Notes under the pieces: generated by a model
Told to the model about the DNA's origin: nothing
Database searches by the model: none
The model's input: the letters and a program-made list of their open reading frames with translations, nothing else
Shown here: positions 1 to 64,000 of the stretch, piece by piece
Layout of the letters: the number at the start of each line of letters is the position of its first letter
Position numbering within the stretch: position 1 is the first letter of the stretch
Position numbers and translations under genes: made by a program
Source of the DNA: Bacteroidota bacterium
Lineage (GTDB): Bacteria > Bacteroidota > Bacteroidia > Bacteroidales > GCA-2711565
Length of the DNA stretch: 64,000 bases
Direction: 5' to 3'
Assembly (NCBI GenBank): GCA_018816945.1
Contig: JAHIVC010000015.1
Span: forward strand, 62,001-126,000

Positions 1-1186
1 TTTTTAAAATATCACGGGAAGTATCACTCACTACTTTATTATTTCTAATAAGAGGGCTAAATTCAAGTTTTTTAGTAATTAATTGCCCTTCAATGGCTTC
101 TATTACTTTAATATTGCCAGCTTGAGCCATTATCTCAATATCAGAAGTTTTAATAGGTTTTGCTTTGAAATGATTTGGGGCACTATCCATTACTTCTTTA
201 ATAAATGATTTACCATTCTCTGCTACTAAACTCCCGTCAATGTAGGTTTGCAAAACATTAAAGTCGATCAGGTTGTCAACAATAATTAGATCTGCCAAAT
301 CATTTTTTTGCAACAACCCGACTTCTAAATTATAGTGTTTCACGGGGTTGTAAATACAACTTCTCAATACTAAGATTGGATCGTAACCAAATACAATTGC
401 TCTCTTAATAAGTAGATTTATGTGACCTTTTAATAAATCATTTGGATGTTTATCATCAGAGCAAAACATAATTTGATCAGGATATTCAGTGATGAGCGGG
501 ATGAGCATATCGAAATTTTTTGCGGCGCTTCCCTCTCTTATCAGCACTTTCATTCCAAGTTTGATTTTTTCAAGTCCTTCATCAACGGTAAAGCATTCAT
601 GATCGGTTGAGATTCCTTCACTTATATATTTTTTGAGATCGGCACCGCTTAATCCGGGTGCATGACCATCCACCGGTTTGTTAAATTTTTTAGCGATTGA
701 TAGTTTGGAGACAACCTCCTTATCGTTAAAAAGCACACCTGGAAAGTTCATCATTTCAGAAAGGTATTTTATTTCAGAACGACTTAATAATTCTTCAGTT
801 TCCTGAACACCCAAAACAGCTCCGGCAGATTCAAAACTAGTGGCAGGCACACAGCTTGGAGCGCCAAAAAAGAATTTAAAGGGAACCTTCTCTCCATTCT
901 TAATCATGTAATCCACACCTTCAATTCCAAGGACATTTGCTATTTCATGAGGATCAGAAACCGTGGCAACAGTGCCATGTATAACTGCTATTCTTGCAAA
1001 TTCTGAAGGAGATAACATTGAACTTTCGATATGGATATGGGCGTCAATCAAACCCGGTAAAATAAATTGGGTTTCATTAACCGGTTCTTCAGATATGTTT
1101 ATGATGCGGTTGCTTTCAATTGATATTTTTCCTTGAAAAATTCTTTGTGAAACGACATCCACAATATTCCCTGATAGTATTTTCAT
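1..1186 (-). CDS. ade: Adenine deaminase, C-terminus cut by window edge
   Basis: Adenine deaminase hydrolyses adenine to hypoxanthine and ammonia in purine salvage; it is a cytoplasmic amidohydrolase with a bimetal centre. The start at 1186 gives MKILSGNIVDVV, and the metal-binding HxH lies in PGLIDAHIHIESS (His50 and His52). Further family blocks are HGTVATVSDPHEIANVLG, DGHAPG, the DHE of STDHECFT and FCSDDKHP. About 395 codons are present and the reading frame is open to base 1, so the last part is missing. The N-terminus is shorter than in the E. coli enzyme, which I believe is usual for this phylum. A terminator separates it from the upstream lipoprotein gene, so it is probably transcribed on its own. 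Confidence 0.93.
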   Translation of the reverse strand, partial: MKILSGNIVDVVSQRIFQGKISIESNRIINISEEPVNETQFILPGLIDAHIHIESSMLSPSEFARIAVIHGTVATVSDPHEIANVLGIEGVDYMIKNGEKVPFKFFFGAPSCVPATSFESAGAVLGVQETEELLSRSEIKYLSEMMNFPGVLFNDKEVVSKLSIAKKFNKPVDGHAPGLSGADLKKYISEGISTDHECFTVDEGLEKIKLGMKVLIREGSAAKNFDMLIPLITEYPDQIMFCSDDKHPNDLLKGHINLLIKRAIVFGYDPILVLRSCIYNPVKHYNLEVGLLQKNDLADLIIVDNLIDFNVLQTYIDGSLVAENGKSFIKEVMDSAPNHFKAKPIKTSDIEIMAQAGNIKVIEAIEGQLITKKLEFSPLIRNNKVVSDTSRDILK

Positions 1187-1263
1187 ATTACTCGTTATTG
1201 ATTGTAACAAATCTACAAAATAAGTGGATAAGGATAGAATGTGAGGAAATCGAACTAAATAGA

Positions 1264-1294
1264 AAAAAGGCATTCTCCCTCAGAATGCCTTTTT
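1264..1294 (-). terminator. Intrinsic terminator after the lipoprotein gene
   Basis: A perfect 13-bp stem (AAAAAGGCATTCT, 1264-1276, with its complement 1282-1294) and a 5-nt loop. Read on the minus strand the stem ends in a U run. It lies downstream of the lipoprotein gene (stop at 1451) and upstream of ade. A second, weaker inverted repeat (TGATGTAAG/CTTACATCA, 15-nt loop) lies at about 1307-1339. Confidence 0.8.
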
Positions 1295-1450
1295 AGTAAT
1301 TACCTATGATGTAAGAATAAGTAAAATTGTCTTACATCACTTTATACCATTAATGATAAAATGTCGCATGTAAAAAATTAAATTTTTTATTGGAATAAGC
1401 TAATAAACTTATGTTAAAGGGATTAAAATGGTAAAAAGTTTTCAAACCTT

Positions 1451-1999
1451 CTAATTTCCTAAAGGATTAGCAGTTATTGTGGCATTAATTGTAACCTCAA
1501 TTGTGAATTCTACATCATCAACATTTGTATGCCCGTCAACGAAGATTGTAAATATATTTTTATCACCTAGAATATCTTGAACCTTTATCCATTGGTTGGA
1601 TTCATTGCCCAGGGTTAAAACTTTTCCTAAACTTATAAGTTCATTTGTGAAATTCCATGAAGTATTTTTTGTTTCTGAAAAAATAGAAATACTTGCCGTT
1701 TCAATGATCACAGGCTTGCTAATACTTAAAACCTTTGCTGAAATGGAAGTTATTTCAATATCTTTTATTTTATGGGCGTATTTTAAAAATTCGGCATTGC
1801 TATTGGGATCAATAGTTGCAGAAGTACTAAATACTCCTTCTGTCTGTTTTAACCCATTTTTGGGCAGAACTATTGCATCTAATTCCACGGAATATTCCGT
1901 ATTAAAAGTAACATCCAATAAACTGGCTAATTTCTTACAACCACTTGATGTTATCATAATTATAATAATAAAGGGGATGAGATATTTAACATTTTTCAT
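1451..1999 (-). CDS. Small lipoprotein of unknown function
   Basis: I do not recognise the family. The start at 1999 is preferred over an in-frame ATG 26 codons upstream because it begins directly with a lipoprotein signal peptide: MKNVKYLIP, a run of Ile, then SSGC as lipobox (Cys about residue 21). The mature part of about 160 residues is rich in alternating hydrophobic and polar residues (for example VEFTIEVTINATITA at the C-terminus), which suggests a beta-sandwich. No catalytic motif is visible. It is divergent from the phzF-like gene and followed by its own terminator, so it appears monocistronic. A surface or periplasmic lipid-anchored location is inferred from the signal only. Confidence 0.65.
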   Translation of the reverse strand: MKNVKYLIPFIIIIMITSSGCKKLASLLDVTFNTEYSVELDAIVLPKNGLKQTEGVFSTSATIDPNSNAEFLKYAHKIKDIEITSISAKVLSISKPVIIETASISIFSETKNTSWNFTNELISLGKVLTLGNESNQWIKVQDILGDKNIFTIFVDGHTNVDDVEFTIEVTINATITANPLGN

Positions 2000-2117
2000 G
2001 ATTGAATCTAATTTGGTTTTAGGAGTGAAGATAAAATTTTCTGATTTGATTTTACAGTTTTTTTTGTAATTTAACAAAAGATATTGTAGTAAAAAGTACT
2101 TTTTTAAAAAAATAGAA

Positions 2118-2903
2118 ATGAAAATTAAAATCTATCAGATTGATGCATTTTCAGATCAGGTTTTTCGGGGTAACCCTGCAGCTGTTTGCATTTTGGATTA
2201 TTGGCTGGATGAATCAACAATGCAGCTAATCGCTGCTGAGAATAATTTGGCAGAAACCGCTTTTGTAGTGAAAGAGGGGAAGAATTATGCAATAAGATGG
2301 TTTACTCCCAACACGGAAGTTGATCTTTGCGGTCATGCAACCTTGGCTGCAGCACATGTTCTTTTTAAGTATTATCATTATAAATCTTCAACTATAAAAT
2401 TTGACACCAAAAAATCAGGAATATTAATAGTGCGAAAAGACAGGAAAAAAATAGAATTAGACTTTCCTGCTGATCAAATAGAGAAAGTAGCTACACCTGA
2501 TATACTGGTGAAGGCTTTAGGATGCAAGCCTATTGAAACGTACAAAGGCAAAACTGATTATATGTTGATCTTTGATGCGCAAAGTACGATAGAGTTATTG
2601 AAGCCTGATTTTAGGCTACTGAACAAGATAAAAGCACGAGGTATCATCGTTAGTGCCAAAGGTGAAATAGTTGATTTTGTTTCACGCTTTTTCGCGCCAC
2701 AGGTTGGAATTGATGAAGACCCTGTTACAGGTTCAGCACATACTACACTTGCTCCATATTGGGCTAATAAGCTTAATAAAACTGCTTTAAAGGCACAGCA
2801 ATTATCCAAAAGAAAAGGTGAATTGGAATGTGTTTGGGATGGTGATCGGGTAAAAATAAGTGGGCATGCGGTTACTTATTTAATCGGAGAAATTGAATTT
2901 TAG
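2118..2903 (+). CDS. PhzF-family isomerase
   Basis: A protein of the PhzF fold (two diaminopimelate-epimerase-like halves), 261 residues, a normal length. Diagnostic blocks are DAFSDQVFRGNPAAV near the N-terminus, NLAETAFV with the catalytic Glu46, DLCGHATLAAAHVL, and the second-half signature DEDPVTGSAHTTLAPYW. Characterised members isomerise 2,3-dihydro-3-hydroxyanthranilate in phenazine synthesis, but most members, probably including this one, lie in genomes without phenazine genes and their substrate is unknown. No other phenazine gene is present here. It stands alone between a divergent lipoprotein gene and a convergent terminator. Confidence 0.88.
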   Translation: MKIKIYQIDAFSDQVFRGNPAAVCILDYWLDESTMQLIAAENNLAETAFVVKEGKNYAIRWFTPNTEVDLCGHATLAAAHVLFKYYHYKSSTIKFDTKKSGILIVRKDRKKIELDFPADQIEKVATPDILVKALGCKPIETYKGKTDYMLIFDAQSTIELLKPDFRLLNKIKARGIIVSAKGEIVDFVSRFFAPQVGIDEDPVTGSAHTTLAPYWANKLNKTALKAQQLSKRKGELECVWDGDRVKISGHAVTYLIGEIEF

Positions 2904-2920
2904 TTAAGTATTATAAAGGA

Positions 2921-2962
2921 AAATAATAGGCGCAACTAAATTTGTAGCTGCGCCTATTATTT
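2921..2962. terminator. Bidirectional terminator between convergent genes
   Basis: A 14-bp perfect stem (AAATAATAGGCGCA, 2921-2934, and its complement 2949-2962) with T runs on both sides. It serves the phzF-like gene (stop 2903, plus strand) and the sortilin-like gene, whose stop at 2964 directly abuts the hairpin. Confidence 0.88.
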
Positions 2963-2963
2963 T

Positions 2964-5900
2964 TTAAAAAATGGTGATCTCTGCTTTTTTTACTGCATCC
3001 TGATATTTTTTCCATCCATTGTCAAAGAATTTATTTAATTGGCCGGTGTATTCAGCCATCGCTTTTTCAGCCTGATCTATGGCGTATTTTTGGTTGCTGT
3101 TAAGCTTGGTTGCTGCCATTAATCCCGAAAATGCTGGCCATATTTTATTTGAAATTTCTTTTGGGTTACTATAAATTCCCTGAACGTCTTTAGGGCCATA
3201 CATGAGTTCGTTCAGTTCCTTAATGGTGATACCAATTTCTTTCTCGATCGATTTTAAACTATCGATGTTTGGACTGCTTTCTTTAGGGATAAGTTTGTTA
3301 ACGATATCAATTTTCTTTTCAATTTCTTTAAGTTTATCGAGTGCTGTATTTAATTCATCAACCATGGCAATAAAAGGATCAAGATTTTTCCGATTTGTAA
3401 TCATTGCATCCGCATCAATGTCTAACCGATTATCAGCTTTTACCATCAGGGTACTTGAGGCTTCTGCATCCTTATATTTCAAATTTAAAGTATAAGTGCC
3501 AGGCAAAGTGATGGGGCCTCCACCTTGTGTTCTTGCATTCTTGGGGGCTGGCCTGCCAGGCATTCTAAAACCTCTGGTATCAAAGCCCCAGTATGTTCGG
3601 TTAATCCCTTTTTTTGGCTTTATTGATAATGTGCGAATGGTGTCATTATTAGAATCAATAATATCAATATTTACCATTTCATTTTCATCTGCTTCTTTGA
3701 TGAAAAAACTAATCATTGCCCCCATTGGTCTGTTTTCGCCTTCATAATAGGAGTCACCGGCATATTGTCGCATCCAAACCGGATATCCAGGTGCAACTTT
3801 TGGCTTAGCCATAATTGCGGTAGGAAGATCAAATGCAACCAGTTCCTGCTCAAAAATATTTGTACCATCCTGAGCAAGCTTTCTTAAAGGTCGAATATCA
3901 TCCAATACCCAAATTGATCGACCGAAGGTACCGATGACCAAATCATACTCGCGGGGATGAATTTTCAGATCCATGGTAGATACTGTGGGATAAGAATGAG
4001 TCCATTTAGTCCAGTTATCTCCGGCATCAATACTTATATAAAGTCCCATTTCACTACCTAAAAACATTAGCTTTGGTTCAATTGGGTCTTGTTCAAAACT
4101 CAGTGCATATCCCCATATTTCTGAGTTGTCAGCAATTTGTTCCCATTTTCTACCATAGTCTTTGGTATGATAAACATAAGTGCTGTAATCATTCTGTCGA
4201 TAATTATTTACGATAACAAATGCTTCTGCAGCATTATATTTTGATGGATGAATTTGAGGAATCCAAGCATTTAACGGGGCACCTTTAATTTTGCCATAAA
4301 CATTGACCCATGTTTCTCCACCATCAGTCGTCAGTTGCAGATTACCATCATCTGTTCCCACCCAAATTACCTTTTCGTCAAGTGGACTGGGAGCTATGGA
4401 AATGATGGTTGTATGATTTTCTGCTCCTGTGGCATCATAAGTTATTCCACCACTTAAATGTTGTTTTTGTTTCTCAGGATCGTTTGTGCTTAAATCAGGA
4501 CTAATGATTTCCCAGTTCTCTCCACGGTCATTACTTTTGTGTAAAAACTGACTTCCAAAATAAATGCTATTCTGATCAAATGGATTTTGTGCAATGGCTG
4601 CATTCCAGTTAAAACGCACGTCAATTCCTTCAGGATGAACAGGACGAATATTTTTAGAATCCCCGGTCAGAATATCATTTCTTGATAAATGACCTTGCTG
4701 TGACATTGAATAGCAGTATCGTGCATCTCCGGGTACAGGAACAGCATCAAAACCATCCCCGCCATTCAGATAATCCCAATAATTATTGATAATTCCCTGT
4801 CTGCTCCAAACGTAAGACGGGCCCACCCATGATCCATTGTCCTGCATCCCACCATAAATATTATATGGAAGTTCATTGTCAACATCGATATGATAGAACT
4901 GACCGACAGGAAGATTCGAAATTAATCTCCAGGTTTTGCCCATATCATGTGTAATGGCCATTCCACCATCGTTACCATCAATCATAAAAGAAGGTTCGTT
5001 AGGATGGATCCACCAGGCATGATGATCACTATGGATACTTTCAGCAGTTTGATCGGTAAAGGTCAAAGCCCCGTCTTCACTCACATTGACAAAACTGTAC
5101 AATGAGTAAACCCTATTTTCATTTTTTGAATCAACAAATAAATCAGCATAATAAAAAGGGCGGTCACCAATATTTTTATCCCCTCGTTTTTCCCATTTAT
5201 AACCACCATCCGTTGATCGGTATATGGCATTTTTTTTAGATTCAACTAATGCGTAAATATATTTTGGATTACTTCTGCTTATGGCTAACCCGATTCGTCC
5301 GATCTCTCCCGAAGGAAGTCCGTCTTCCTCTGAAAGTAGTTTCCAGTTTTCTCCACCATCAATGGTCATGTATAGTCCGGAGCCTTCACCGCCTGATTTA
5401 AAAAACCAAGGTTGGCGATGATGCTGCCACATGGCAACAAATATTTTATCCGGATTTGAAGGATCCATCACCATATCAGCTACCCCGGATTGATCGTTGG
5501 TAAATAAAATTTGATCCCAGGTTTTTCCACCATCGGTTGTTTTAAAAACTCCTCTTTCAGGATGTGGGCCCCAGGGGCTTCCGATTGCTCCGACATAAAC
5601 AATATTCGGGTTCTCCGGATGGGTGATAATTCGATGAATATGACGAGTGTTTTCCAATCCCATTTCCTTCCAGGTTCTACCACCGTTAACACTTTTATAA
5701 AGTCCGTACCCGCCAGTTAAACTGTTTCTTGGATTCCCTTCACCGGTTCCTGCCCAAATGATATCGGGATTTTTTTGAAATATAGCAATAGCCCCTATTG
5801 AGGCTGCTTTTTTATCTTCAAAAATTGGTGTCCAATTTGTTCCGGCATTTTCTGATTTCCATAATCCGCCTGAAGCAGTGCCTGCATAAATAATATTGGT

Positions 5901-6059
5901 GTTTGACAAGTTAACATCAATTGCTGTTACTCGCCCGCTCATTCCAGCAGGACCAATATTTCTTGGTTTTAAATCGTTTAATAAATCCATGTCGAGCTTT
6001 TGAGCGTGCACAGAAAAAACAGAAATACATAAACCGATAAGGAGGAAATATTTTTTCAT
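2964..6059 (-). CDS. Exported sortilin/VPS10-like Asp-box beta-propeller protein
   Basis: A large exported protein of 1031 residues with a signal peptide (MKKYFLLIGLCISVFSVHAQ). The first 730 residues hold about ten Asp-box (BNR) repeats of the S/T-x-D-x-G-x-x-W type, such as SENAGTNW, SVNGGRTW, TTDGGKTW, TIDGGENW, SNDRGENW, TTDGGETW and SIDAGDNW, which build beta-propellers as in sortilin/VPS10 and exo-acting glycosidases. The C-terminal 300 residues hold a beta-rich domain followed by a helical, charged tail. Similar proteins in this phylum are annotated as glycosyl hydrolases, but I see no catalytic evidence and treat it as a secreted propeller of unknown ligand. It has no obvious T9SS C-terminal sorting domain. 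It is monocistronic. Confidence 0.85.
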   Translation of the reverse strand: MKKYFLLIGLCISVFSVHAQKLDMDLLNDLKPRNIGPAGMSGRVTAIDVNLSNTNIIYAGTASGGLWKSENAGTNWTPIFEDKKAASIGAIAIFQKNPDIIWAGTGEGNPRNSLTGGYGLYKSVNGGRTWKEMGLENTRHIHRIITHPENPNIVYVGAIGSPWGPHPERGVFKTTDGGKTWDQILFTNDQSGVADMVMDPSNPDKIFVAMWQHHRQPWFFKSGGEGSGLYMTIDGGENWKLLSEEDGLPSGEIGRIGLAISRSNPKYIYALVESKKNAIYRSTDGGYKWEKRGDKNIGDRPFYYADLFVDSKNENRVYSLYSFVNVSEDGALTFTDQTAESIHSDHHAWWIHPNEPSFMIDGNDGGMAITHDMGKTWRLISNLPVGQFYHIDVDNELPYNIYGGMQDNGSWVGPSYVWSRQGIINNYWDYLNGGDGFDAVPVPGDARYCYSMSQQGHLSRNDILTGDSKNIRPVHPEGIDVRFNWNAAIAQNPFDQNSIYFGSQFLHKSNDRGENWEIISPDLSTNDPEKQKQHLSGGITYDATGAENHTTIISIAPSPLDEKVIWVGTDDGNLQLTTDGGETWVNVYGKIKGAPLNAWIPQIHPSKYNAAEAFVIVNNYRQNDYSTYVYHTKDYGRKWEQIADNSEIWGYALSFEQDPIEPKLMFLGSEMGLYISIDAGDNWTKWTHSYPTVSTMDLKIHPREYDLVIGTFGRSIWVLDDIRPLRKLAQDGTNIFEQELVAFDLPTAIMAKPKVAPGYPVWMRQYAGDSYYEGENRPMGAMISFFIKEADENEMVNIDIIDSNNDTIRTLSIKPKKGINRTYWGFDTRGFRMPGRPAPKNARTQGGGPITLPGTYTLNLKYKDAEASSTLMVKADNRLDIDADAMITNRKNLDPFIAMVDELNTALDKLKEIEKKIDIVNKLIPKESSPNIDSLKSIEKEIGITIKELNELMYGPKDVQGIYSNPKEISNKIWPAFSGLMAATKLNSNQKYAIDQAEKAMAEYTGQLNKFFDNGWKKYQDAVKKAEITIF

Positions 6060-6262
6060 AAGTTTAAATATTGTGATTTTTGATGGTTAAAAATTACGAA
6101 ATAAAAGCACAGTAAAAAATAATCCTTGAATTTATTTATTATAGTTTATATATTTAGAATCGGAACATACGAAGTTTGTAAAAATACTATAGCTTATTTT
6201 AATAGCCTGGAATTTCTATTATCTAATTACAGTTATCATTTATTAACCTAAACCAGAAACCA

Positions 6263-7135
6263 ATGAAAAAAAAGATCTTATGCATGATGTGCATCAGCTT
6301 TCTGCTTAGTTTCGCTGGGATATGTCAGGATGATATGAGTGTTAATGAAGCAGAGAAACTCGCAAAGCTAAATGCAAAATTACTCCTTAAAAATGGAGTG
6401 AAAAAAGTAATGTTTGTAGAATTTTATGGAGAATATATCACCTCCAAAGAAACAGCTCCCGGCCCGATGGAAAGCAGATGGAGTGGCGGCCCACTCTATA
6501 AGCGTACACAAACTGTTGAAATTGGCGGTGATTACTATGAATCACTGACCAATGAACTCTATGAAATCGTTAAGAAAGTATTTACCGATAACGGAATAGA
6601 AGTATTAGATAAAGAAGTACTTCTCAATAATGAAAATTATATTGCCTTAGGCCTTAAAGAGGAAAGGAAAACCAGGGCATATTCGGGAGGAATTACCAAA
6701 AAATCGGTGACCACGGAAGGGATTAAACGATCTGTTTCAGGAATGGGCATGTTCAGTGAAACTTTAAAAATTGGCGCGATTGTAAAAATTAATAATATGG
6801 TTCCCAGAATTGCCATGGAAACCGATTGCCAAGCTTCACTGAGCGTCAATTTTAAATTTGGAATAGGAAAAAAAAATGCCCCAACGCTTGACTTTATTAA
6901 TATCAAAGTTCAGTCAGGTCTTGATGAGGTTAATGCAGGACAAGGAAAGAAATCCTACGTGTTTAAAAATTCGGGAGACTTGTTTCTTACAAACAAAGGA
7001 TTAATTGGTGATACAGATTTCTTAAAGGATAAAGGTGAAATTGATCTCGATAAATATAATAAAACGATGATAGAGATGGCACAAAAAATGGCCACTGCTT
7101 ATACGATCCTTTTAAAGAATGAAATGAATCAGTAA
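6263..7135 (+). CDS. Exported protein of unknown function
   Basis: I do not recognise the family. A signal peptide (MKKKILCMMCISFLLSFAGICQ) is followed by about 268 residues. The early part (NAKLLLKNGVKKVMFVEFYGEYIT) looks like an alpha-beta element, and the middle is rich in Gly and basic residues. The remainder mixes short beta strands and lysine-rich helices, ending in a helix (MIEMAQKMATAYTILLKNEM). There is no lipobox and no recognisable metal site. It is a single gene with a strong terminator behind it. Periplasmic or outer-membrane-associated location is inferred from the signal peptide. Confidence 0.6.
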   Translation: MKKKILCMMCISFLLSFAGICQDDMSVNEAEKLAKLNAKLLLKNGVKKVMFVEFYGEYITSKETAPGPMESRWSGGPLYKRTQTVEIGGDYYESLTNELYEIVKKVFTDNGIEVLDKEVLLNNENYIALGLKEERKTRAYSGGITKKSVTTEGIKRSVSGMGMFSETLKIGAIVKINNMVPRIAMETDCQASLSVNFKFGIGKKNAPTLDFINIKVQSGLDEVNAGQGKKSYVFKNSGDLFLTNKGLIGDTDFLKDKGEIDLDKYNKTMIEMAQKMATAYTILLKNEMNQ

Positions 7136-7159
7136 GCTTACATTTCCATAGCTTACATC

Positions 7160-7201
7160 AAAGGGCCAACCAATCATATTCATTGGATAGCCCTTTTTTT
7201 G
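7160..7201 (+). terminator. Intrinsic terminator
   Basis: Stem AAAGGGC (from 7160) pairs with GCCCTTT (from 7190), with an inner CCAAT/ATTGG pairing, followed by a T run to 7201. It ends the transcript of the unknown exported protein gene that stops at 7135. Confidence 0.8.
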
Positions 7202-7305
7202 TTGCATATTCATGATTTCAAATATTACTCGTGAATCTTTGGCTGATTTATTGGAGATTAAATAAAAATTAGGGAACTTTACAGATAACCTAAATCCTTA
7301 GACTT

Positions 7306-7953
7306 ATGAACCTAATGAAAAGATTTGTCTTCCTTTTATTGCCATTTGTTCTGATCGGACATTTAAATGCTCAAATAATTCCTGACTTATCTTCAGTAAA
7401 TAATAAAAAAATCTGGAATGTGTATAATCGAATAGTAAATTTTGACAAGACTGAAAATGCAATTCAGTTTAATGCTCAACCTTTGGATGGTGTTGTTTGG
7501 GTGAAAGATTTGAGTTTTGGTGATGGAGTGATCGAACTTGATATTAAGGGTTCAGATCATCAAGGAAGAAGTTTTGTGGGCATTGCCTTTCATGGGCTTG
7601 ATGAAGAGACATACGATGGAATCTATTTCAGACCATTTAATTTTAAATCGCCAGAAAGAAATAGCCATTCTGTTCAATATATTTCACATCCGGAAAAAAC
7701 TTGGAGTTATTTACGAAGTAATTTTCCTGAACAATATGAGAATCCTGTAATTCCTGTACCTGATCCGAATGATTGGTTTCATGCGAAGATTGAAATTGTA
7801 TACCCTCAAGTGAAAGTTTATGTAAATAATTCTGAGATTGCATCATTGGAAATTGAGCAGTTAAGTGATCGAAAGACCGGATGGATTGGCTTGTGGGCCG
7901 GTAATAATTCAGATGGAGCTTTCAAAAATCTTGTCATTAAAAAATCAAAATAA
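7306..7953 (+). CDS. Exported ConA-like (DUF1080/LamG-type) domain protein
   Basis: A 215-residue protein with a signal peptide (MNLMKRFVFLLLPF...LNAQ). The mature part reads as one concanavalin-A-like jelly roll: DLSFGDGVIELDIKGSD, a central FVGIAFHG strand, then DWFHAKIEIVYPQVKVYVNNSE and GWIGLWAGNNSDGAFKNLVI. This strand pattern is typical of DUF1080 or LamG-like carbohydrate-binding or glycan-processing domains. No catalytic residues can be assigned. ATG codons at 7306 and 7315 both fit the signal peptide. The aminotransferase gene starts 10 bases after its stop, so the two are probably co-transcribed. Confidence 0.7.
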   Translation: MNLMKRFVFLLLPFVLIGHLNAQIIPDLSSVNNKKIWNVYNRIVNFDKTENAIQFNAQPLDGVVWVKDLSFGDGVIELDIKGSDHQGRSFVGIAFHGLDEETYDGIYFRPFNFKSPERNSHSVQYISHPEKTWSYLRSNFPEQYENPVIPVPDPNDWFHAKIEIVYPQVKVYVNNSEIASLEIEQLSDRKTGWIGLWAGNNSDGAFKNLVIKKSK

Positions 7954-7963
7954 GCCTCTTGTT

Positions 7964-9250
7964 ATGACACAAATTAAAAGAAGAAATTTTTTAAAAGCTT
8001 CAATCACCGGATTTGCTGGAGCAGCAATGTTTTCTGCATTTGGCAAGAATGTCAGCAGTTTGCCATTTGACAACTTATCAGCAATTCTTTCTTCAGAAAA
8101 GTCTGATGAAAGTTATTGGGAACAGGTAAAAGAACAATTTCCTTTTGCAGAAGGATTAAAATATTTTAATAATGGTTCATTAGGCCCATCTCCATTAATT
8201 GTGAGAGAAGCAAGTTGTAATTTCAGGACGACCTTAGATGAATTTCCATCAAAATACATGTGGGGAGGCTGGAAGGAAGAAGTAGAAAAAGTCAGAAGTC
8301 AATCTGCTGAGCTATTATCAGTATCTCCAGAAGAAATTGCACTTATCCATAATACTACGGAAGGCTTTAATATGCTTGCCAAGAGTTTTGACCTGAAACC
8401 CGGTGACGAAATTATATTGGCTGATCATGAACATACAAGCGTAACGATTCCGTGGCAGGTATGGCAAGAATCGAAGGGTATTAAATTAGTGCAAATTGTA
8501 TTGCCAATTCTCCCTGATTCAGTTGAAGAAATCGTTGAAATGTACCGAAAGGCCATTACTCCAAAAACGAAGATCATATCAATTTGTCACTTATTAAACA
8601 CAAATGGCATGATTTTACCAATTAAGGAGGTAAGTGAAATGGCTCACCAAAAAGGTATTTATGTGGCAGTTGATGGTGCTCAGGCAGCCGGGATGATTCA
8701 AGTAAATTTGCAAGACCTGGGTTGTGATTATTATACTGCAAGTACGCATAAATGGTTATTTTCACCAAAGGAAATTGGAATCTTTTATGCCAAAAAGGTA
8801 AGCCAGCATTTACTAAAGCCACTCATTGTTGCCAATGGACATAAGGATATTACTATCCGGAGGTTGGAAAACTATAATACACGAAATTTACCTGATGTAT
8901 TAGGATTGGGAACAGCAATAGAATTTCACAACTCAATAGGGCGTGAAAAAATTGAAAGGAGATCGTACGAACTTAAAGCATATTTAAGGGAAAAAATTGG
9001 AGATAATCCAAAATTTAAATTCAAGTCTCCGGTAAAAGATGAGCTTTCATCTGCGATTCAAAATTTAGAAATTGTAGGTAAAGATGTTAATTTTGTTAAG
9101 AAGCAATTATTTGATAATTATGGTATTGATACCAGGCCGATGACAGGTTTTGGGTTAAATGGCCTGAGAATTTCACTGGCAATTTATATAACAAAGAGTG
9201 ATATTGATTATTTAATTAAGGGATTGGAGCATATATCGACTTTAAATTAA
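7964..9250 (+). CDS. Tat-exported class V PLP aminotransferase
   Basis: A class V PLP-dependent enzyme of about 428 residues, related to isopenicillin N epimerase and cysteine desulfurases. The start at 7964 is chosen because it begins with a twin-arginine signal (KRRNFLKASITGFAGAA); an upstream in-frame start at 7865 would overlap the preceding gene and bury the signal. Family features are YFNNGSLGPSP near the mature N-terminus, HNTTEGFN, DHEHTSVTIPW, VDGAQAAGM with the cofactor aspartate, and STHKWL with Lys263 as Schiff-base lysine. The substrate is unknown. It follows an exported ConA-like protein, which suggests a shared periplasmic role. Confidence 0.85.
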   Translation: MTQIKRRNFLKASITGFAGAAMFSAFGKNVSSLPFDNLSAILSSEKSDESYWEQVKEQFPFAEGLKYFNNGSLGPSPLIVREASCNFRTTLDEFPSKYMWGGWKEEVEKVRSQSAELLSVSPEEIALIHNTTEGFNMLAKSFDLKPGDEIILADHEHTSVTIPWQVWQESKGIKLVQIVLPILPDSVEEIVEMYRKAITPKTKIISICHLLNTNGMILPIKEVSEMAHQKGIYVAVDGAQAAGMIQVNLQDLGCDYYTASTHKWLFSPKEIGIFYAKKVSQHLLKPLIVANGHKDITIRRLENYNTRNLPDVLGLGTAIEFHNSIGREKIERRSYELKAYLREKIGDNPKFKFKSPVKDELSSAIQNLEIVGKDVNFVKKQLFDNYGIDTRPMTGFGLNGLRISLAIYITKSDIDYLIKGLEHISTLN

Positions 9251-9305
9251 TACATTTATCTGCTCTTTTAATACAGAGTAATCCATAAATAACCGAAAAA
9301 ATTTA

Positions 9306-9782
9306 ATGATGATTGCAATTATCTATATTTCCAAGCATGGTACAACGGAAACTGTTGCTTTGAAGTTACACAAACTGCTTAATAGTGAGGAAGTTCACCA
9401 CATTGATTTAAGGGCCAATAAAAACCCTGATATTTCACAATACAATAAAATAATACTGGGTGGATCAATTCATGCCGGTATGATTCAAAGGCGGATGAAA
9501 AGCTTTTGTGAATCAAATCTGGAATCTTTGCTAAAGAAGGAAATTGCCTTATTTTTATGTTGCATGGAAGAAGGTGAAAAGGCTATAGAACAATTTAATA
9601 ACGCATTTCCCGAAATTTTACGGATGCACTCCATCAAAAATGAAATTATTGGTGGTGAATTTTTATTCGATAAAATGAATTTTTTGGAGAAAGCGATTGT
9701 TAAGAAAATAGCAGGGATTAAAGAAAATATTTCCAAAATTGATGAGCAAAAAATTAAGGAATTGGCAGGTGAGTTTGTCTAA
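9306..9782 (+). CDS. Flavodoxin-domain protein, HemG-like
   Basis: A 158-residue protein with a flavodoxin fold. The FMN phosphate loop reads YISKHGTTETVA near residue 10, followed by a GGSIHAG loop typical of the menaquinone-dependent protoporphyrinogen oxidase HemG family, and CCMEEGE in the third loop. HemG converts protoporphyrinogen IX to protoporphyrin IX, but many short homologues are general flavodoxin-domain proteins, so I do not assign the heme role. ATG codons at 9306 and 9309 are equivalent starts. It lies 55 bases behind the aminotransferase gene and could share its transcript. Confidence 0.72.
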   Translation: MMIAIIYISKHGTTETVALKLHKLLNSEEVHHIDLRANKNPDISQYNKIILGGSIHAGMIQRRMKSFCESNLESLLKKEIALFLCCMEEGEKAIEQFNNAFPEILRMHSIKNEIIGGEFLFDKMNFLEKAIVKKIAGIKENISKIDEQKIKELAGEFV

Positions 9783-9814
9783 AAATGATTGATTTTATAT
9801 AAGAGATCGAACAA

Positions 9815-9903
9815 TTCCGACGAAGTCGGAAGGTATAATACCGCGCATCTCTGCTGCTGAATTTTTTTCTCCCGAGTGTTCGGGACTTTGGGGTTTCATA
9901 CCC
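9815..9903. repeat. Cluster of four short palindromes, possible degenerate interspersed element
   Basis: Four inverted repeats follow one another: TTCCGAC/GTCGGAA (9815-9831), GGTAT/ATACC (9832-9842), TCCCGA/TCGGGA (9870-9885) and GGGT/ACCC (9891-9903). The segment is visibly more GC-rich than the flanking AT-rich DNA and encodes no plausible protein. Identity unknown. Confidence 0.45.
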
Positions 9904-9924
9904 GTGATTCTCCCAACTAAGTAT

Positions 9925-9956
9925 TTTGATTATTCATAAATTAATTATTACCTTTA
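9925..9956 (+). promoter_or_regulatory. Probable promoter of the 9982 gene
   Basis: TTTG at 9925-9928 and TACCTTTA at 9949-9956 (seven of eight to TAnnTTTG), separated by 20 bases. This fits the -33/-7 promoter of Bacteroidota and lies just upstream of the ATG at 9982. Confidence 0.45.
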
Positions 9957-9981
9957 AATTATAAATCTTAAATATTATAGT

Positions 9982-10413
9982 ATGAGGAAGTTCGCAATTA
10001 AATCGGCATTGTTGTCAATCTTTGCTATAATTTCGCTATCAAATATTTCCATAGCTCAGGGCAATCAATATGAAGTAACAATTACTACTTTAAAAGGGGA
10101 AAGTTATCATCTTGTAGAAGTAAGAGGCTATGGAGGTTTTGAATTTCAATGTCTTCAGAATAAGGCAGAGTTTAAACTGAAATTTGACAAGATCAAAAGT
10201 ATCCAATTAGAGAAGAAGAAAAAAGGACAATTCCGTAAAGCAATGGTAGCATTGGAAAACGGCCAGATGGATGAAATTTGGATCAAGACAAGTTTTAAAG
10301 AAAAAGGGTCTAAAACAAAAACCATTTTACTAACCATCGAAGGGAAGAGCAAAGAATATGGGAGCTTGGTAAGGCTGAATATCAAAGACATTAAAAAGAT
10401 TAATTTTTTATAA
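9982..10413 (+). CDS. Small exported protein of unknown function
   Basis: I do not recognise the family. The 143-residue protein starts with a signal peptide (MRKFAIKSALLSIFAIISLSNISIAQ). The mature 117 residues are basic and beta-rich (YEVTITTLKGESYHLVEVRGYGGFEFQ, then KFDKIKSIQLEKKKKGQFR, and a repeat-like KEYGSLVRLNIKDIKKINF at the end). The final 'IKDIKKINF' mirrors the earlier 'FDKIKSIQL', which hints at two similar beta units, as in small SH3- or PEGA-like folds. It has its own promoter candidate and no operon partner. Confidence 0.6.
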   Translation: MRKFAIKSALLSIFAIISLSNISIAQGNQYEVTITTLKGESYHLVEVRGYGGFEFQCLQNKAEFKLKFDKIKSIQLEKKKKGQFRKAMVALENGQMDEIWIKTSFKEKGSKTKTILLTIEGKSKEYGSLVRLNIKDIKKINFL

Positions 10414-10517
10414 AAAAATATCAATTCAGCCAGATTATTTCTCAAGTATTTTAATCTTATTATTTATTCAGACGATCGAATAAAAGATTTGATTCCGGAT
10501 GAGCATACTTATACAAA

Positions 10518-10736
10518 ATGAAAAAAACAGAAAGGTTTGAATTGATTGGTCACGAATTCATTGAACTGAATAAGCTGCTTAAATTTTTGGGTTGGGTCGA
10601 AACCGGTGGAGAAGCCAAAATCCGGATTGAGGCCGGGGAGGTAATGGTGAATGAAGCGGTTGAATTTCGAAAACGTTGCAAACTGCGTGTTGGTGATAAA
10701 GTATTTTTTAACGGGAATGAAGTAGTGATTGGCTAA
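10518..10736 (+). CDS. S4-domain RNA-binding protein, YbcJ-like
   Basis: A 72-residue single-domain protein. It shows the S4 fold: FIELNKLLKFLGWVETGGEAK, then the RNA-binding turn IEAGEVMVNEAVEFRKRCKLRVGDKV and a final strand VFFNGNEVVIG. Length and the TGGEAK motif match the YbcJ/YaaA group, which bind structured RNA, probably rRNA or tRNA. The specific RNA partner is not known. It stands alone upstream of the trp promoter region. Confidence 0.85.
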   Translation: MKKTERFELIGHEFIELNKLLKFLGWVETGGEAKIRIEAGEVMVNEAVEFRKRCKLRVGDKVFFNGNEVVIG

Positions 10737-10962
10737 GTGATCAATTTGATAATTTGAAGATCCACGACGTTTTCGGGACAAGTTGTGCTAATTGAAAATT
10801 GATTTCATTGCTTCAATATTAAATCTAACAGATTATTTTCCAACTTAAGTATTGCGATTGTATTTCTATTGTATATCCATTGAATGTCGCATACTAACTC
10901 CGCTCAATTTGCATAATAATTAATATACGATTGAACAGAAAAGAGAAGAATTTTAAAATTCA

Positions 10963-10995
10963 TTTGTTTATACAAAAATAATTTTCATACATTTG
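10963..10995 (+). promoter_or_regulatory. trp operon promoter
   Basis: TTTG at 10963-10966, a spacer of 21 bases and TACATTTG at 10988-10995, a perfect match to the Bacteroidota -7 element TAnnTTTG. Transcription would start near 11002, about 14 bases before the leader peptide ATG. This spacing supports both calls. Confidence 0.75.
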
Positions 10996-11015
10996 CCGAC
11001 AGAAAACAGATAAGA

Positions 11016-11066
11016 ATGAAAAATATAGTATTAAATAATTGGTGGTGGTCTTTCAATACTCGGTGA
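11016..11066 (+). CDS. trpL: trp operon leader peptide with three Trp codons
   Basis: A 16-codon reading frame, MKNIVLNNWWWSFNTR, with three consecutive TGG codons at 11040-11048 and a TGA at 11064-11066. It lies between a good promoter and an intrinsic terminator that precede trpE, which is the arrangement of a trp attenuator. When charged tryptophanyl-tRNA is scarce, the ribosome should stall on the Trp codons. The peptide itself needs no function. I recall a structured RNA called Bacteroid-trp described upstream of trp genes in this phylum; this may be a member, but I could not compare it. Confidence 0.85.
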   Translation: MKNIVLNNWWWSFNTR

Positions 11067-11143
11067 GTGCTGAATAGACAGACTATTATTTAATATCAAA
11101 AAAAATAATGAAGACCTGCCGATTTCGGCGGGTCTTTTTTTTT
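11060..11143 (+). promoter_or_regulatory. trp attenuator: antiterminator and terminator
   Basis: The terminator has an 11-bp stem (AAGACCTGCCG, 11111-11121, pairing with 11126-11136, one G-U pair), loop ATTT and nine Ts to 11143. A competing antiterminator can form between 11060-11068 (TCGGTGAGT, which contains the leader stop codon) and 11114-11122, with eight of nine positions pairing (two wobble). A ribosome at the stop codon would mask 11060-11068 and let the terminator form; one stalled at the Trp codons would leave it free. A further 11-bp pairing exists between 11029-11039 and 11085-11095. Confidence 0.75.
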
Positions 11144-11391
11144 CATGATACAAGACTTTTTTTTAAAATGATTGTGAAATTTAAAATCAAAAATAATGGA
11201 ATGATATTGTCGGAAAGTTTAGGGATGCAGCAAATGTCACATCGAGCTTGTCGAGATGTGGTTAAAAGTTTGGGAACAGTTCTCGACGGGCTCGAACTGA
11301 CATTTATTGATATTTATCCTCCACTTACAGAAATTCAATTGTAGGAGGAATTTCCAAATATCCTTATATAGCTATTAAATTAATTTAAAAA
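11144..11391 (+). other. Distal trp leader between attenuator and trpE
   Basis: 248 bases without a credible gene. They hold the REP-like repeat at 11235-11302 and a further inverted repeat TCCTCC/GGAGGA (about 11317-11350). An apparent reading frame at 11108-11344 begins inside the terminator stem and runs through the repeat, so it is not accepted. Confidence 0.6.
11235..11302. repeat. REP-like palindromic intergenic repeat
   Basis: A 68-bp element whose two ends are inverted copies: the first 13 bases (TGTCACATCGAGC) match the reverse complement of the last 13 at 11 positions. Each half has its own smaller palindrome (CACATC...GATGTG; GTTC...GAAC). Sequences of the type TGTCA-GTTCGAGC are familiar intergenic repeats in Bacteroidota genomes. 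Only one copy is in this window. Confidence 0.6.
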
Positions 11392-12807
11392 ATGAGTAAA
11401 ATAAAATTTAACACAATTTACAAAAAACTCCTAGCCGATACCATTACACCGGTCAGCACTTATTTGAAATTGAGAGATCAATTCCCAAATTCATTATTGC
11501 TCGAGAGTTCGGATTATCACAGCAAGGAAAACAACTACAGTTACATTTGTTGCGAACCTCAGTTTACCTTTAAGGTGGATGGAAACAGGGCCTATGAATT
11601 TCAGCTGAACACGCAGATTATCGAATTCAATTTGAATGAAAAGAATACTGTTGTCGAACTGCTTAAGAATTTTGTTTCGCAATTCGCAGAAACAGAATCA
11701 AAATTCCCATTTAGCGATAACGGTATTTTCGGCTATACTGCCTACGATTCGATCAGGTATTTTGAGGATATAAAACTAGAAGCAAAAGAAATAGCATACA
11801 AGAAAATACCGGAGATGATTTATAGCCAGTTCCGTTTTATATTGGTATTTGATCATTTTAAAAATGAACTGTACATTTTTGACCATCGACCTCTAGGTTA
11901 TACTCATTCAGCAATGACGATTAAAGATGTTCAGCAGCTTATCGAAAATAGGAATTATGCAAGCTTCCCATTTAAAATTGATGGAGAGGAAATAGCGAAT
12001 CTGACAAATGAGGAATACATGGATTTGGTTTCCAAAGGCAAAATGCATTGCCGGATCGGGGATGTTTTCCAAATTGTTTTGTCAAGGGAATTTAAACAAA
12101 AATTCAGGGGTGATGAATTTAATGTGTACCGCGCATTAAGGGCCATCAACCCTTCTCCTTACTTGTTTTATTTTGATTATGGCGATTATAAAATATTCGG
12201 TTCATCGCCCGAGGCACAGTTAACGGTTCGTGATGGCATAGCTGCAATACACCCTATTGCAGGGACATACCGACGTCAGGATTCGGAAAAAGAAGACCGG
12301 ATTTATGCCGAAAAGCTTAAACTGGACGTGAAGGAAAATTCCGAGCACGTAATGTTGGTCGATCTGGCCAGAAACGATTTGAGCCGTAATTCAAGTGAAG
12401 TTGAGGTTGAAGTTTATGGCGAAATCCAATATTATTCGCATGTGATACACATGGTAAGCAAAGTAATAGGGAAGATAAATCCAGATAGTAATACCATTCA
12501 GTTGGCGGCCGACACCTTTCCTGCAGGAACCTTAAGTGGAGCCCCAAAAATCAAAGCCATGCAGTTGATCGATCGCTATGAAAATCATTCACGTGGGTTT
12601 TATGGAGGAGCAGTTGGCTATATCGGATTGAACGGAGATTATAACCATGCCATCATTATCCGTTCTTTTCTGAGTAAAGACAACCAGTTGATTTATCAGG
12701 CAGGAGCCGGAATTGTGGTGGAAAGCCAGGAGGAAAATGAATTAAACGAGGTTAATAACAAGATTGCTGCAGTAAGGGCAGCAATTGTAAAAGCAGAAGA
12801 AATATGA
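11392..12807 (+). CDS. trpE: Anthranilate synthase component I
   Basis: Chorismate-binding subunit that makes anthranilate from chorismate with ammonia supplied by TrpG; first committed step of tryptophan synthesis. It has 471 residues. The feedback-inhibition motif LLES is at residues 36-39 (LLESSDYHS). The catalytic C-terminal half shows GDVFQIVLSREF, SPEAQLTV, IAGTYRR, ENSEHVMLVDLARNDLSR, TFPAGTLSGAPK and QAGAGIVVES. The presence of the LLES element suggests allosteric inhibition by Trp in addition to attenuation. It overlaps trpG by 4 bases, a sign of translational coupling. Confidence 0.96.
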   Translation: MSKIKFNTIYKKLLADTITPVSTYLKLRDQFPNSLLLESSDYHSKENNYSYICCEPQFTFKVDGNRAYEFQLNTQIIEFNLNEKNTVVELLKNFVSQFAETESKFPFSDNGIFGYTAYDSIRYFEDIKLEAKEIAYKKIPEMIYSQFRFILVFDHFKNELYIFDHRPLGYTHSAMTIKDVQQLIENRNYASFPFKIDGEEIANLTNEEYMDLVSKGKMHCRIGDVFQIVLSREFKQKFRGDEFNVYRALRAINPSPYLFYFDYGDYKIFGSSPEAQLTVRDGIAAIHPIAGTYRRQDSEKEDRIYAEKLKLDVKENSEHVMLVDLARNDLSRNSSEVEVEVYGEIQYYSHVIHMVSKVIGKINPDSNTIQLAADTFPAGTLSGAPKIKAMQLIDRYENHSRGFYGGAVGYIGLNGDYNHAIIIRSFLSKDNQLIYQAGAGIVVESQEENELNEVNNKIAAVRAAIVKAEEI

Positions 12808-13364
12808 ACTGTTTGATCATCGATAATTACGATTCGTTTACTTACAATTTGGTTCATCTTGTTAAAGAAATTGGGGTAATCCCAGATGTTATTAGAAACG
12901 ACAAATTCCGTTTGGAAGAAATTGCCAAGTACGACAAAATCATACTATCGCCCGGGCCGGGAGTTCCCAATGATGCAGGTTTTCTAAAGCAAGTTATCAA
13001 AGAGTTTGCACCAAGAAAAAGCATTTTTGGCGTTTGTTTAGGGCAACAGGCCATTGCCGAAGTTTTCGGGGGCAGATTGATTAATCTTGAGCAGGTATAT
13101 CATGGAGTAGTATCTGAAATTGAGCTTGTTATGAATGATTATATTTTCGAGCAAATTCCACTGAAATTCATGGCAGGTCGTTATCACAGCTGGGTTGTCG
13201 ATCCAAATTTACCTTCAGAATTAGAAACCATCGCTACCGATGCAAATGGACAAATCATGGCGTTAAAGCATAAAACATACGATGTGAGGGGCGTGCAGTT
13301 TCATCCCGAAAGTATCATGACCCCCAATGGAAAGCAAATCATTCAAAATTTTCTAAATCATTAA
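12804..13364 (+). CDS. trpG: Anthranilate synthase component II, glutamine amidotransferase
   Basis: Class I glutamine amidotransferase of 186 residues that hydrolyses glutamine and channels ammonia to TrpE. The catalytic triad is visible: Cys78 in GVCLGQQAIAEVFGG, and His/Glu in QFHPESIMTPNG near the C-terminus. The oxyanion-hole segment ILSPGPGVPNDAG is also present. It is a stand-alone subunit, not fused to TrpD as in enterobacteria. It may also serve p-aminobenzoate synthesis, as in some bacteria, but its place in the operon points to tryptophan. A 37-base gap follows before trpD. Confidence 0.95.
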   Translation: MNCLIIDNYDSFTYNLVHLVKEIGVIPDVIRNDKFRLEEIAKYDKIILSPGPGVPNDAGFLKQVIKEFAPRKSIFGVCLGQQAIAEVFGGRLINLEQVYHGVVSEIELVMNDYIFEQIPLKFMAGRYHSWVVDPNLPSELETIATDANGQIMALKHKTYDVRGVQFHPESIMTPNGKQIIQNFLNH

Positions 13365-13401
13365 TTAAATTTTTACAACCAAAAAAACAAGTTATTTACG
13401 T

Positions 13402-14388
13402 ATGAAAGATATTTTAAATCAGTTATTCGAACACCAAACCTTGGATTATTCTCAGGCTAAAAATATTCTGACTGATATTGCCGAAGGAATTTATAATCAG
13501 AGCCAGGTCACAGCTTTTTTATCAGCTTATCAAATGCGCAGTATTACTGTTCAGGAACTCTCAGGTTTCAGAGATGCACTACTTGATTTGAGTTTGTCAA
13601 TTGACTTATCAGAATTTGATCCCATTGATTTATGCGGAACGGGAGGAGATCGTAAAAACACCTTTAATATTTCAACACTGGCTTCTTTTGTGGTTGCCGG
13701 AGCAGGAATCAAAGTTTCGAAGCACGGGAATTATGGGGTGAGTTCAAGTTGCGGTTCTTCAAATGTAATGGAGTATTTCGGGTATAAATTTACAAGTGAA
13801 GAAAGTATTTTAAAAAGGCAAATTGAAGAATCCGGAATTTGCTTTTTACATGCCCCTTTGTTCCACCCGGCCATGAAATTTGTATCTCCAATTCGACGTG
13901 AGCTGGGAATTAAAACCTTTTTCAATATGTTGGGTCCGATGGTAAATCCAAGCAAACCCAAAAAGCAAATCGTTGGTGTTTATTCGCTCGAACTGGCTCG
14001 TTTGTACAACTATTTATACCAACAAACCGATCATGCGTATTATATCATTCATTCGTTGGATGGTTATGATGAAATTTCTTTAACGGGTAAATTCAAATTA
14101 ATTTCAGCAGATAAGGAGCAAATCCTAAGTCCTCAGGATATTCATCTTAATTCGATTTTACCTCATGAGATTTATGGGGGTGATACCATTGTGGAATCGT
14201 CCAAAATATTTATGGATGTGTTAAATAATAATACAACTCAAGCCCATAAAAATGTGGTTGTTGCGAATGCCGGATTTGCAATCCATTGTGCAAAATCCGA
14301 ACTGCCCTTAGCTGATAGTTTTCAAATGGCAAGAGAATCAATCGAATCGGGTAATGCTTTAAACTGCTTTAAAACTTTAATTAAGTGA
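13402..14388 (+). CDS. trpD: Anthranilate phosphoribosyltransferase
   Basis: Transfers the phosphoribosyl group of PRPP to anthranilate. The 328-residue protein has the helical N-terminal domain, the PRPP-binding loop CGTGGDRKNTFN (GTGGD at 79-83), the KHGNYGVSSSCGSSNVMEYFG anthranilate/Mg segment in two adjacent parts, and the FNMLGPMVNPSKPK block. Length is normal. Its TGA stop overlaps the trpC ATG as TGATG, giving tight coupling. Confidence 0.96.
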   Translation: MKDILNQLFEHQTLDYSQAKNILTDIAEGIYNQSQVTAFLSAYQMRSITVQELSGFRDALLDLSLSIDLSEFDPIDLCGTGGDRKNTFNISTLASFVVAGAGIKVSKHGNYGVSSSCGSSNVMEYFGYKFTSEESILKRQIEESGICFLHAPLFHPAMKFVSPIRRELGIKTFFNMLGPMVNPSKPKKQIVGVYSLELARLYNYLYQQTDHAYYIIHSLDGYDEISLTGKFKLISADKEQILSPQDIHLNSILPHEIYGGDTIVESSKIFMDVLNNNTTQAHKNVVVANAGFAIHCAKSELPLADSFQMARESIESGNALNCFKTLIK

Positions 14389-15191
14389 TGACAATACTGG
14401 ATAAAATAATTGAATTCAAGAAAATTGAGTTAAAGGAGAAGAAAGAACTCTTCCCAACAAAAAGATTGGAAAAAAGTGTTTATTTCCAAACACCCATGGT
14501 TTCGTTATCAAAATATCTTTTAAGGGAAGATAAAGCAGGAATCATTGCAGAAATTAAACGGAAATCACCGAGTAAGGGAATGATTCACGAATATGTAGAT
14601 ATTGAAAAAATCAGCATCGGGTATATGCAGGCCGGGGCTTCGGCCATTTCGGTTCTGACCGATCAAAACTTTTTTGGCGGATCGTGTGAATATTTGACCA
14701 TCGCCCGTAAGTTCAACTATTGCCCGATCTTGAGAAAGGATTTTATTTTTGATGAATATCAAATCATCGAAGCCAAAAGCATTGGTGCAGATGCCATTCT
14801 TTTGATCGCCTCGGTTTTGAGTCCGGAAGAAACAAAGCAGCTGGCTGCCTTTGCCAATACATTGGGATTAGAAGTTTTGCTTGAAGTTCATAGCAAAGAA
14901 CAGGCTCAAAAATATCCAAATGAGTTCACAAAACTGGTAGGTGTCAATAATCGAAACCTGAATGATTTTAGTGTTAACATCCAAACTTCTATCGATTTGG
15001 CAAAGGTTATTCCCAATGATTTTATTAAAGTAAGCGAAAGCGGGATCAACGATCCGAAAAATATTATCCAACTCAAATCTCATGGATTTAAAGGCTTTTT
15101 AATGGGAGAACATTTTATGCAATCGGCCAATCCGCACCTGAAATGTGCAGCCTTTATCAAATTACTTAAAAAACTGGAGGAAGCCGGATGA
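14388..15191 (+). CDS. trpC: Indole-3-glycerol phosphate synthase
   Basis: A TIM barrel that closes the indole ring from CdRP. Recognisable segments are IIAEIKRKSPSKG (catalytic Lys), ASAISVLTDQNFFGGS, ILRKDFIFDEYQI, GADAILLI, LEVLLEVHS, VGVNNRNL and KVSESGI. The ATG at 14388 is chosen over a GTG one codon upstream because it overlaps the trpD stop by one base. It is a separate gene, not a TrpC-TrpF fusion. It overlaps trpF by 4 bases. Confidence 0.95.
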   Translation: MTILDKIIEFKKIELKEKKELFPTKRLEKSVYFQTPMVSLSKYLLREDKAGIIAEIKRKSPSKGMIHEYVDIEKISIGYMQAGASAISVLTDQNFFGGSCEYLTIARKFNYCPILRKDFIFDEYQIIEAKSIGADAILLIASVLSPEETKQLAAFANTLGLEVLLEVHSKEQAQKYPNEFTKLVGVNNRNLNDFSVNIQTSIDLAKVIPNDFIKVSESGINDPKNIIQLKSHGFKGFLMGEHFMQSANPHLKCAAFIKLLKKLEEAG

Positions 15192-15817
15192 AAATAAAAG
15201 TTTGCGGAATGAAGTATACTGAGAATATTCAGGCAGTCGCAGATTTAAATCCCGATTATTTGGGGTTTATTTTCTACGAAAAATCACCAAGATATGCCGT
15301 TCACGATTTGAATGCCATGCAGCTTTCAACAATTTCAGGAAATATACAAAAAGTGGGGATTTTTGTAAATGAAGAATTTAATGCGATCAAACAAATTTGC
15401 CGTGAATTTCAAATTACAACCGTTCAGTTACATGGCGATGAAAGCCCTGAGCTTTGTGAAAAATTGGAAAATGCTGGGTACGCTGTTGTTAAAGCTTTTG
15501 GTATAAATGAAAATTTTGATTTTGGAAATTTACAAGTTTATGTCGATTGCTGTGATTTCTTTTTATTCGACACCAAAACGAGTGAATATGGAGGTTCCGG
15601 CAAAAAGTTTAAGTGGGATCTGTTAAATCGATATCATCTTAAGCTTCCATTTTTTATAAGTGGCGGAATTTCATTAGATGATCTGGATGAAATTAAAAAA
15701 ATCAAAAGTGAATATTTATATGCCATTGATGTGAACAGCCGCTTTGAAATTGAAGCGGGATTAAAAGATGTAACAATGATAAACCTTTTTATAAAGCGGA
15801 TTAGAGATGAATTTTAA
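15188..15817 (+). CDS. trpF: Phosphoribosylanthranilate isomerase
   Basis: Amadori isomerase converting PRA to CdRP, a TIM barrel of 209 residues. [14 protein letters not shown] contains the catalytic Cys; [53 protein letters not shown] (catalytic Asp in FDTK) and [11 protein letters not shown] follow the family order. It overlaps trpC by 4 bases and trpB by 11 bases. Confidence 0.95.
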
Positions 15818-16982
15818 TGTAAGTGAAACTGGATTTTATGGGGAATTTGGCGGGGCTTTTATCCCCGAATTGCTTGTTCCAAATATTGATGAGCTTAAAC
15901 TGGCATTTAAAAAGCTTGTCAATACTCATCCCTTCCAAAGCAATTTTAATAAATTGCTCAAAGAATATGTTGGCAGGCCAACTCCTTTGTATTATGCTCA
16001 GCGTTTGTCAGCGCATTACAACACAAAAATCTACTTGAAGAGAGAAGATTTGTGCCATACGGGTGCCCATAAAATAAACAATGCCATTGGTCAGATTTTG
16101 TTGGCCAATGAAATGAAGAAGAAAAGAATTATTGCTGAAACGGGAGCAGGACAACATGGCGTTGCTGCGGCAACCGTTTGCGCTTTAATGGGACTGGAAT
16201 GCATTGTTTACATGGGAGCAGTCGACATGGATCGGCAGGCACCAAATGTAAAGCGAATGCGCATGTTGGGGGCTGAAGTCAGAGCGGTACATAGTGGTAC
16301 AAAAACCCTGAAAGATGCAACCAACGAGGCTATCCGCGATTGGATCAACCATCCCGAGGATACCTATTATTTGATTGGTTCGGTAGTTGGACCTCATCCA
16401 TATCCTGAAATGGTAAGGCTTTTCCAGTCGGTTATCGGAATTGAAATCAAAAATCAGCTCTTCAAAAGCCCTGATTATATTTTAGCATGTGTGGGCGGTG
16501 GTAGCAATGCCATAGGTGCATTTCATGCTTTTCTGAAAGATGAAAAAGTGAAATTGATTGGAGTTGAAGCTGCCGGTCTCGGATTGGAAAGCGGAAAAAC
16601 TGCTGCTACCTTGAAGTTGGGGCGTGCCGGCATTTTGCATGGCAGCAAATCCATCTTAATGCAATCTGAGGACGGACAAGTTGTGGAACCATACAGCATT
16701 TCTGCAGGGTTGGATTATCCGGGGGTAGGGCCGGTTCACGCCTATTTGAATGATTGTGGCAGGGTTGAATATAAAAATGCAACTGATGAAGAAGCTTTGG
16801 CATCGGCATATTTACTAACCCGATTGGAAGGAATTATTCCTGCCCTTGAAAGTGCACATGCCCTTGCCGCCCTTGAAAAAATTAAGCCCTTAGAAGATGA
16901 TATTGTTGTGGTGAATTTAAGTGGAAGAGGCGATAAAGACATGGATGTATATCATCAAAGGTTAGACTTAATACAAGATTAA
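15807..16982 (+). CDS. trpB: Tryptophan synthase beta chain
   Basis: PLP enzyme that joins indole and serine to tryptophan; it works as a heterotetramer with TrpA. 391 residues. [13 protein letters not shown] opens the protein; [19 protein letters not shown] contains the PLP lysine; [40 protein letters not shown] (phosphate-binding) and GLDYPGVGP are all present. This is the TrpB1 type that pairs with TrpA, consistent with trpA following after one base. Confidence 0.97.
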
Positions 16983-16983
16983 A

Positions 16984-17781
16984 ATGAAAAATAACAAACT
17001 AAGTTCACTGCTTGAATCTGACAAAAGGAATTTGCTGAGCATCTACGTAACAGCCGGATATCTGTCATTAAAGGATACTGGCGAGATCATCATGAATTGT
17101 GAGAAATCAGGTGTTGATTTGATGGAAATCGGAATTCCTTATTCCGATCCATTAGCCGATGGCCCGGTAATTCAACAGAGTGGACAAAAAGCATTGGATA
17201 ATGGGATGACTCTTAAACTGCTTTTCGATCAACTCCTGAAGATTAAAACAACTGTAAAAATTCCGCTTTTGTTGATGGGATATTATAATTCGATACTTCA
17301 ATTCGGAAATGAAAAATTTTGTAAGAAATGTCTGGAGGTCGGGATTTCCGGGCTTATCATCCCAGATTTACCCTTGGCTATTTTCAAATCAGAATTGAAG
17401 GAATTATTTGAACAATATGGGTTGCATCATATTTTACTGATCACCCCACAAACATCCGAGGACAGGATCTTGGAAATCGATCAAAATTCAACCGCCTTTA
17501 TTTATGCGGTTTCTTCGGCAAGTACAACCGGGTCGAAAAACGGAATTTCCGATTCAACAGCATTTCTTGAAAAACTCGAAAAGATGGAATTAAAACACCC
17601 CATATTGACAGGTTTCAACATCAATAACAGAAATGCTTACCTACAAGCTTGCAAATATACCAGAGGCGCCATCATTGGGAGTTCATTCATAAAAGCAATT
17701 TCTGAAGATGGATCAATTGAACAAAACATTCACACTTACATCAAATCAATTTTAAAAAATGATCATACAATTAACGGATAA
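16984..17781 (+). CDS. trpA: Tryptophan synthase alpha chain
   Basis: TIM barrel that cleaves indole-3-glycerol phosphate and passes indole to TrpB through a tunnel. 265 residues. Catalytic Glu is in LMEIGIPYSDPLADGPVIQQS (shown here as one family block), the catalytic Asp in GLIIPDLPL, and the phosphate loop in YAVSSASTTGSK, GFNINNR and GAIIGSSFI. It overlaps the downstream DAHP synthase gene by 23 bases. Confidence 0.95.
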   Translation: MKNNKLSSLLESDKRNLLSIYVTAGYLSLKDTGEIIMNCEKSGVDLMEIGIPYSDPLADGPVIQQSGQKALDNGMTLKLLFDQLLKIKTTVKIPLLLMGYYNSILQFGNEKFCKKCLEVGISGLIIPDLPLAIFKSELKELFEQYGLHHILLITPQTSEDRILEIDQNSTAFIYAVSSASTTGSKNGISDSTAFLEKLEKMELKHPILTGFNINNRNAYLQACKYTRGAIIGSSFIKAISEDGSIEQNIHTYIKSILKNDHTING

Positions 17782-18760
17782 TCTATCCGAAGCTGGCAAA
17801 TTAGCGATCAAAAGGAGGATAAACGAATTGGGTTTTCAATCCACAGAAGTGAAGACACAGAAAAATAACTACCTGATATGTATCGGTAAGAATGAGGTTG
17901 ATATTCGAATGTTTGGTCAATTAAAAGGGGTGGCAGATGTGCATCGTGTAAATGAAGATTATAAACTGGTAAGTAGAAAGTGGAAAGTGAGTGATACCAC
18001 CATTAATTTGGGTGATGAAATCAAAATCAACAATGGATCTAAAACCATCATGGCCGGTCCATGTACTGTTGAGAGTGAAGATCAGATCAGGGACATGGTA
18101 AGCATACTTAAAAAGAATGGCGTAGGAATTATCAGGGGAGGGGTATTTAAGCCTAGGAGCTCGCCATATAGCTTTCAGGGGCATGGTCTCGAAGCCTTGA
18201 AAAGGTTTCATGCTGTTGCACGTGAAACAGGGATGAAAATTATTACGGAGGTGATGCAGGTAAGCCAGGTTGAACAGATGTATCCTTATGTTGATATATT
18301 TCAGGTCGGTGCAAGAAATTCCCAAAACTTTAATCTGCTTTCGGCCTTAGGCGAAGTGGATAAGCCCGTATTGATCAAACGCGGAATTAGTGGGAGTATT
18401 GATGAATTGCTGCAATCGGCAGAGTATGTTTTTTCAAGTGGAAACGAGCGGTTGATCTTATGCGAAAGGGGCATTCGTACCTACGAAAAAGCATACCGAA
18501 ATACCCTGGATTTAAACGCTGTCCCCATCCTAAAAGAAAAAACGCATCTACCCGTAATCGTTGATCCTTCGCATGGAATCGGAATCCGGCGATTTGTTGA
18601 ACCCATGTCATTAGCAGCCATTGCTGCAGGTGCGGATGGCCTCATGCTTGAAATTCATCGTCAACCTGAAAATGCGCTCAGCGATGGTTTTCAATCCTTG
18701 AATTTTGAAGAATTTGAAGCTTTGGTCACTAAAGTGAGGATGTTAAGTGATTTGACGTAG
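17759..18760 (+). CDS. DAHP synthase, type I-beta with N-terminal regulatory domain
   Basis: 3-deoxy-7-phosphoheptulonate synthase, the entry enzyme of the shikimate pathway, condensing PEP and erythrose 4-phosphate. 333 residues: an N-terminal ferredoxin-like domain of about 75 residues (as in the Thermotoga enzyme, where it binds the feedback inhibitor) and the catalytic barrel with MAGPCTVES, RGGVFKPRSSPYSFQG, VGARNSQNF, LIKRGISG, CERGIRTYE and VDPSHGIG. No chorismate mutase domain is present. The start lies inside trpA, so it is translated from the trp mRNA and should be subject to trp attenuation. No strong terminator follows; a weak GGTTC/GAACC hairpin is at 18854-18868. Confidence 0.93.
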   Translation: MIIQLTDNLSEAGKLAIKRRINELGFQSTEVKTQKNNYLICIGKNEVDIRMFGQLKGVADVHRVNEDYKLVSRKWKVSDTTINLGDEIKINNGSKTIMAGPCTVESEDQIRDMVSILKKNGVGIIRGGVFKPRSSPYSFQGHGLEALKRFHAVARETGMKIITEVMQVSQVEQMYPYVDIFQVGARNSQNFNLLSALGEVDKPVLIKRGISGSIDELLQSAEYVFSSGNERLILCERGIRTYEKAYRNTLDLNAVPILKEKTHLPVIVDPSHGIGIRRFVEPMSLAAIAAGADGLMLEIHRQPENALSDGFQSLNFEEFEALVTKVRMLSDLT

Positions 18761-18916
18761 AGGTGATTGGGGATTATTATTGGGGTTTTGTTGAACTGTT
18801 TTCGCAAATGATTTAACGCAAAGATTCAGCAGTTGATCGATTTATTGGTATTTGGTTCAGGTAGAACCCTTAATTTCTTTAATTTCGTACTTATTCAAAA
18901 ACCTAAAATATCAGTT

Positions 18917-20143
18917 ATGAAATTTGCACTTACCCTTTTCCGTAAAGTTACATTTGTTCTGGTCACAACCACCATATTTATTTCATGTTCTCAAAATAAA
19001 AAATTAAGTATTGAAGAGCAGGCCAATAAAATTGCCCAAGAATCGATCATCATCGACTCTCACATTGATTTGCCGAATTGGCTTTTTGAGGAGTTTGATG
19101 ATGTTTCAAAACTCGAAAATGCAAGCAATTTTGATTATCTGAAAGCCCAAAAAGGGGGCTTGGATGCACCATTCTTGGCCGTTTATGTTTCTCCTGAACT
19201 TGAGGGAAAAGTTGAAGCCATGGAAAATGCAAATCATCAGCTCGATCTTTTAGATCAGCTGTTTGCAAAAAATGCGAATAAGCTGGCAAAAGCACTTTCA
19301 CCAGCAGATGTAAAAATCAATTTTAAAAACAAGGTAATGGCTATTCCTTTGGGATTAGAAAATGGAGCACCATTGATGGGAGATTTAAATAATTTAAAAT
19401 ATTTTTATGATCGGGGGATAAGGTATGTCACCATTGTTCATGGCAAATGCAATCACATCTGCGATTCATCATACGACTCAATCAGAATTTGGAATGGATT
19501 AAGCGAATTTGGAGAACAGTTGGTGAATGAGATGAATAAAATAGGGATGATTATTGATGTATCCCATGCATCCGACAGCTCATTTTATGAAATAATGCGA
19601 GTTTCAAAAGCCCCGGTTGCAGCAACTCATTCAGGTGTTAGATTTTACACACCCGGTTTTGAGCGTAATTTAACGGATGAAATGATCAGGATGATTGCCG
19701 AAAAAGGAGGGGTGATTGGGATCCCATTTGGTTCGGGGTTCCTTAGACCAGATGCAAATATTTTCCGGGATAAATACCATCTGGCATTTGATGAATTCCT
19801 TCACAATACTGGAGTAAACTACAAGAGTGAGGAAGCAGAAACATTTAACAGGGATTATTATAAGAAATATCCATATCCATATGCAAGTATCGATGAATTA
19901 ATAGATCATATTGATTATGTAGTAAAGCTTGTTGGGCTTGATCATGTGGGTATCGGTTCTGATTTTGAAGGTGTGGGTGATAGTTTGCCCGAAGGGTTGA
20001 AAGATGTTTCGGGTTATCCGAATCTGATCGTAGGATTAGTGAAACGTGGTTATAGTGCAGAAGATGTTGATAAAATTCTGGGATTAAATTTCCTGAATTT
20101 CTGGCAAAGAGTAATTGATCATGCATCGCAAAATAAAATTTAA
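18917..20143 (+). CDS. Exported lipoprotein dipeptidase, peptidase family M19
   Basis: Membrane (renal-type) dipeptidase family, zinc-dependent, 408 residues. The start at 18917 is chosen because it opens a signal peptide with a possible lipobox (IFISC); an in-frame ATG at 18833 would add 28 residues before it. Family features: IIDSHIDLPNWL (HxD metal ligands), GLENGAPL (bridging Glu), DVSHASDSSFYE, AATHSGVRF and DHVGIGSDFEG. Such enzymes cleave dipeptides, including D-containing ones from murein, in the periplasm. The histidine phosphatase gene starts 5 bases after its stop, so they form an operon. Confidence 0.9.
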   Translation: MKFALTLFRKVTFVLVTTTIFISCSQNKKLSIEEQANKIAQESIIIDSHIDLPNWLFEEFDDVSKLENASNFDYLKAQKGGLDAPFLAVYVSPELEGKVEAMENANHQLDLLDQLFAKNANKLAKALSPADVKINFKNKVMAIPLGLENGAPLMGDLNNLKYFYDRGIRYVTIVHGKCNHICDSSYDSIRIWNGLSEFGEQLVNEMNKIGMIIDVSHASDSSFYEIMRVSKAPVAATHSGVRFYTPGFERNLTDEMIRMIAEKGGVIGIPFGSGFLRPDANIFRDKYHLAFDEFLHNTGVNYKSEEAETFNRDYYKKYPYPYASIDELIDHIDYVVKLVGLDHVGIGSDFEGVGDSLPEGLKDVSGYPNLIVGLVKRGYSAEDVDKILGLNFLNFWQRVIDHASQNKI

Positions 20144-20148
20144 ACAAA

Positions 20149-20637
20149 ATGAGAAAAGTAATATTAGCCTTTTGCTTTTTGCTGATTATAACTAGTTCTT
20201 TTTCGCAAAAGGTAAGTACTTATTATTTAATCAGACATGCTGAAAAGCAAGTTGTGGATAATCCAAATCCTGAATTGACAGAGGAGGGAATTTTACGAGC
20301 CGAAAATTGGGCAATAATTTTTAAAGATATCAAGTTTGATGCAGTTTATTCAACCGACTACTTAAGAACAATTGCAACTTCTCAACCAACTGCTCAAAGC
20401 CAAAATCTGGAAATTACTCTTTATCATCCTACTAAAATTGATATTAAACAATTTTTAAAAGAGACGGAAGGCAAAACCGTACTTATTGTTGGGCATAGCA
20501 ACACGATTCCTGTTTTTGTGAATAAACTGATAGAAAAGGAAAAATATAAAGATATAGAGGATGATAATTTTGGAAATTTATATATTGTTGAAGTAACAAA
20601 AACATTGAGAAGAGTTGAACTTCTTCACTTAAACTAA
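20149..20637 (+). CDS. Exported histidine phosphatase (SixA/PGAM-like)
   Basis: A 162-residue protein with a signal peptide (MRKVILAFCFLLIITSSFSQ) and the histidine phosphatase core: RHAEK (phospho-accepting His), the Arg-containing YSTDYLRTIATSQPT, and the second His in VGHSNTIPVFVNKL. The family removes phosphate from diverse substrates. Because it is exported, a periplasmic phosphomonoester substrate is likely rather than a signalling protein. It is the second gene of a two-gene operon with the M19 dipeptidase. Confidence 0.85.
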   Translation: MRKVILAFCFLLIITSSFSQKVSTYYLIRHAEKQVVDNPNPELTEEGILRAENWAIIFKDIKFDAVYSTDYLRTIATSQPTAQSQNLEITLYHPTKIDIKQFLKETEGKTVLIVGHSNTIPVFVNKLIEKEKYKDIEDDNFGNLYIVEVTKTLRRVELLHLN

Positions 20638-20656
20638 GATATTCATGTTCAGTAAA

Positions 20657-20693
20657 ACTAAAAAAGGTGCAGGAATTCTGCACCTTTTTTAGT
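20657..20693. terminator. Bidirectional terminator
   Basis: A perfect 16-bp stem (20657-20672 with 20678-20693, core GGTGCAG/CTGCACC) flanked by A and T runs, loop GAATT. It ends both the phosphatase operon (plus) and the susCD operon (minus, stop at 20711). Confidence 0.92.
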
Positions 20694-20710
20694 TTATGAT
20701 TCAGTTAATC

Positions 20711-22153
20711 TTAAGGAGTTAACTGACCGGGATTTGGTTGTAAGTTTGGATTGGCTTCTAATTCATTTAATGGTATTGGCATAATTATAGCCCATGAATC
20801 GTAATTAATCGACCCAATGTTTATATGCCATCTTTTCAAATCATGCAATCTGAATCCTTCCCAACATAATTCTTTATAACGTTCCATTCTGATGATATCA
20901 CGGGTGACTGATGTAAGTGGAGTTGTCAGTCCTGCACGTCCCCTTATCTTATTGATATCGGCAAGAGGCGTTGCTCCGGTCGATGTTCCGGCTTCAAAAT
21001 TAGCCTCAGCACGGGTTAAGTACATCTCAGCCAAACGAATCATTGGCAAGTTCGTATAGTAGTTGCCCCACTTAATCGTATTTGTTCCACCAAAGTTAAG
21101 AATACCTCCAACTCCATAATAATACATGGAACTTACATCTGCGTGAGTATATGAGTCTTCCATATCGTCCGGCCCTTGATAACTTCCGCGTAAATCACCC
21201 GGTTCAAATATATTGAGGAATCCATCACGTATTTCGTAATCACCTCGGCCAGCGTCATTTAAGCTGGCATACATAACAGCAAGTGTGCCTACATTACTAG
21301 CCGTGTTATTTTGGAATGCAAAAACATCTTCTGCAACATTGCCTGCATTGTTATGAGCTAGTCTTGGGGTTGCCATCAGATTATAACCTCCTTGTTCGAT
21401 TACCCTGCTTGCTTCAGTTGCTGCAGCAGCATAATTACCTTGTTGTAGGTAAACTTTTGCAAGAACAGCACTTGCGGCATAGGTAGATAGATTTGTGCCG
21501 TTTTGTCCATAAGGTGCTAAGAGTGTTTTTGCAGCAGTAAGATCTGCAATTGCTTGTGTATAACATTCCGAAACAGTATTTCTGGTTACATTAATGGCAT
21601 CAGCAGCAACAAGCGTAGGAGTAAGTACTATTGGAACACCTAAGTTTGTATTATTGTTTGCAGGTGAAGTAAAATCAAATTGTTTGCCATAAAGTCTGGT
21701 CATTTCAAACAATAACCAACCTCTTGCAAGTTTGGCTTCTCCTTCAATTCTTGGTCTGATATTCTCATTTACAACTTCTAAGCCAGATAAAATTGTATTG
21801 ATCATATTATTAACATAATATGCTTGATTCCAGTTACCACGTAAGTAAGTATTATCGGCGATGATTTCTTTATCAAAAAATTCCTCGGGTTGAGCATATG
21901 ATCCAATAAAATGCATATCTGTAGTTGCGGCAGTTAATTCACTAAATTCGTTAAAGTTGCCACCCCATAAACTTGCACTTCTCATATTTTGATAAACACC
22001 TACCAATAGTGTTTCAATACTAGCCGAAGTGGCGAGAGCTGTTTCTGTATCGATTGATTGTTGTGGTTTAAGATCCAGTTGCTTGTCGCAGGATACCACC
22101 ACCATCATTAACATTATTGCAAATAATGAAATGAGATATTTTATGTTTTTCAT
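20711..22153 (-). CDS. SusD/RagB-family nutrient-binding lipoprotein
   Basis: 480 residues, starting with a lipoprotein signal peptide (MKNIKYLISLFAIMLMMVVVSC). The N-terminal CDKQLDLKPQQSIDTETALAT segment and the helical TPR-like scaffold are typical of SusD-like proteins, as is the C-terminal MERYKELCWEGFRLHDLKRW block and NPGQ near the end. SusD proteins sit on the outer surface and form a lid on the SusC transporter, capturing glycans or peptides. The ligand cannot be predicted. It follows the susC gene by 32 bases and ends in a strong terminator. No hydrolase gene is adjacent. Confidence 0.92.
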   Translation of the reverse strand: MKNIKYLISLFAIMLMMVVVSCDKQLDLKPQQSIDTETALATSASIETLLVGVYQNMRSASLWGGNFNEFSELTAATTDMHFIGSYAQPEEFFDKEIIADNTYLRGNWNQAYYVNNMINTILSGLEVVNENIRPRIEGEAKLARGWLLFEMTRLYGKQFDFTSPANNNTNLGVPIVLTPTLVAADAINVTRNTVSECYTQAIADLTAAKTLLAPYGQNGTNLSTYAASAVLAKVYLQQGNYAAAATEASRVIEQGGYNLMATPRLAHNNAGNVAEDVFAFQNNTASNVGTLAVMYASLNDAGRGDYEIRDGFLNIFEPGDLRGSYQGPDDMEDSYTHADVSSMYYYGVGGILNFGGTNTIKWGNYYTNLPMIRLAEMYLTRAEANFEAGTSTGATPLADINKIRGRAGLTTPLTSVTRDIIRMERYKELCWEGFRLHDLKRWHINIGSINYDSWAIIMPIPLNELEANPNLQPNPGQLTP

Positions 22154-22185
22154 ATCTAGTTTTTTTAGATTTTTTATGATAATAA

Positions 22186-25100
22186 TTAAAATCCTACGTT
22201 TACACCAAAAGTAATCGTACGAGCCTGAGGAACAGTATAGAAGTCATTTCCTTGCGCAATATTAAAGGTTTGAGTTGTTCTTCCGGTCCCCGTATAATTT
22301 ACTTCAGGATCCCATCCTGTATAATTCGTAATAGTTAAGAGGTTTACACCTGTTACATATAACCTGACTCTGTCCAGTTTAAGTTTAGATGTTATGCTTT
22401 TTGGTAAGTTATATCCAAAAGTTACATTTCTTAACCTTAAGTAAGAACCATCTGATAAATATCTGGATGATTCTCTGGTTCCGTTGCTTGAAGCAAATCT
22501 GGCTTCAGGAACGTCTGTAATGTCTCCTGGGTTTCTCCAGAAATTTAATTGATCTTTGGTTTGGTTATCCCACCAGTCACCATTAGCTGATTGATATTGA
22601 CCCCCACCATTGTATATCATATTACCATAAACGAAGTTAAAGGTAAAGGATAGATCAAAGTTTTTATAAGACAAAGTATTAGTCATCCCACCAGTAAAAT
22701 CAGGATTTGGTGAACCAACAACTTGTTTTTGGGCTGAGCCATAATTATTGGTCGTAGCGTCACTGGTTTCATCAATATAATAAAGTGCATCTCCATTGTC
22801 TGGATCAACTCCGGCATATTTGGTCATTACAAAAACGCCCATTGGTTCGCCTTCTCTTACTCGGTTAACGCCAACAATAATGTCAGGTCCATTGATATTT
22901 ACAATTTCGTTATTATTAAAACCAATATTAAAGTCGGTTGACCATTTGATCACACCGGTTAAATTATTAGAATGTAGTGCAACTTCAAATCCTCTATTAT
23001 TTAGTTCTCCAATATTTTCAGTTACGGAGGTGAAACCTGAGGTTCCTGGAAGGGTTCTGTTTAATAATAAGTTTGATGTTTTTTTGATGTAATAATCAAT
23101 TTCACCGGTTACACGGTTGTCAAATAACCCGAAATCAATACCAATGTCCATTTGTGTGGTTGTTTCCCAAGCCAAATCAGGGCTCTCTAATTGAGTTGGT
23201 CTGATACCGGGGGTGCCAGCATAATTAACTCCTTGATATAAACCTAAGTGGTCGAAATCACCAATGCCAGAGTTTCCTGTAACCCCAATACTTGTTCTTA
23301 GTTTTAAGAAACTAATGGTGGATTGATCCATAAGGAAATCTTCGTTAGAAATAATCCATCCCATTGAAGCTGCTGGGAAGAAACCATATCTGGCATTCTT
23401 ACCGAAACGAGAAGAACCGTCAACTCTACCACTAAGTGCCACTAAATATTTATCACTTAATTTATAATTTGCTCGGAGGAAATAGGATAAGTAACTATAA
23501 GCAGTTTTAGTTGTTGAAAAACTAGTTACTTCAGTAGCACTGGCCAATGTTTGGAAATCATCACTTGGGAATCCAATTGCGTAGATGTATTGAACATCGG
23601 TATTGGATTTTTGAAATGACATACCGGCTGTAGCAGAAATTTCATGCTTTTCATTAATGGTTTTTGCGTATGAAAAGTAGTTATTGGTATTATAATTTGC
23701 GACCCTAACAGTTCTGGCTTCACCTTCACCTGCTGGTCCGGAACCAATAGTAAGCCTTCCGTAGAAGTTATTTTCTCTTTGCTCCAGAACATCTAATCCA
23801 AATTCAGAACGGAATGAAAGTTCAGGTGTAATTTGATAGGCAGCATAAGCATTAGAGAAATTTCTGAAAACAACGGTGTTTTCATGCGAATCTCTGGCTG
23901 AAATTAATCCATTATAATAGATTGTTCTTGTGAATAATTCTCCATTCTCATCATAAGCTGGTTGCATTGGTGATAGGGCTACTAATTGAAGCGGAGTAGC
24001 AAATGCATTGTCGTTAGCAACTCTGTTTGTTTCAGATCTGACAGTATTTGTAGTAATGCCAAATTTTAGTTTGTCAGAAGCTTGATGGTCAATGCTAACT
24101 CTTCCACTAATTTTGTTATAATCATTCTTTAATAAAATACCAGTTTGGTCATCATAGGTAAAACCTGCATAAAATGTAGTTTTTTCATTACCGCCACTTG
24201 TGGAAAAATTTAATCTTTGTGATCCGGCGTTCTGAAAAGCAAGACTTTGCCAATCAGTATCATGTCCACCATCCCATCCTTTAACGTAACGGTTGAATAA
24301 TCCGGGAACATCTAACCAATCCCATAATAATCCAGTATTAGGATCATAATCAGGGGAACGGTGAATAGCCTCAGTAAATAAATCAAGATATTCTTCAGCG
24401 TTTAACCATTCCCTTAATCTTGATGGCTCGCTAAACCCAACTGAATAATCGAGGCTGAAATTGGTTTTTCCTGATTTTCCTGTCTTTGTGGTAATTAATA
24501 CAACCCCATTTGAGGCTCTTGAACCATAGATTGCTGCTGCAGAAGCATCCTTTAAAATTTGAATTGATTCTATGTCGGCAAAGTTAATGTCTGCCAATGG
24601 GCTTGTTGGTTGATTATTACCAACACCTTGGCTGGTTGCAGTAATTGGCATTCCATCAACGACATATAATGGCTGATTGTCAGCAGAAACAGAAGATGAC
24701 CCCCTAATTCTCATTTTAATTGATTCACCAAGTTTACCACTTGATTTCTCAATAAAAACGCCAGAAGTTTTACCCTGAATTGCTTCTTCAAAGCTAGGTA
24801 CTGGAATATTTTTCAACTCTTCTGTATTTACTTTTACAATGGAACCTGTTAAATCACGTTTAATTTGAGTTCCGTATCCTACAACAACAACCTCATCCAG
24901 ACTGGCCATTGATGGATTCAACACTACATTTATGACAGATTGATTTCCAATTTCAATCTCTTGTGCTGTCATCCCAATGAAGGAAAAAATAAGTGTAGTT
25001 GCATTTTGTGGAACACTTAAACTGAATTGTCCTTGAACATCAGTCGTTGTTCCAATGGTAGGCATCCCTTTAACAATAATATTTGCTCCGGGTATACCTA

Positions 25101-25209
25101 AGTTATCCTCGGATGAGGTAACTTTTCCTGAAATTACCCGATTTTGCGCATACAAGGATTGTGAACCTACGAATGCAAAAAATGCAAGTAAAAAGAAGAT
25201 TTTTTTCAT
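22186..25209 (-). CDS. SusC/RagA-family TonB-dependent outer-membrane transporter
   Basis: 1007 residues. Signal peptide (MKKIFFLLAFFAFVGSQSLYAQ), then a carboxypeptidase-like regulatory domain (VISGKVTSSEDNLGIPGANI to about residue 95), a TonB-box/plug region with the SusC signatures VVVGYGTQIKRDLTGSI and LYVVDGMPI...IQILKDASAAAIYGSRASNGVVLI (read here in separate blocks), and a 22-stranded barrel ending in aromatic VGF. It imports an oligomer bound by the SusD partner, powered by TonB-ExbBD. No sensor (HTCS, ECF sigma or anti-sigma) is beside it. Confidence 0.94.
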   Translation of the reverse strand: MKKIFFLLAFFAFVGSQSLYAQNRVISGKVTSSEDNLGIPGANIIVKGMPTIGTTTDVQGQFSLSVPQNATTLIFSFIGMTAQEIEIGNQSVINVVLNPSMASLDEVVVVGYGTQIKRDLTGSIVKVNTEELKNIPVPSFEEAIQGKTSGVFIEKSSGKLGESIKMRIRGSSSVSADNQPLYVVDGMPITATSQGVGNNQPTSPLADINFADIESIQILKDASAAAIYGSRASNGVVLITTKTGKSGKTNFSLDYSVGFSEPSRLREWLNAEEYLDLFTEAIHRSPDYDPNTGLLWDWLDVPGLFNRYVKGWDGGHDTDWQSLAFQNAGSQRLNFSTSGGNEKTTFYAGFTYDDQTGILLKNDYNKISGRVSIDHQASDKLKFGITTNTVRSETNRVANDNAFATPLQLVALSPMQPAYDENGELFTRTIYYNGLISARDSHENTVVFRNFSNAYAAYQITPELSFRSEFGLDVLEQRENNFYGRLTIGSGPAGEGEARTVRVANYNTNNYFSYAKTINEKHEISATAGMSFQKSNTDVQYIYAIGFPSDDFQTLASATEVTSFSTTKTAYSYLSYFLRANYKLSDKYLVALSGRVDGSSRFGKNARYGFFPAASMGWIISNEDFLMDQSTISFLKLRTSIGVTGNSGIGDFDHLGLYQGVNYAGTPGIRPTQLESPDLAWETTTQMDIGIDFGLFDNRVTGEIDYYIKKTSNLLLNRTLPGTSGFTSVTENIGELNNRGFEVALHSNNLTGVIKWSTDFNIGFNNNEIVNINGPDIIVGVNRVREGEPMGVFVMTKYAGVDPDNGDALYYIDETSDATTNNYGSAQKQVVGSPNPDFTGGMTNTLSYKNFDLSFTFNFVYGNMIYNGGGQYQSANGDWWDNQTKDQLNFWRNPGDITDVPEARFASSNGTRESSRYLSDGSYLRLRNVTFGYNLPKSITSKLKLDRVRLYVTGVNLLTITNYTGWDPEVNYTGTGRTTQTFNIAQGNDFYTVPQARTITFGVNVGF

Positions 25210-25563
25210 GGGTTGATTTTTAAGTTAGTAATAATTTAATAGATAATATATTGATGTTTGTTGATGATTATTGATATTTCGAAGATGTTTTTGTAAGGCA
25301 AATTTATTAAATAAAAAGTAAATTGCAACTACTTTTTCAATTAAGAACCTCATGTAGCCATTAATATAATGGTATTTCATTATAATTCAGTATTTATAAT
25401 TAAATAATCCATAAGTAATAATTACTGACCAAAATTGGTTTTACATAACCAAGTAGATTAAATTGATAGGGGAGTAAAATAAAACTATGCACAGAACTAT
25501 AACAGTATTATTATTTATTGTGAAAGAGTGCCAGATTGAATTGCTCGTTTAGTATTTCAGTAT
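25210..25563. other. Intergenic region upstream of susC
   Basis: 354 bases between the mevalonate kinase stop and the susC start, without a gene. It holds the susC promoter (25299-25328), an upstream inverted repeat CCATTA-ATA-TAATGG (25358-25372) and a weaker ACCAA/TTGGT repeat (25428-25439). No clear terminator for the mevalonate operon was found here. Confidence 0.6.
25299..25328 (-). promoter_or_regulatory. susCD promoter
   Basis: On the minus strand, TTG (25326-25328), a 19-base spacer and TAAATTTG (25299-25306), a perfect TAnnTTTG element. The transcript would carry a 5' leader of roughly 80 bases before susC. The palindrome 25358-25372 lies about 30 bases upstream and could bind a regulator. 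Confidence 0.6.
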
Positions 25564-26556
25564 TTAGATATTGTTCGTTGAAACAATCCGCTTCTCGTTT
25601 TTATATACAGGTATAAGCTCAACATTATGTTTTCTGAGTTCGAATTTTGCTTTTTCAAGATCTTCGGTAAACCCAAGAAGAAATCCACCTCCACCTGATC
25701 CACATAATTTTAAGTAATATGCGGAAGTATCCAAACCAATATTCCATATTTCCTTAAAAGTATCGGGGATCATTGGTTCCATGTTTTTAAGTAAAAACTT
25801 TGATAAGCCCCGAAGATTTTTGAAAAATTCTTTTGTTTCCCCTTTAATAAGCGATTTGATGCAATTATTATTAAACGGGATCATCTCATCTCTTATCGAT
25901 TTATAAAAACTATGCTGTTTACATTGCTCGAAAAACAGTTTCACAAGCGGTTCTGTCATGCCAGCCTGACCTGTGTTTATCAGAAAAATTGCCCCCTTTT
26001 CATTATATTTATTTCGAGGAATTCCTACGGTGGAAAGATTAGCTTTTCCATGAATGATGATTGGGTGCTTTAAGTAACAATTTAATGGATCAATACCCGA
26101 GCTAACTCCGTGAAAATAGGATTCTAATTGTGCCAATATTTTTTTTAAGTTTAAAATTTCTTTTTTTGATATGTGACGACTATTTGGGATTTTGTTCTGT
26201 CCGTATTCGTTGTACAAGGCCGCGCATAAGGCCCCGGAACTGCCTATCCCAAATCCTTGTGGTATGCTCGATTCAAAATATAATCCTTTGCCGATGTCTT
26301 TTTTAAATGATGCTAAATCAAATTCAAAGATTAATTCTCGGGCATCCATTAAATTTTGAAGATATAAACTGTATTTTTTTAATTGACGGTTCGATTCATA
26401 AGCAAACTCAAGATCGGTATATTTATCCTCGTTGATAAAACTTAGTTCGCCTTTAAAATGAGCATATGGGATAGTCAATCCCATTGAATCGCAAATCACA
26501 CTGTATTCGCCAAATAGCATTATTTTGGCGTAAAAAACTTCTCTCTTATCGTTCAT
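25564..26556 (-). CDS. Mevalonate kinase (GHMP family)
   Basis: 330-residue GHMP kinase that most resembles mevalonate kinase: AKIMLFGEYSV at the N-terminus, the ATP loop IPQGFGIGSSGALCAALY, ESYFHGVSSGIDPLNCY with the catalytic Asp, and the third motif KLCGSGGGGFLLGF. It would phosphorylate mevalonate to 5-phosphomevalonate. It overlaps the decarboxylase gene by 11 bases and is the last gene of the mevalonate operon. Assignment between mevalonate and phosphomevalonate kinase rests on motif style; the third kinase of the operon is discussed separately. Confidence 0.85.
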   Translation of the reverse strand: MNDKREVFYAKIMLFGEYSVICDSMGLTIPYAHFKGELSFINEDKYTDLEFAYESNRQLKKYSLYLQNLMDARELIFEFDLASFKKDIGKGLYFESSIPQGFGIGSSGALCAALYNEYGQNKIPNSRHISKKEILNLKKILAQLESYFHGVSSGIDPLNCYLKHPIIIHGKANLSTVGIPRNKYNEKGAIFLINTGQAGMTEPLVKLFFEQCKQHSFYKSIRDEMIPFNNNCIKSLIKGETKEFFKNLRGLSKFLLKNMEPMIPDTFKEIWNIGLDTSAYYLKLCGSGGGGFLLGFTEDLEKAKFELRKHNVELIPVYKNEKRIVSTNNI

Positions 26557-27613
26557 AATATGCTTTATTCAGTTCCTTCGGGCCTTTGCCCATTTCATCA
26601 ACTATCCAATTATCCGACTCACAATATACTAATAATTCTGACTTGATAAATTTGGTTATTTCTTCTTTATTTGATTTAGGATATAATAGGTGGATATTTG
26701 GCCCTGCATCTAAAGTGAAGCATAATTCAAACCCGCTCTCATTTCTGAAATGCCTGATTTTTTCAATAATTTTCAAGCTGTTTGCTTCAATCAGCATATA
26801 GGAAGGGTTTGATGTCATCATCAAAGCATGAAGGCTAAGAGCCTCTGTTTCGCAAATTCGAATAAAGGATTCAAAATCGCCAAGTTTTAATGCGTTAATT
26901 AATTGGGTGCTGTGTTGATTCGCCTGTTCAATTCGTGCTTCTTTATAGGGATGGAGGCTCATTAATTGATGTCCGGCGCTACTCGATATTTTTTTCTGTT
27001 TAGAACTCACAATCAGGATCGAATCCTGAAGATCATAAAAAACAGGATGAATCTCAGATAAAGAAATCGCATATTCGTCAGATGAAGATTGAATTGCACC
27101 TGTTTTTCCCCATAAAGAAAACCCTGCATAAACCGATCGACAAGCACTGCCGGAGGCTAGCCGTGAAAAGTAACTCGCCTTTTTTAAAAACTCATCTTTC
27201 GAAAGTTGTTTTTCTTTATGTTCAATGGAAAGAAGGCATAATACCACTGAGCTCATTGATGATGCCGATGATGCTATTCCGGTGGAATGTGGAAAAGTGT
27301 TTTTGCTTTTAATGCTGAGATGATATTGCGTGAGCAGTTTAAATTCGGATTTAATTTGAGTTAAATATTTTAAAATCTTATCTTCAAAAGCATGGTTTCT
27401 AATACCTTCAAAATAAAAATCTAATGATACTTCGTTAGAACTTTGTTTGGCTGTGTAAACTATTTCTGTTTCAGTAACAGCATTCGAAAGGCTAAAGCTT
27501 ATAGATGGATTAATAGGAATTTGAATTCCTTTTTTACCCCAATATTTAACGATGGCAATATTTGATGGACTTTGCCATTTTACAGAATTTTCCGTTTTCG
27601 TTAAATGATCCAT
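26546..27613 (-). CDS. mvaD: Diphosphomevalonate decarboxylase
   Basis: 355 residues. Catalyses the ATP-dependent decarboxylation of 5-diphosphomevalonate to isopentenyl diphosphate. Family marks: SPSNIAIVKYWGKKG (catalytic Lys region), NPSISFSLS, FPHSTGIASSASSMSSVVLC (ATP loop), SGSACRSVYAGFSLWGK, and FTLDAGPNIHLLYP with the catalytic Asp. It lies between the GYDIA-type kinase (3 bases away) and mevalonate kinase (11-base overlap). Confidence 0.92.
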   Translation of the reverse strand: MDHLTKTENSVKWQSPSNIAIVKYWGKKGIQIPINPSISFSLSNAVTETEIVYTAKQSSNEVSLDFYFEGIRNHAFEDKILKYLTQIKSEFKLLTQYHLSIKSKNTFPHSTGIASSASSMSSVVLCLLSIEHKEKQLSKDEFLKKASYFSRLASGSACRSVYAGFSLWGKTGAIQSSSDEYAISLSEIHPVFYDLQDSILIVSSKQKKISSSAGHQLMSLHPYKEARIEQANQHSTQLINALKLGDFESFIRICETEALSLHALMMTSNPSYMLIEANSLKIIEKIRHFRNESGFELCFTLDAGPNIHLLYPKSNKEEITKFIKSELLVYCESDNWIVDEMGKGPKELNKAYYER

Positions 27614-27616
27614 TTG

Positions 27617-28546
27617 CTATTTAATTATATCAGAATATTTAAAAATAGTGTTTAATCCCTTCTTTTGAAAATACGCTTTTATCCATGAAAAATCATTTTT
27701 GCTCGAAGCCATCATCATAAAATCTCCACCCCAGGCTCCCAACGATTTAATCTCTCCATCAAAATCTTTAAACCGTTCTTGTTTTATTGGTTTGAGTTTC
27801 AGAATCGAAGACATTATATTTTCGTGAGATTGAATACATCTGCTAAATTCATCTAAAGAACTTGTATGTGCCATGATTTCACCCATTTGTGATATTTCAC
27901 TAATCATGTTGGATGAAGGTTTATCCAACTCTCTAAAATCTACAACACTTTTTGAAGTATTTTGTTTTCGGCCTGTATAAGCAAAGTATATATAATCTTT
28001 AAATATTGGATCAAACGCAGCTTTTTCAACGGAGATTTCATTTTCAGTTCGTTGGTAAAAAATAGGTTGATCAGCCGATGCACAAGCGATATCATATCCC
28101 GAACCTCCAAAGGTCAGGTTTAATAATTTGAAAGGATCGACTTTAGCCCAACCAGCAATATTATTCACAAGGGTAGAACTACTTCCCAGTCCCCATGTTT
28201 TATTAAAATCAAGATTTGTGCGAATCTTGAGATTTTGTTCTTCTTTCAGGAAATCAGGATTTAATTTTTTGGCTTGTAGAAGGCAATTGAGCAATTGATT
28301 GGCAATCTTCAAATCTGATCTTTTTTGTATGGAAAAGTCATCGACGCATACTTCCATTTCAAACCATAATTTGTTGTTTTCAAAACTATTCCATCTAATA
28401 GTTTTTTGCTCACTTATTGGAAAATGTTCAACCATCAAATCTTGGCCTAATTTTAATGGAAGAGCCAATGCCTTTGCCCCATAAAGAACAAGGTACTCGC
28501 CACTCAGGAGTAGTTTTCCATTCGAATAGAAATATTCTTGTTGCAC
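27617..28546 (-). CDS. GYDIA-type GHMP kinase, probable phosphomevalonate kinase
   Basis: 309-residue GHMP kinase. Motif 1 GKLLLSGEYLVLYGAKALALPL is split from the ATP loop TWGLGSSSTLVNNIAGW; motif SGYDIACA is the mark of the Bacteroidota 'GYDIA' group; motif 3 is LGAWGGDFMMMAS. It is not orthologous to standard mevalonate kinase or phosphomevalonate kinase. A phosphomevalonate kinase is the only step otherwise missing from this operon, so that activity is the natural inference. It lies 17 bases after the HMG-CoA reductase gene and 3 bases before mvaD. Confidence 0.75.
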   Translation of the reverse strand: MQQEYFYSNGKLLLSGEYLVLYGAKALALPLKLGQDLMVEHFPISEQKTIRWNSFENNKLWFEMEVCVDDFSIQKRSDLKIANQLLNCLLQAKKLNPDFLKEEQNLKIRTNLDFNKTWGLGSSSTLVNNIAGWAKVDPFKLLNLTFGGSGYDIACASADQPIFYQRTENEISVEKAAFDPIFKDYIYFAYTGRKQNTSKSVVDFRELDKPSSNMISEISQMGEIMAHTSSLDEFSRCIQSHENIMSSILKLKPIKQERFKDFDGEIKSLGAWGGDFMMMASSKNDFSWIKAYFQKKGLNTIFKYSDIIK

Positions 28547-28563
28547 GGGTTCGATAGATGTAA

Positions 28564-29886
28564 TTATTGTCGAAGGCTTGCCAGAAAGTCACTCACTTTT
28601 TTAACGGATACCTTTTCTTCCTTAAAAAATTCTCTTGCTTCTGATTTTTCCACCTCCGTGGCATGATATTGATTCAGGATATTGAACAAATGCATTTTCA
28701 TATGGCCCTGCTGAATGCCTTTTGTAACCAAAGATTTGATGGCACCGAAATTATTCGCCAGTCCTGCAGATGCCATAATCATCATTAAATCTTCGGCATT
28801 TGGATTTCCCAATAATTGTAATGAGCGCTTTGCAAGCGGATGCAATGTTGTTAAACCGCCAATTGTGCCAAGTGCTAAAGGAATTGTCAGCGAGTATTTG
28901 AAATGATTATTGTCAATTATAATATCAGTAAGACTTTTGTACTTTCCGGATCGGGCAGCAAAAGTATGTCCGCACGCTTCAATTGCCCGAAAATCGTTTC
29001 CTGTTGCTAAAGCTACGGCATCAATTCCGTTAAAAATACCTTTGTTATGAGTGGTTGCGCGATGAGTGTCGATATGTGCAATTTTAACTGCTGTTTCGAA
29101 TTTCTGCGCAAATACCTCGGGTAACATGTCTATATCAGCATTTTTCAGTCTTTTGACTTCACATTCAACCGTAGTTTCAACCAAACAATTGGGGGTATAG
29201 TTTGAAAGGATCGAAATGATGATATTGCATTCTTTCTCCTCCGGACTAAAGTCAGGATTATTAGAAATGTAATTTTTTAAGATCTGCGCAAATTCTTCGA
29301 GGCACGAATTGATAAAATTAGCACCCATTGAATTTTTAGTTTCGAATGTTGCTTTTAACTGATAATAATTTTTTAGTTCAGGAGTCAGATCAATTATTGC
29401 AATATTTGTGATTCCACCGCCTCTTTCATCCATGCGGGAAGTAATGTGTTTGGTTCCCTGAATTAGTTCTTCCTTTAATGAAGGTAAATGTTTGTTTAAT
29501 TTTTCAATGTTCCCATTCCATAAAAAATGAACTTGTCCAATTTTCTCAGTTGCAATTATTTTTGATTTAAAGCCTCCTCTTTCTGCCCAAAACTTTGCAC
29601 TACTTGATGCAGCTGCAATTACCGAACTTTCTTCAATCACCATAGGTACCATATAATTTTTAGCATTAATCATCATATTGGGTACGATTCCAAATGGTAT
29701 GTAGAAATTAGAAATGGTATTTTCACTAAACTCATCAAAAAGTTTTTGTGTTTTTTTGTCGGGATGCCAAAAAGTCTTAAGCTCATTTATTGCCAGATTT
29801 GAATCCGGGAAATAACTGGCCACCAATTCCAATTTTTCATCTTTTGTAAGCTTCGAAAATCCTTTGATTGTATTGTTAAGATACAT
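28564..29886 (-). CDS. HMG-CoA reductase, class II
   Basis: 440 residues. Reduces HMG-CoA to mevalonate (the degradative-type class II enzyme, which in many bacteria works biosynthetically). Signatures: ENTISNFYIPFGIVPN, SRMDERGGGITN, the active-site Glu/Lys region VEESSVIAAASS and AVKIAHIDTHRATTHNKGIFNGIDA (catalytic Lys in THNKG), ATGNDFRAIEA with catalytic Asp, and GTIGGLTTLHPLAKRSL. First gene of the mevalonate operon, so it sets the flux. HMG-CoA synthase is not in this window. Confidence 0.93.
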   Translation of the reverse strand: MYLNNTIKGFSKLTKDEKLELVASYFPDSNLAINELKTFWHPDKKTQKLFDEFSENTISNFYIPFGIVPNMMINAKNYMVPMVIEESSVIAAASSSAKFWAERGGFKSKIIATEKIGQVHFLWNGNIEKLNKHLPSLKEELIQGTKHITSRMDERGGGITNIAIIDLTPELKNYYQLKATFETKNSMGANFINSCLEEFAQILKNYISNNPDFSPEEKECNIIISILSNYTPNCLVETTVECEVKRLKNADIDMLPEVFAQKFETAVKIAHIDTHRATTHNKGIFNGIDAVALATGNDFRAIEACGHTFAARSGKYKSLTDIIIDNNHFKYSLTIPLALGTIGGLTTLHPLAKRSLQLLGNPNAEDLMMIMASAGLANNFGAIKSLVTKGIQQGHMKMHLFNILNQYHATEVEKSEAREFFKEEKVSVKKVSDFLASLRQ

Positions 29887-29938
29887 AGATTGATTTTTGT
29901 CTTTATGCTAATTTAATATATATGCTTATTTTCGGATG

Positions 29939-29946
29939 CAAAGATA
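29939..29946 (-). promoter_or_regulatory. Possible -7 element for the mevalonate operon
   Basis: TATCTTTG on the minus strand, a perfect TAnnTTTG, 53 bases upstream of the HMG-CoA reductase start. No TTG is visible 19-21 bases further upstream, so the promoter is incomplete by sequence. Confidence 0.35.
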
Positions 29947-30091
29947 ATTGTTTTATTATAATGATGGAACGTTTCTAAATAAGGTTTTTCGATTGTTCAA
30001 TGCCAGTCTTATTTTCGAAGGCTTATGGTTAATAGCATTCTAATATCATTTGTATTAAATTTTACTAGTCTTTATTTTCTGGAGATACATA

Positions 30092-30122
30092 AAAAAGCCG
30101 CCCAAAAACTGAACGGCTTTTT
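30092..30122 (-). terminator. Terminator of the groESL operon
   Basis: Stem AAAAAGCCG (30092-30100) with CGGCTTTTT (30114-30122), 13-nt loop, with a U run on the minus strand just after the groEL stop at 30144. Confidence 0.8.
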
Positions 30123-30143
30123 GCTATCTTATTTTGGGGTTTG

Positions 30144-31799
<1,656 letters not shown>

Positions 31800-31812
31800 T
31801 TAAAATTAATAA

Positions 31813-32091
31813 TTAAACGATAGCAACGATGTCGGATTCGCGCATAATCAAATAGTCTTTTCCTTCAACCACTATTTCTGTTCCACTGTATTTTCCATAA
31901 AGTACATTGTCACCTACTTTAACGGTCATTGGTTCATCTTTTTTACCTGGGCCAACGGCCAGTACGATACCTTTTTGAGGCTTTTCTTTTGCTGTGTTGG
32001 GGATGATGATACCACCCGCTGTTTTTACTTCAGCAGCAGCAGGCTCGATGATAACTCTATCTGCCAGAGGTTTAATGTTTAATTTTCCCAT
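31813..32091 (-). CDS. groS: Co-chaperonin GroES
   Basis: 92-residue co-chaperonin. The start at 32091 ([14 protein letters not shown]) is used because an upstream in-frame start at 32208 would run through the preceding terminator hairpin. Motifs: [12 protein letters not shown], the mobile loop [12 protein letters not shown], and [14 protein letters not shown]. The 80-base leader contains a sigma-54-like promoter and no CIRCE inverted repeat, so HrcA control is not indicated. Confidence 0.97.
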
Positions 32092-32145
32092 TTTTTTTAT
32101 TAGTTTATATGTTTGCAATATTATTTCAATACGTCCAAAGTCATT

Positions 32146-32161
32146 TGCATATTCTGTGCCA
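32146..32161 (-). promoter_or_regulatory. Sigma-54-like promoter of groESL
   Basis: Minus strand TGGCACAGAATATGCA. The GG/GC doublets are at the exact -24/-12 spacing and the match to TGGCACGnnnnTTGCA is complete except at two less critical positions. The start site would lie near 32135, giving a 44-base leader. A sigma-70-type alternative in the same stretch is poor (TAATATTG without a properly spaced -33 element). Confidence 0.45.
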
Positions 32162-32172
32162 AGTCGATATTC

Positions 32173-32211
32173 AAAAAAAAATGTCAGATTTTTATGACAA
32201 TCTGACATTTT
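32173..32211 (-). terminator. Terminator after secG
   Basis: A perfect 13-bp stem (AAAATGTCAGATT, 32178-32190, with 32199-32211), 8-nt loop, and a long U run on the minus strand. It closes the regulator-lptE-secG operon (secG stop at 32230) and isolates groESL transcription. Confidence 0.88.
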
Positions 32212-32229
32212 CTTTAAGATAAGAATCTT

Positions 32230-32580
32230 TTATTTTTTCTCCTCTTCACGAGGTGGTGGAGCTTGATAATCTTGAACCGGCAAACTAGCTGGTTGTGTAT
32301 TGTTAATCTGGTCCCTTAATTCCGTATCAACTAAGTTTTGTGTTTCAGTAGATCGTGGGATAACAAATATGGTGGATAAGCTCAGAAATAATAATACAAT
32401 GGCCAGTGTCCAGGTGGACTTTTCTAGAAAGTCAGCTGTTTTGCGTACGCCCATGTATTGATTTGATCCTGCAAAGTTTGAAGCAAGACCTCCTCCTTTT
32501 GAGTTTTGAACAAGAACTACCAAGATCAATAAGATGCAGGTGATCAGAATTAGAACCGATACTAGAATATATGTGCCCAT
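32230..32580 (-). CDS. secG: Protein translocase subunit SecG
   Basis: 116 residues with two membrane segments (about residues 3-24 and 56-76) linked by the conserved cytoplasmic loop LVQNSKGGGLASNFAGSNQYMGVRKTADFLEK. SecG helps SecYE-SecA move proteins across the inner membrane. The C-terminal tail of about 35 residues is polar and Pro/Glu-rich. It is the last gene of the envelope operon. Confidence 0.93.
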   Translation of the reverse strand: MGTYILVSVLILITCILLILVVLVQNSKGGGLASNFAGSNQYMGVRKTADFLEKSTWTLAIVLLFLSLSTIFVIPRSTETQNLVDTELRDQINNTQPASLPVQDYQAPPPREEEKK

Positions 32581-32598
32581 TGTTTTTTATTTTTCAGG

Positions 32599-33357
32599 TT
32601 ATTGAATTTCTTTTTCTATTTTTTCAATTTGGGCTGCAAAGTAACTGCTTTTTTCCGGATATTTCAAGCTTAATTTGCGATAAATTTTAGTTGCCTTCAC
32701 TTTATAGCCTTGATCGTAATAAATTTTGGCGAGTGTTTCGCTTACAATATTTTCCTGGTCGACAATACTTTGTTGTGCTAATTCAAGAGGATTGTAGAAT
32801 GCAGATTGATGACGGGTTATGCTTGGAGAGGTATAAATGAACTGATTGATGAGTTCATCCCGGCTTTTTGATTTGTTCTCATCTTTTAATCTTTCTATTT
32901 CTATTGTTGGTTTTGTTTCAGTTTGAATTATAGGTTTGCCCTTAGCTTCTTCTTTTGCACGTTCAATTTCGGCTAACTTCTTTTCAATTCTGGCTTTCAA
33001 TTCCTGAATCTTTATCGAATCCCGTTTTATTTTTTCGTCAAGTTCCTTATCGATAACGTCAGCTTGTACATCTTTAACTTTTTCAATAAACTCATCCGGA
33101 AATTCCACATTTTCAAGTTTATCGCTAAGTAGATCAATATGCATTTTAAGCATTTTGCGATCAGCTACTATTGCAGCATTTTTACCAAGTTGCGATTCGA
33201 ATTGAATATTCCTCTCTTTGAAAAAATTTAAACTTAAAAGGGTTTCAATGGAAGCACAATAGGGATAATCCTTTGATAATTGCTGAAGTAAAACTGCAGA
33301 TTCTGCATTAAGCCTGGATGGCTTGTTTAAATACTCAATAAATTGTTCTCTTTTCAT
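32599..33357 (-). CDS. Unknown cytoplasmic protein, charged coiled coil with TPR-like end
   Basis: 252 residues, no signal peptide or membrane segment. The N-terminal 85 residues (REQFIEYLNKPSRLN...) form a helical domain, the middle (about 100-165) is a highly charged coiled coil rich in Lys and Glu (DKELDEKIKRDSIKIQELKARIEKK, here continuing to AEIERAKEEA), and the C-terminus reads like one TPR hairpin (ETLAKIYYDQGYKVKATKIYRKLSLKYPEK). The ATG at 33357 is preferred to a TTG at 33375. Always between lptE and secG here; a role in envelope assembly is only an inference from that position. Confidence 0.7.
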   Translation of the reverse strand: MKREQFIEYLNKPSRLNAESAVLLQQLSKDYPYCASIETLLSLNFFKERNIQFESQLGKNAAIVADRKMLKMHIDLLSDKLENVEFPDEFIEKVKDVQADVIDKELDEKIKRDSIKIQELKARIEKKLAEIERAKEEAKGKPIIQTETKPTIEIERLKDENKSKSRDELINQFIYTSPSITRHQSAFYNPLELAQQSIVDQENIVSETLAKIYYDQGYKVKATKIYRKLSLKYPEKSSYFAAQIEKIEKEIQ

Positions 33358-33368
33358 CGTATGAAATG

Positions 33369-33881
33369 TTACCAATTTACAACAGTTGCGTTAAAAATGT
33401 CATCAACCAGAGCCTCAACAATAACATCAATTAATGCATCCTGAACATCCACAAAGTTTTCTGAACTTGGATAATCTTCATAACGGGTTATCTTGCTGCT
33501 TTTAAAATCTTTTGAAGGATCGTAAAAATTTACAAAGTTAACTTCAAGGGTGATAGTCAGACGGTTTAAAGCAGCTGTTTGGTCAGGTTGGATCGCCAGT
33601 GGTTCTGTTTTATATTCAGTTATGGTTCCTTCAATTTGCAAATCACCACCCGATTCAGTTATGTTTAATTGCGTTTGAGATGAAAAACGGTTTTTTAATT
33701 TGTCTGTTAAGATCTGGCCTAAAGATGGTTCTACAAGGGTCGCTTTGTTTTCAAAATAAGCAATGTTGATGGTTTTTGCTTCCGCAGGAATTGATGCCCC
33801 GCTGAATGAATATATTCCGCAACTCCCTAAAGATAAGACAATAAAAGCTAGAAGCAAAAGTGTTATGTTTTTGTTTAGCAT
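33369..33881 (-). CDS. lptE: LptE-like LPS assembly lipoprotein
   Basis: 170 residues with a lipoprotein signal (LLLLAFIVLSLGSC) and the LptE pattern: GIYSFSGASIPAEAKTINIAYFEN, then SLGQILTDKLKNRFSSQT, and a beta strand block IEGTITEYKTEPLAI. LptE plugs the LptD barrel and is needed to deliver LPS or LOS to the outer surface. It lies 4 bases after the regulator gene and 11 bases before the unknown coiled-coil gene. Confidence 0.87.
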   Translation of the reverse strand: MLNKNITLLLLAFIVLSLGSCGIYSFSGASIPAEAKTINIAYFENKATLVEPSLGQILTDKLKNRFSSQTQLNITESGGDLQIEGTITEYKTEPLAIQPDQTAALNRLTITLEVNFVNFYDPSKDFKSSKITRYEDYPSSENFVDVQDALIDVIVEALVDDIFNATVVNW

Positions 33882-33885
33882 CGGT

Positions 33886-35106
33886 CTATTTTATATTATA
33901 TTCTTTGATTTTTCGGTAAAGTGTACGTTCAGATATCCCCAATTCATCGGCTGCATTTTTTCTTTTTCCTTTGTGCTTTTCAAGGGCTTGCCTGATCATT
34001 TCAATTTCCCTTTTTTGAAGCGATAAGGATTCTTCGACTAACTCTGAATGCTGAATGGGTTCATTTATATTTTCATCTACCCTTTGTTGAATTTCAATTT
34101 TATTCAATTCAAACGAATCATTGTCATCCTGATATAATTTTTTAATGAGCTTGGCATTATTTTCAGCACTGCTAATTTCTCCATTTTCAACAATGTCGAG
34201 TACTATTTTTTTCAAGTCATTGATGTCTTTTTTCATATCAAAAAGCACCTTATACAAAATATCACGTTCCGAAAAATCTTCCTTTTCCTTGCTTGTTTTG
34301 TAAAGAACCGGCAAATCACTTCCAACACCGTGTGGTAAATATTTTTGGAGGATTGTAGCATTGATAAAATGTTCTTTCTCAATGATTGAGATCTGTTCTG
34401 CGGTATTTTTTAATTGGCGAATATTTCCATTCCAGCGGTAATTGGTCAGAATCGTAACTGCCTCCTCATCCAATTGCAAAGCAGGCATTCTGTATTTTTC
34501 GGCAAAGTCGGCCGCAAATTTCCTGAATAATAGAAAAATATCATCTTTACGATCACGTAAAGGCGGAACGAAAATCGGAACTGTGTTCAGTCGGTAAAAT
34601 AAATCCTGACGGAATTTTCCTTCGTTGATGGCCCTCGGAACATCAACATTTGTGGCCGCAACAACCCGTACATTGGTTTTAATCACTTTTGAAGAACCGA
34701 CTTTCATAAATTCGCCCGTTTCCAAAACGCGTAGAAGCCGAACTTGAGTCGAAAGCGGAAGTTCAGCGACTTCATCCAAAAAAATGGTGCCACCGTTAAC
34801 TACTTCAAAATATCCTTTGCGCGATTCGTGTGCACCCGTAAATGAACCTTTTTCATGTCCAAATAATTCTGAGTCGATGGTGCCTTCAGGAATAGCACCG
34901 CAGTTTACGGCAATGTAAGGACCATGTTTACGTGAACTTAATTGATGGATGATTTGAGGAAAAACTTCTTTCCCTGTGCCACTTTCACCCGTAATAAAAA
35001 CAGTGATATCAGTAGGAGCAACCTGTCGGGCCACATCAATTGCCCTGTCTAAAAGAGGAGAAACCCCTATGATCCCGAATCGTTGTTTTAGTGCTTGAAT
35101 CTCCAT
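33886..35106 (-). CDS. Sigma-54-type AAA+ transcription activator without sensor domain
   Basis: 406 residues. The AAA+ domain starts almost at the N-terminus: Walker A GESGTGKE (40-47), the sigma-54 contact loop GSFTGA (87-92, with Ser instead of the usual Ala), Walker [14 protein letters not shown] (about 105-117), and RNTVP-like sensor segments [12 protein letters not shown]. There is no receiver, GAF or PAS domain. Between the AAA+ part (ends about 260) and the C-terminal Fis-type helix-turn-helix ([20 protein letters not shown]) lies a charged linker of about 100 residues. First gene of the operon with lptE and secG. Confidence 0.9.
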
Positions 35107-35160
35107 TTATTAAAAAATTTCTTTCGATGAACGCTCATAATGATTGAACACCGCGATATG

Positions 35161-35192
35161 CAAAGTTAGGGAAAAAACATTCCCTAATCAAA
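35161..35192 (-). promoter_or_regulatory. Promoter with palindromic spacer before the activator gene
   Basis: Minus strand: TTTG (35189-35192), 20-base spacer, TAACTTTG (35161-35168), both consensus. The spacer holds an inverted repeat, TTAGGGAA and TTCCCTAA (35166-35187, 6 bases between the arms), that runs into the -7 element. The pheT stop is at 35227, so the hairpin could also act weakly as its terminator, but no U run follows. Confidence 0.6.
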
Positions 35193-35226
35193 AACATGCT
35201 TTAACTTAACGGTTTAGCCCTTTAAT

Positions 35227-37695
35227 TTATTTTCGGATGCTTGCATTCAATTGTTGCTCGAATGCAAGCATTAGTTTATTCATGACTTTGTCAACTACCT
35301 TATCGGTCAATGTTTGATATTCATCGCGTAAAGTAAAACTCAGGGCATATGATTTTTTACCTTTTTCAATTTTATCGCCTTCATAAATATCGAATAGTGA
35401 AACAGATTTTAGAAGTTTCCGTTCTGTTTTAAAAGCAAGGTCCTTAAGCGATTCGAATGTAACTTCTTTATGAAGCATGAGTGCCAAATCACGACGAACT
35501 TCCTGGAATTTTGGAATTTCGCAGAATTGAATCTTGGATTTGCGGACAGCTTTTGAAAGTTGATCCCAGCTGAAATCAGCATAAAACACCTTTTGCTTAA
35601 TGTCAAATTGTTTCAATATTTTTTTCGATAAGGAACCGAAGGTAACCATCTCTTTATTGTTTAGTTGAATGGTTTGTCCATATTCAAAAAGTGCATCGAT
35701 ATTTTCATTAACCTGAATGTTGGAAAGATTAACATCCAAGCGTTTCAGAATTTGATGAACGAAGAATTTTAAAGAATAAAAATCAACTTGACGTGATTCT
35801 TGCAGCCAATTTTCGGGAGCTACTTTGCCACTTACAAAAACTGCCAGATGTTTTGATTCATGAAATTTATCAAGCGCATTTGCCGAATTGATTTCAGCAT
35901 TTGATTTTGAATAAATTTGTCCGAATTCATAAAACTTAATATCCGGATTTTTACGGTTCTGATTATATTCAATCGATTCAAGACCACCGAAAAGGAGGCT
36001 CTGACGCAATACATCTAAATCACCGCTTACCGGATTTAAAACTTTTACGTTCTCTTCGGCTTTGTATACTTCCTGTTTTTTAAAATATTTTGAATTGATC
36101 AAGGAATTATTCATGATTTCAAAAAACCCGTTATCCGACAAAAAGGCCGAAATTTGATTCTGTAAAAGTTCTTTACGGTCTTGCTCGTCGCTGTAAGAAA
36201 GTGAAGAATTGAGACTCTCGGAATATTCAATATTATTATACCCGTAAATTCTTAAAATTTCTTCAATGACATCTGCTTCACGGGTAACATCCACTTTGTA
36301 AGTCGGGATGAGCAAATTCAATCCAAGCTCGGTTTCATCAATAATTTCGATACCCAGATTCACTAAAATGCGTTTAATCACCGATCGGTCGATACATTTA
36401 CCAATGAGTCGATCAACATTTGCATATTTGATTTCAACCGTCCATTTTTGGATGGGGGAAGGATATATATCAACAACATTACTAGTGATCTGTCCCTCAG
36501 CCAATTCTTTAAATAACAGACAGGCCCTTTTTAATGCATATTCTGTCATATTTGGATCAGTTCCGCGCTCAAAACGAAATGAAGCATCGGTTTGCAATCC
36601 ATGAAATTTTGAAGTTTTCCGAATGGTTGCCGGATCAAAATAAGCACTTTCAAGAAACAGATTGCTTGTTGTGGCAGTAATTCCGGAACCCAATCCTCCG
36701 TAAACTCCGGCCATACACATGCCTTCGGTCGCATTGCAAATCATCAAATCGTTTTGATTTAAGGATCGTTTCTGCTCGTCAAGGGTAATAAATTTTGTGC
36801 CTTCTTTCAGTTTTTTAACGATCACTTTATTGCCTTGAATAGCTTCTGAATTAAAAGCATGAAGTGGTTGGCCCGTTTCAAACAATATAAAATTGGTGAT
36901 ATCAACCACATTATTTATGGGTTTCAGCCCGAGTGTTTTTAAAAGGTTTTGCATCCATGCCGGAGAAGGTTTTACTTTTAATCCGCTTACTGTAATGCCT
37001 GTATATCTGGGACAAGCCTGAGTATCTTCAACAACAATTTCGATTTTTCGGGTCTCGTTATCAACTTTAAAATCGGCAATCGATGGTATTTTAAGTTTAT
37101 AATTATGATCGGGGTAATTATTATTTAATACCGCAACCAAATCCCTTGCAACGCCAATATGCGAAGTGGCATCGGCTCGATTGGGAGTAAGCCCGATATC
37201 AAAAACATAATCTTCCTCAACTCCAAAATAATCTTTTGCAGGTGAACCAATTTTAGCATTTGGATCGAGAACCATGATTCCGGCATGTTCTGTTCCAAGC
37301 CCAAGTTCATCTTCGGCACAAATCATCCCTTCGGAAGTTTCACCCCGTATTTTTGATTTTTTGATTTCAAATGATTCGTTTCCCATGTAAATCATGGTGC
37401 CAACTGTGGCAACCGGTACTTTCTGACCTGCGGCAACATTCGGCGCTCCGCAAACGATGGATAAAAGTTCTTTGCCCCCGATATCAACAGTTGTGCAGGA
37501 TAGTTTGTCAGCATTTGGGTGCTGGATCCTAGTTTTTACCTCACCAATCACAACCCCTTTTAATCCGCCTTTTACCGACTGGATTCGTTCGAAGCTTTCA
37601 ACCTCCAGACCGCAATCGGTAAGTAAAACGGATAATTGTTCAGGCTCAATATCAAAGTCGACGTAACGTTTAAGCCAGTTATAAGAAATCTTCAT
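35227..37695 (-). CDS. pheT: Phenylalanyl-tRNA synthetase beta subunit
   Basis: 822 residues, normal length. N-terminal tRNA-binding (EMAP-like) domain (GVVIGEVKTRIQHPNADKLS...CGAPNVAAGQ), B3/B4 editing domain, B5, the aminoacylation-like core and the C-terminal ferredoxin-like anticodon-binding domain (KFQEVRRDLALMLHKEV to the end). It works as an alpha2beta2 tetramer with PheS, which is not in this window. It appears monocistronic here. Confidence 0.97.
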   Translation of the reverse strand: MKISYNWLKRYVDFDIEPEQLSVLLTDCGLEVESFERIQSVKGGLKGVVIGEVKTRIQHPNADKLSCTTVDIGGKELLSIVCGAPNVAAGQKVPVATVGTMIYMGNESFEIKKSKIRGETSEGMICAEDELGLGTEHAGIMVLDPNAKIGSPAKDYFGVEEDYVFDIGLTPNRADATSHIGVARDLVAVLNNNYPDHNYKLKIPSIADFKVDNETRKIEIVVEDTQACPRYTGITVSGLKVKPSPAWMQNLLKTLGLKPINNVVDITNFILFETGQPLHAFNSEAIQGNKVIVKKLKEGTKFITLDEQKRSLNQNDLMICNATEGMCMAGVYGGLGSGITATTSNLFLESAYFDPATIRKTSKFHGLQTDASFRFERGTDPNMTEYALKRACLLFKELAEGQITSNVVDIYPSPIQKWTVEIKYANVDRLIGKCIDRSVIKRILVNLGIEIIDETELGLNLLIPTYKVDVTREADVIEEILRIYGYNNIEYSESLNSSLSYSDEQDRKELLQNQISAFLSDNGFFEIMNNSLINSKYFKKQEVYKAEENVKVLNPVSGDLDVLRQSLLFGGLESIEYNQNRKNPDIKFYEFGQIYSKSNAEINSANALDKFHESKHLAVFVSGKVAPENWLQESRQVDFYSLKFFVHQILKRLDVNLSNIQVNENIDALFEYGQTIQLNNKEMVTFGSLSKKILKQFDIKQKVFYADFSWDQLSKAVRKSKIQFCEIPKFQEVRRDLALMLHKEVTFESLKDLAFKTERKLLKSVSLFDIYEGDKIEKGKKSYALSFTLRDEYQTLTDKVVDKVMNKLMLAFEQQLNASIRK

Positions 37696-37858
37696 TGAAA
37701 TTAATTTTGTTTAGGTCGGTAAAAGTAAGGAATTTCTCCTTTTTATGGATGAAATTATTTAATGAATCGGAAACCAGATCATTAACAAAAGAAACAGATG
37801 ACATTTTTATTAAAATTAAGTTATTGGCAGTATGAATGGGGTGTCACCCTGCAGAACT

Positions 37859-39964
37859 TTAACTAATTAAGCCCCAGTTTGGTTTATTCTTAAACATTTG
37901 GATCAGTTGATTTTTTAAGGGTTTGTTCGATGGAGTTTCTAAATTAGGGTCCTTATCCAGAATTTCATTGGCAAGATTTCGGGCATATTTTAAGATTTTT
38001 TCATCTTTAATGAGGTCAGCAATTTTTAAATCCAACACACCGCTTTGCTGTGTTCCTTGTAAATCACCGGGGCCCCTCAGCCTCAGGTCGGCTTCGGCAA
38101 TTTCAAATCCATCGCTTGAGTTTACCATGATTTCAAGCCTTTTTTTGCCCTCGGCAGTTAATTTATAACCCGACATCAAAATGCAATACGATTGGTCGGC
38201 ACCTCTTCCAACCCTGCCCCTTAACTGGTGAAGCTGCGACAGGCCAAAACGTTCGGCATTTTCGATGACCATTACCGAGGCGTTGGGAATATCAATCCCT
38301 ACTTCGATTACAGTTGTAGAAACCATGATCTGGGTTTCGCCTTTGATGAATCGCCGCATTTCGTATTCTTTTTGAGCAGGTTTCATTTTGCCATGCACAA
38401 TACTGATGGCATACTCAGGGAGCGGAAAATCGCGGCTAATACTTTCGTACCCATCCATTAAATCTTTTAAATCAAGTTTTTCCGATTCGTTGATTAAGGG
38501 ATAAACAATATAAACCTGATTGCCCTGTTTGATTTGTTTTTTCAAAAACCCAAATAGCTTCAACCTTCCCGAATCATATTGGTGGATGGTTTTGATGGCT
38601 TTTCGTCCGGGTGGAAGCTCATCAATGACGGAAAAATCAAGATCACCGTACAAAGTCATTCCTAAAGTTCGGGGTATAGGAGTGGCAGTCATCACTAAAA
38701 TATGAGGCGGAACATTGTTTTTTCGCCAAAGTTTTGCGCGTTGCTCCACGCCAAAACGATGCTGCTCATCAATAATTACCAAGCCCAGATTATTAAATTT
38801 TACGGCATCTTCAATTAAAGCATGCGTACCAATGAGCACATTCAGTTCACCACTTTGCAATTGTTCATGAATTATTTTTCGTTCGGCAGTTTTTGTTGAA
38901 CCCGTTAAAAGTGCAAGTTTGATGTTCAATTTGTTGATCATGGCTTGTATGCTCTTAGCATGCTGAGTTGCCAGAATTTCAGTAGGTGCCATAATACAGG
39001 CCTGAAATCCATTGTCGAGGGCAATTAGGATCGACATTAGAGCCACGAGAGTTTTTCCGCTGCCCACATCCCCTTGTAAAAGGCGGTTCATTTGTTTGCC
39101 CGAACCTAAATCGGTACGAATTTCTTTAATGACCCGCTTTTGAGCATTCGTCAGTTCAAAGGGCAGATTATTGGCATAAAAGTCATTTACGTATTTACCA
39201 ACATTTGTAAATACATTGCCTTTAATTTTTTGTGTACGGTTAATTTTATGACGTAAAAGTTTTAGTTGAATAAAGAATAGTTCTTCAAATTTTAAACGAC
39301 TTTGTGCTCGCGAAAGTAGCTGAGGGTTTTTGGGGAAATGGATGTTTAGTAAGGCTTCTTCATGCGAAATTAATTTCAGATTGTTGATGATTTCCTTTGT
39401 CAAAGTTTCGCGAAGAACACCCTCAGACCGGATAAGCAAATTCCTGGTAAGGTTTCCGATGGCTTTATTTCCTAATCCTTTGGCCTTAAGTTTTTCGGTT
39501 GAATTGTAATAAGGTTGCAAACTTTCACCCAATCCTTCGTCTTCTTTTTCAACAGGCTCAATTTCGGGATGGGCAATATTATATTTGTTATTGAACAAAG
39601 TAGGTTTCCCAAAAACGATATATTCATTATTTTCTTTGATACTTTCTTTAATCCATCGGATCGAACGGAACCAAACCAGCTCGATGGAACCGCTATTGTC
39701 GGAAAGAATCGCTGTTAAGCGTGCAGCCCGTTGTTGGCCAATTTGCTGGATATTGGAAATTTTTCCTTTAAGTTGAATGAGGGTATTTGTGTTTGAGATA
39801 TCCCTGATTTTGTAAATTTTACTCTTATCGATATAACGAAACGGGTAAAAGTTTAATAGGTCGCCAAAGGTATTAATTGCCAGTTCCAGCCTCAAAGATT
39901 GGGCTCTTTGAGGGCCTACACCTTTCAGGTATTCAATTGGGGTATCAAGGAAACTATATGACAT
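37859..39964 (-). CDS. recG: ATP-dependent DNA helicase RecG
   Basis: 701 residues. Acts on stalled forks and Holliday junctions. N-terminal wedge/OB region (YLKGVGPQRAQSLRLEL), then helicase motifs: Walker A LLQGDVGSGKT, the DExH box VIIDEQHRFGVEQR, TATPIPRT (motif III), HGKMKPAQKE, VSTTVIEVGIDIPNAS and the QLHQLRGRVGRG motif VI, followed by the TRG-like GPGDLQGTQQSG. Full length. A 163-base gap separates it from pheT; no closer operon link. Confidence 0.97.
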   Translation of the reverse strand: MSYSFLDTPIEYLKGVGPQRAQSLRLELAINTFGDLLNFYPFRYIDKSKIYKIRDISNTNTLIQLKGKISNIQQIGQQRAARLTAILSDNSGSIELVWFRSIRWIKESIKENNEYIVFGKPTLFNNKYNIAHPEIEPVEKEDEGLGESLQPYYNSTEKLKAKGLGNKAIGNLTRNLLIRSEGVLRETLTKEIINNLKLISHEEALLNIHFPKNPQLLSRAQSRLKFEELFFIQLKLLRHKINRTQKIKGNVFTNVGKYVNDFYANNLPFELTNAQKRVIKEIRTDLGSGKQMNRLLQGDVGSGKTLVALMSILIALDNGFQACIMAPTEILATQHAKSIQAMINKLNIKLALLTGSTKTAERKIIHEQLQSGELNVLIGTHALIEDAVKFNNLGLVIIDEQHRFGVEQRAKLWRKNNVPPHILVMTATPIPRTLGMTLYGDLDFSVIDELPPGRKAIKTIHQYDSGRLKLFGFLKKQIKQGNQVYIVYPLINESEKLDLKDLMDGYESISRDFPLPEYAISIVHGKMKPAQKEYEMRRFIKGETQIMVSTTVIEVGIDIPNASVMVIENAERFGLSQLHQLRGRVGRGADQSYCILMSGYKLTAEGKKRLEIMVNSSDGFEIAEADLRLRGPGDLQGTQQSGVLDLKIADLIKDEKILKYARNLANEILDKDPNLETPSNKPLKNQLIQMFKNKPNWGLIS

Positions 39965-40005
39965 TCAAAGGAAACTTTACAAAACAAATTTATGAATTTA
40001 GCTAT

Positions 40006-40039
40006 CAAAAAAAAACCCCTCTCAATGGAGGAGTTTTTT
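40006..40039 (-). terminator. Terminator of the gld/por cluster
   Basis: Stem 40011-40021 with 40028-40038, 11 bp with one mismatch, 6-nt loop, U run on the minus strand. It follows the gldN stop at 40050. Confidence 0.8.
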
Positions 40040-40049
40040 AGGTATGTTC

Positions 40050-40895
40050 TTAAAATTCCCAGAGCTGATGCTCGAAGGTAAACAATTCGTTTTTAATTCG
40101 CTCCGATTCGAACAGTGCATCAATGCCTTCGGCGTATTCCGAAATTCGGCGGTCGAAAACATTTGATTCTTTATAGATATAACTTGAAAACATCCGTTTC
40201 CAGAAAATTTCATCATAAGTTCTTTTTTCGGCATCGTTGAAGCGGTTGTACATTTGTGCTTTGGCCAAAATATTTCGGGCTTCGGGAAAATAAATCCAGA
40301 ATAAAGGTTGAGGAATTTCTTTGCCGTCACGTTCTTCCATCATCACCGGACAAAGACCGATAACCCTAACCATCATTTGGGATCTTTGTTTGTCGAAATA
40401 CCAATCTTCTTTAACTCTTAGTTGCATAACCTTGCTGGGATCAAATGTGGTGTAGATTGTAGTATCATATTCATCATAAGGAGGATAAGGTCGCGACAAT
40501 ACCATATTCACAGCACTGGTTTGACGGGCAACCACCTCATTATAAGTGATGGGAGCAAGAAACTCGTCCGTGGCAGAAATATCATAAGCCGTAATTTCAC
40601 CTTCCTTAAGACCGTCGATTACAATTTGGAAAAAACTTCTCCAGTTTCCATGTGCCTCAACAGGAAAATAAAAAGGCTGATTCATCTTCTCTCGAAAATC
40701 AATCACCCTCCAAATTCTTTTTTGCCACATTACATCAGCCATGCGGATTGATGGCAGTGGCGTAGGTTTTACATCAATGATACCATCATCGGGAAATAAA
40801 CCATCGACAGGTGTTTCATTTATTACTTGCGCATTGATTTGTAAAACAATGGTGAGTAAGAAACCTAAAACGAATAATGAAATAATATTTTTCAT
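40050..40895 (-). CDS. gldN: Type IX secretion/gliding protein GldN (PorN)
   Basis: 281 residues with a signal peptide (MKNIISLFVLGFLLTIVLQINAQ). PSIRMADVMWQKRIWRVIDFREKMNQPFYFP is the family hallmark (seen here in two blocks: RMADVMWQKRIWRVID and REKMNQPFYFP). GldN is a periplasmic partner of GldK in the ring-shaped trans-envelope complex that exports proteins with C-terminal sorting domains. Last gene of the cluster; it starts one base after gldM's stop. Confidence 0.95.
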   Translation of the reverse strand: MKNIISLFVLGFLLTIVLQINAQVINETPVDGLFPDDGIIDVKPTPLPSIRMADVMWQKRIWRVIDFREKMNQPFYFPVEAHGNWRSFFQIVIDGLKEGEITAYDISATDEFLAPITYNEVVARQTSAVNMVLSRPYPPYDEYDTTIYTTFDPSKVMQLRVKEDWYFDKQRSQMMVRVIGLCPVMMEERDGKEIPQPLFWIYFPEARNILAKAQMYNRFNDAEKRTYDEIFWKRMFSSYIYKESNVFDRRISEYAEGIDALFESERIKNELFTFEHQLWEF

Positions 40896-40896
40896 C

Positions 40897-42504
40897 TTAA
40901 TTAATTGTTAAATTGATAGGATTTAAAGTTCTTTTTGATCCATCGGGTCCTGAAGCTTGAATGTTTTCAAAGAAAAACTTTTGTCCTCTTCTTGCGTTTC
41001 TGATCATTTCAATCATTTCTGCTGAGAACTGATTGCCCTGAGTTGTTTTTGGAACAAAGTCACCGTTTAACATGGTTACCATTGTAAACGAATTGACTAT
41101 AAAATTTAAGTCAAATTCAAAATCATCCATTGAAGGAATGATGGCAGCCGCAGCTATCAAAGTATTTTTATCAATTGACCCTTCTTTCTGACGGGCAATT
41201 TTAGCAACCGGATCAGGTACTCTTTTTACTCTGAATTCGCTGCTTCCCATATTTAAACGGGTACCATTATAGTTTGCAGTTGCACTAATCACTGTTTTTG
41301 TAGTTCCTGTCTCTACTCTAACAACCCAACCAGGCCCATTTGGATTTCTATTCAATTTACCAGCTGAAATAGTTGGAATTATAAGCTCGTCGGCCATTCC
41401 CGGAACTGAAATTGAAACAGGATTGTCAACGCCAATATAAAATACATTCATCTTTATGGCAGCAACCGTTAATGAAGGAGGTCCAACAATGTATTCACTC
41501 TTGAAAGGATAATCAACTTTATCACCTTCGGGATTTACAATCCTGATAAGCCCGGCGTATTTATGAGTCCCTTCTGCACTGCTAGTAAAATTAAGTTTAA
41601 CTACTCCATCTTTACCTCCAAGTTGATTGGCACGACTAATATTGCTTTCATTGATTTCATCGACACCTTGCAAAACATAAACTTCGGGGTTTTGTTTGGT
41701 ATCGTAGGCAGCAACAAAAACTTCTGCTTCATATTGCTGACCTTTCAAAATGTAAGAATTTTTAGAAATAACTTTAGCTGTTATGTCATCAAATTTAAAA
41801 TCCTCAGCAGTTACCGAAGAGAAAAGATAACTGGTAACATCAAATTCGGCATTTTGAACTTCCCCAATTAATTTGTTCAAGATGGTAACGTCTGCTGCCA
41901 GAATGGTATAATAAAAATTATGTTGTTCCCAGCTTTGCTCCATGCCATCTGCATCGTAATAGGGGCCCTTTGTTAATAATCCGATGCGGTCGCTATCTTC
42001 AGGTTCGTTCATTAATGCAAGGGTCTGTTTCCTGAATTCATCAATTCTTATTCTGAGCATACCGGAAGCACCTTTTGATCCATCTGCCGAATTCTTAAAA
42101 AAGAACCGTGTTGGTTCGGTATAACTATCCTTTGATTTTATCTCTTTCAGTGGAGTACTCTTAGCTTCTTCAACGGTTTTAATTTTGTTTTCAGATTGAA
42201 TAATAAGGGCATATTTTAAACTGTCAATAAATTGGATCAATTCCTGACTATTTGCTCTCACCTCTTGGGCCTTATCCCAAAAAGGTTTTATTTTATTAGG
42301 ATTAAGTTTGTATTGTTTATTAAACTCTGCATGAACATCTTCAATTTTATTTGAAAAATTTCCAATGGTCGATTCCATGCTCTCGTTAACAACGATGAAG
42401 GCATCTAACATCGACTTTGAAACATTCAGTGCCAACAGGGCTGTAAGCACCAAATACATCATCGCGATCATTTTCTGCCTCGGGGTTTCCTTATATGCTG
42501 CCAT
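40897..42504 (-). CDS. gldM: Type IX secretion motor protein GldM (PorM)
   Basis: 535 residues. One N-terminal transmembrane helix (MIAMMYLVLTALLALNVSKSM) preceded by the conserved KETPRQK stretch, followed by a large periplasmic part made of a helical bundle and beta domains. It transmits the rotation driven by proton flow through GldL-GldM to the outer ring. Its position between gldL and gldN is the canonical order. Confidence 0.96.
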   Translation of the reverse strand: MAAYKETPRQKMIAMMYLVLTALLALNVSKSMLDAFIVVNESMESTIGNFSNKIEDVHAEFNKQYKLNPNKIKPFWDKAQEVRANSQELIQFIDSLKYALIIQSENKIKTVEEAKSTPLKEIKSKDSYTEPTRFFFKNSADGSKGASGMLRIRIDEFRKQTLALMNEPEDSDRIGLLTKGPYYDADGMEQSWEQHNFYYTILAADVTILNKLIGEVQNAEFDVTSYLFSSVTAEDFKFDDITAKVISKNSYILKGQQYEAEVFVAAYDTKQNPEVYVLQGVDEINESNISRANQLGGKDGVVKLNFTSSAEGTHKYAGLIRIVNPEGDKVDYPFKSEYIVGPPSLTVAAIKMNVFYIGVDNPVSISVPGMADELIIPTISAGKLNRNPNGPGWVVRVETGTTKTVISATANYNGTRLNMGSSEFRVKRVPDPVAKIARQKEGSIDKNTLIAAAAIIPSMDDFEFDLNFIVNSFTMVTMLNGDFVPKTTQGNQFSAEMIEMIRNARRGQKFFFENIQASGPDGSKRTLNPINLTIN

Positions 42505-42544
42505 ATCAGTTTATTGATATAAATTAATACTAGATAAACAATTG

Positions 42545-43600
42545 TTAACGTGAAGCATTAGGATTCATCGCTGATAACATGCCACCATATACACTATTTA
42601 ATGCTGCCATCTTCTGATTAAGTTCATCCATGTTTTTCTTATATGCAATCATCCCATTGGCTGATTCATTCAGGTTAGCCAGGAACAGATTCATGGTTTC
42701 ATGAAGTTTTGCAGAAGACTCAACTTGTTGGTTTGAGCTTTGCAATTGCATCTCGTAAAATTTATTTAAAGAAGACATGGTCTCTGAAATCTTTTTCAGT
42801 TGCTGGTTGTATAATGAACCTTCAATATCTGAAAAATCAAGTGCATCAGCAGATTTTGAAATAATTTCAGATGATCTTTTGTAATTATCTGCAAGTCCTT
42901 TAGCAGAATCATTGGCATCCCTGACTGTTTCTGAAAATCCTTTAACCGATGAGATATCGGCTTTTATCGATTCATTTGCTGCACTGTAGGATTTTGTCAA
43001 TTCCGAAACCTGATAAGATGCTTGTTTCACATTAGCTGAAAATTCATCGTTTACCTGAACATCGCGACCTAATGAGTTGGCTGTTTTTTTATAAGTTTCA
43101 GATAAATCACTCATTGAAGAGGTTGCGGAACGCATCCGGTCAACATATTCATTGGTTGCAAATGAAGCGTTGGTTACATCTTTTAATTTTGAAGTATTAT
43201 CGCTTAAATTACGCAACCCTGATGCAAGATTATCAATCAGTTGAGCATCGATATTGGCATCTTTTAAAAGATTGTCGAGTTGTTGGGTGTAGTTTTCCTT
43301 TTTCGTTCTTTTACCAATCCCATCTCCAATATAAAAAGCTTCTAATTCCGGATATACTAAACTCCAGTCAGGTTCAACATGTGGTGGTTCGAATGCAGAT
43401 AAAAGGAAGATTAGGGCTTCAGTGCCAAGACCTACCAATAACATTTCATCTGCATAGGCATAATGATTAATTTTAAAAAGTGCACCTAAAATTACAACCG
43501 ATGCACCTATTCCGTATGCTCGAGCTAGGAATTTTTTAAAATACCTGCCTCTAACCGCTATATAACCTTTTGTTCTTAAAGATTGATTAATAATTGCCAT
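42545..43600 (-). CDS. gldL: Type IX secretion motor protein GldL (PorL)
   Basis: 351 residues. Two transmembrane helices near the N-terminus (GIGASVVILGALFKIN and ADEMLLVGLGTEALIFLLSAF, with the conserved Glu in LGTEAL), the PPHVEPDWSLVYPEL block, then a long cytoplasmic coiled coil of about 250 residues. GldL and GldM form the proton-driven motor of the T9SS. Start at 43600 (MAIINQSLRTKGYI) fits. 40-base gap to gldM. Confidence 0.95.
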   Translation of the reverse strand: MAIINQSLRTKGYIAVRGRYFKKFLARAYGIGASVVILGALFKINHYAYADEMLLVGLGTEALIFLLSAFEPPHVEPDWSLVYPELEAFYIGDGIGKRTKKENYTQQLDNLLKDANIDAQLIDNLASGLRNLSDNTSKLKDVTNASFATNEYVDRMRSATSSMSDLSETYKKTANSLGRDVQVNDEFSANVKQASYQVSELTKSYSAANESIKADISSVKGFSETVRDANDSAKGLADNYKRSSEIISKSADALDFSDIEGSLYNQQLKKISETMSSLNKFYEMQLQSSNQQVESSAKLHETMNLFLANLNESANGMIAYKKNMDELNQKMAALNSVYGGMLSAMNPNASR

Positions 43601-43623
43601 TTCTATCTGTATTTATGTTAAAA

Positions 43624-44994
43624 TTAGTTATAAACATTTGATGCTTTTGCCGGATTATCTCCTTTATTACGACCTAAGTAAGGTTGAATACTTCTGAAAC
43701 CTACATATGATTTAGCTGTATCTTGATATTCATAGGCCCGCGTTGTTACCCTTAAATAATAAGCGATATCTTTCCACGAGCCACCCCTGATTACTTTTCT
43801 TTTCATTGCAGGTGAATCATCCGGTTTCGCGTTATATGTATAATTCGGGTTCATGTCCCAGGAGAAGTTATATGATGCAGGATCATAGGCGCTGTTGGTC
43901 CATTCGGCTACATTCCCAGCCATATCATATAATCCCCAGTCATTGGCCGGATAATGGCCAACAATGATGGTTCTTAATCCTCCGTCGTCAATATAATTAC
44001 CTCTGATAGGTTTGAAATTTGCAAGAAAACATCCTTTTTCATTCCGGGTATATGGTCCTCCCCATGGATAGGGGCTTAGCTCATTTCCTCCTCGTGCGGC
44101 CCATTCCCACTCTGCTTCTGTTGGCAATCGGAATTCGGCACCCACCGAAGCCCTTCTTTTGCCGGCACCACTATTATTATACAATTCGGTTCGCCACACA
44201 CAAAATGCTTTTGCCTGAAGCCAATTTACTCCAACTACAGGATAATGATCATAGGCAGGATGCCAGAAATATCTTTCGGTTAGCGGGTCGTTAAATGAAT
44301 AGGTGTAGTCATGGATCCATGCTAAAGTATCGGGATAAACATTGATAGATTCTCGTTTGACATAAACAGAACGGTCGCGAAGCCCTTGTGGCCGGTTGGC
44401 CAAACTGGCATCCAGATAATTGCCGGGTGTACTAAAATCTTTTTGGGCGGCAGCCTGCAAATCGACCCAATAATATTCGTAATTGAGTTTTCTTGAATCA
44501 ATTTGTTTTTTTCTGAAATAACGTTCATGTTCTGGTAAATAAATATTCTCGATGGCATCACGAACCTCCTGATCACTGCTTTGCCATTCAATATCAGTGT
44601 CCCAATTTAAAAATGGAGGATCATATACTTCGCCTGTTTCAGGATCTTCTTCAATCAGATAATCTTCGGGCCTGATATCACCTAACATCCTTCTGGCAAT
44701 TGAGTCACGTACCCAATTTACAAATTGTCGGTATTCATTATTTGTGATTTCAGTTTCATCCATAAAGAATGAAGAGATGGATACGGTTTTAGGTTCAATA
44801 ACTTGACCATATGTGATATCCTCATCGCCGGCACCCATGGTATAGCTTCCTTGAGGGACGAATACCATTCCGTAAGGGTCGGGCTGATAGAAAGTTCCTG
44901 ATTTTCTATTAACGCCAACTAATTCTCCATTCCCCTTGTCACTACAACTCACCAGAACAATAAGTGCCGCTATAAAAAGAAGTATTTTTTTCAT
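43624..44994 (-). CDS. gldK: Type IX secretion ring lipoprotein GldK (PorK)
   Basis: 456 residues, lipoprotein signal with lipobox LVSC (Cys17). The body is a formylglycine-generating-enzyme (sulfatase-modifying) fold, seen in FMDETEITNNEYRQFV, YPVVGVNWLQAKAFCVWR, RLPTEAEWEWAARGG and RGGSWKD, without catalytic function in this family. GldK and GldN form the periplasmic ring under the outer membrane. First of the four gld genes; porP lies 89 bases upstream. Confidence 0.95.
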   Translation of the reverse strand: MKKILLFIAALIVLVSCSDKGNGELVGVNRKSGTFYQPDPYGMVFVPQGSYTMGAGDEDITYGQVIEPKTVSISSFFMDETEITNNEYRQFVNWVRDSIARRMLGDIRPEDYLIEEDPETGEVYDPPFLNWDTDIEWQSSDQEVRDAIENIYLPEHERYFRKKQIDSRKLNYEYYWVDLQAAAQKDFSTPGNYLDASLANRPQGLRDRSVYVKRESINVYPDTLAWIHDYTYSFNDPLTERYFWHPAYDHYPVVGVNWLQAKAFCVWRTELYNNSGAGKRRASVGAEFRLPTEAEWEWAARGGNELSPYPWGGPYTRNEKGCFLANFKPIRGNYIDDGGLRTIIVGHYPANDWGLYDMAGNVAEWTNSAYDPASYNFSWDMNPNYTYNAKPDDSPAMKRKVIRGGSWKDIAYYLRVTTRAYEYQDTAKSYVGFRSIQPYLGRNKGDNPAKASNVYN

Positions 44995-45082
44995 ATTTTA
45001 TCTTTAGTATTTGATCTAAAACGAAAAATCCACATTAATATTTTAGTTAAAATAATAACTGTCTGTAAATTAATAATATTAA

Positions 45083-46048
45083 TTATAAAAATCTTGTGTT
45101 TCGATATGCATCTCTTCTTTTGTCAACATCTATATCAAAACTATAACTTACCATAATCTCGTGACTCCCTAAAGGATTTATTGAAGACAAAGGTAAGTCA
45201 TAAGCATAACCAATTCTAAAATTTTTATTTTGCATCCCCAATAAAATTGCAAAAGCATCAGCAGTCTGCATGTTGTAAGTAACGCCCCCCCAGAATTTAT
45301 TATTGTATTGCAGCAAACTGCTAATTGATATTTGTGTAGAAGAAAAATTTGACTTTATCAATATTGAAGGGATAATTCGATACTCTGGTTTGTTTGGAAT
45401 TTCAAACTCATACCCACCGGTTAAATATGCCGTTCGATCAAGTACAGGCTGCCCTGCGCCGGTTTCCGAGAACGAAGCACCTTTGGTTTCAAGTAAATTA
45501 ATCATTGACAGTCCTAAATAATATTTGTTGGAAACTTTATAAAAAGCTCCTAGGCCTACATCTGCTAAAAGTGAGCTTATATTGTCACCGATTCCAGAAA
45601 TAACCGGATCATTCTCATCAATAGCTATAAATTTGCCAAAATTAATATTTCGGTTAATTACCGATAACTGTCCACCAATCCCTAAAATACCCTGACTCAA
45701 TTCAATCTTATAGGCATACTGTAGATTTACTGAAACATCTTTAAAAAACCCAAGTTTGTCTTCAGAGACACTGAGTCCCAATCCTCCTTTTAGTAACGCT
45801 GATGGGACATTTACCGCTACTAAATAGGTGACTGGAGCTATATGATTTCCTTCAGAATCATTCAAACCCATCCATTGTTGTCGGGTAAAAGCAGTGGCAA
45901 ATATTGATTCGTTAATAGCTGCATAAGCAGGATTTATAAAAGGAAATGAAAACATATTCTGACTCAACATCGACGCCTGTTGCGCATTTGCCAAGCTCAT
46001 TGTAAGTAAAAGAGTGATTGATATTATTATGCGGCTAATTGTAAGCAT
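45083..46048 (-). CDS. porP: PorP/SprF family T9SS outer-membrane protein
   Basis: 321 residues with signal peptide (MLTISRIIISITLLLTMSLANAQ). The family opening SMLSQNMFSFPFINPAYA, then TRQQWMGL, GGLGLSVSEDKLGFF and ISYAYDL-like final strands mark the PorP/SprF outer-membrane barrel family. Members help place T9SS cargo such as adhesins on the cell surface. Upstream of gldK, as in Porphyromonas and related genomes. PorP family members are often multiple per genome; this is the one in the core cluster. Confidence 0.92.
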   Translation of the reverse strand: MLTISRIIISITLLLTMSLANAQQASMLSQNMFSFPFINPAYAAINESIFATAFTRQQWMGLNDSEGNHIAPVTYLVAVNVPSALLKGGLGLSVSEDKLGFFKDVSVNLQYAYKIELSQGILGIGGQLSVINRNINFGKFIAIDENDPVISGIGDNISSLLADVGLGAFYKVSNKYYLGLSMINLLETKGASFSETGAGQPVLDRTAYLTGGYEFEIPNKPEYRIIPSILIKSNFSSTQISISSLLQYNNKFWGGVTYNMQTADAFAILLGMQNKNFRIGYAYDLPLSSINPLGSHEIMVSYSFDIDVDKRRDAYRNTRFL

Positions 46049-46451
46049 CTAGTCAAAAAAAGGTTTTGTAACGAACGAAAATAGTAATAATCCTAAATAT
46101 AAATATTCAAACCAATGAATTGTATAAACTTTGTATTGTTAGTAATTAAGTGCTTTAACGGTTTCAAGGTTGATAGGTTACATCAAAAATAATGCTTGGT
46201 AATCTTAAAAATCCTCGATTTATTACTGATTGTTTCAAACGATCTATCAACATTAAAAGTATGATCAATAGGATCAATTATGCACTTTAATGTTCGGGTT
46301 CGAAATATTGTCTTGGATATCAGGGATTTTACGATGGAGACTCAGTATCAAAATTAATGAGTCGGGTAATTTCTTTTATTTAGATGGAATAAATTCTAAC
46401 TAAAAAACTTTTACCTTTGTCGCCATTTTTCACCCATCAAAAAATATACAT
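46049..46451. other. 403-base intergenic region between divergent porP and yitT-like genes
   Basis: No gene. Contains a TACCTTTG -7 element (46412-46419) in front of the YitT gene, and an 8-bp inverted repeat GTTGATAG/CTATCAAC (46169-46176 and 46244-46251), 67 bases apart. A tandem GATCAATAG-like repeat lies at about 46262-46279. Nothing else recognisable. Confidence 0.5.
46412..46419 (+). promoter_or_regulatory. Promoter -7 element for the YitT-family gene
   Basis: TACCTTTG, a perfect TAnnTTTG, 32 bases before the ATG at 46452. No clear -33 TTG at the expected distance. Confidence 0.4.
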
Positions 46452-47345
46452 ATGACTTTTATTATCAAGGAAAAACTGTTTTCGAAGCAGTGGTTGATTA
46501 ATTATTTTTTAATCATCATAGGATCCTTTATCCTTGCTGCAGGTTTTGTTCTTTTCATTACTCCATATAAAATTGTTCCGGGTGGGGTTTATGGGATTTC
46601 AATTGTGTTGCACTATATGTTTGGTACACCAGTTGGTTTGGTGGCTTTACTTTTCGACATCCCATTAACCATAATTGGAATTAAAGTATTGGGCCCACGA
46701 TTCGGTGTTAAAACAGTAGTTGGTTTTGTGCTAACAGCTGCATTTGTTGACGGCCTTACTTACTTGTATGGTTTTGAGCCGCTTGTTGAAGATGACGCAC
46801 TTTTGTCTTCAATTTTTGGAGGAGTCGTTATCGGGTTCGGGCTTGGCTTAATTTTCAAAGCTAAGGCAACATCAGGAGGTTCGGATATTGTAGCAATGAT
46901 TATTAGTAAATATACAAAGCTACCCCTTGGTCAATTACTGATTATGGTTGATTCGGCAATTGTTATTGTTGGGTTGATCATTTTTAAAGATTGGAAGATC
47001 CCCCTGTATTCATTGATCGTAATTTTTATTACAGGAAGAGTAGTGGATGTTGTGCTACAGGGAATAAGTTATGATAAAACGCTTCTTATCATTTCCGATA
47101 AATACGAATTGATACGCGATAAAATCATCAATGATTTAAATAGAGGTGGAACCTATATCAAAGGTGAAGGCATGTATAATAAACAGGAGAAAACCATCAT
47201 CTATGTTGTTGTAAACAGAAGGGAACTGGCAATTTTACAGGACTTTATCCACGCTACTGATCCGGAAGCGTTTCTTACGGTAATAAACGCAAATGAGATT
47301 CTTGGAAAAGGGTTTAAATCACTTAGCGACAGACAAGATTTTTAA
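46452..47345 (+). CDS. YitT-family membrane protein (DUF161-DUF2179)
   Basis: 297 residues: an N-terminal membrane part with five to six hydrophobic segments including GSFILAAGFVLFITPYKIVPGGVYGIS and SGGSDIVAMIISKYTKLPLGQLL (the PGG and SGG loops are family marks; each is quoted only in part here), and a soluble C-terminal DUF2179 domain (YIKGEGMYNKQEKTIIYVVVNRRE...). The family is widespread and its transport substrate is not established. Monocistronic; the wtp operon starts 154 bases later. Confidence 0.88.
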   Translation: MTFIIKEKLFSKQWLINYFLIIIGSFILAAGFVLFITPYKIVPGGVYGISIVLHYMFGTPVGLVALLFDIPLTIIGIKVLGPRFGVKTVVGFVLTAAFVDGLTYLYGFEPLVEDDALLSSIFGGVVIGFGLGLIFKAKATSGGSDIVAMIISKYTKLPLGQLLIMVDSAIVIVGLIIFKDWKIPLYSLIVIFITGRVVDVVLQGISYDKTLLIISDKYELIRDKIINDLNRGGTYIKGEGMYNKQEKTIIYVVVNRRELAILQDFIHATDPEAFLTVINANEILGKGFKSLSDRQDF

Positions 47346-47499
47346 ACTATAATCTGTGTTTTTTAAAACTTTTATTTAAAGAAAATAAATTCTTAAACGT
47401 TACTGAAATTCAATATTTCTACTTTTTGAAATTGTAAAATGATTAATATTGTTTGCGATTTGTTTTCTTCAGGTTTGCCGAATAATTAATTAAGTTGAG

Positions 47500-48468
47500 A
47501 TGATGATTTATGTAAAGATTAAATATATAAGTTGTTTTTTTATTCTCTTATTGATCCTGAGCAATTGTGGGCAACAACAGACTAATAATAATCATAAACT
47601 GATAATTTTTCATGCGGGTAGTTTGTCTGTTCCCCTTAAAGAAGTGATCGAATTATTTAATAAAGAATACCCGGAGATAAGTATATTGACTGAAGCAGCC
47701 GGGAGTAGGGATTGTGCGCGCAAAATAACCGATTTAAAAAAGGAATGTGATGTAATGGCATCTGCCGATTATACAGTTATCGATCAATTATTAATTCCGG
47801 ATCATGCAAGTTGGAACATTCATTTTGCCAGTAACGAGATGGTGATCGTTTATCATGATGAAGAGCAATCGTTTCGGAAAATTGATTCAACAAACTGGTT
47901 TAATATCTTATTGAATGATGAAATAAAATATGGTAGATCGGAACCAAATGCAGATCCATGCGGATATAGAACCGTATTAGTCGCAAAGTTAGCTGAAAAG
48001 TATTATAATATCCCGGGATTTGCTTCAAAGCTTATGGCCAAAGATCAGCAGTACATTCGTCCGAAGGAAACAGATTTACTCGCTCTTTTTGAAACAAATA
48101 CGGTAGATTTTATCTTTATCTATCGTTCAATTGCGGAGCAACATGGTTTAAAATATTTGACACTTCCGGATGCAATTAATTTAAAATCTTCCAAATTTAC
48201 TGAAGAATATTCATCTGTAACAGTCGACCTTTCCGGTAGAGAGCCCGGCAGTATTATTACCCAAATAGGTGAGCCAATGGTTTATGGAATAACAATTCCA
48301 ACAAATGCACCTAATAAAAGTACTGCTATAAAATTTGTCGACTTCCTATTATCGGATAAAGGAATGGCAATTATGGAAAAAAATGGACAACCATCGATAG
48401 TTCCTTCATATAGTGATTCATTTCAAAACATCCCGGTATCATTAAAAAAATATGCCCTAAAGAAATGA
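47500..48468 (+). CDS. wtpA: Tungstate/molybdate-binding lipoprotein
   Basis: 322 residues with lipoprotein signal (CFFILLLILSNC). Periplasmic-binding fold of the WtpA type: LIIFHAGSLSVPLKEVIELF, EAAGSRDCARKITDL, DVMASADYTVID, GRSEPNADPCGYRT, and TVDFIFIYRSIAEQHG. WtpA binds tungstate (very tightly) and molybdate and hands them to WtpBC. Start at 47500 gives MM; either Met fits. The outer-membrane barrel gene follows after 30 bases. Confidence 0.9.
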   Translation: MMIYVKIKYISCFFILLLILSNCGQQQTNNNHKLIIFHAGSLSVPLKEVIELFNKEYPEISILTEAAGSRDCARKITDLKKECDVMASADYTVIDQLLIPDHASWNIHFASNEMVIVYHDEEQSFRKIDSTNWFNILLNDEIKYGRSEPNADPCGYRTVLVAKLAEKYYNIPGFASKLMAKDQQYIRPKETDLLALFETNTVDFIFIYRSIAEQHGLKYLTLPDAINLKSSKFTEEYSSVTVDLSGREPGSIITQIGEPMVYGITIPTNAPNKSTAIKFVDFLLSDKGMAIMEKNGQPSIVPSYSDSFQNIPVSLKKYALKK

Positions 48469-48498
48469 CTCACAGCAACTAATTTTCAATTTTGATAT

Positions 48499-49749
48499 AT
48501 GAAAAAAACTTATCTGATTACAGCTTTAATATTGTTAAACATTTTGGCCTTTGCTCAATTTAAAATGGAGGGTGAAATACGCCCAAGACTTGAATTCAGG
48601 GACGGCTATAAAAATCTGATGCCAATGGATGCAAATCCGGCTTTGTTAGTCAGTCAGAGAACAAGGTTAGGTGTCAGTTATCAAACAAAATTATACACTA
48701 CCCAGATTACTTTTCAGGATGTGAGGATTTGGGGAGAGGAGCAAATAAATACAAATAAAGTCAATATTGGATTGCACGAAGCCTGGCTTGAGTTCAATGC
48801 AGCTTCATCAATAAAAATTAAAATCGGAAGGCAAGTCTTAAAATATGATAACGAGCGATTGATTGCATCAACAAACTGGCTTCAGGTTGGGGCAAAGCAT
48901 GACGCAATGAAAGTATCGTACAAATCCACAAATTGGGATCTCGATTTGATAGGCGCTTTTAATCAATCCGGCGATATTTATTATCAATCACCTTACCTAT
49001 TATTTAATAAGCAATATAAAAACCTTGGAATTTTATGGTTGAGTCGTAAAATGCAAAAGTTTACATTTTCGAATTTAACAATCGTTGAAGGACTGCGAAA
49101 GGATGATGTCGGCGTTCAAATTAATACACGACTAACAACAGGAATAATATCTAAGGCAAAACTTGAAAAAACGGATGTTGATGCACGTTTCTTTTATCAG
49201 ACAGGGAAAAAACAAAATGGGAATAAAGTAAATGCATACCTGGCCAATTTGGATATTTATTATCATCTAAATAAAGAAAGCACTTTGATGGCAGGATTTG
49301 AATTGCAATCTGGAAACCGAAATCCAAAAATAATTGAAGGATCAGACAAAGGATTTGAGGTTTTATACGGAAGCAAGCATTCTTTTAACGGTTTGATGGA
49401 TTATTTTGGCGGTTCAAATTCAATCAATGGAATGGGCTTGTTTGATATCTATCTTAAGTATATTGCTGTAATTAATAATAAACTTGAACTTAATTTTGAT
49501 TATCACTATTTCAAAACACCAAAAAACTTTCAAAATGAAGGAGTAGATTACCATGGTTATTTAGGTTCGGAAATTGACCTAAGTTGTTCGATCAAGATTT
49601 CACCAGAAATTAATATTACAAATATTTTTGGGATGATGATTGCGACGAATTCATTGGCTGTTGCAAAAGGTAGTGATTTAGATGCCGTAAAAAATGGTTA
49701 TTATTTTGTAACAATGCTTACCTTTAAACCAGTGTTTTTTAAAAACTAA
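48499..49749 (+). CDS. Outer-membrane beta-barrel protein (alginate-export-like) in the wtp operon
   Basis: 416 residues with signal peptide (MKKTYLITALILLNILAFAQ). Amphipathic strands run through the whole protein (FKMEGEIRPRLEFRDGY, RTRLGVSYQTKLYTTQITFQDVR in two blocks, KIKIGRQVLKYDNERLI, LDIYYHLNKESTLMAGFELQSG), and the C-terminal residue pattern (YFVTMLTFKPVFF) suits a barrel. This resembles the alginate-export/porin family. It sits between wtpA (30 bases) and wtpB (4 bases), so it is translated with the tungstate importer and may be its outer-membrane channel. Confidence 0.8.
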   Translation: MKKTYLITALILLNILAFAQFKMEGEIRPRLEFRDGYKNLMPMDANPALLVSQRTRLGVSYQTKLYTTQITFQDVRIWGEEQINTNKVNIGLHEAWLEFNAASSIKIKIGRQVLKYDNERLIASTNWLQVGAKHDAMKVSYKSTNWDLDLIGAFNQSGDIYYQSPYLLFNKQYKNLGILWLSRKMQKFTFSNLTIVEGLRKDDVGVQINTRLTTGIISKAKLEKTDVDARFFYQTGKKQNGNKVNAYLANLDIYYHLNKESTLMAGFELQSGNRNPKIIEGSDKGFEVLYGSKHSFNGLMDYFGGSNSINGMGLFDIYLKYIAVINNKLELNFDYHYFKTPKNFQNEGVDYHGYLGSEIDLSCSIKISPEINITNIFGMMIATNSLAVAKGSDLDAVKNGYYFVTMLTFKPVFFKN

Positions 49750-49753
49750 ATGA

Positions 49754-50572
49754 ATGATCCGAACGGATTCTTTTAGCCTTGTTTTGAGTTTATTGGGAGC
49801 AATCATACTCCTGTTTATTATTGCGCCTTTGGCAGGTTTACTGCTTGATACTCCGCTTGCAAAAATATTTGAAACTACTCAGGACGAACAAGTTGTTAAA
49901 AGCATCTGGCTTACCTTGTCGGCTTCATTCGGAGGTACTTTGTTTTGTGCAATTTTTGCCATTCCGTTGGCTTATGTACTTGCCAGAAAGGAATTTACGG
50001 GAAAGCGATTAGTGTTAGGAATTATCGATTTACCTATCGTAATTCCTCACTCGGCGGCCGGGATCGCTGTATTAGGTTTTATTTCCAGAGATTCGGTATT
50101 TGGGCAAATGGCTTCAAGTGTTGGGTTAGACTTTGTAGGCCATCCTATTGGAATTTCAATGGCAATGGCATTTGTGAGCATTCCTTTTTTGATTAATGCA
50201 GCTCGTGACGGATTTGGCTCAATACCAATTCGGTTGGAACAGGCGGCAAAAAACTTAGGTGCCAATTCTGTACGTGTATTTTTCACAATCTCTTTACCGC
50301 TGGCATGGCGTTATATCTTGTCCGGATTTATCATGATGTTTGCCCGTGGACTGAGCGAATTTGGAGCAGTTGTAATAGTTGCTTATCATCCTATGATAAC
50401 TCCTGTTTTGATTTATGAACGATACACCTCATTCGGATTAAAATATGCCAGACCAGTCGCAATATTATTTATTCTGGTTTGTTTGGTCTTTTTCATTGCG
50501 TTGAGGTTCTTAGTTCAAAACAGATCAAAGCAAAATCAAAAAAATACCTTGTTAAAAAATAATGCAAATTAA
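49754..50572 (+). CDS. wtpB: Tungstate/molybdate ABC transporter permease
   Basis: 272 residues, six predicted membrane helices. The binding-protein-dependent transport motif EQAAKNLGANSVRVFFTISLPLAW (EAA loop, given in part as EQAAKNLGAN) contacts the ATPase. FARGLSEFGAVVIVAYHP is typical of molybdate/tungstate/sulfate permeases. The gene ends right at the start of wtpC (stop 50572, start 50573). Confidence 0.9.
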   Translation: MIRTDSFSLVLSLLGAIILLFIIAPLAGLLLDTPLAKIFETTQDEQVVKSIWLTLSASFGGTLFCAIFAIPLAYVLARKEFTGKRLVLGIIDLPIVIPHSAAGIAVLGFISRDSVFGQMASSVGLDFVGHPIGISMAMAFVSIPFLINAARDGFGSIPIRLEQAAKNLGANSVRVFFTISLPLAWRYILSGFIMMFARGLSEFGAVVIVAYHPMITPVLIYERYTSFGLKYARPVAILFILVCLVFFIALRFLVQNRSKQNQKNTLLKNNAN

Positions 50573-51616
50573 ATGCTTGAATTAAGAAATATCTCACTTC
50601 TTTTCCCCGAATTTTCATTAAGGGATGTTAATTTGAATATCCACAAAGGTGAATATTATGTGATTCTGGGTTTGTCGGGAGCTGGGAAATCACTTCTACT
50701 TGAATGTATTGCCGGAATGCAACAACCAAATACTGGACAAGTATTTTTGGATGGAGAAGATATCACCCGCAAAAAAATTCAGGATAGAAATGTAGGATAT
50801 GTTTTTCAGGATCATGCAGTTTTTCCGCATCTAAACGTATTTAATAATATTGCTTATTCTTTAAAGAAAAAATACCCTAAAGAAATCATTCATCAAAAAG
50901 TAAAAGAAGCAGCCGAACTTGTAAGTATTGGTCATTTGCTCGATAGGCAACCAAACACTTTGTCGGGAGGAGAGTCGCAAAGAGTGGCATTAGCCCGTAC
51001 ACTTATTCGTGACCCAAAATGCCTTCTGCTTGATGAACCATTCTCTTCTTTGGATGTGCAACTGAGGGATGATTTAAGGGCCTTATTACGTAAGCTAAAT
51101 AGAATGGGGAGAACCATTATCCATGTAACACATGATTATGAAGAGGCTATTTCACTTGCTCAAAAAATTGCTGTATTTCAGGATGGCAAACTCATTCAAC
51201 AAGGTGATCCATTTGAGGTATTTGCAAATCCGGTTTCTGAATTTGTAGCTCGCTTTAGGGGAATCAGGAATTTCTTTAAATCAAAAATGATCAGCCAAAA
51301 CCAAACAATGATTAAAAATATGATTCTGGTGGATATTCCCATTCAGGAAAAAATTTCAGAAGGATTTATTATGTTTAACAGTACGGATGTGAAAATTAGC
51401 AAGGAAAAACCAACTGGTAAAATTTCAAATCTTTTTAAGGGTCAAATTATAGACATTATTCCAAATTTTAAAGGAAATGAAATAAGTATTGCTTCAGAAA
51501 TTAACCTGACATCGTTTATTAATCATCCGGCATTTAAAATTCTTCAATTAAAAATTGGAGATGAGGTATGGGCCAGCATTAATCCGGAAAAAATTAAATT
51601 CCTTCCAATTATCTAA
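50573..51616 (+). CDS. wtpC: Tungstate/molybdate ABC transporter ATPase
   Basis: 347 residues. ABC domain: Walker A GLSGAGKS (33-40), Q-loop YVFQDHAVFPH, signature LSGGESQRVALARTL, Walker B LLLDEPFSSLD and the switch His in THDYEE. The C-terminal 100 residues form a TOBE-like regulatory domain (FKGNEISIASEINL, LKIGDEVWASINPEKI) as in ModC/WtpC, where it can bind the oxyanion. It overlaps the convergent rseP gene by 8 bases at its 3' end. Confidence 0.92.
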   Translation: MLELRNISLLFPEFSLRDVNLNIHKGEYYVILGLSGAGKSLLLECIAGMQQPNTGQVFLDGEDITRKKIQDRNVGYVFQDHAVFPHLNVFNNIAYSLKKKYPKEIIHQKVKEAAELVSIGHLLDRQPNTLSGGESQRVALARTLIRDPKCLLLDEPFSSLDVQLRDDLRALLRKLNRMGRTIIHVTHDYEEAISLAQKIAVFQDGKLIQQGDPFEVFANPVSEFVARFRGIRNFFKSKMISQNQTMIKNMILVDIPIQEKISEGFIMFNSTDVKISKEKPTGKISNLFKGQIIDIIPNFKGNEISIASEINLTSFINHPAFKILQLKIGDEVWASINPEKIKFLPII

Positions 51617-52934
51617 AAAGTTTTACGATATCATTTCCATTTGCGAAAATCAACAATGCAAATAGGATAACCATTCCAACTACCTGAGCGTATTCCATGA
51701 ATTTATCACTAGGCTTTCTGCGGGCAATAATTTCATAAAGTAAAAACATTACGTGGCCACCATCAAGTGCAGGAATAGGTAATACATTCAGAATGGCTAA
51801 CATAATTGAAAGAAATGCAGTGAGTCGCCAAAAATTTTCCCAATCCCAGGTACTTGGGAAAATGCTACCAATGGTAATAAACCCACCAACCGATTCATAA
51901 GCTTTAACTTCAGGTGAGAAAAGTAATTTTAATTGTTTCAAATAATCACTAATGCCATTATAAGCTTTTGCAATACCTGCCGGAACAGCACTAATGATAT
52001 TGTATTTTTTTTCTGATAATGTAAAGTATTCAGAAAGTGGTTTGACATAAACCCCAATCTGTCCCGATTCAGGGAGATTTACTTCTAATGCCAGTGTATC
52101 AGCTTCTCGGATTACAGTAATATTAATAATTTGATTTTTGTATTTTTTGAGTTCATTCGCAAACTGATCGAAATAGGGAAAGCTTTGACCATTAATTCCT
52201 ATAATCTTATCATCAATTTTTATTCCTGCTGCTTGTCCTGCAGAATTTTTGATGAATCCTCCTGCTTCATAAGGAAAGCGGACATAAAGGAAATCTGCTG
52301 TTTTTCGTTTAATCATTTTTCCAACAAATCCCTTTGGAATTTGAATATTCATAATTTCTCCATCGCGCTCAACTTGCACCGATTGGGCTTCATTGAGAAT
52401 TAATGTTATGGGGATTTTTAGAAAATCCTCAACAGGTTCATTGTCGATAGAAAGAAACTTATCTCCATTTTGCAATCCCATTTCTATCGCGATCGAATCA
52501 CAAACGATTCCATATTTGTTAGCTTCAGAAGTTGGGAGGTATTCTTCGCCCCAATAAGCAAGCATCACTACATAAATAGCAATTGCCAGTAATATGTTTA
52601 CAGTTACCCCTCCTAACATAATAATAAGTCGTTGCCAGGCTGGTTTTGATCTGAACTCGAACGGCTGAGGTGGAAGTTTCATGGCTTCCTTATCCATCGA
52701 TTCGTCGATCATTCCTGATATTTTAACATATCCACCCAACGGAAGCCAGCCCATGCCGTATTCAGTTTCACCTTTTCTAAACTTAAAAATCGAAAACCAA
52801 GGATTAAAAAAGAGATAAAATTTTTCAACCCTTGTTTTAAATATTTTTGCGGAGATAAAATGACCAAATTCATGAAAGATTACCAGAATTGATAAACTGA
52901 GTAATAATTGTAATATTTTTATTAGGATGTCCAT
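51609..52934 (-). CDS. rseP: Site-2 intramembrane zinc metalloprotease RseP
   Basis: 441 residues. Active-site HEFGH at 21-25 in the first membrane helix and the LDGGH motif (PIPALDGGHVMFLLYE) near the C-terminus. Two PDZ-like regions lie between. It cleaves membrane anchors such as anti-sigma factors and remnant signal peptides. The dxr gene is 11 bases upstream; the dxr-rseP pair is common across bacteria. Confidence 0.93.
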   Translation of the reverse strand: MDILIKILQLLLSLSILVIFHEFGHFISAKIFKTRVEKFYLFFNPWFSIFKFRKGETEYGMGWLPLGGYVKISGMIDESMDKEAMKLPPQPFEFRSKPAWQRLIIMLGGVTVNILLAIAIYVVMLAYWGEEYLPTSEANKYGIVCDSIAIEMGLQNGDKFLSIDNEPVEDFLKIPITLILNEAQSVQVERDGEIMNIQIPKGFVGKMIKRKTADFLYVRFPYEAGGFIKNSAGQAAGIKIDDKIIGINGQSFPYFDQFANELKKYKNQIINITVIREADTLALEVNLPESGQIGVYVKPLSEYFTLSEKKYNIISAVPAGIAKAYNGISDYLKQLKLLFSPEVKAYESVGGFITIGSIFPSTWDWENFWRLTAFLSIMLAILNVLPIPALDGGHVMFLLYEIIARRKPSDKFMEYAQVVGMVILFALLIFANGNDIVKLFR

Positions 52935-52945
52935 TTAATGTTTTT

Positions 52946-54103
52946 TTAGATGCTTTTCACTAATTCTAATGTTGTTTTCCTTGCAATTTTGTCACTTTCT
53001 GCCAAATCGCTATATGAAGGATTTTTTATTAAATCTACTTTAGTCATGCATTTTTCAATGATATCGGGCATTTGTAAAAACCCAATTCTATCCTTCAGAA
53101 ACAATGAAACCAAAATTTCATTCGAAGCATTGAGTATGCATGGCATATTCCCTCCCTGTTTTAATGCATCAAAAGCGAGTGCAAGATTACGAAAAATTTT
53201 TAAATCAGGCTGTTGAAATGTTAATTCAGACTGTATCATAAAATCGAGGCGAGGGAAATTTGAATGAAATCGTTCGGGATATGTTAGCGCATATTGTATA
53301 GGTAGTTTCATGTCGGGCAATCCCATTTGTGCTTTAATCGAGCCATCTTCGAATTGTACCATTGAATGGATAATTGATTGAGGGTGAATTACAACATCAA
53401 TTTGTTCCGATTTCAAATCAAATAGCCATTTTGCCTCAATAACCTCAAGTCCTTTATTCATTAATGAGGCCGAATCAATGGTTATTTTACATCCCATTTC
53501 CCAATTAGGGTGCGAGAGTGCTTGTTCTTTTTTAACGTTTTTTAGGAATTGTACATCCTTACCTAAGAAAGGACCACCTGATGCTGTTAAATAAATTTTT
53601 TCGATCGGATTGCCATATTCGCCCACAAGACATTGGAATATGGCTGAATGTTCTGAATCAACCGGAATGATTCTGGATCTTGAATTTTTTAAAAGCGATT
53701 GTATAAGTTCTCCCCCAACTACCAAAGTTTCTTTGTTTGCCAGTGCAATATGTTTATTCGATTTAATAGCTTGTATTGTAGGCTTTAATCCGGCATAACC
53801 AACCAATGCAATTATAACCTGATCGATGGTATCCATCTCAACAACCTGCGACAATGCTTCTTCGCCTGCATAAACTTTAATAAATAAGGGGTCAAGAGCA
53901 TTAAAAACTTCTTTGTAGAGCCTATCATTGGCGATAACTACCACATTGGGTTTGTATCTGATGGCTTGCTCAATCAGTAATTTGGCATTGTTTTGTGCGG
54001 TAATTACTTCAAGTGAAAAATTATCAGGATAAGCATCAATTACTTCAAGAGTTTGGGTTCCGATAGAACCGGTTGAACCTAAAACGGCAATTCTTTTCTT
54101 CAT
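52946..54103 (-). CDS. dxr: 1-Deoxy-D-xylulose 5-phosphate reductoisomerase
   Basis: 385 residues. Makes MEP from DXP with NADPH, the first committed step of the non-mevalonate isoprenoid pathway. NADPH loop GSTGSIGTQTLEVI, NKETLVVGG, DSEHSAIFQCL, TASGGPFLG, HPNWEMGCKITIDSASLMNKGLEVIEA (read in blocks: HPNWEMG, TIDSASLMNKG). All catalytic blocks look intact. This coexists with a complete-looking mevalonate operon 23 kb away. Confidence 0.96.
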   Translation of the reverse strand: MKKRIAVLGSTGSIGTQTLEVIDAYPDNFSLEVITAQNNAKLLIEQAIRYKPNVVVIANDRLYKEVFNALDPLFIKVYAGEEALSQVVEMDTIDQVIIALVGYAGLKPTIQAIKSNKHIALANKETLVVGGELIQSLLKNSRSRIIPVDSEHSAIFQCLVGEYGNPIEKIYLTASGGPFLGKDVQFLKNVKKEQALSHPNWEMGCKITIDSASLMNKGLEVIEAKWLFDLKSEQIDVVIHPQSIIHSMVQFEDGSIKAQMGLPDMKLPIQYALTYPERFHSNFPRLDFMIQSELTFQQPDLKIFRNLALAFDALKQGGNMPCILNASNEILVSLFLKDRIGFLQMPDIIEKCMTKVDLIKNPSYSDLAESDKIARKTTLELVKSI

Positions 54104-54107
54104 TCAA

Positions 54108-55004
54108 TTATTCGTTAAAGGTCATATAGTCGAGCGGGTTGACCGGAGATCCGCTGCGCCAGAGTTCAAAATGCAGATGCGGGCCTGTCGACAACTCACC
54201 TGACTCACCAATAATGGCAATGGGATCACCTGCTTTAACAAAACTGCCTACTTTTTTGAGTAAAACAGAATTATGTTTATAAAAAGAGATGTAGTTATTT
54301 TGATGTTGTATTGCTAGAACGTAGCCTGTTTCAACGGTCCAGTTCGAAAATATAACAGTACCGTCAAGTGCAGCTTTAATGGTCTCATTTTCCTTTGCAA
54401 CAATATCAATCCCAAAATGATTTTCAGATAGGGAGAAGAAAGTTGTCACAATCCCTTTTATGGGTGAGAAGAAAGTAAGATTTGCGGATCTGTTTTCGTC
54501 GTAAAGATTTTTATTGTCTTCAAGATAAATGTTATATTTTGTCTGATTTTCATATTCGAGTCTAAAAATTGAGTCTTCAGCCGATCGGCTAAGGGTAATC
54601 GAATCATAATTAAGATGAGTCATATTATCCGCATCATCAATCATTTCATCTATAATGGGATTGCCCTCAATGATGTTCTTTAAATTTATAAAATAAAGGT
54701 CTTTTTGTGCAAATGATCTCTCCAATGAGTCTGATTTATTTTGAAGATCATATACTTGTTGGTAAAGATCCAAATCAGTATATCCGGGAATGTATTCTCT
54801 CAGTGGGGTTAATGAAATTAAAAGGGTAGTTAGTAAAATTAATAGAATTGTTGTAGATCCTACTACAATGAAAACGTTAAGTCTTGTAAGTCGTATAGAT
54901 AGTCTTTCTTCAAAGGTGATGTCATTCATGATCACCAAGCGGTATTTATCTCTTAAACGATAATACCATTTATTTTTTTTATTTTCCTCTCTAATCTGTG
55001 GCAT
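54108..55004 (-). CDS. Membrane-anchored M23 (LytM) peptidoglycan endopeptidase
   Basis: 298 residues from the ATG at 55004 (an upstream in-frame start at 55028 adds 8 residues). One transmembrane helix (FIVVGSTTILLILLTTLLISL), a coiled-coil region, then a LytM domain with complete metal and catalytic motifs: HFGIDIVA (H and D ligands), YKHNS and HLHFELW. Such enzymes cut peptide cross-links in murein. It is 4 bases upstream of dxr on the minus strand and divergent from the porW-bactofilin genes. A -7 element TATCTTTG lies at 55026-55033. Confidence 0.9.
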   Translation of the reverse strand: MPQIREENKKNKWYYRLRDKYRLVIMNDITFEERLSIRLTRLNVFIVVGSTTILLILLTTLLISLTPLREYIPGYTDLDLYQQVYDLQNKSDSLERSFAQKDLYFINLKNIIEGNPIIDEMIDDADNMTHLNYDSITLSRSAEDSIFRLEYENQTKYNIYLEDNKNLYDENRSANLTFFSPIKGIVTTFFSLSENHFGIDIVAKENETIKAALDGTVIFSNWTVETGYVLAIQHQNNYISFYKHNSVLLKKVGSFVKAGDPIAIIGESGELSTGPHLHFELWRSGSPVNPLDYMTFNE

Positions 55005-55089
55005 AATACTTTCAAACTGACATGCCAAAGATACAAAATGTATTAAAGCTTCTCTTCAAATTGATAGTAGCTAATTGGAAAAAATAAAA

Positions 55090-55097
55090 TATTTTTG
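55090..55097 (+). promoter_or_regulatory. Possible -7 element of porW
   Basis: TATTTTTG matches TAnnTTTG and lies 16 bases before the ATG at 55114. It argues against the upstream TTG at 55075 as start. The -33 element is not clear. Confidence 0.35.
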
Positions 55098-55113
55098 TCA
55101 AATAAGAGTTATA

Positions 55114-57774
55114 ATGCAAAAAGACCCTATTTTGAAATTATCACGCATCACTAATTTTTATCTTTTTTACTTTGGGATAGCCCTTTTGCTTTTCCTTCAA
55201 TCTTGTTCTGTAAAAAAGAATAATTTGGGCAATAGGGTTTATCATAATATTACCGCTCATTACAATGCTTACTGGAATGGGAAAGAAAGTTATAAGGAAG
55301 GATTGAAGCAATTAAATTCTTCTCTGCGGAATAATTATTCTGAAATCTTACCCATTTTCAATTACGGAACCGATCAGGATGCAAAAGCACTGATCCCCTT
55401 TATGGAAAGAGCCATTCAGAAATCTTCCGTTGTTATTCAGCAGCATTCAATGCGATTTAAAAATAAGGAGTACAATCGTTGGGTTGATGATGCTTACCTG
55501 TTACTTGGCAAGTCTTATTTTTATTTGGGCGAATATGTGAGTGCACGCAGAACTTTTGAGTTCATAATCGATGGGTTCAAATCTACTCCAGCTGAGTACG
55601 AAGCGATGCTTTGGTTAGTGAGAACCTATAACAGAACTAGGCAATTTGAAAAGTCCGGGCCTTTATTAAAGCAATTTCAAGATTTAATTGATTACGAAAA
55701 AGTTCCTTTGAGTCAGCAGCGCGAATTTCCGATGATTTATGCTAACTTTTACCTTCTTCAGGAGAAATATACAGAATCAGTTGATTTGTTAAATGATGCC
55801 ATTGAAATCAATAATGATAAACAACTAATAACCCGATTGAAGTTTATTTTGGCTCAGGTTTATCAAAATCAAGGAAATCTGGAAGCTGCTTCCGAATTAT
55901 ATTTGGAAGTTGTTCATCGTAATCCTACATACGAAATGGCTTTTAATGCAAGAATAAATATGGCTAAAAGTTATTATGCCGGAGCCGGTAATTCTGATGA
56001 AATCATACAATCTTTAGAAGTACTGTTGAAAGATTCAAAAAATGAAGAGTTTCGTGATCAAATTTATCATGTTTTAGCCGAAATAGCCTTAAAAGAAGGT
56101 GACCAATCTTCTGCTATCAATTATTTAATTCAGGCCGTTGCTTTAAGCTCAAATAATAATTTTCAGAAAGTTGCTTCAAGTATTGCATTGGCTGATTCAT
56201 ATTTTAATAAAGGGATTTATAAGAATGCAAAATTGTATTATGATACAGCCTTGCAGGTAATGCCAATTGGATATCCTGATCAACAGGCTTTGATCGAGAG
56301 AACCAGGGTACTGGTTTCTTTGGTAGCTCATTTGGAAACTATTCAGTTGCAAGATTCTTTGCAGAAAATATCACGTATGCCGGAGGAAGAGAGACTGACA
56401 GTCATTGATGCAATCATTTCAGAAATCGCTTCTAAAGAAAAGGTGGAGCAAACAGAGCAGCTTGAGCGAATGCAAGACTTATCGATAGCAAGGCAACAGC
56501 AGAATACATTCTCGCAAAATCAGGGCAGCGGGGCATGGTATTTTTATAATCCGTCTACTCTCAGTTATGGATTTACCGAGTTTATTAGCAAATGGGGGAG
56601 AAGGCCGCTAGAAGACAATTGGCGACTTAGTCAAAAGCAAGTTCAAAATATGGGTTTTTCTGAAAATGCGAGCCGGCTTGAAATTCGTGATGAAGAAGAT
56701 TTGAAATTGCAAGAAAAAGCTATCTCTAAAAAGGACAGGAATTATTATTTAAAAGACATTCCTTTAAATGAAATTCAGTTACAAGAATCGAATAATAAAA
56801 TAATAGAGGCTTTATATCAATCGGCCATGCTTTTTAAAGAAGGACTGAAAGATACTGCACGTGCAATCGTGCAATTTGAAGCATTAATTCAAAATTATCC
56901 TGATAATGAATATAAAATACAGGCACATTATTATCTTCATAAGTTGTATTTATCAAGAGAACTCAATAAATCAACCTATTACAAACAACAACTTTTAAGT
57001 CAGTTTCCAAATAGTGATTATGCCAAAGTGATCATCAATCCTGATTACTTTAAGCAATCATCGGCACTAAGAAGCGAAATCGAGACCTTGTATTTTGACG
57101 CTTATCAGGCTCATGAGAATGAACAATATTATGTAAGTATCAATTTGTGTGATAGGGCAATTGCGAGTTATAACGATTCCATATTAATTCCTAAGTTCGA
57201 ATATATTCGAGCACTTTCAATGGGTCGAATAGAAGAAGTGGATTCGCTCTTAATTAATCTGAAAAGAATCATTGCTAAGTATCCAGATAGTGAAGTTGTT
57301 CCACTGGCTAAAAACTTAATTTTTTATTTAAATTCAACAAGTACTCAAACAGGCAGGGATTCAATAGCAATGATGCCTGTTGAAGAAGAAATTATAGGTA
57401 ATTTTTATTTTCATCCTGATACAACACATCTTTACATTTTGATTATTAATACGGAACGCGTAAATTTGGAAGCAGTTAAACTGAGATTGTCGGACTTTAA
57501 TTTAAAACTTGCGTTTTTAAAACCATTGACAATTGCAAATTTTATTGTAAGCGAAAACAATAATTGGCTGGCAGTTATGGGCCTTGGAAACAAACAGGAA
57601 GCACAGGATTATATCAATGAAATGAATAAAGACGCATATGTACTGTCAATATTTAACAAAGAGGAATACAGACATTTCGTAATTTCGGCAAATAATTATT
57701 GGATATTACTGCAGGATAAAAATATAGATGAATATTTAAAGTTTTATTATAAACATTATCAAACAACCAATTAG
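55114..57774 (+). CDS. porW: T9SS-associated TPR lipoprotein PorW/SprE
   Basis: 886 residues. Lipoprotein signal ending in LLLFLQSC, then the family opening NRVYHNITAHYNAYWNGKES. At least ten TPR-like hairpins follow (for example YNRWVDDAYLLLGKSYFYLGEYVSA given in part, YAKVIINPDYFKQ near the centre). PorW links the T9SS ring to the outer-membrane translocon and is needed for gliding and secretion. The ATG at 55114 is chosen over a TTG at 55075. Bactofilin follows after 2 bases. Confidence 0.87.
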   Translation: MQKDPILKLSRITNFYLFYFGIALLLFLQSCSVKKNNLGNRVYHNITAHYNAYWNGKESYKEGLKQLNSSLRNNYSEILPIFNYGTDQDAKALIPFMERAIQKSSVVIQQHSMRFKNKEYNRWVDDAYLLLGKSYFYLGEYVSARRTFEFIIDGFKSTPAEYEAMLWLVRTYNRTRQFEKSGPLLKQFQDLIDYEKVPLSQQREFPMIYANFYLLQEKYTESVDLLNDAIEINNDKQLITRLKFILAQVYQNQGNLEAASELYLEVVHRNPTYEMAFNARINMAKSYYAGAGNSDEIIQSLEVLLKDSKNEEFRDQIYHVLAEIALKEGDQSSAINYLIQAVALSSNNNFQKVASSIALADSYFNKGIYKNAKLYYDTALQVMPIGYPDQQALIERTRVLVSLVAHLETIQLQDSLQKISRMPEEERLTVIDAIISEIASKEKVEQTEQLERMQDLSIARQQQNTFSQNQGSGAWYFYNPSTLSYGFTEFISKWGRRPLEDNWRLSQKQVQNMGFSENASRLEIRDEEDLKLQEKAISKKDRNYYLKDIPLNEIQLQESNNKIIEALYQSAMLFKEGLKDTARAIVQFEALIQNYPDNEYKIQAHYYLHKLYLSRELNKSTYYKQQLLSQFPNSDYAKVIINPDYFKQSSALRSEIETLYFDAYQAHENEQYYVSINLCDRAIASYNDSILIPKFEYIRALSMGRIEEVDSLLINLKRIIAKYPDSEVVPLAKNLIFYLNSTSTQTGRDSIAMMPVEEEIIGNFYFHPDTTHLYILIINTERVNLEAVKLRLSDFNLKLAFLKPLTIANFIVSENNNWLAVMGLGNKQEAQDYINEMNKDAYVLSIFNKEEYRHFVISANNYWILLQDKNIDEYLKFYYKHYQTTN

Positions 57775-57776
57775 GC

Positions 57777-58166
57777 ATGGCTAAGAATGGAATTGTTGAA
57801 GCTTCTCCATCCAGAAACGCAATAGGAAATGGAACCATTATTAAAGGAGATATCGAATCCAACGGCGATTTTCGTATAGATGGTGAATTAACAGGAACTA
57901 TTAGGACCAAAGGAAAAGTTGTGATTGGATCGACCGGGAAAATTGAAGGTGAAGTATTTTGTCAGAATGCGGATGTGGAAGGTATTGTAAATGCAAATAT
58001 GACGGTTACGGATTTACTAACCCTCAAAGCTACTGCCCGATTAAATGGCGATGTCTCTACAAGTAAATTAGCCATTGAGCCCGGTGCACAATTTTTAGGA
58101 TCTTGTAAAATGGGTTCAAACATTAAGAGCGGAATGAAATATCCAGTTAATGAAACCAAATTATAG
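57777..58166 (+). CDS. Bactofilin
   Basis: 129-residue polymer-forming cytoskeletal protein. The central DUF583 beta-helix repeats are clear (GTIIKGDIESNGDFRIDGEL, then GTIRTKGKVVIGSTGKIEGEV and VTDLLTLKATARLNGDV, each read separately), flanked by short disordered ends. Bactofilins place murein hydrolases and morphogenetic proteins in the cell. A membrane M23 endopeptidase gene is divergent at this locus. It overlaps atpZ by 17 bases. Confidence 0.93.
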   Translation: MAKNGIVEASPSRNAIGNGTIIKGDIESNGDFRIDGELTGTIRTKGKVVIGSTGKIEGEVFCQNADVEGIVNANMTVTDLLTLKATARLNGDVSTSKLAIEPGAQFLGSCKMGSNIKSGMKYPVNETKL

Positions 58167-58395
58167 GAAAAAGGATCTTAATGAGAGCCTGAAACTTTAC
58201 TCAAGATATTCCAGCATTGCAATACAAATGCTGCTGATTATCTTAATTGGGGTTTTTGGTGGCATGAAAATTGACCAATGGATAGCATGGAAATTTCCAG
58301 TTTTTACAACCATTCTATCAGTTAGTGCAGTAATTTTATCCATTTACATTGTTACTAAAGATTTATGGGGAAAAAGTAAATTCAAATCGAATTAA
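58150..58395 (+). CDS. atpZ: AtpZ/AtpI-family membrane protein
   Basis: 81 residues with two hydrophobic segments (SIAIQMLLIILIGVFGGMKID and VFTTILSVSAVILSIYIVT), the GGMKIDQW motif of the family. AtpZ/AtpI assist F0 ring assembly or ion supply and usually precede ATP synthase genes. It overlaps the bactofilin gene by 17 bases, so translation is probably coupled. Confidence 0.8.
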   Translation: MKPNYRKKDLNESLKLYSRYSSIAIQMLLIILIGVFGGMKIDQWIAWKFPVFTTILSVSAVILSIYIVTKDLWGKSKFKSN

Positions 58396-58398
58396 AAC

Positions 58399-58785
58399 AT
58401 GAAATTAGCGTTTAACATATTTATCAAAAAATTAGTCATATTCACCCTGATAATTGGTATAATATCTTTTACCGTGGGTTCTTTTGTTCAAAAACAGTTT
58501 ATGACTCCATCTTTGCCTTATTTGCTCATTTTTTTCTTTGCGGTCACAGCTTTCACTTTTTACCTGGCATTAAAAGCTTTTACACAAAAAACTTCCCGAT
58601 TTGCGAATTTTTTTATGATTTCAGTGTTTGCAAAGATGCTACTTTATGTTTCAATCATCATCATTTATGCTTTTATCAACATAAGTGATATCATCAGTTT
58701 TATCATCACCTTCTTTATTTTTTATATTCTCTTTACATCATTTGAAACCTTAGCAATCATCAAGGCTCAAAAGGCGAACCGATAA
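58399..58785 (+). CDS. Four-helix membrane protein, AtpI-like
   Basis: 128 residues, four hydrophobic segments (LVIFTLIIGIISFTVGSFV, LLIFFFAVTAFTFYLALKAF, FFMISVFAKMLLYVSIIIIYA and IISFIITFFIFYILFTSF). In related genomes a protein of this kind separates atpZ from atpB, so I regard it as an AtpI-like assembly factor. Sequence identity to AtpI is not obvious by eye. Confidence 0.6.
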   Translation: MKLAFNIFIKKLVIFTLIIGIISFTVGSFVQKQFMTPSLPYLLIFFFAVTAFTFYLALKAFTQKTSRFANFFMISVFAKMLLYVSIIIIYAFINISDIISFIITFFIFYILFTSFETLAIIKAQKANR

Positions 58786-59808
58786 ATGATAACTACAATT
58801 ACACGCTCTAGATATATTTTATTAGTATTGATGATTTTACCATCGATCATTTTTGCTCAAGATTTGAATGAGAAACATGCTGATTCAAAACTTAATACTG
58901 ATTACATTAAGGATTACAAGCATTTATTTACAACGCGTTTATACTTGTTAAGCGAAAGCGTTGGGTTTACTATTAAACCAAGTAATCTGGAAGTACCACT
59001 CCGATATGTTCCAAATAATGACATCAAAAATGGGCTGGCATTTTTTCATAAATGGTATGGTGTTGGACTTGCTTTCAATAATCCATTCGCGGGCAATGAT
59101 GTTGCAATAAAGGGGAAAAGTAAAATCGTTGATCTGAGAGTAAATGCATATGGACGAGCAATTTCGGCCGAGCTTGCCTTGCAGGATTATCAAGGCTTTT
59201 TCTTAAAAAACATGCTTGAACAACCCATTGCCTGGAATCCTGAAAGTGCATATTTGCTTCGCCCTGATATGCATATATTTTCCACAAGTGCCATCATGTA
59301 TTATGTCGTTAATCATAAAAAACATTCGTTCAGGGCGGCATATCTACAAAATGAGCGTCAGCATAAGAGTTCAGGTTCTATCATTGTAATGCCTTCATTC
59401 GTGTACTTGAAATTGCAATCCGATTCTACATTGATACCTGATTTTTATAATTCAACTTATTTGGTAAAAGATAATGAACACATTGAAGATGGAAAGTTTT
59501 TAACCTATGGGGTATCCCTTGGATATTCGTATACTTATGTATTCTTTAAATATTTTTATGTAAACCTTTCTTTAATCCCGGGTGTATTTGTGCAGAATTA
59601 CGATTATGAATCAGGATTGGGATCAGATAAAGGGGCAAAGTTATCAGCCTTATGGCTTGGCAGGGTAGCATTTGGTTTTAATTCAGATTTTATATATTTG
59701 GGCATCGGAGGAGTTCATGGGTTTAATCCCAGTAAATTTAATATAGGTCAAACAAATTTTAATTACGATATGAACCAGATTAGAGTTTGGATTGGAACCC
59801 GCTTTTAA
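58786..59808 (+). CDS. DUF4421 family exported protein
   Basis: 340 residues with a signal peptide (ILLVLMILPSIIFAQ). The family core is visible in DYKHLFTTRLYLLSESVGFTIK, VPLRYVPNNDIKNGLAFFHKWYGVGLAF (read in parts), IVDLRVNAYGRAISAELALQDY and VVNHKKHSFRAAYLQNERQ. The repeated strand pattern and terminal aromatic residues suggest an outer-membrane barrel. No function is known. It starts directly at the end of the AtpI-like gene, in the place where atpB would be expected. Confidence 0.8.
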   Translation: MITTITRSRYILLVLMILPSIIFAQDLNEKHADSKLNTDYIKDYKHLFTTRLYLLSESVGFTIKPSNLEVPLRYVPNNDIKNGLAFFHKWYGVGLAFNNPFAGNDVAIKGKSKIVDLRVNAYGRAISAELALQDYQGFFLKNMLEQPIAWNPESAYLLRPDMHIFSTSAIMYYVVNHKKHSFRAAYLQNERQHKSSGSIIVMPSFVYLKLQSDSTLIPDFYNSTYLVKDNEHIEDGKFLTYGVSLGYSYTYVFFKYFYVNLSLIPGVFVQNYDYESGLGSDKGAKLSALWLGRVAFGFNSDFIYLGIGGVHGFNPSKFNIGQTNFNYDMNQIRVWIGTRF

Positions 59809-59896
59809 TTTTTTCATTAAAAGTGAAAATGGACAAAAAAGTCAGCATTAATTCCTCCCTGAAAAAAATAACATTTACTTTTATAAAAAAATTATT

Positions 59897-60316
59897 ATGA
59901 TCTTCATCACCAGACGAGAACGATTTAATGCTGCTCATCGACTATTTAGGCAGGATTACACGGATGAGAAAAACCTTGAAGTCTTTGGAAAGTGTTCAAA
60001 CCCCAATTGGCATGGACATAATTACGTACTGTATGTCACTGTCAAAGGTGAAGTAAATCAAGAAACGGGTTTTTTGATTAATTTGAAAGAATTGAGTAAA
60101 GTGATCAATAAATTTATAATTGATAACGTAGATCACAAAAACATTAATCTTGAAGTTGATTTTATGAAAGGCAAACTTGCATCAACTGAAAATTTGGCCA
60201 TTTCAATTTGGGATGAATTGGATGTGCCTTTACAAAGATTAAATGCAAAGCTGCATTCAATAAAAATTTACGAATCTGAAAATAATATTGTTGAATATCT
60301 GGGGCCAACCAAATAA
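59897..60316 (+). CDS. 6-pyruvoyl-tetrahydropterin/carboxytetrahydropterin synthase, PTPS-II type
   Basis: 139 residues, T-fold. Zinc ligands His14 (FNAAH), His39 and His41 (HGHNY). The catalytic Cys33 lies in GKCSNPNWHGH, spacing CxxxxxHGH. That is the spacing of PTPS-II enzymes of tetrahydrobiopterin synthesis, while queuosine QueD has CxxxHGH. NVDHKNIN and the C-terminal SIKIYES with the Glu of the triad are present. I therefore hold back from queD. It precedes folE by 29 bases. Confidence 0.85.
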   Translation: MIFITRRERFNAAHRLFRQDYTDEKNLEVFGKCSNPNWHGHNYVLYVTVKGEVNQETGFLINLKELSKVINKFIIDNVDHKNINLEVDFMKGKLASTENLAISIWDELDVPLQRLNAKLHSIKIYESENNIVEYLGPTK

Positions 60317-60345
60317 ATTAAGCCTTGGTAAAATGATTAAAAAAT

Positions 60346-60963
60346 ATGGAAGACAACGAAGAAATATTAGGGTACGAAAAGGTGGAAAAACACGATCCAA
60401 AAGTTATTGAGGAATTAGCAACTTATTATAAGAGGATATTAAGTTTAATTGGTGAAAATCCTGATAGGGAAGGATTGCTGGATACTCCTGTAAGAGTTGC
60501 AAAAGCGATACAATTTCTAACACAAGGCTATGATCATGATCCTGTTGAAATATTAAGATCAGCTAAATTTAAAGAGGATTATCGGGAAATGGTTATCGTT
60601 AAGGACATAGAAATATATTCGCTTTGCGAACATCATATGATTCCGTTTATCGGAAAAGCGCATGTAGCATATATCCCTAATGGATATATTACCGGTTTAA
60701 GTAAAATTGCCCGGGTAGTCGAGGCATACGCAAGAAGACTGCAGGTACAGGAAAGGCTTACGACCCAAATTAAGAATGCCATTAATGATACTTTACATCC
60801 CTTGGGTGTGGCAGTTGTTATTGAGGCACGACATTTGTGTATGGCGATGAGAGGCGTTCAAAAGCAGAATTCTGTCACGACAACCTCTGATTTTATTGGC
60901 GCGTTTGAAAATGAAAAAACCCGCGCCGAATTTATTCACTTAATAGGATCTAAACTGCATTAG
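60346..60963 (+). CDS. folE: GTP cyclohydrolase I
   Basis: 205 residues. Opens GTP to 7,8-dihydroneopterin triphosphate, the substrate of PTPS enzymes and of folate synthesis. Zinc-binding CEHHMIPF and [11 protein letters not shown], and [27 protein letters not shown] (read as [10 protein letters not shown] and [10 protein letters not shown]) are conserved. It follows the PTPS-II gene in the same direction, so the pair probably forms one pathway unit. Confidence 0.97.
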
Positions 60964-61006
60964 AGGAAAAAAATATTTTTTTGTTTATTATGTAACTGAT
61001 AAAATT

Positions 61007-61735
61007 ATGAACTTAGAAAATAATACTTACGAAACAGCAAATCAGACTTATAAAGTGGGTGCTGTCGCATCTACATTTATTGCAAATGTATTTTCATGGA
61101 TGTTTTTGGCATTAGCCGTAACAGCCGTTACTTCTTACTTTTTTGCATCAAACACGAGCTTGATCGGTAGCATGATTAATATGGAAACGGGAAGGATGAA
61201 TATGTTTGGGTGGATTGTCACTTTGTCACCTTTCGCTTTTGTCATGATTATTACTTTTGGATTGCAGCGACTTTCTTTTAGTACCTTGTCATTCCTTTTT
61301 ATCGTATTTTCAATATTGATGGGAATGAGTTTGAGCTTTATTCTTTTGGTTTATACAGCAAGCTCGGTTTTCCTTACATTTATTGTAACCTCGGCAACTT
61401 TTGGAGTAATGGCTTTTCTGGGTTATACAACTAAAACTGATTTAACCAAATTCGGATCCTTGATGATGATGGGTTTATTTGGGATCATTATTGCCAGTAT
61501 TGCTAATTTCTTTATGCATAGCAGCACACTCGATTACATGATTAGCTTTATTGGTGTATTGGTGTTTACAGGGCTTACAGCCTATGATGTGCAAAAATTA
61601 AAACGCATTGGAAATGGACAGGTTTATGGGGCATTATCCAAAAGCAAGCTTGTTATTTTAGGCGCATTAAATCTATATCTTGATTTTATTAATTTATTCC
61701 TATTTTTGCTTCGCTTTTTAGGTAACCGAAAATAA
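61007..61735 (+). CDS. Bax inhibitor-1/YccA family membrane protein
   Basis: 242 residues with seven membrane segments and the family marks: ANVFSWMFLALAVTAVTSYFF at the start, FGVMAFLGYTTKTDLTKFGS, GVLVFTGLTAYDVQKLKRIG and the final NLYLDFINLFLFLLRFLG. Members are calcium-leak or protease-regulating membrane proteins; the exact role in bacteria is unresolved. Monocistronic, 43 bases after folE. Confidence 0.92.
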   Translation: MNLENNTYETANQTYKVGAVASTFIANVFSWMFLALAVTAVTSYFFASNTSLIGSMINMETGRMNMFGWIVTLSPFAFVMIITFGLQRLSFSTLSFLFIVFSILMGMSLSFILLVYTASSVFLTFIVTSATFGVMAFLGYTTKTDLTKFGSLMMMGLFGIIIASIANFFMHSSTLDYMISFIGVLVFTGLTAYDVQKLKRIGNGQVYGALSKSKLVILGALNLYLDFINLFLFLLRFLGNRK

Positions 61736-61781
61736 GGGTTAAGGAGAAGCATTAAAATTACTTATTATCTAATTAAATAGT

Positions 61782-62657
61782 ATGAAAGCGTTTGTATTCC
61801 CCGGACAGGGAGCTCAGTTTGTTGGAATGGGAAAAGATTTGTATGATAAATCCGTGCTCGCCAAATCCCTTTTTGAAAAGGCCAACGACATATTAAAGTT
61901 TCGAATTACTGATTTAATGTTTAATGGCTCTGATGAGGATTTGAAACAGACAAAAGTAACTCAGCCCGCGATTTTTCTGCATTCGGTCATTCTGGCGACA
62001 ACAATGGGTGAAGATTTTAAACCTGATATGGTTGCGGGTCATTCACTTGGAGAGTTCTCTGCATTGGTTGCAAACAAAACTTTATCATTTGAAGATGGAT
62101 TAAAACTCGTGTATGCCAGGGCAATGGCTATGCAAAAAGCCTGTGAAGCTGAACCCTCTACAATGGCAGCCATCATTGGTCTGGAAGATGCAATTGTTGA
62201 AGAAATATTATCGAAAATTCATGAAGTGGTAGTTCCGGCTAATTATAATTGCCCGGGTCAACTTGTTATTTCCGGTTCTCATGAAGGTATCAATATAGCT
62301 TGTGAGCGATTGAAAGAAGCAGGTGCTAAAAGAGCAATCGTATTAAATGTAGGTGGGGCATTTCATTCTCCTTTAATGGAACCGGCCAGGGCAGAATTAG
62401 CTTCTGCTATAAACGGAACGAAATTTAATACAGGCATTTGTCCTATTTATCAAAATGTAACCGGACAATCAGTAGCTCAGCCAGAAATTATAAAAACGAA
62501 TCTGATTTCTCAATTAACTGCGCCGGTTAGATGGACTCAGATTATGAAAAACATACTGGCAGATGGTGCGAAAACTATTGTAGAAGTTGGCCCCGGAACT
62601 GTATTACAGGGCCTCTTTAAAAAAATAGATAAGAATATTAATACATATAGCGCATAA
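61782..62657 (+). CDS. fabD: Malonyl-CoA:ACP transacylase
   Basis: 291 residues. Loads malonyl onto ACP for fatty acid elongation. FPGQGAQFVGMG near the N-terminus, the nucleophile Ser88 in VAGHSLGEFSALVA, YARAMAMQKACE, and the second His of the dyad in GGAFHSPLMEPA. Purine-rich AAGGAG about 45 bases upstream. A terminator follows directly, so it is transcribed alone and not in a fab cluster. Confidence 0.95.
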   Translation: MKAFVFPGQGAQFVGMGKDLYDKSVLAKSLFEKANDILKFRITDLMFNGSDEDLKQTKVTQPAIFLHSVILATTMGEDFKPDMVAGHSLGEFSALVANKTLSFEDGLKLVYARAMAMQKACEAEPSTMAAIIGLEDAIVEEILSKIHEVVVPANYNCPGQLVISGSHEGINIACERLKEAGAKRAIVLNVGGAFHSPLMEPARAELASAINGTKFNTGICPIYQNVTGQSVAQPEIIKTNLISQLTAPVRWTQIMKNILADGAKTIVEVGPGTVLQGLFKKIDKNINTYSA

Positions 62658-62670
62658 GCTAAGAATTATA

Positions 62671-62700
62671 AAAAGTGCAAAGTGATTTGCACTTTTTTTT
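62671..62700 (+). terminator. Terminator after fabD
   Basis: Perfect stem AAAAGTGCAAA (62671-62681) and TTTGCACTTTT (62686-62696), loop GTGA, followed by Ts to 62700. Confidence 0.9.
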
Positions 62701-62782
62701 TGAACTGATTTTATATTTTATTAAGAATTATTTTCTTTTTCACGTAAGCTTTTCTTTATTTTTGCTGGGTGTTGAACTTGAA

Positions 62783-63412
62783 ATGAAAAAAGTAATATTT
62801 AAGCTCAGAAAAAATATTTATCACCGTTTAACGGCGAGTTCGAGGTATCAGCTACATTCACCATTTCTTTACAAATTGGCAACGGAAATTTTTTCAGGCA
62901 AAACCAACTATAAGTCAGCTAACTACCATCAATTATTAAAAATTAAATCATCAGAAAGAAATATAATTTCATATAAAAATGCGCAAGTATTATCTCGTTT
63001 ACTTGTCTTAAGTGAACCAAAGAATATTCTTTATATTGGATATTCAAAGGTGAATACAAATATAATAACTCAGGCTTCGTCGAACAGTAATGTAATTTCA
63101 ATTGAGGTTGGGACTGATTTTGTTAATTTGAATGCAATACTGCGAGATGATATCAATACCCTTGATTTTGTTTTCTATGATAGGGATACTGATGTTGAAA
63201 AAATTAAAATAGTATTTGATAAATGTTTGAATTACAAAAATAATAATAGTGTATTTGTTTTCGATGATATTTATCATACAAATGCGATGAATGAGATTTG
63301 GAATTATGTAAAAAATCATTTGGAAACTATAGTAAGTATTGATTTGTTTCACATGGGTATTGTCCTATTTAGAAAGGAGATGAGCAGGCAACAAATAAAA
63401 TATCGCTATTAA
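62783..63412 (+). CDS. Methyltransferase-like protein with eroded SAM motif
   Basis: 209 residues from the ATG at 62783; an upstream frame opening at 62675 lies inside the terminator and is rejected. The C-terminal part (SVFVFDDIYHTNAMNEIWN and IVSIDLFHMGIVLFRKEMSRQQIK, in blocks) and the N-terminal RYQLHSPFLYKLATEIF match a Bacteroidota family of class I SAM-dependent methyltransferases. The glycine-rich SAM loop, normally ELGTSLGISTLYL, reads here ILYIGYSKVNTNII and lacks the central glycines. The protein is also about 30 residues shorter than relatives. It may have lost activity. Confidence 0.7.
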   Translation: MKKVIFKLRKNIYHRLTASSRYQLHSPFLYKLATEIFSGKTNYKSANYHQLLKIKSSERNIISYKNAQVLSRLLVLSEPKNILYIGYSKVNTNIITQASSNSNVISIEVGTDFVNLNAILRDDINTLDFVFYDRDTDVEKIKIVFDKCLNYKNNNSVFVFDDIYHTNAMNEIWNYVKNHLETIVSIDLFHMGIVLFRKEMSRQQIKYRY

Positions 63413-63423
63413 AATTCTTTTGC

Positions 63424-63431
63424 TACTTTTG
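63424..63431 (+). promoter_or_regulatory. Possible -7 element for the ABC ATPase gene
   Basis: TACTTTTG matches TAnnTTTG and lies 20 bases before the ATG at 63452. No TTG at the -33 position. Confidence 0.35.
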
Positions 63432-63451
63432 TACATATTAATACGACTACA

Positions 63452-64000
63452 ATGAATAAAGAAATTATTAGATTAAGTGGAATTCAACGCCACTTTCATG
63501 TTGGAACCGAAACTGTTAAAGCATTAAGATCAATAGATTTGGCGATTAATAAAAATGAATTTGTGGCATTAATGGGACCTTCGGGTTCAGGCAAATCCAC
63601 TTTAATGAATTTATTGGGATGCCTCGATACTCCTACTTCAGGCTCGTATGTTTTGAATGGTCAGGATGTGAGTCAGATGGATGATAATGAATTAGCAGAA
63701 GTTAGAAATAAGGAAATTGGTTTCATATTTCAAACTTTCAATTTATTACCTCGTTCAACAGCTCTTGAGAATGTGATGTTGCCATTAATTTATGCCGGAT
63801 ACCCAAAAAATGTACGCCTTGAAAAAGCAGAAAAAGTGCTAAGCGATGTAAGCCTTTCTGATCGTGTTACCCATAAACCAAATGAATTATCAGGTGGACA
63901 ACGACAAAGGGTTGCTGTTGCCAGGGCATTGGTAAATGATCCTTCAATTATATTGGCTGACGAGCCAACAGGTAACCTTGATTCTAAAACATCAATTGAA
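63452..64000 (+). CDS. ABC transporter ATP-binding protein (LolD/MacB type), C-terminus cut by window edge
   Basis: 183 codons present. Walker [10 protein letters not shown] (42-50), Q-loop [12 protein letters not shown], signature [15 protein letters not shown], and Walker [13 protein letters not shown]. The pattern ([23 protein letters not shown]) is that of LolD, MacB or FtsE-like ATPases that power lipoprotein release or tripartite efflux. Which of these applies depends on the permease gene beyond the window. The D-loop is present, the switch histidine is not yet reached. Confidence 0.88.

Follow-up and report, generated by a model that had tools for sequence, protein, structure and literature searches.

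A putative outer-membrane channel encoded within the tungstate importer operon of a Bacteroidota bacterium

Outer-membrane routes for oxyanions and the proteins closest to the present barrel

Known outer-membrane oxyanion channels include the phosphate-selective porins OprP and OprO of Pseudomonas aeruginosa (PF07396), with an arginine ladder and a lysine cluster described in OprP (PMC5877670). In Geobacter sulfurreducens the porin-like protein ExtI has been proposed for selenite/tellurite entry, an anchor role also being discussed for it (PMC5877670), and a FUR-linked porin lying directly before the importer genes feoAB has been noted as a possible iron entry (PMC545781); in both cases the roles are hypotheses and the cargo is other than tungstate or molybdate. 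For molybdate, a described outer-membrane step in P. aeruginosa employs a ModA secreted by a T6SS together with IcmP, an outer-membrane protein that is an insulin-cleaving metalloproteinase and not a porin (PMC8602904). A further group is the Alginate Export family typified by AlgE (PF13372, TC 1.B.13), with 18 predicted strands and a mean length of 507 aa, which a 2016 survey listed for Proteobacteria, Aquificae, Spirochaetae, Acidobacteria and Verrucomicrobia, and not for Bacteroidetes (PMC4827864). The annotation is in use in Bacteroidota: BT1414 of Bacteroides thetaiotaomicron, an 'alginate export family protein', lies in a nitrite-linked operon with nrfAH and ccs genes (PMC10434189) which is reported as raised in colitis (PMC3411805). 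In literature searches, several of which were surveyed only in part, no paper was seen that gives this barrel family an oxyanion role or that describes a porin dedicated to tungstate or molybdate.

Here, we analysed a window of 64,000 nucleotides from a Bacteroidota bacterium of the order Bacteroidales (assembly GCA_018816945.1, contig JAHIVC010000015.1, positions 62,001 to 126,000), in which a sequence-only reading had noticed a presumed outer-membrane barrel inside a tungstate/molybdate importer operon and had proposed an envelope-spanning oxyanion uptake route. The observation is confirmed and the interpretation is supported, although without permeation data, and with the reservation that 'alginate-export type' is only the Pfam name.

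The wtp operon and its conservation

Four genes lie on the + strand with gaps of 30, 4 and 0 bases: wtpA (47500-48468), the barrel gene (48499-49749), wtpB (49754-50572) and wtpC (50573-51616). WtpA (322 aa) is a firm member of the tungstate-binding protein family, as it passes the two equivalog models NF003196 (365.9 bits, cut-off 355) and TIGR03730 (308 bits, cut-off 242.75), and its relatives in the PDB are archaeal binding proteins such as 2onk_E, 'Molybdate/tungstate binding protein' (2e-68). The best models for the permease WtpB and the ATPase WtpC are NF040839 (tungstate_WtpB) and NF040840 (tungstate_WtpC), respectively, but both proteins lie under the cut-offs (279 of 340 bits and 322 of 440). 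The barrel protein (416 aa) matches PF13372 Alginate_exp (1e-12, 48 bits, cut-off 25.2) only in part, in two stretches, the best of which spans residues 67-151 and covers profile positions 49-140 of 395. This is the only Pfam family above a cut-off. At E<=1 no match was found to PF07396, to Plug or TonB_dep_Rec, or to any NCBIfam family, so that membership in the OprP/OprO porins and in the TonB-dependent receptors was rejected. By eye, the barrel carries a signal peptide-like start, MKKTYLITALILLNILAFAQ, and WtpA a lipoprotein-like ...LILSNC. The nearest named record, L002, is a Bacteroidetes MAG. AlphaFold2 modelling from the two sequences of the window and L002 reached a mean pLDDT of only 29, giving no usable structure; a profile of 28 homologs found no PDB sequence at E<=10, and a crude amphipathicity count gave 14 runs.

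A PF13372 search of the genome found this barrel alone, as did a single-protein search, while one of 14 control genomes, a Bacteroides, gave a match. The genome also contains four AFOR_C (aldehyde ferredoxin oxidoreductase family) matches over the cut-off, one of them 74% identical to an AOR that lies beside wtp in another genome. However, AFOR_C matches were also found in E. coli, so the family alone does not prove tungsten use. No ModA was found by TIGR01256, a search that was positive in 11 of 14 control genomes.

The gene order is conserved but not general. WtpA was found in 119 of 393 genomes of the order, and the next gene could be read in 111 of these loci: wtpB in 33, a gene on the opposite strand in 17, the barrel in 15, an unnamed family (c3) in 14, and smaller classes, while 6 loci end there and 2 were not read. 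With one or two barrels per genome of some 3,000 genes, well under one such adjacency would be expected by our rough estimate, and a chance meeting of wtpA and a barrel was rejected. Of the 15 loci, one (genome G004, positions 5269-5867 of its locus L063) holds a decayed copy, in which only residues 4-110 and 372-415 remain, with stops, so the channel can be lost while wtpABC stays. A second (genome G021) has wtpA and barrel without wtpB beside them. The other 13 keep the complete order wtpA-barrel-wtpB-wtpC on one strand, in nine family codes. In these operons, with start codons chosen by script, 3 to 142 bases precede the barrel, and the barrel and wtpB are within 10 bases of each other, or overlapping, in 11 of 13. 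No terminator-like site was found between the end of wtpA and the start of wtpB, but promoter and terminator scans gave no more sites than shuffles, terminator-like sites being no commoner in the region (5 against a mean of 4.9). The barrel is optional: 104 of 119 wtpA loci do not show it as the next gene, 8 of them because of a contig end or an unread gene, and 33 have wtpB there directly, so the importer can work without it. Of four other genomes of the genus with wtpA, one has the barrel, one has a decayed copy and two do not have it there. In the class, NF003196 gave matches in only 4 of 396 genomes, and the three besides the window have wtpB as the next Wtp gene after wtpA and no barrel.

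A comparison with a close genome, G001, showed that wtpA and the barrel diverge together as a block. Specifically, between 47250 and 49650 (edges read from 150-base windows) nucleotide identity falls to 68-69%, with 58-63% of fourfold sites differing and dS 1.4-1.8, against about 90% for yitT, wtpB and wtpC on both sides, with 30-31% of fourfold sites differing and dS 0.42-0.49. The simplest reading is replacement of wtpA and barrel as one piece. The block is seen, however, in one pair of genomes, and the nearby rseP-like gene has a short divergent patch of its own at 52050-52350 (66-78% against 84-91% on either side), so recombination is common here. Over the 13 operons, barrel distances correlate with WtpA at 0.74 (partial 0.59 given WtpB; 2,000 permutations, p about 0.0005), with WtpB at 0.69 (partial 0.49 given WtpA) and with WtpC at 0.77. 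In other words, the barrel travels with the operon as a whole, and a special tie to WtpA rests on the block alone.

Genomic partners, phylogeny and residues of the barrel family

The profile of 28 homologs gave matches in 169 of 393 genomes of the order at E<=1e-15 and in 101 of 396 genomes of the class at E<=1e-20; as at most four candidates per genome were scored, these are lower bounds. Neighbouring genes were named by Pfam and NCBIfam and the names carried over by BLAST. Of 148 distinct barrels of 340 aa or more, 22 sit at Pst phosphate operons (P; 21 directly beside a Pst gene on the same strand), 14 at wtpA (W), 59 at nitrogen-oxide genes (N) and 53 are unassigned (U). Label P required two Pst genes and label W a WtpA within three genes, whereas N was broad (any of 13 reference proteins): 45 of the 59 have NrfH, NrfA, Hcp, NarK-like or NirK, and 14 only a weaker marker (multihaem cytochrome, molybdopterin oxidoreductase, NorQ-like, ferredoxin/cupin). 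Where tested, NrfH, NrfA, Hcp, NirK, PstC and ModB are over the cut-offs of their models, while the NarK-like protein (174 of 311.7 bits), PstB and PstS are under theirs. Three of the unassigned barrels (loci L051, L319 and L320) head modA-mop-modB-modC, with ModA and/or ModB over NCBIfam cut-offs in each. Accordingly, 98 of 148 barrels have an oxyanion partner by these labels, or 84 without the weak ones, and 50 have no recognised one; as flanks were only 1.5 kb for part of the loci, some of the unassigned are unread rather than unlinked. The sample is not random, since it comprises the 30 best loci per search, larger regions for the hits of one search, 60 further barrels picked down the list of matches in the order, and wtp loci added through WtpA searches, which enriches W. 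Left out were barrel ORFs under 340 aa (among them the pst-linked L034 and L066 and the decayed L063), near-copies (over 90% shared 6-mers) and one locus (L059) with no barrel ORF recovered.

In a tree of 146 rows, from which two long-branch U rows were excluded, a 100% branch splits 64 rows (P 22, W 14, U 28, N 0) from 82 rows (N 59, U 23, P 0, W 0). The W/P/N labels need 3 changes, against a mean of 32 and a minimum of 26 in 200 shuffles. Thirteen of the 14 W rows, including the window barrel, form one clade with no other row (SH-aLRT 93), nested among pst-linked rows, while the fourteenth (genome G052) stands nearby with two pst-linked rows and one unassigned row. The three mod-linked barrels form their own 100% clade, separate from the wtp-linked ones. 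A mixture model on 88 rows (barrels under 380 aa excluded) needs 2 changes, the least possible for three labels. The unassigned rows, however, lie among the labelled ones: counted as a state of their own, they raise the changes for P to 14 (shuffled mean 20.7) and for N to 20 (46.0). We read this as one channel family that split early between nitrogen oxyanions and tetrahedral divalent oxyanions, with tungstate use arising among phosphate-type relatives and molybdate use arising separately, although the direction is an inference, since the root is a midpoint.

Residues R28, R30, E32, R54, R56, R76, G110, R111, R120, H294, E358 and D360 are kept in 59 to 62 of 62 labelled rows of the first set. 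Judged by the hydrophobicity of their neighbours, six of ten basic positions conserved past the signal peptide (R28, R30, R54, R56, R76 and K108) lie on the polar face of amphipathic strands, as does R230, typical of W (13 of 14 W rows). R111, R120, K174 and K390 do not fit a lumen position, and the mean face contrast of the ten (1.29) exceeds that of 35 other basic residues (0.42) only moderately. Mean net charge falls from W (+9.4) over P (+4.8) to N (+0.1), with wide overlap; charge and residue differences are not corrected for relatedness. These features fit an anion channel but are no proof of it.

In L038, L039, L147, L165 and L169, barrels lie in hydroxylamine reductase (hcp) clusters with an Rrf2 regulator, ferredoxin and, in some, a cupin and a hemerythrin/PAS protein; L098, L101 and L102 are similar, although hcp itself was not seen in the short flank. 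In L058, a relative (4247-5602, - strand) lies beside a YeiH-type putative sulfate exporter (73.6 bits, under its cut-off of 232.6), a possible further oxyanion link.

A candidate oxyanion channel and its alternatives

These findings would suggest that the barrel is an outer-membrane diffusion channel with a cationic lumen, specialised for tungstate and probably molybdate, a reading to which we assign a probability of about 0.7. In this model, the channel would be made together with the WtpABC importer, so that scarce oxyanion crossing the outer membrane down its gradient is caught at once by WtpA, probably a lipoprotein, and pumped in by WtpBC for the AOR-family enzymes of this genome. Insertion in the outer membrane as a barrel, passive flux, and tungstate or molybdate as the permeant are inferred. 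The protein would belong to a Bacteroidota family in which sub-clades serve different oxyanions, that is, phosphate (Pst), tungstate (Wtp), molybdate (Mod) and nitrite/nitrate (Nrf, NarK-like, NirK, Hcp). The sequence-only reading had suggested looking for the same barrel in wtp or mod operons, and both were found, in 13 intact wtp operons and 3 mod operons. It had also taken an occurrence with unrelated genes, without co-variation with wtpABC, as evidence against the idea; the family is indeed found elsewhere, but largely beside other oxyanion systems, and the clade holding the window barrel contains only rows beside wtpA (13 of 13 among the 146 sampled). The channel would work like those of the OprP type, with six of ten conserved basic residues appearing to lie on polar strand faces, although no structure shows whether they line the pore; it belongs to a different Pfam family and its gene sits inside an importer operon. 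If right, this would re-annotate many Bacteroidota genes now named alginate exporters, probably including the one in the B. thetaiotaomicron nitrite-reductase operon, and would offer a natural series of related pores for learning how one barrel tells WO4/MoO4, PO4 and NO2/NO3 apart.

Other explanations appear less likely. A general and only weakly anion-selective porin, co-expressed to raise outer-membrane permeability and without substrate tuning, is unlikely but the strongest of these, as passive porins may often be broad and the conserved lumen candidates are shared by all sub-clades. On the other hand, clade and partner agree closely (3 changes for 95 labelled rows), charge differs by class, and several genomes hold separate copies for separate partners, such as wtpA plus a nitrogen-oxide locus in G021, G657, G762, G653 and G676. 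A role as an outer-membrane scaffold or docking partner for WtpA or for cytochromes, in line with the anchor role discussed for ExtI, would fit the divergent block and the WtpA-barrel distance correlation. This is improbable, as the barrel correlates as well with WtpC, so that WtpA is not singled out, and as the family goes with unrelated partners (PstS, ModA, NrfHA, Hcp) that share an oxyanion and not one protein family.

Least favoured are an exporter and a hitchhiking gene with no functional tie to wtp. Export, of a polysaccharide or of excess oxyanion, is suggested by the PF13372 match and by the relative beside the YeiH-type protein, but many partners are binding-protein-dependent importers, and no polysaccharide gene was recognised among the neighbours scanned, although many of these stayed unnamed; the export role implied by the family name has no support here. 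Hitchhiking would agree with the barrel being decayed or not adjacent to wtpA in three of four other genomes of the genus that have wtpA, but is weakened by the thirteen intact operons over nine family codes and by the recurrent pairing with three oxyanion ABC importer types. A more speculative possibility, doubtful on present evidence but not excluded, is that WtpA docks on its own barrel and that the two form a TonB-independent capture unit, handing tungstate straight from pore to binding protein and being exchanged as a pair, as the block shared by wtpA and barrel might indicate. The same plan could run through the family with PstS and ModA, giving a general class of envelope-spanning oxyanion importers in Bacteroidota.

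Other proteins at wtp loci

Other routes may exist in the same cell. The genome has one weak Porin_O_P match and, on its contig C99 (locus L259, 4398-6782 and 6807-7874), a TonB-dependent receptor (PF00593, Plug) paired with a member of family c3, an unnamed and well conserved protein of ~350 aa without a Pfam match at E<=0.001 or a PDB match at E<=1. In other genomes of the order this pair, or c3 alone, sits in or beside the wtp operon (also L183, L199, L213 and L174), and it may be an alternative, TonB-driven tungstate/molybdate route. Many wtp loci of the order, such as L187, L191, L205, L216 and L252, carry in various mixes an AOR-family enzyme, MoeA, a MoaA-like radical SAM protein, a ModE-like HTH protein and aldehyde dehydrogenases. 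Finally, in some genomes the slot after wtpA is occupied by other unrelated proteins, namely families c15 (~255 aa; L177, L176 and L144) and c19 (~405 aa; L140, L141 and L250), the latter looking by eye like a C1-type peptidase.
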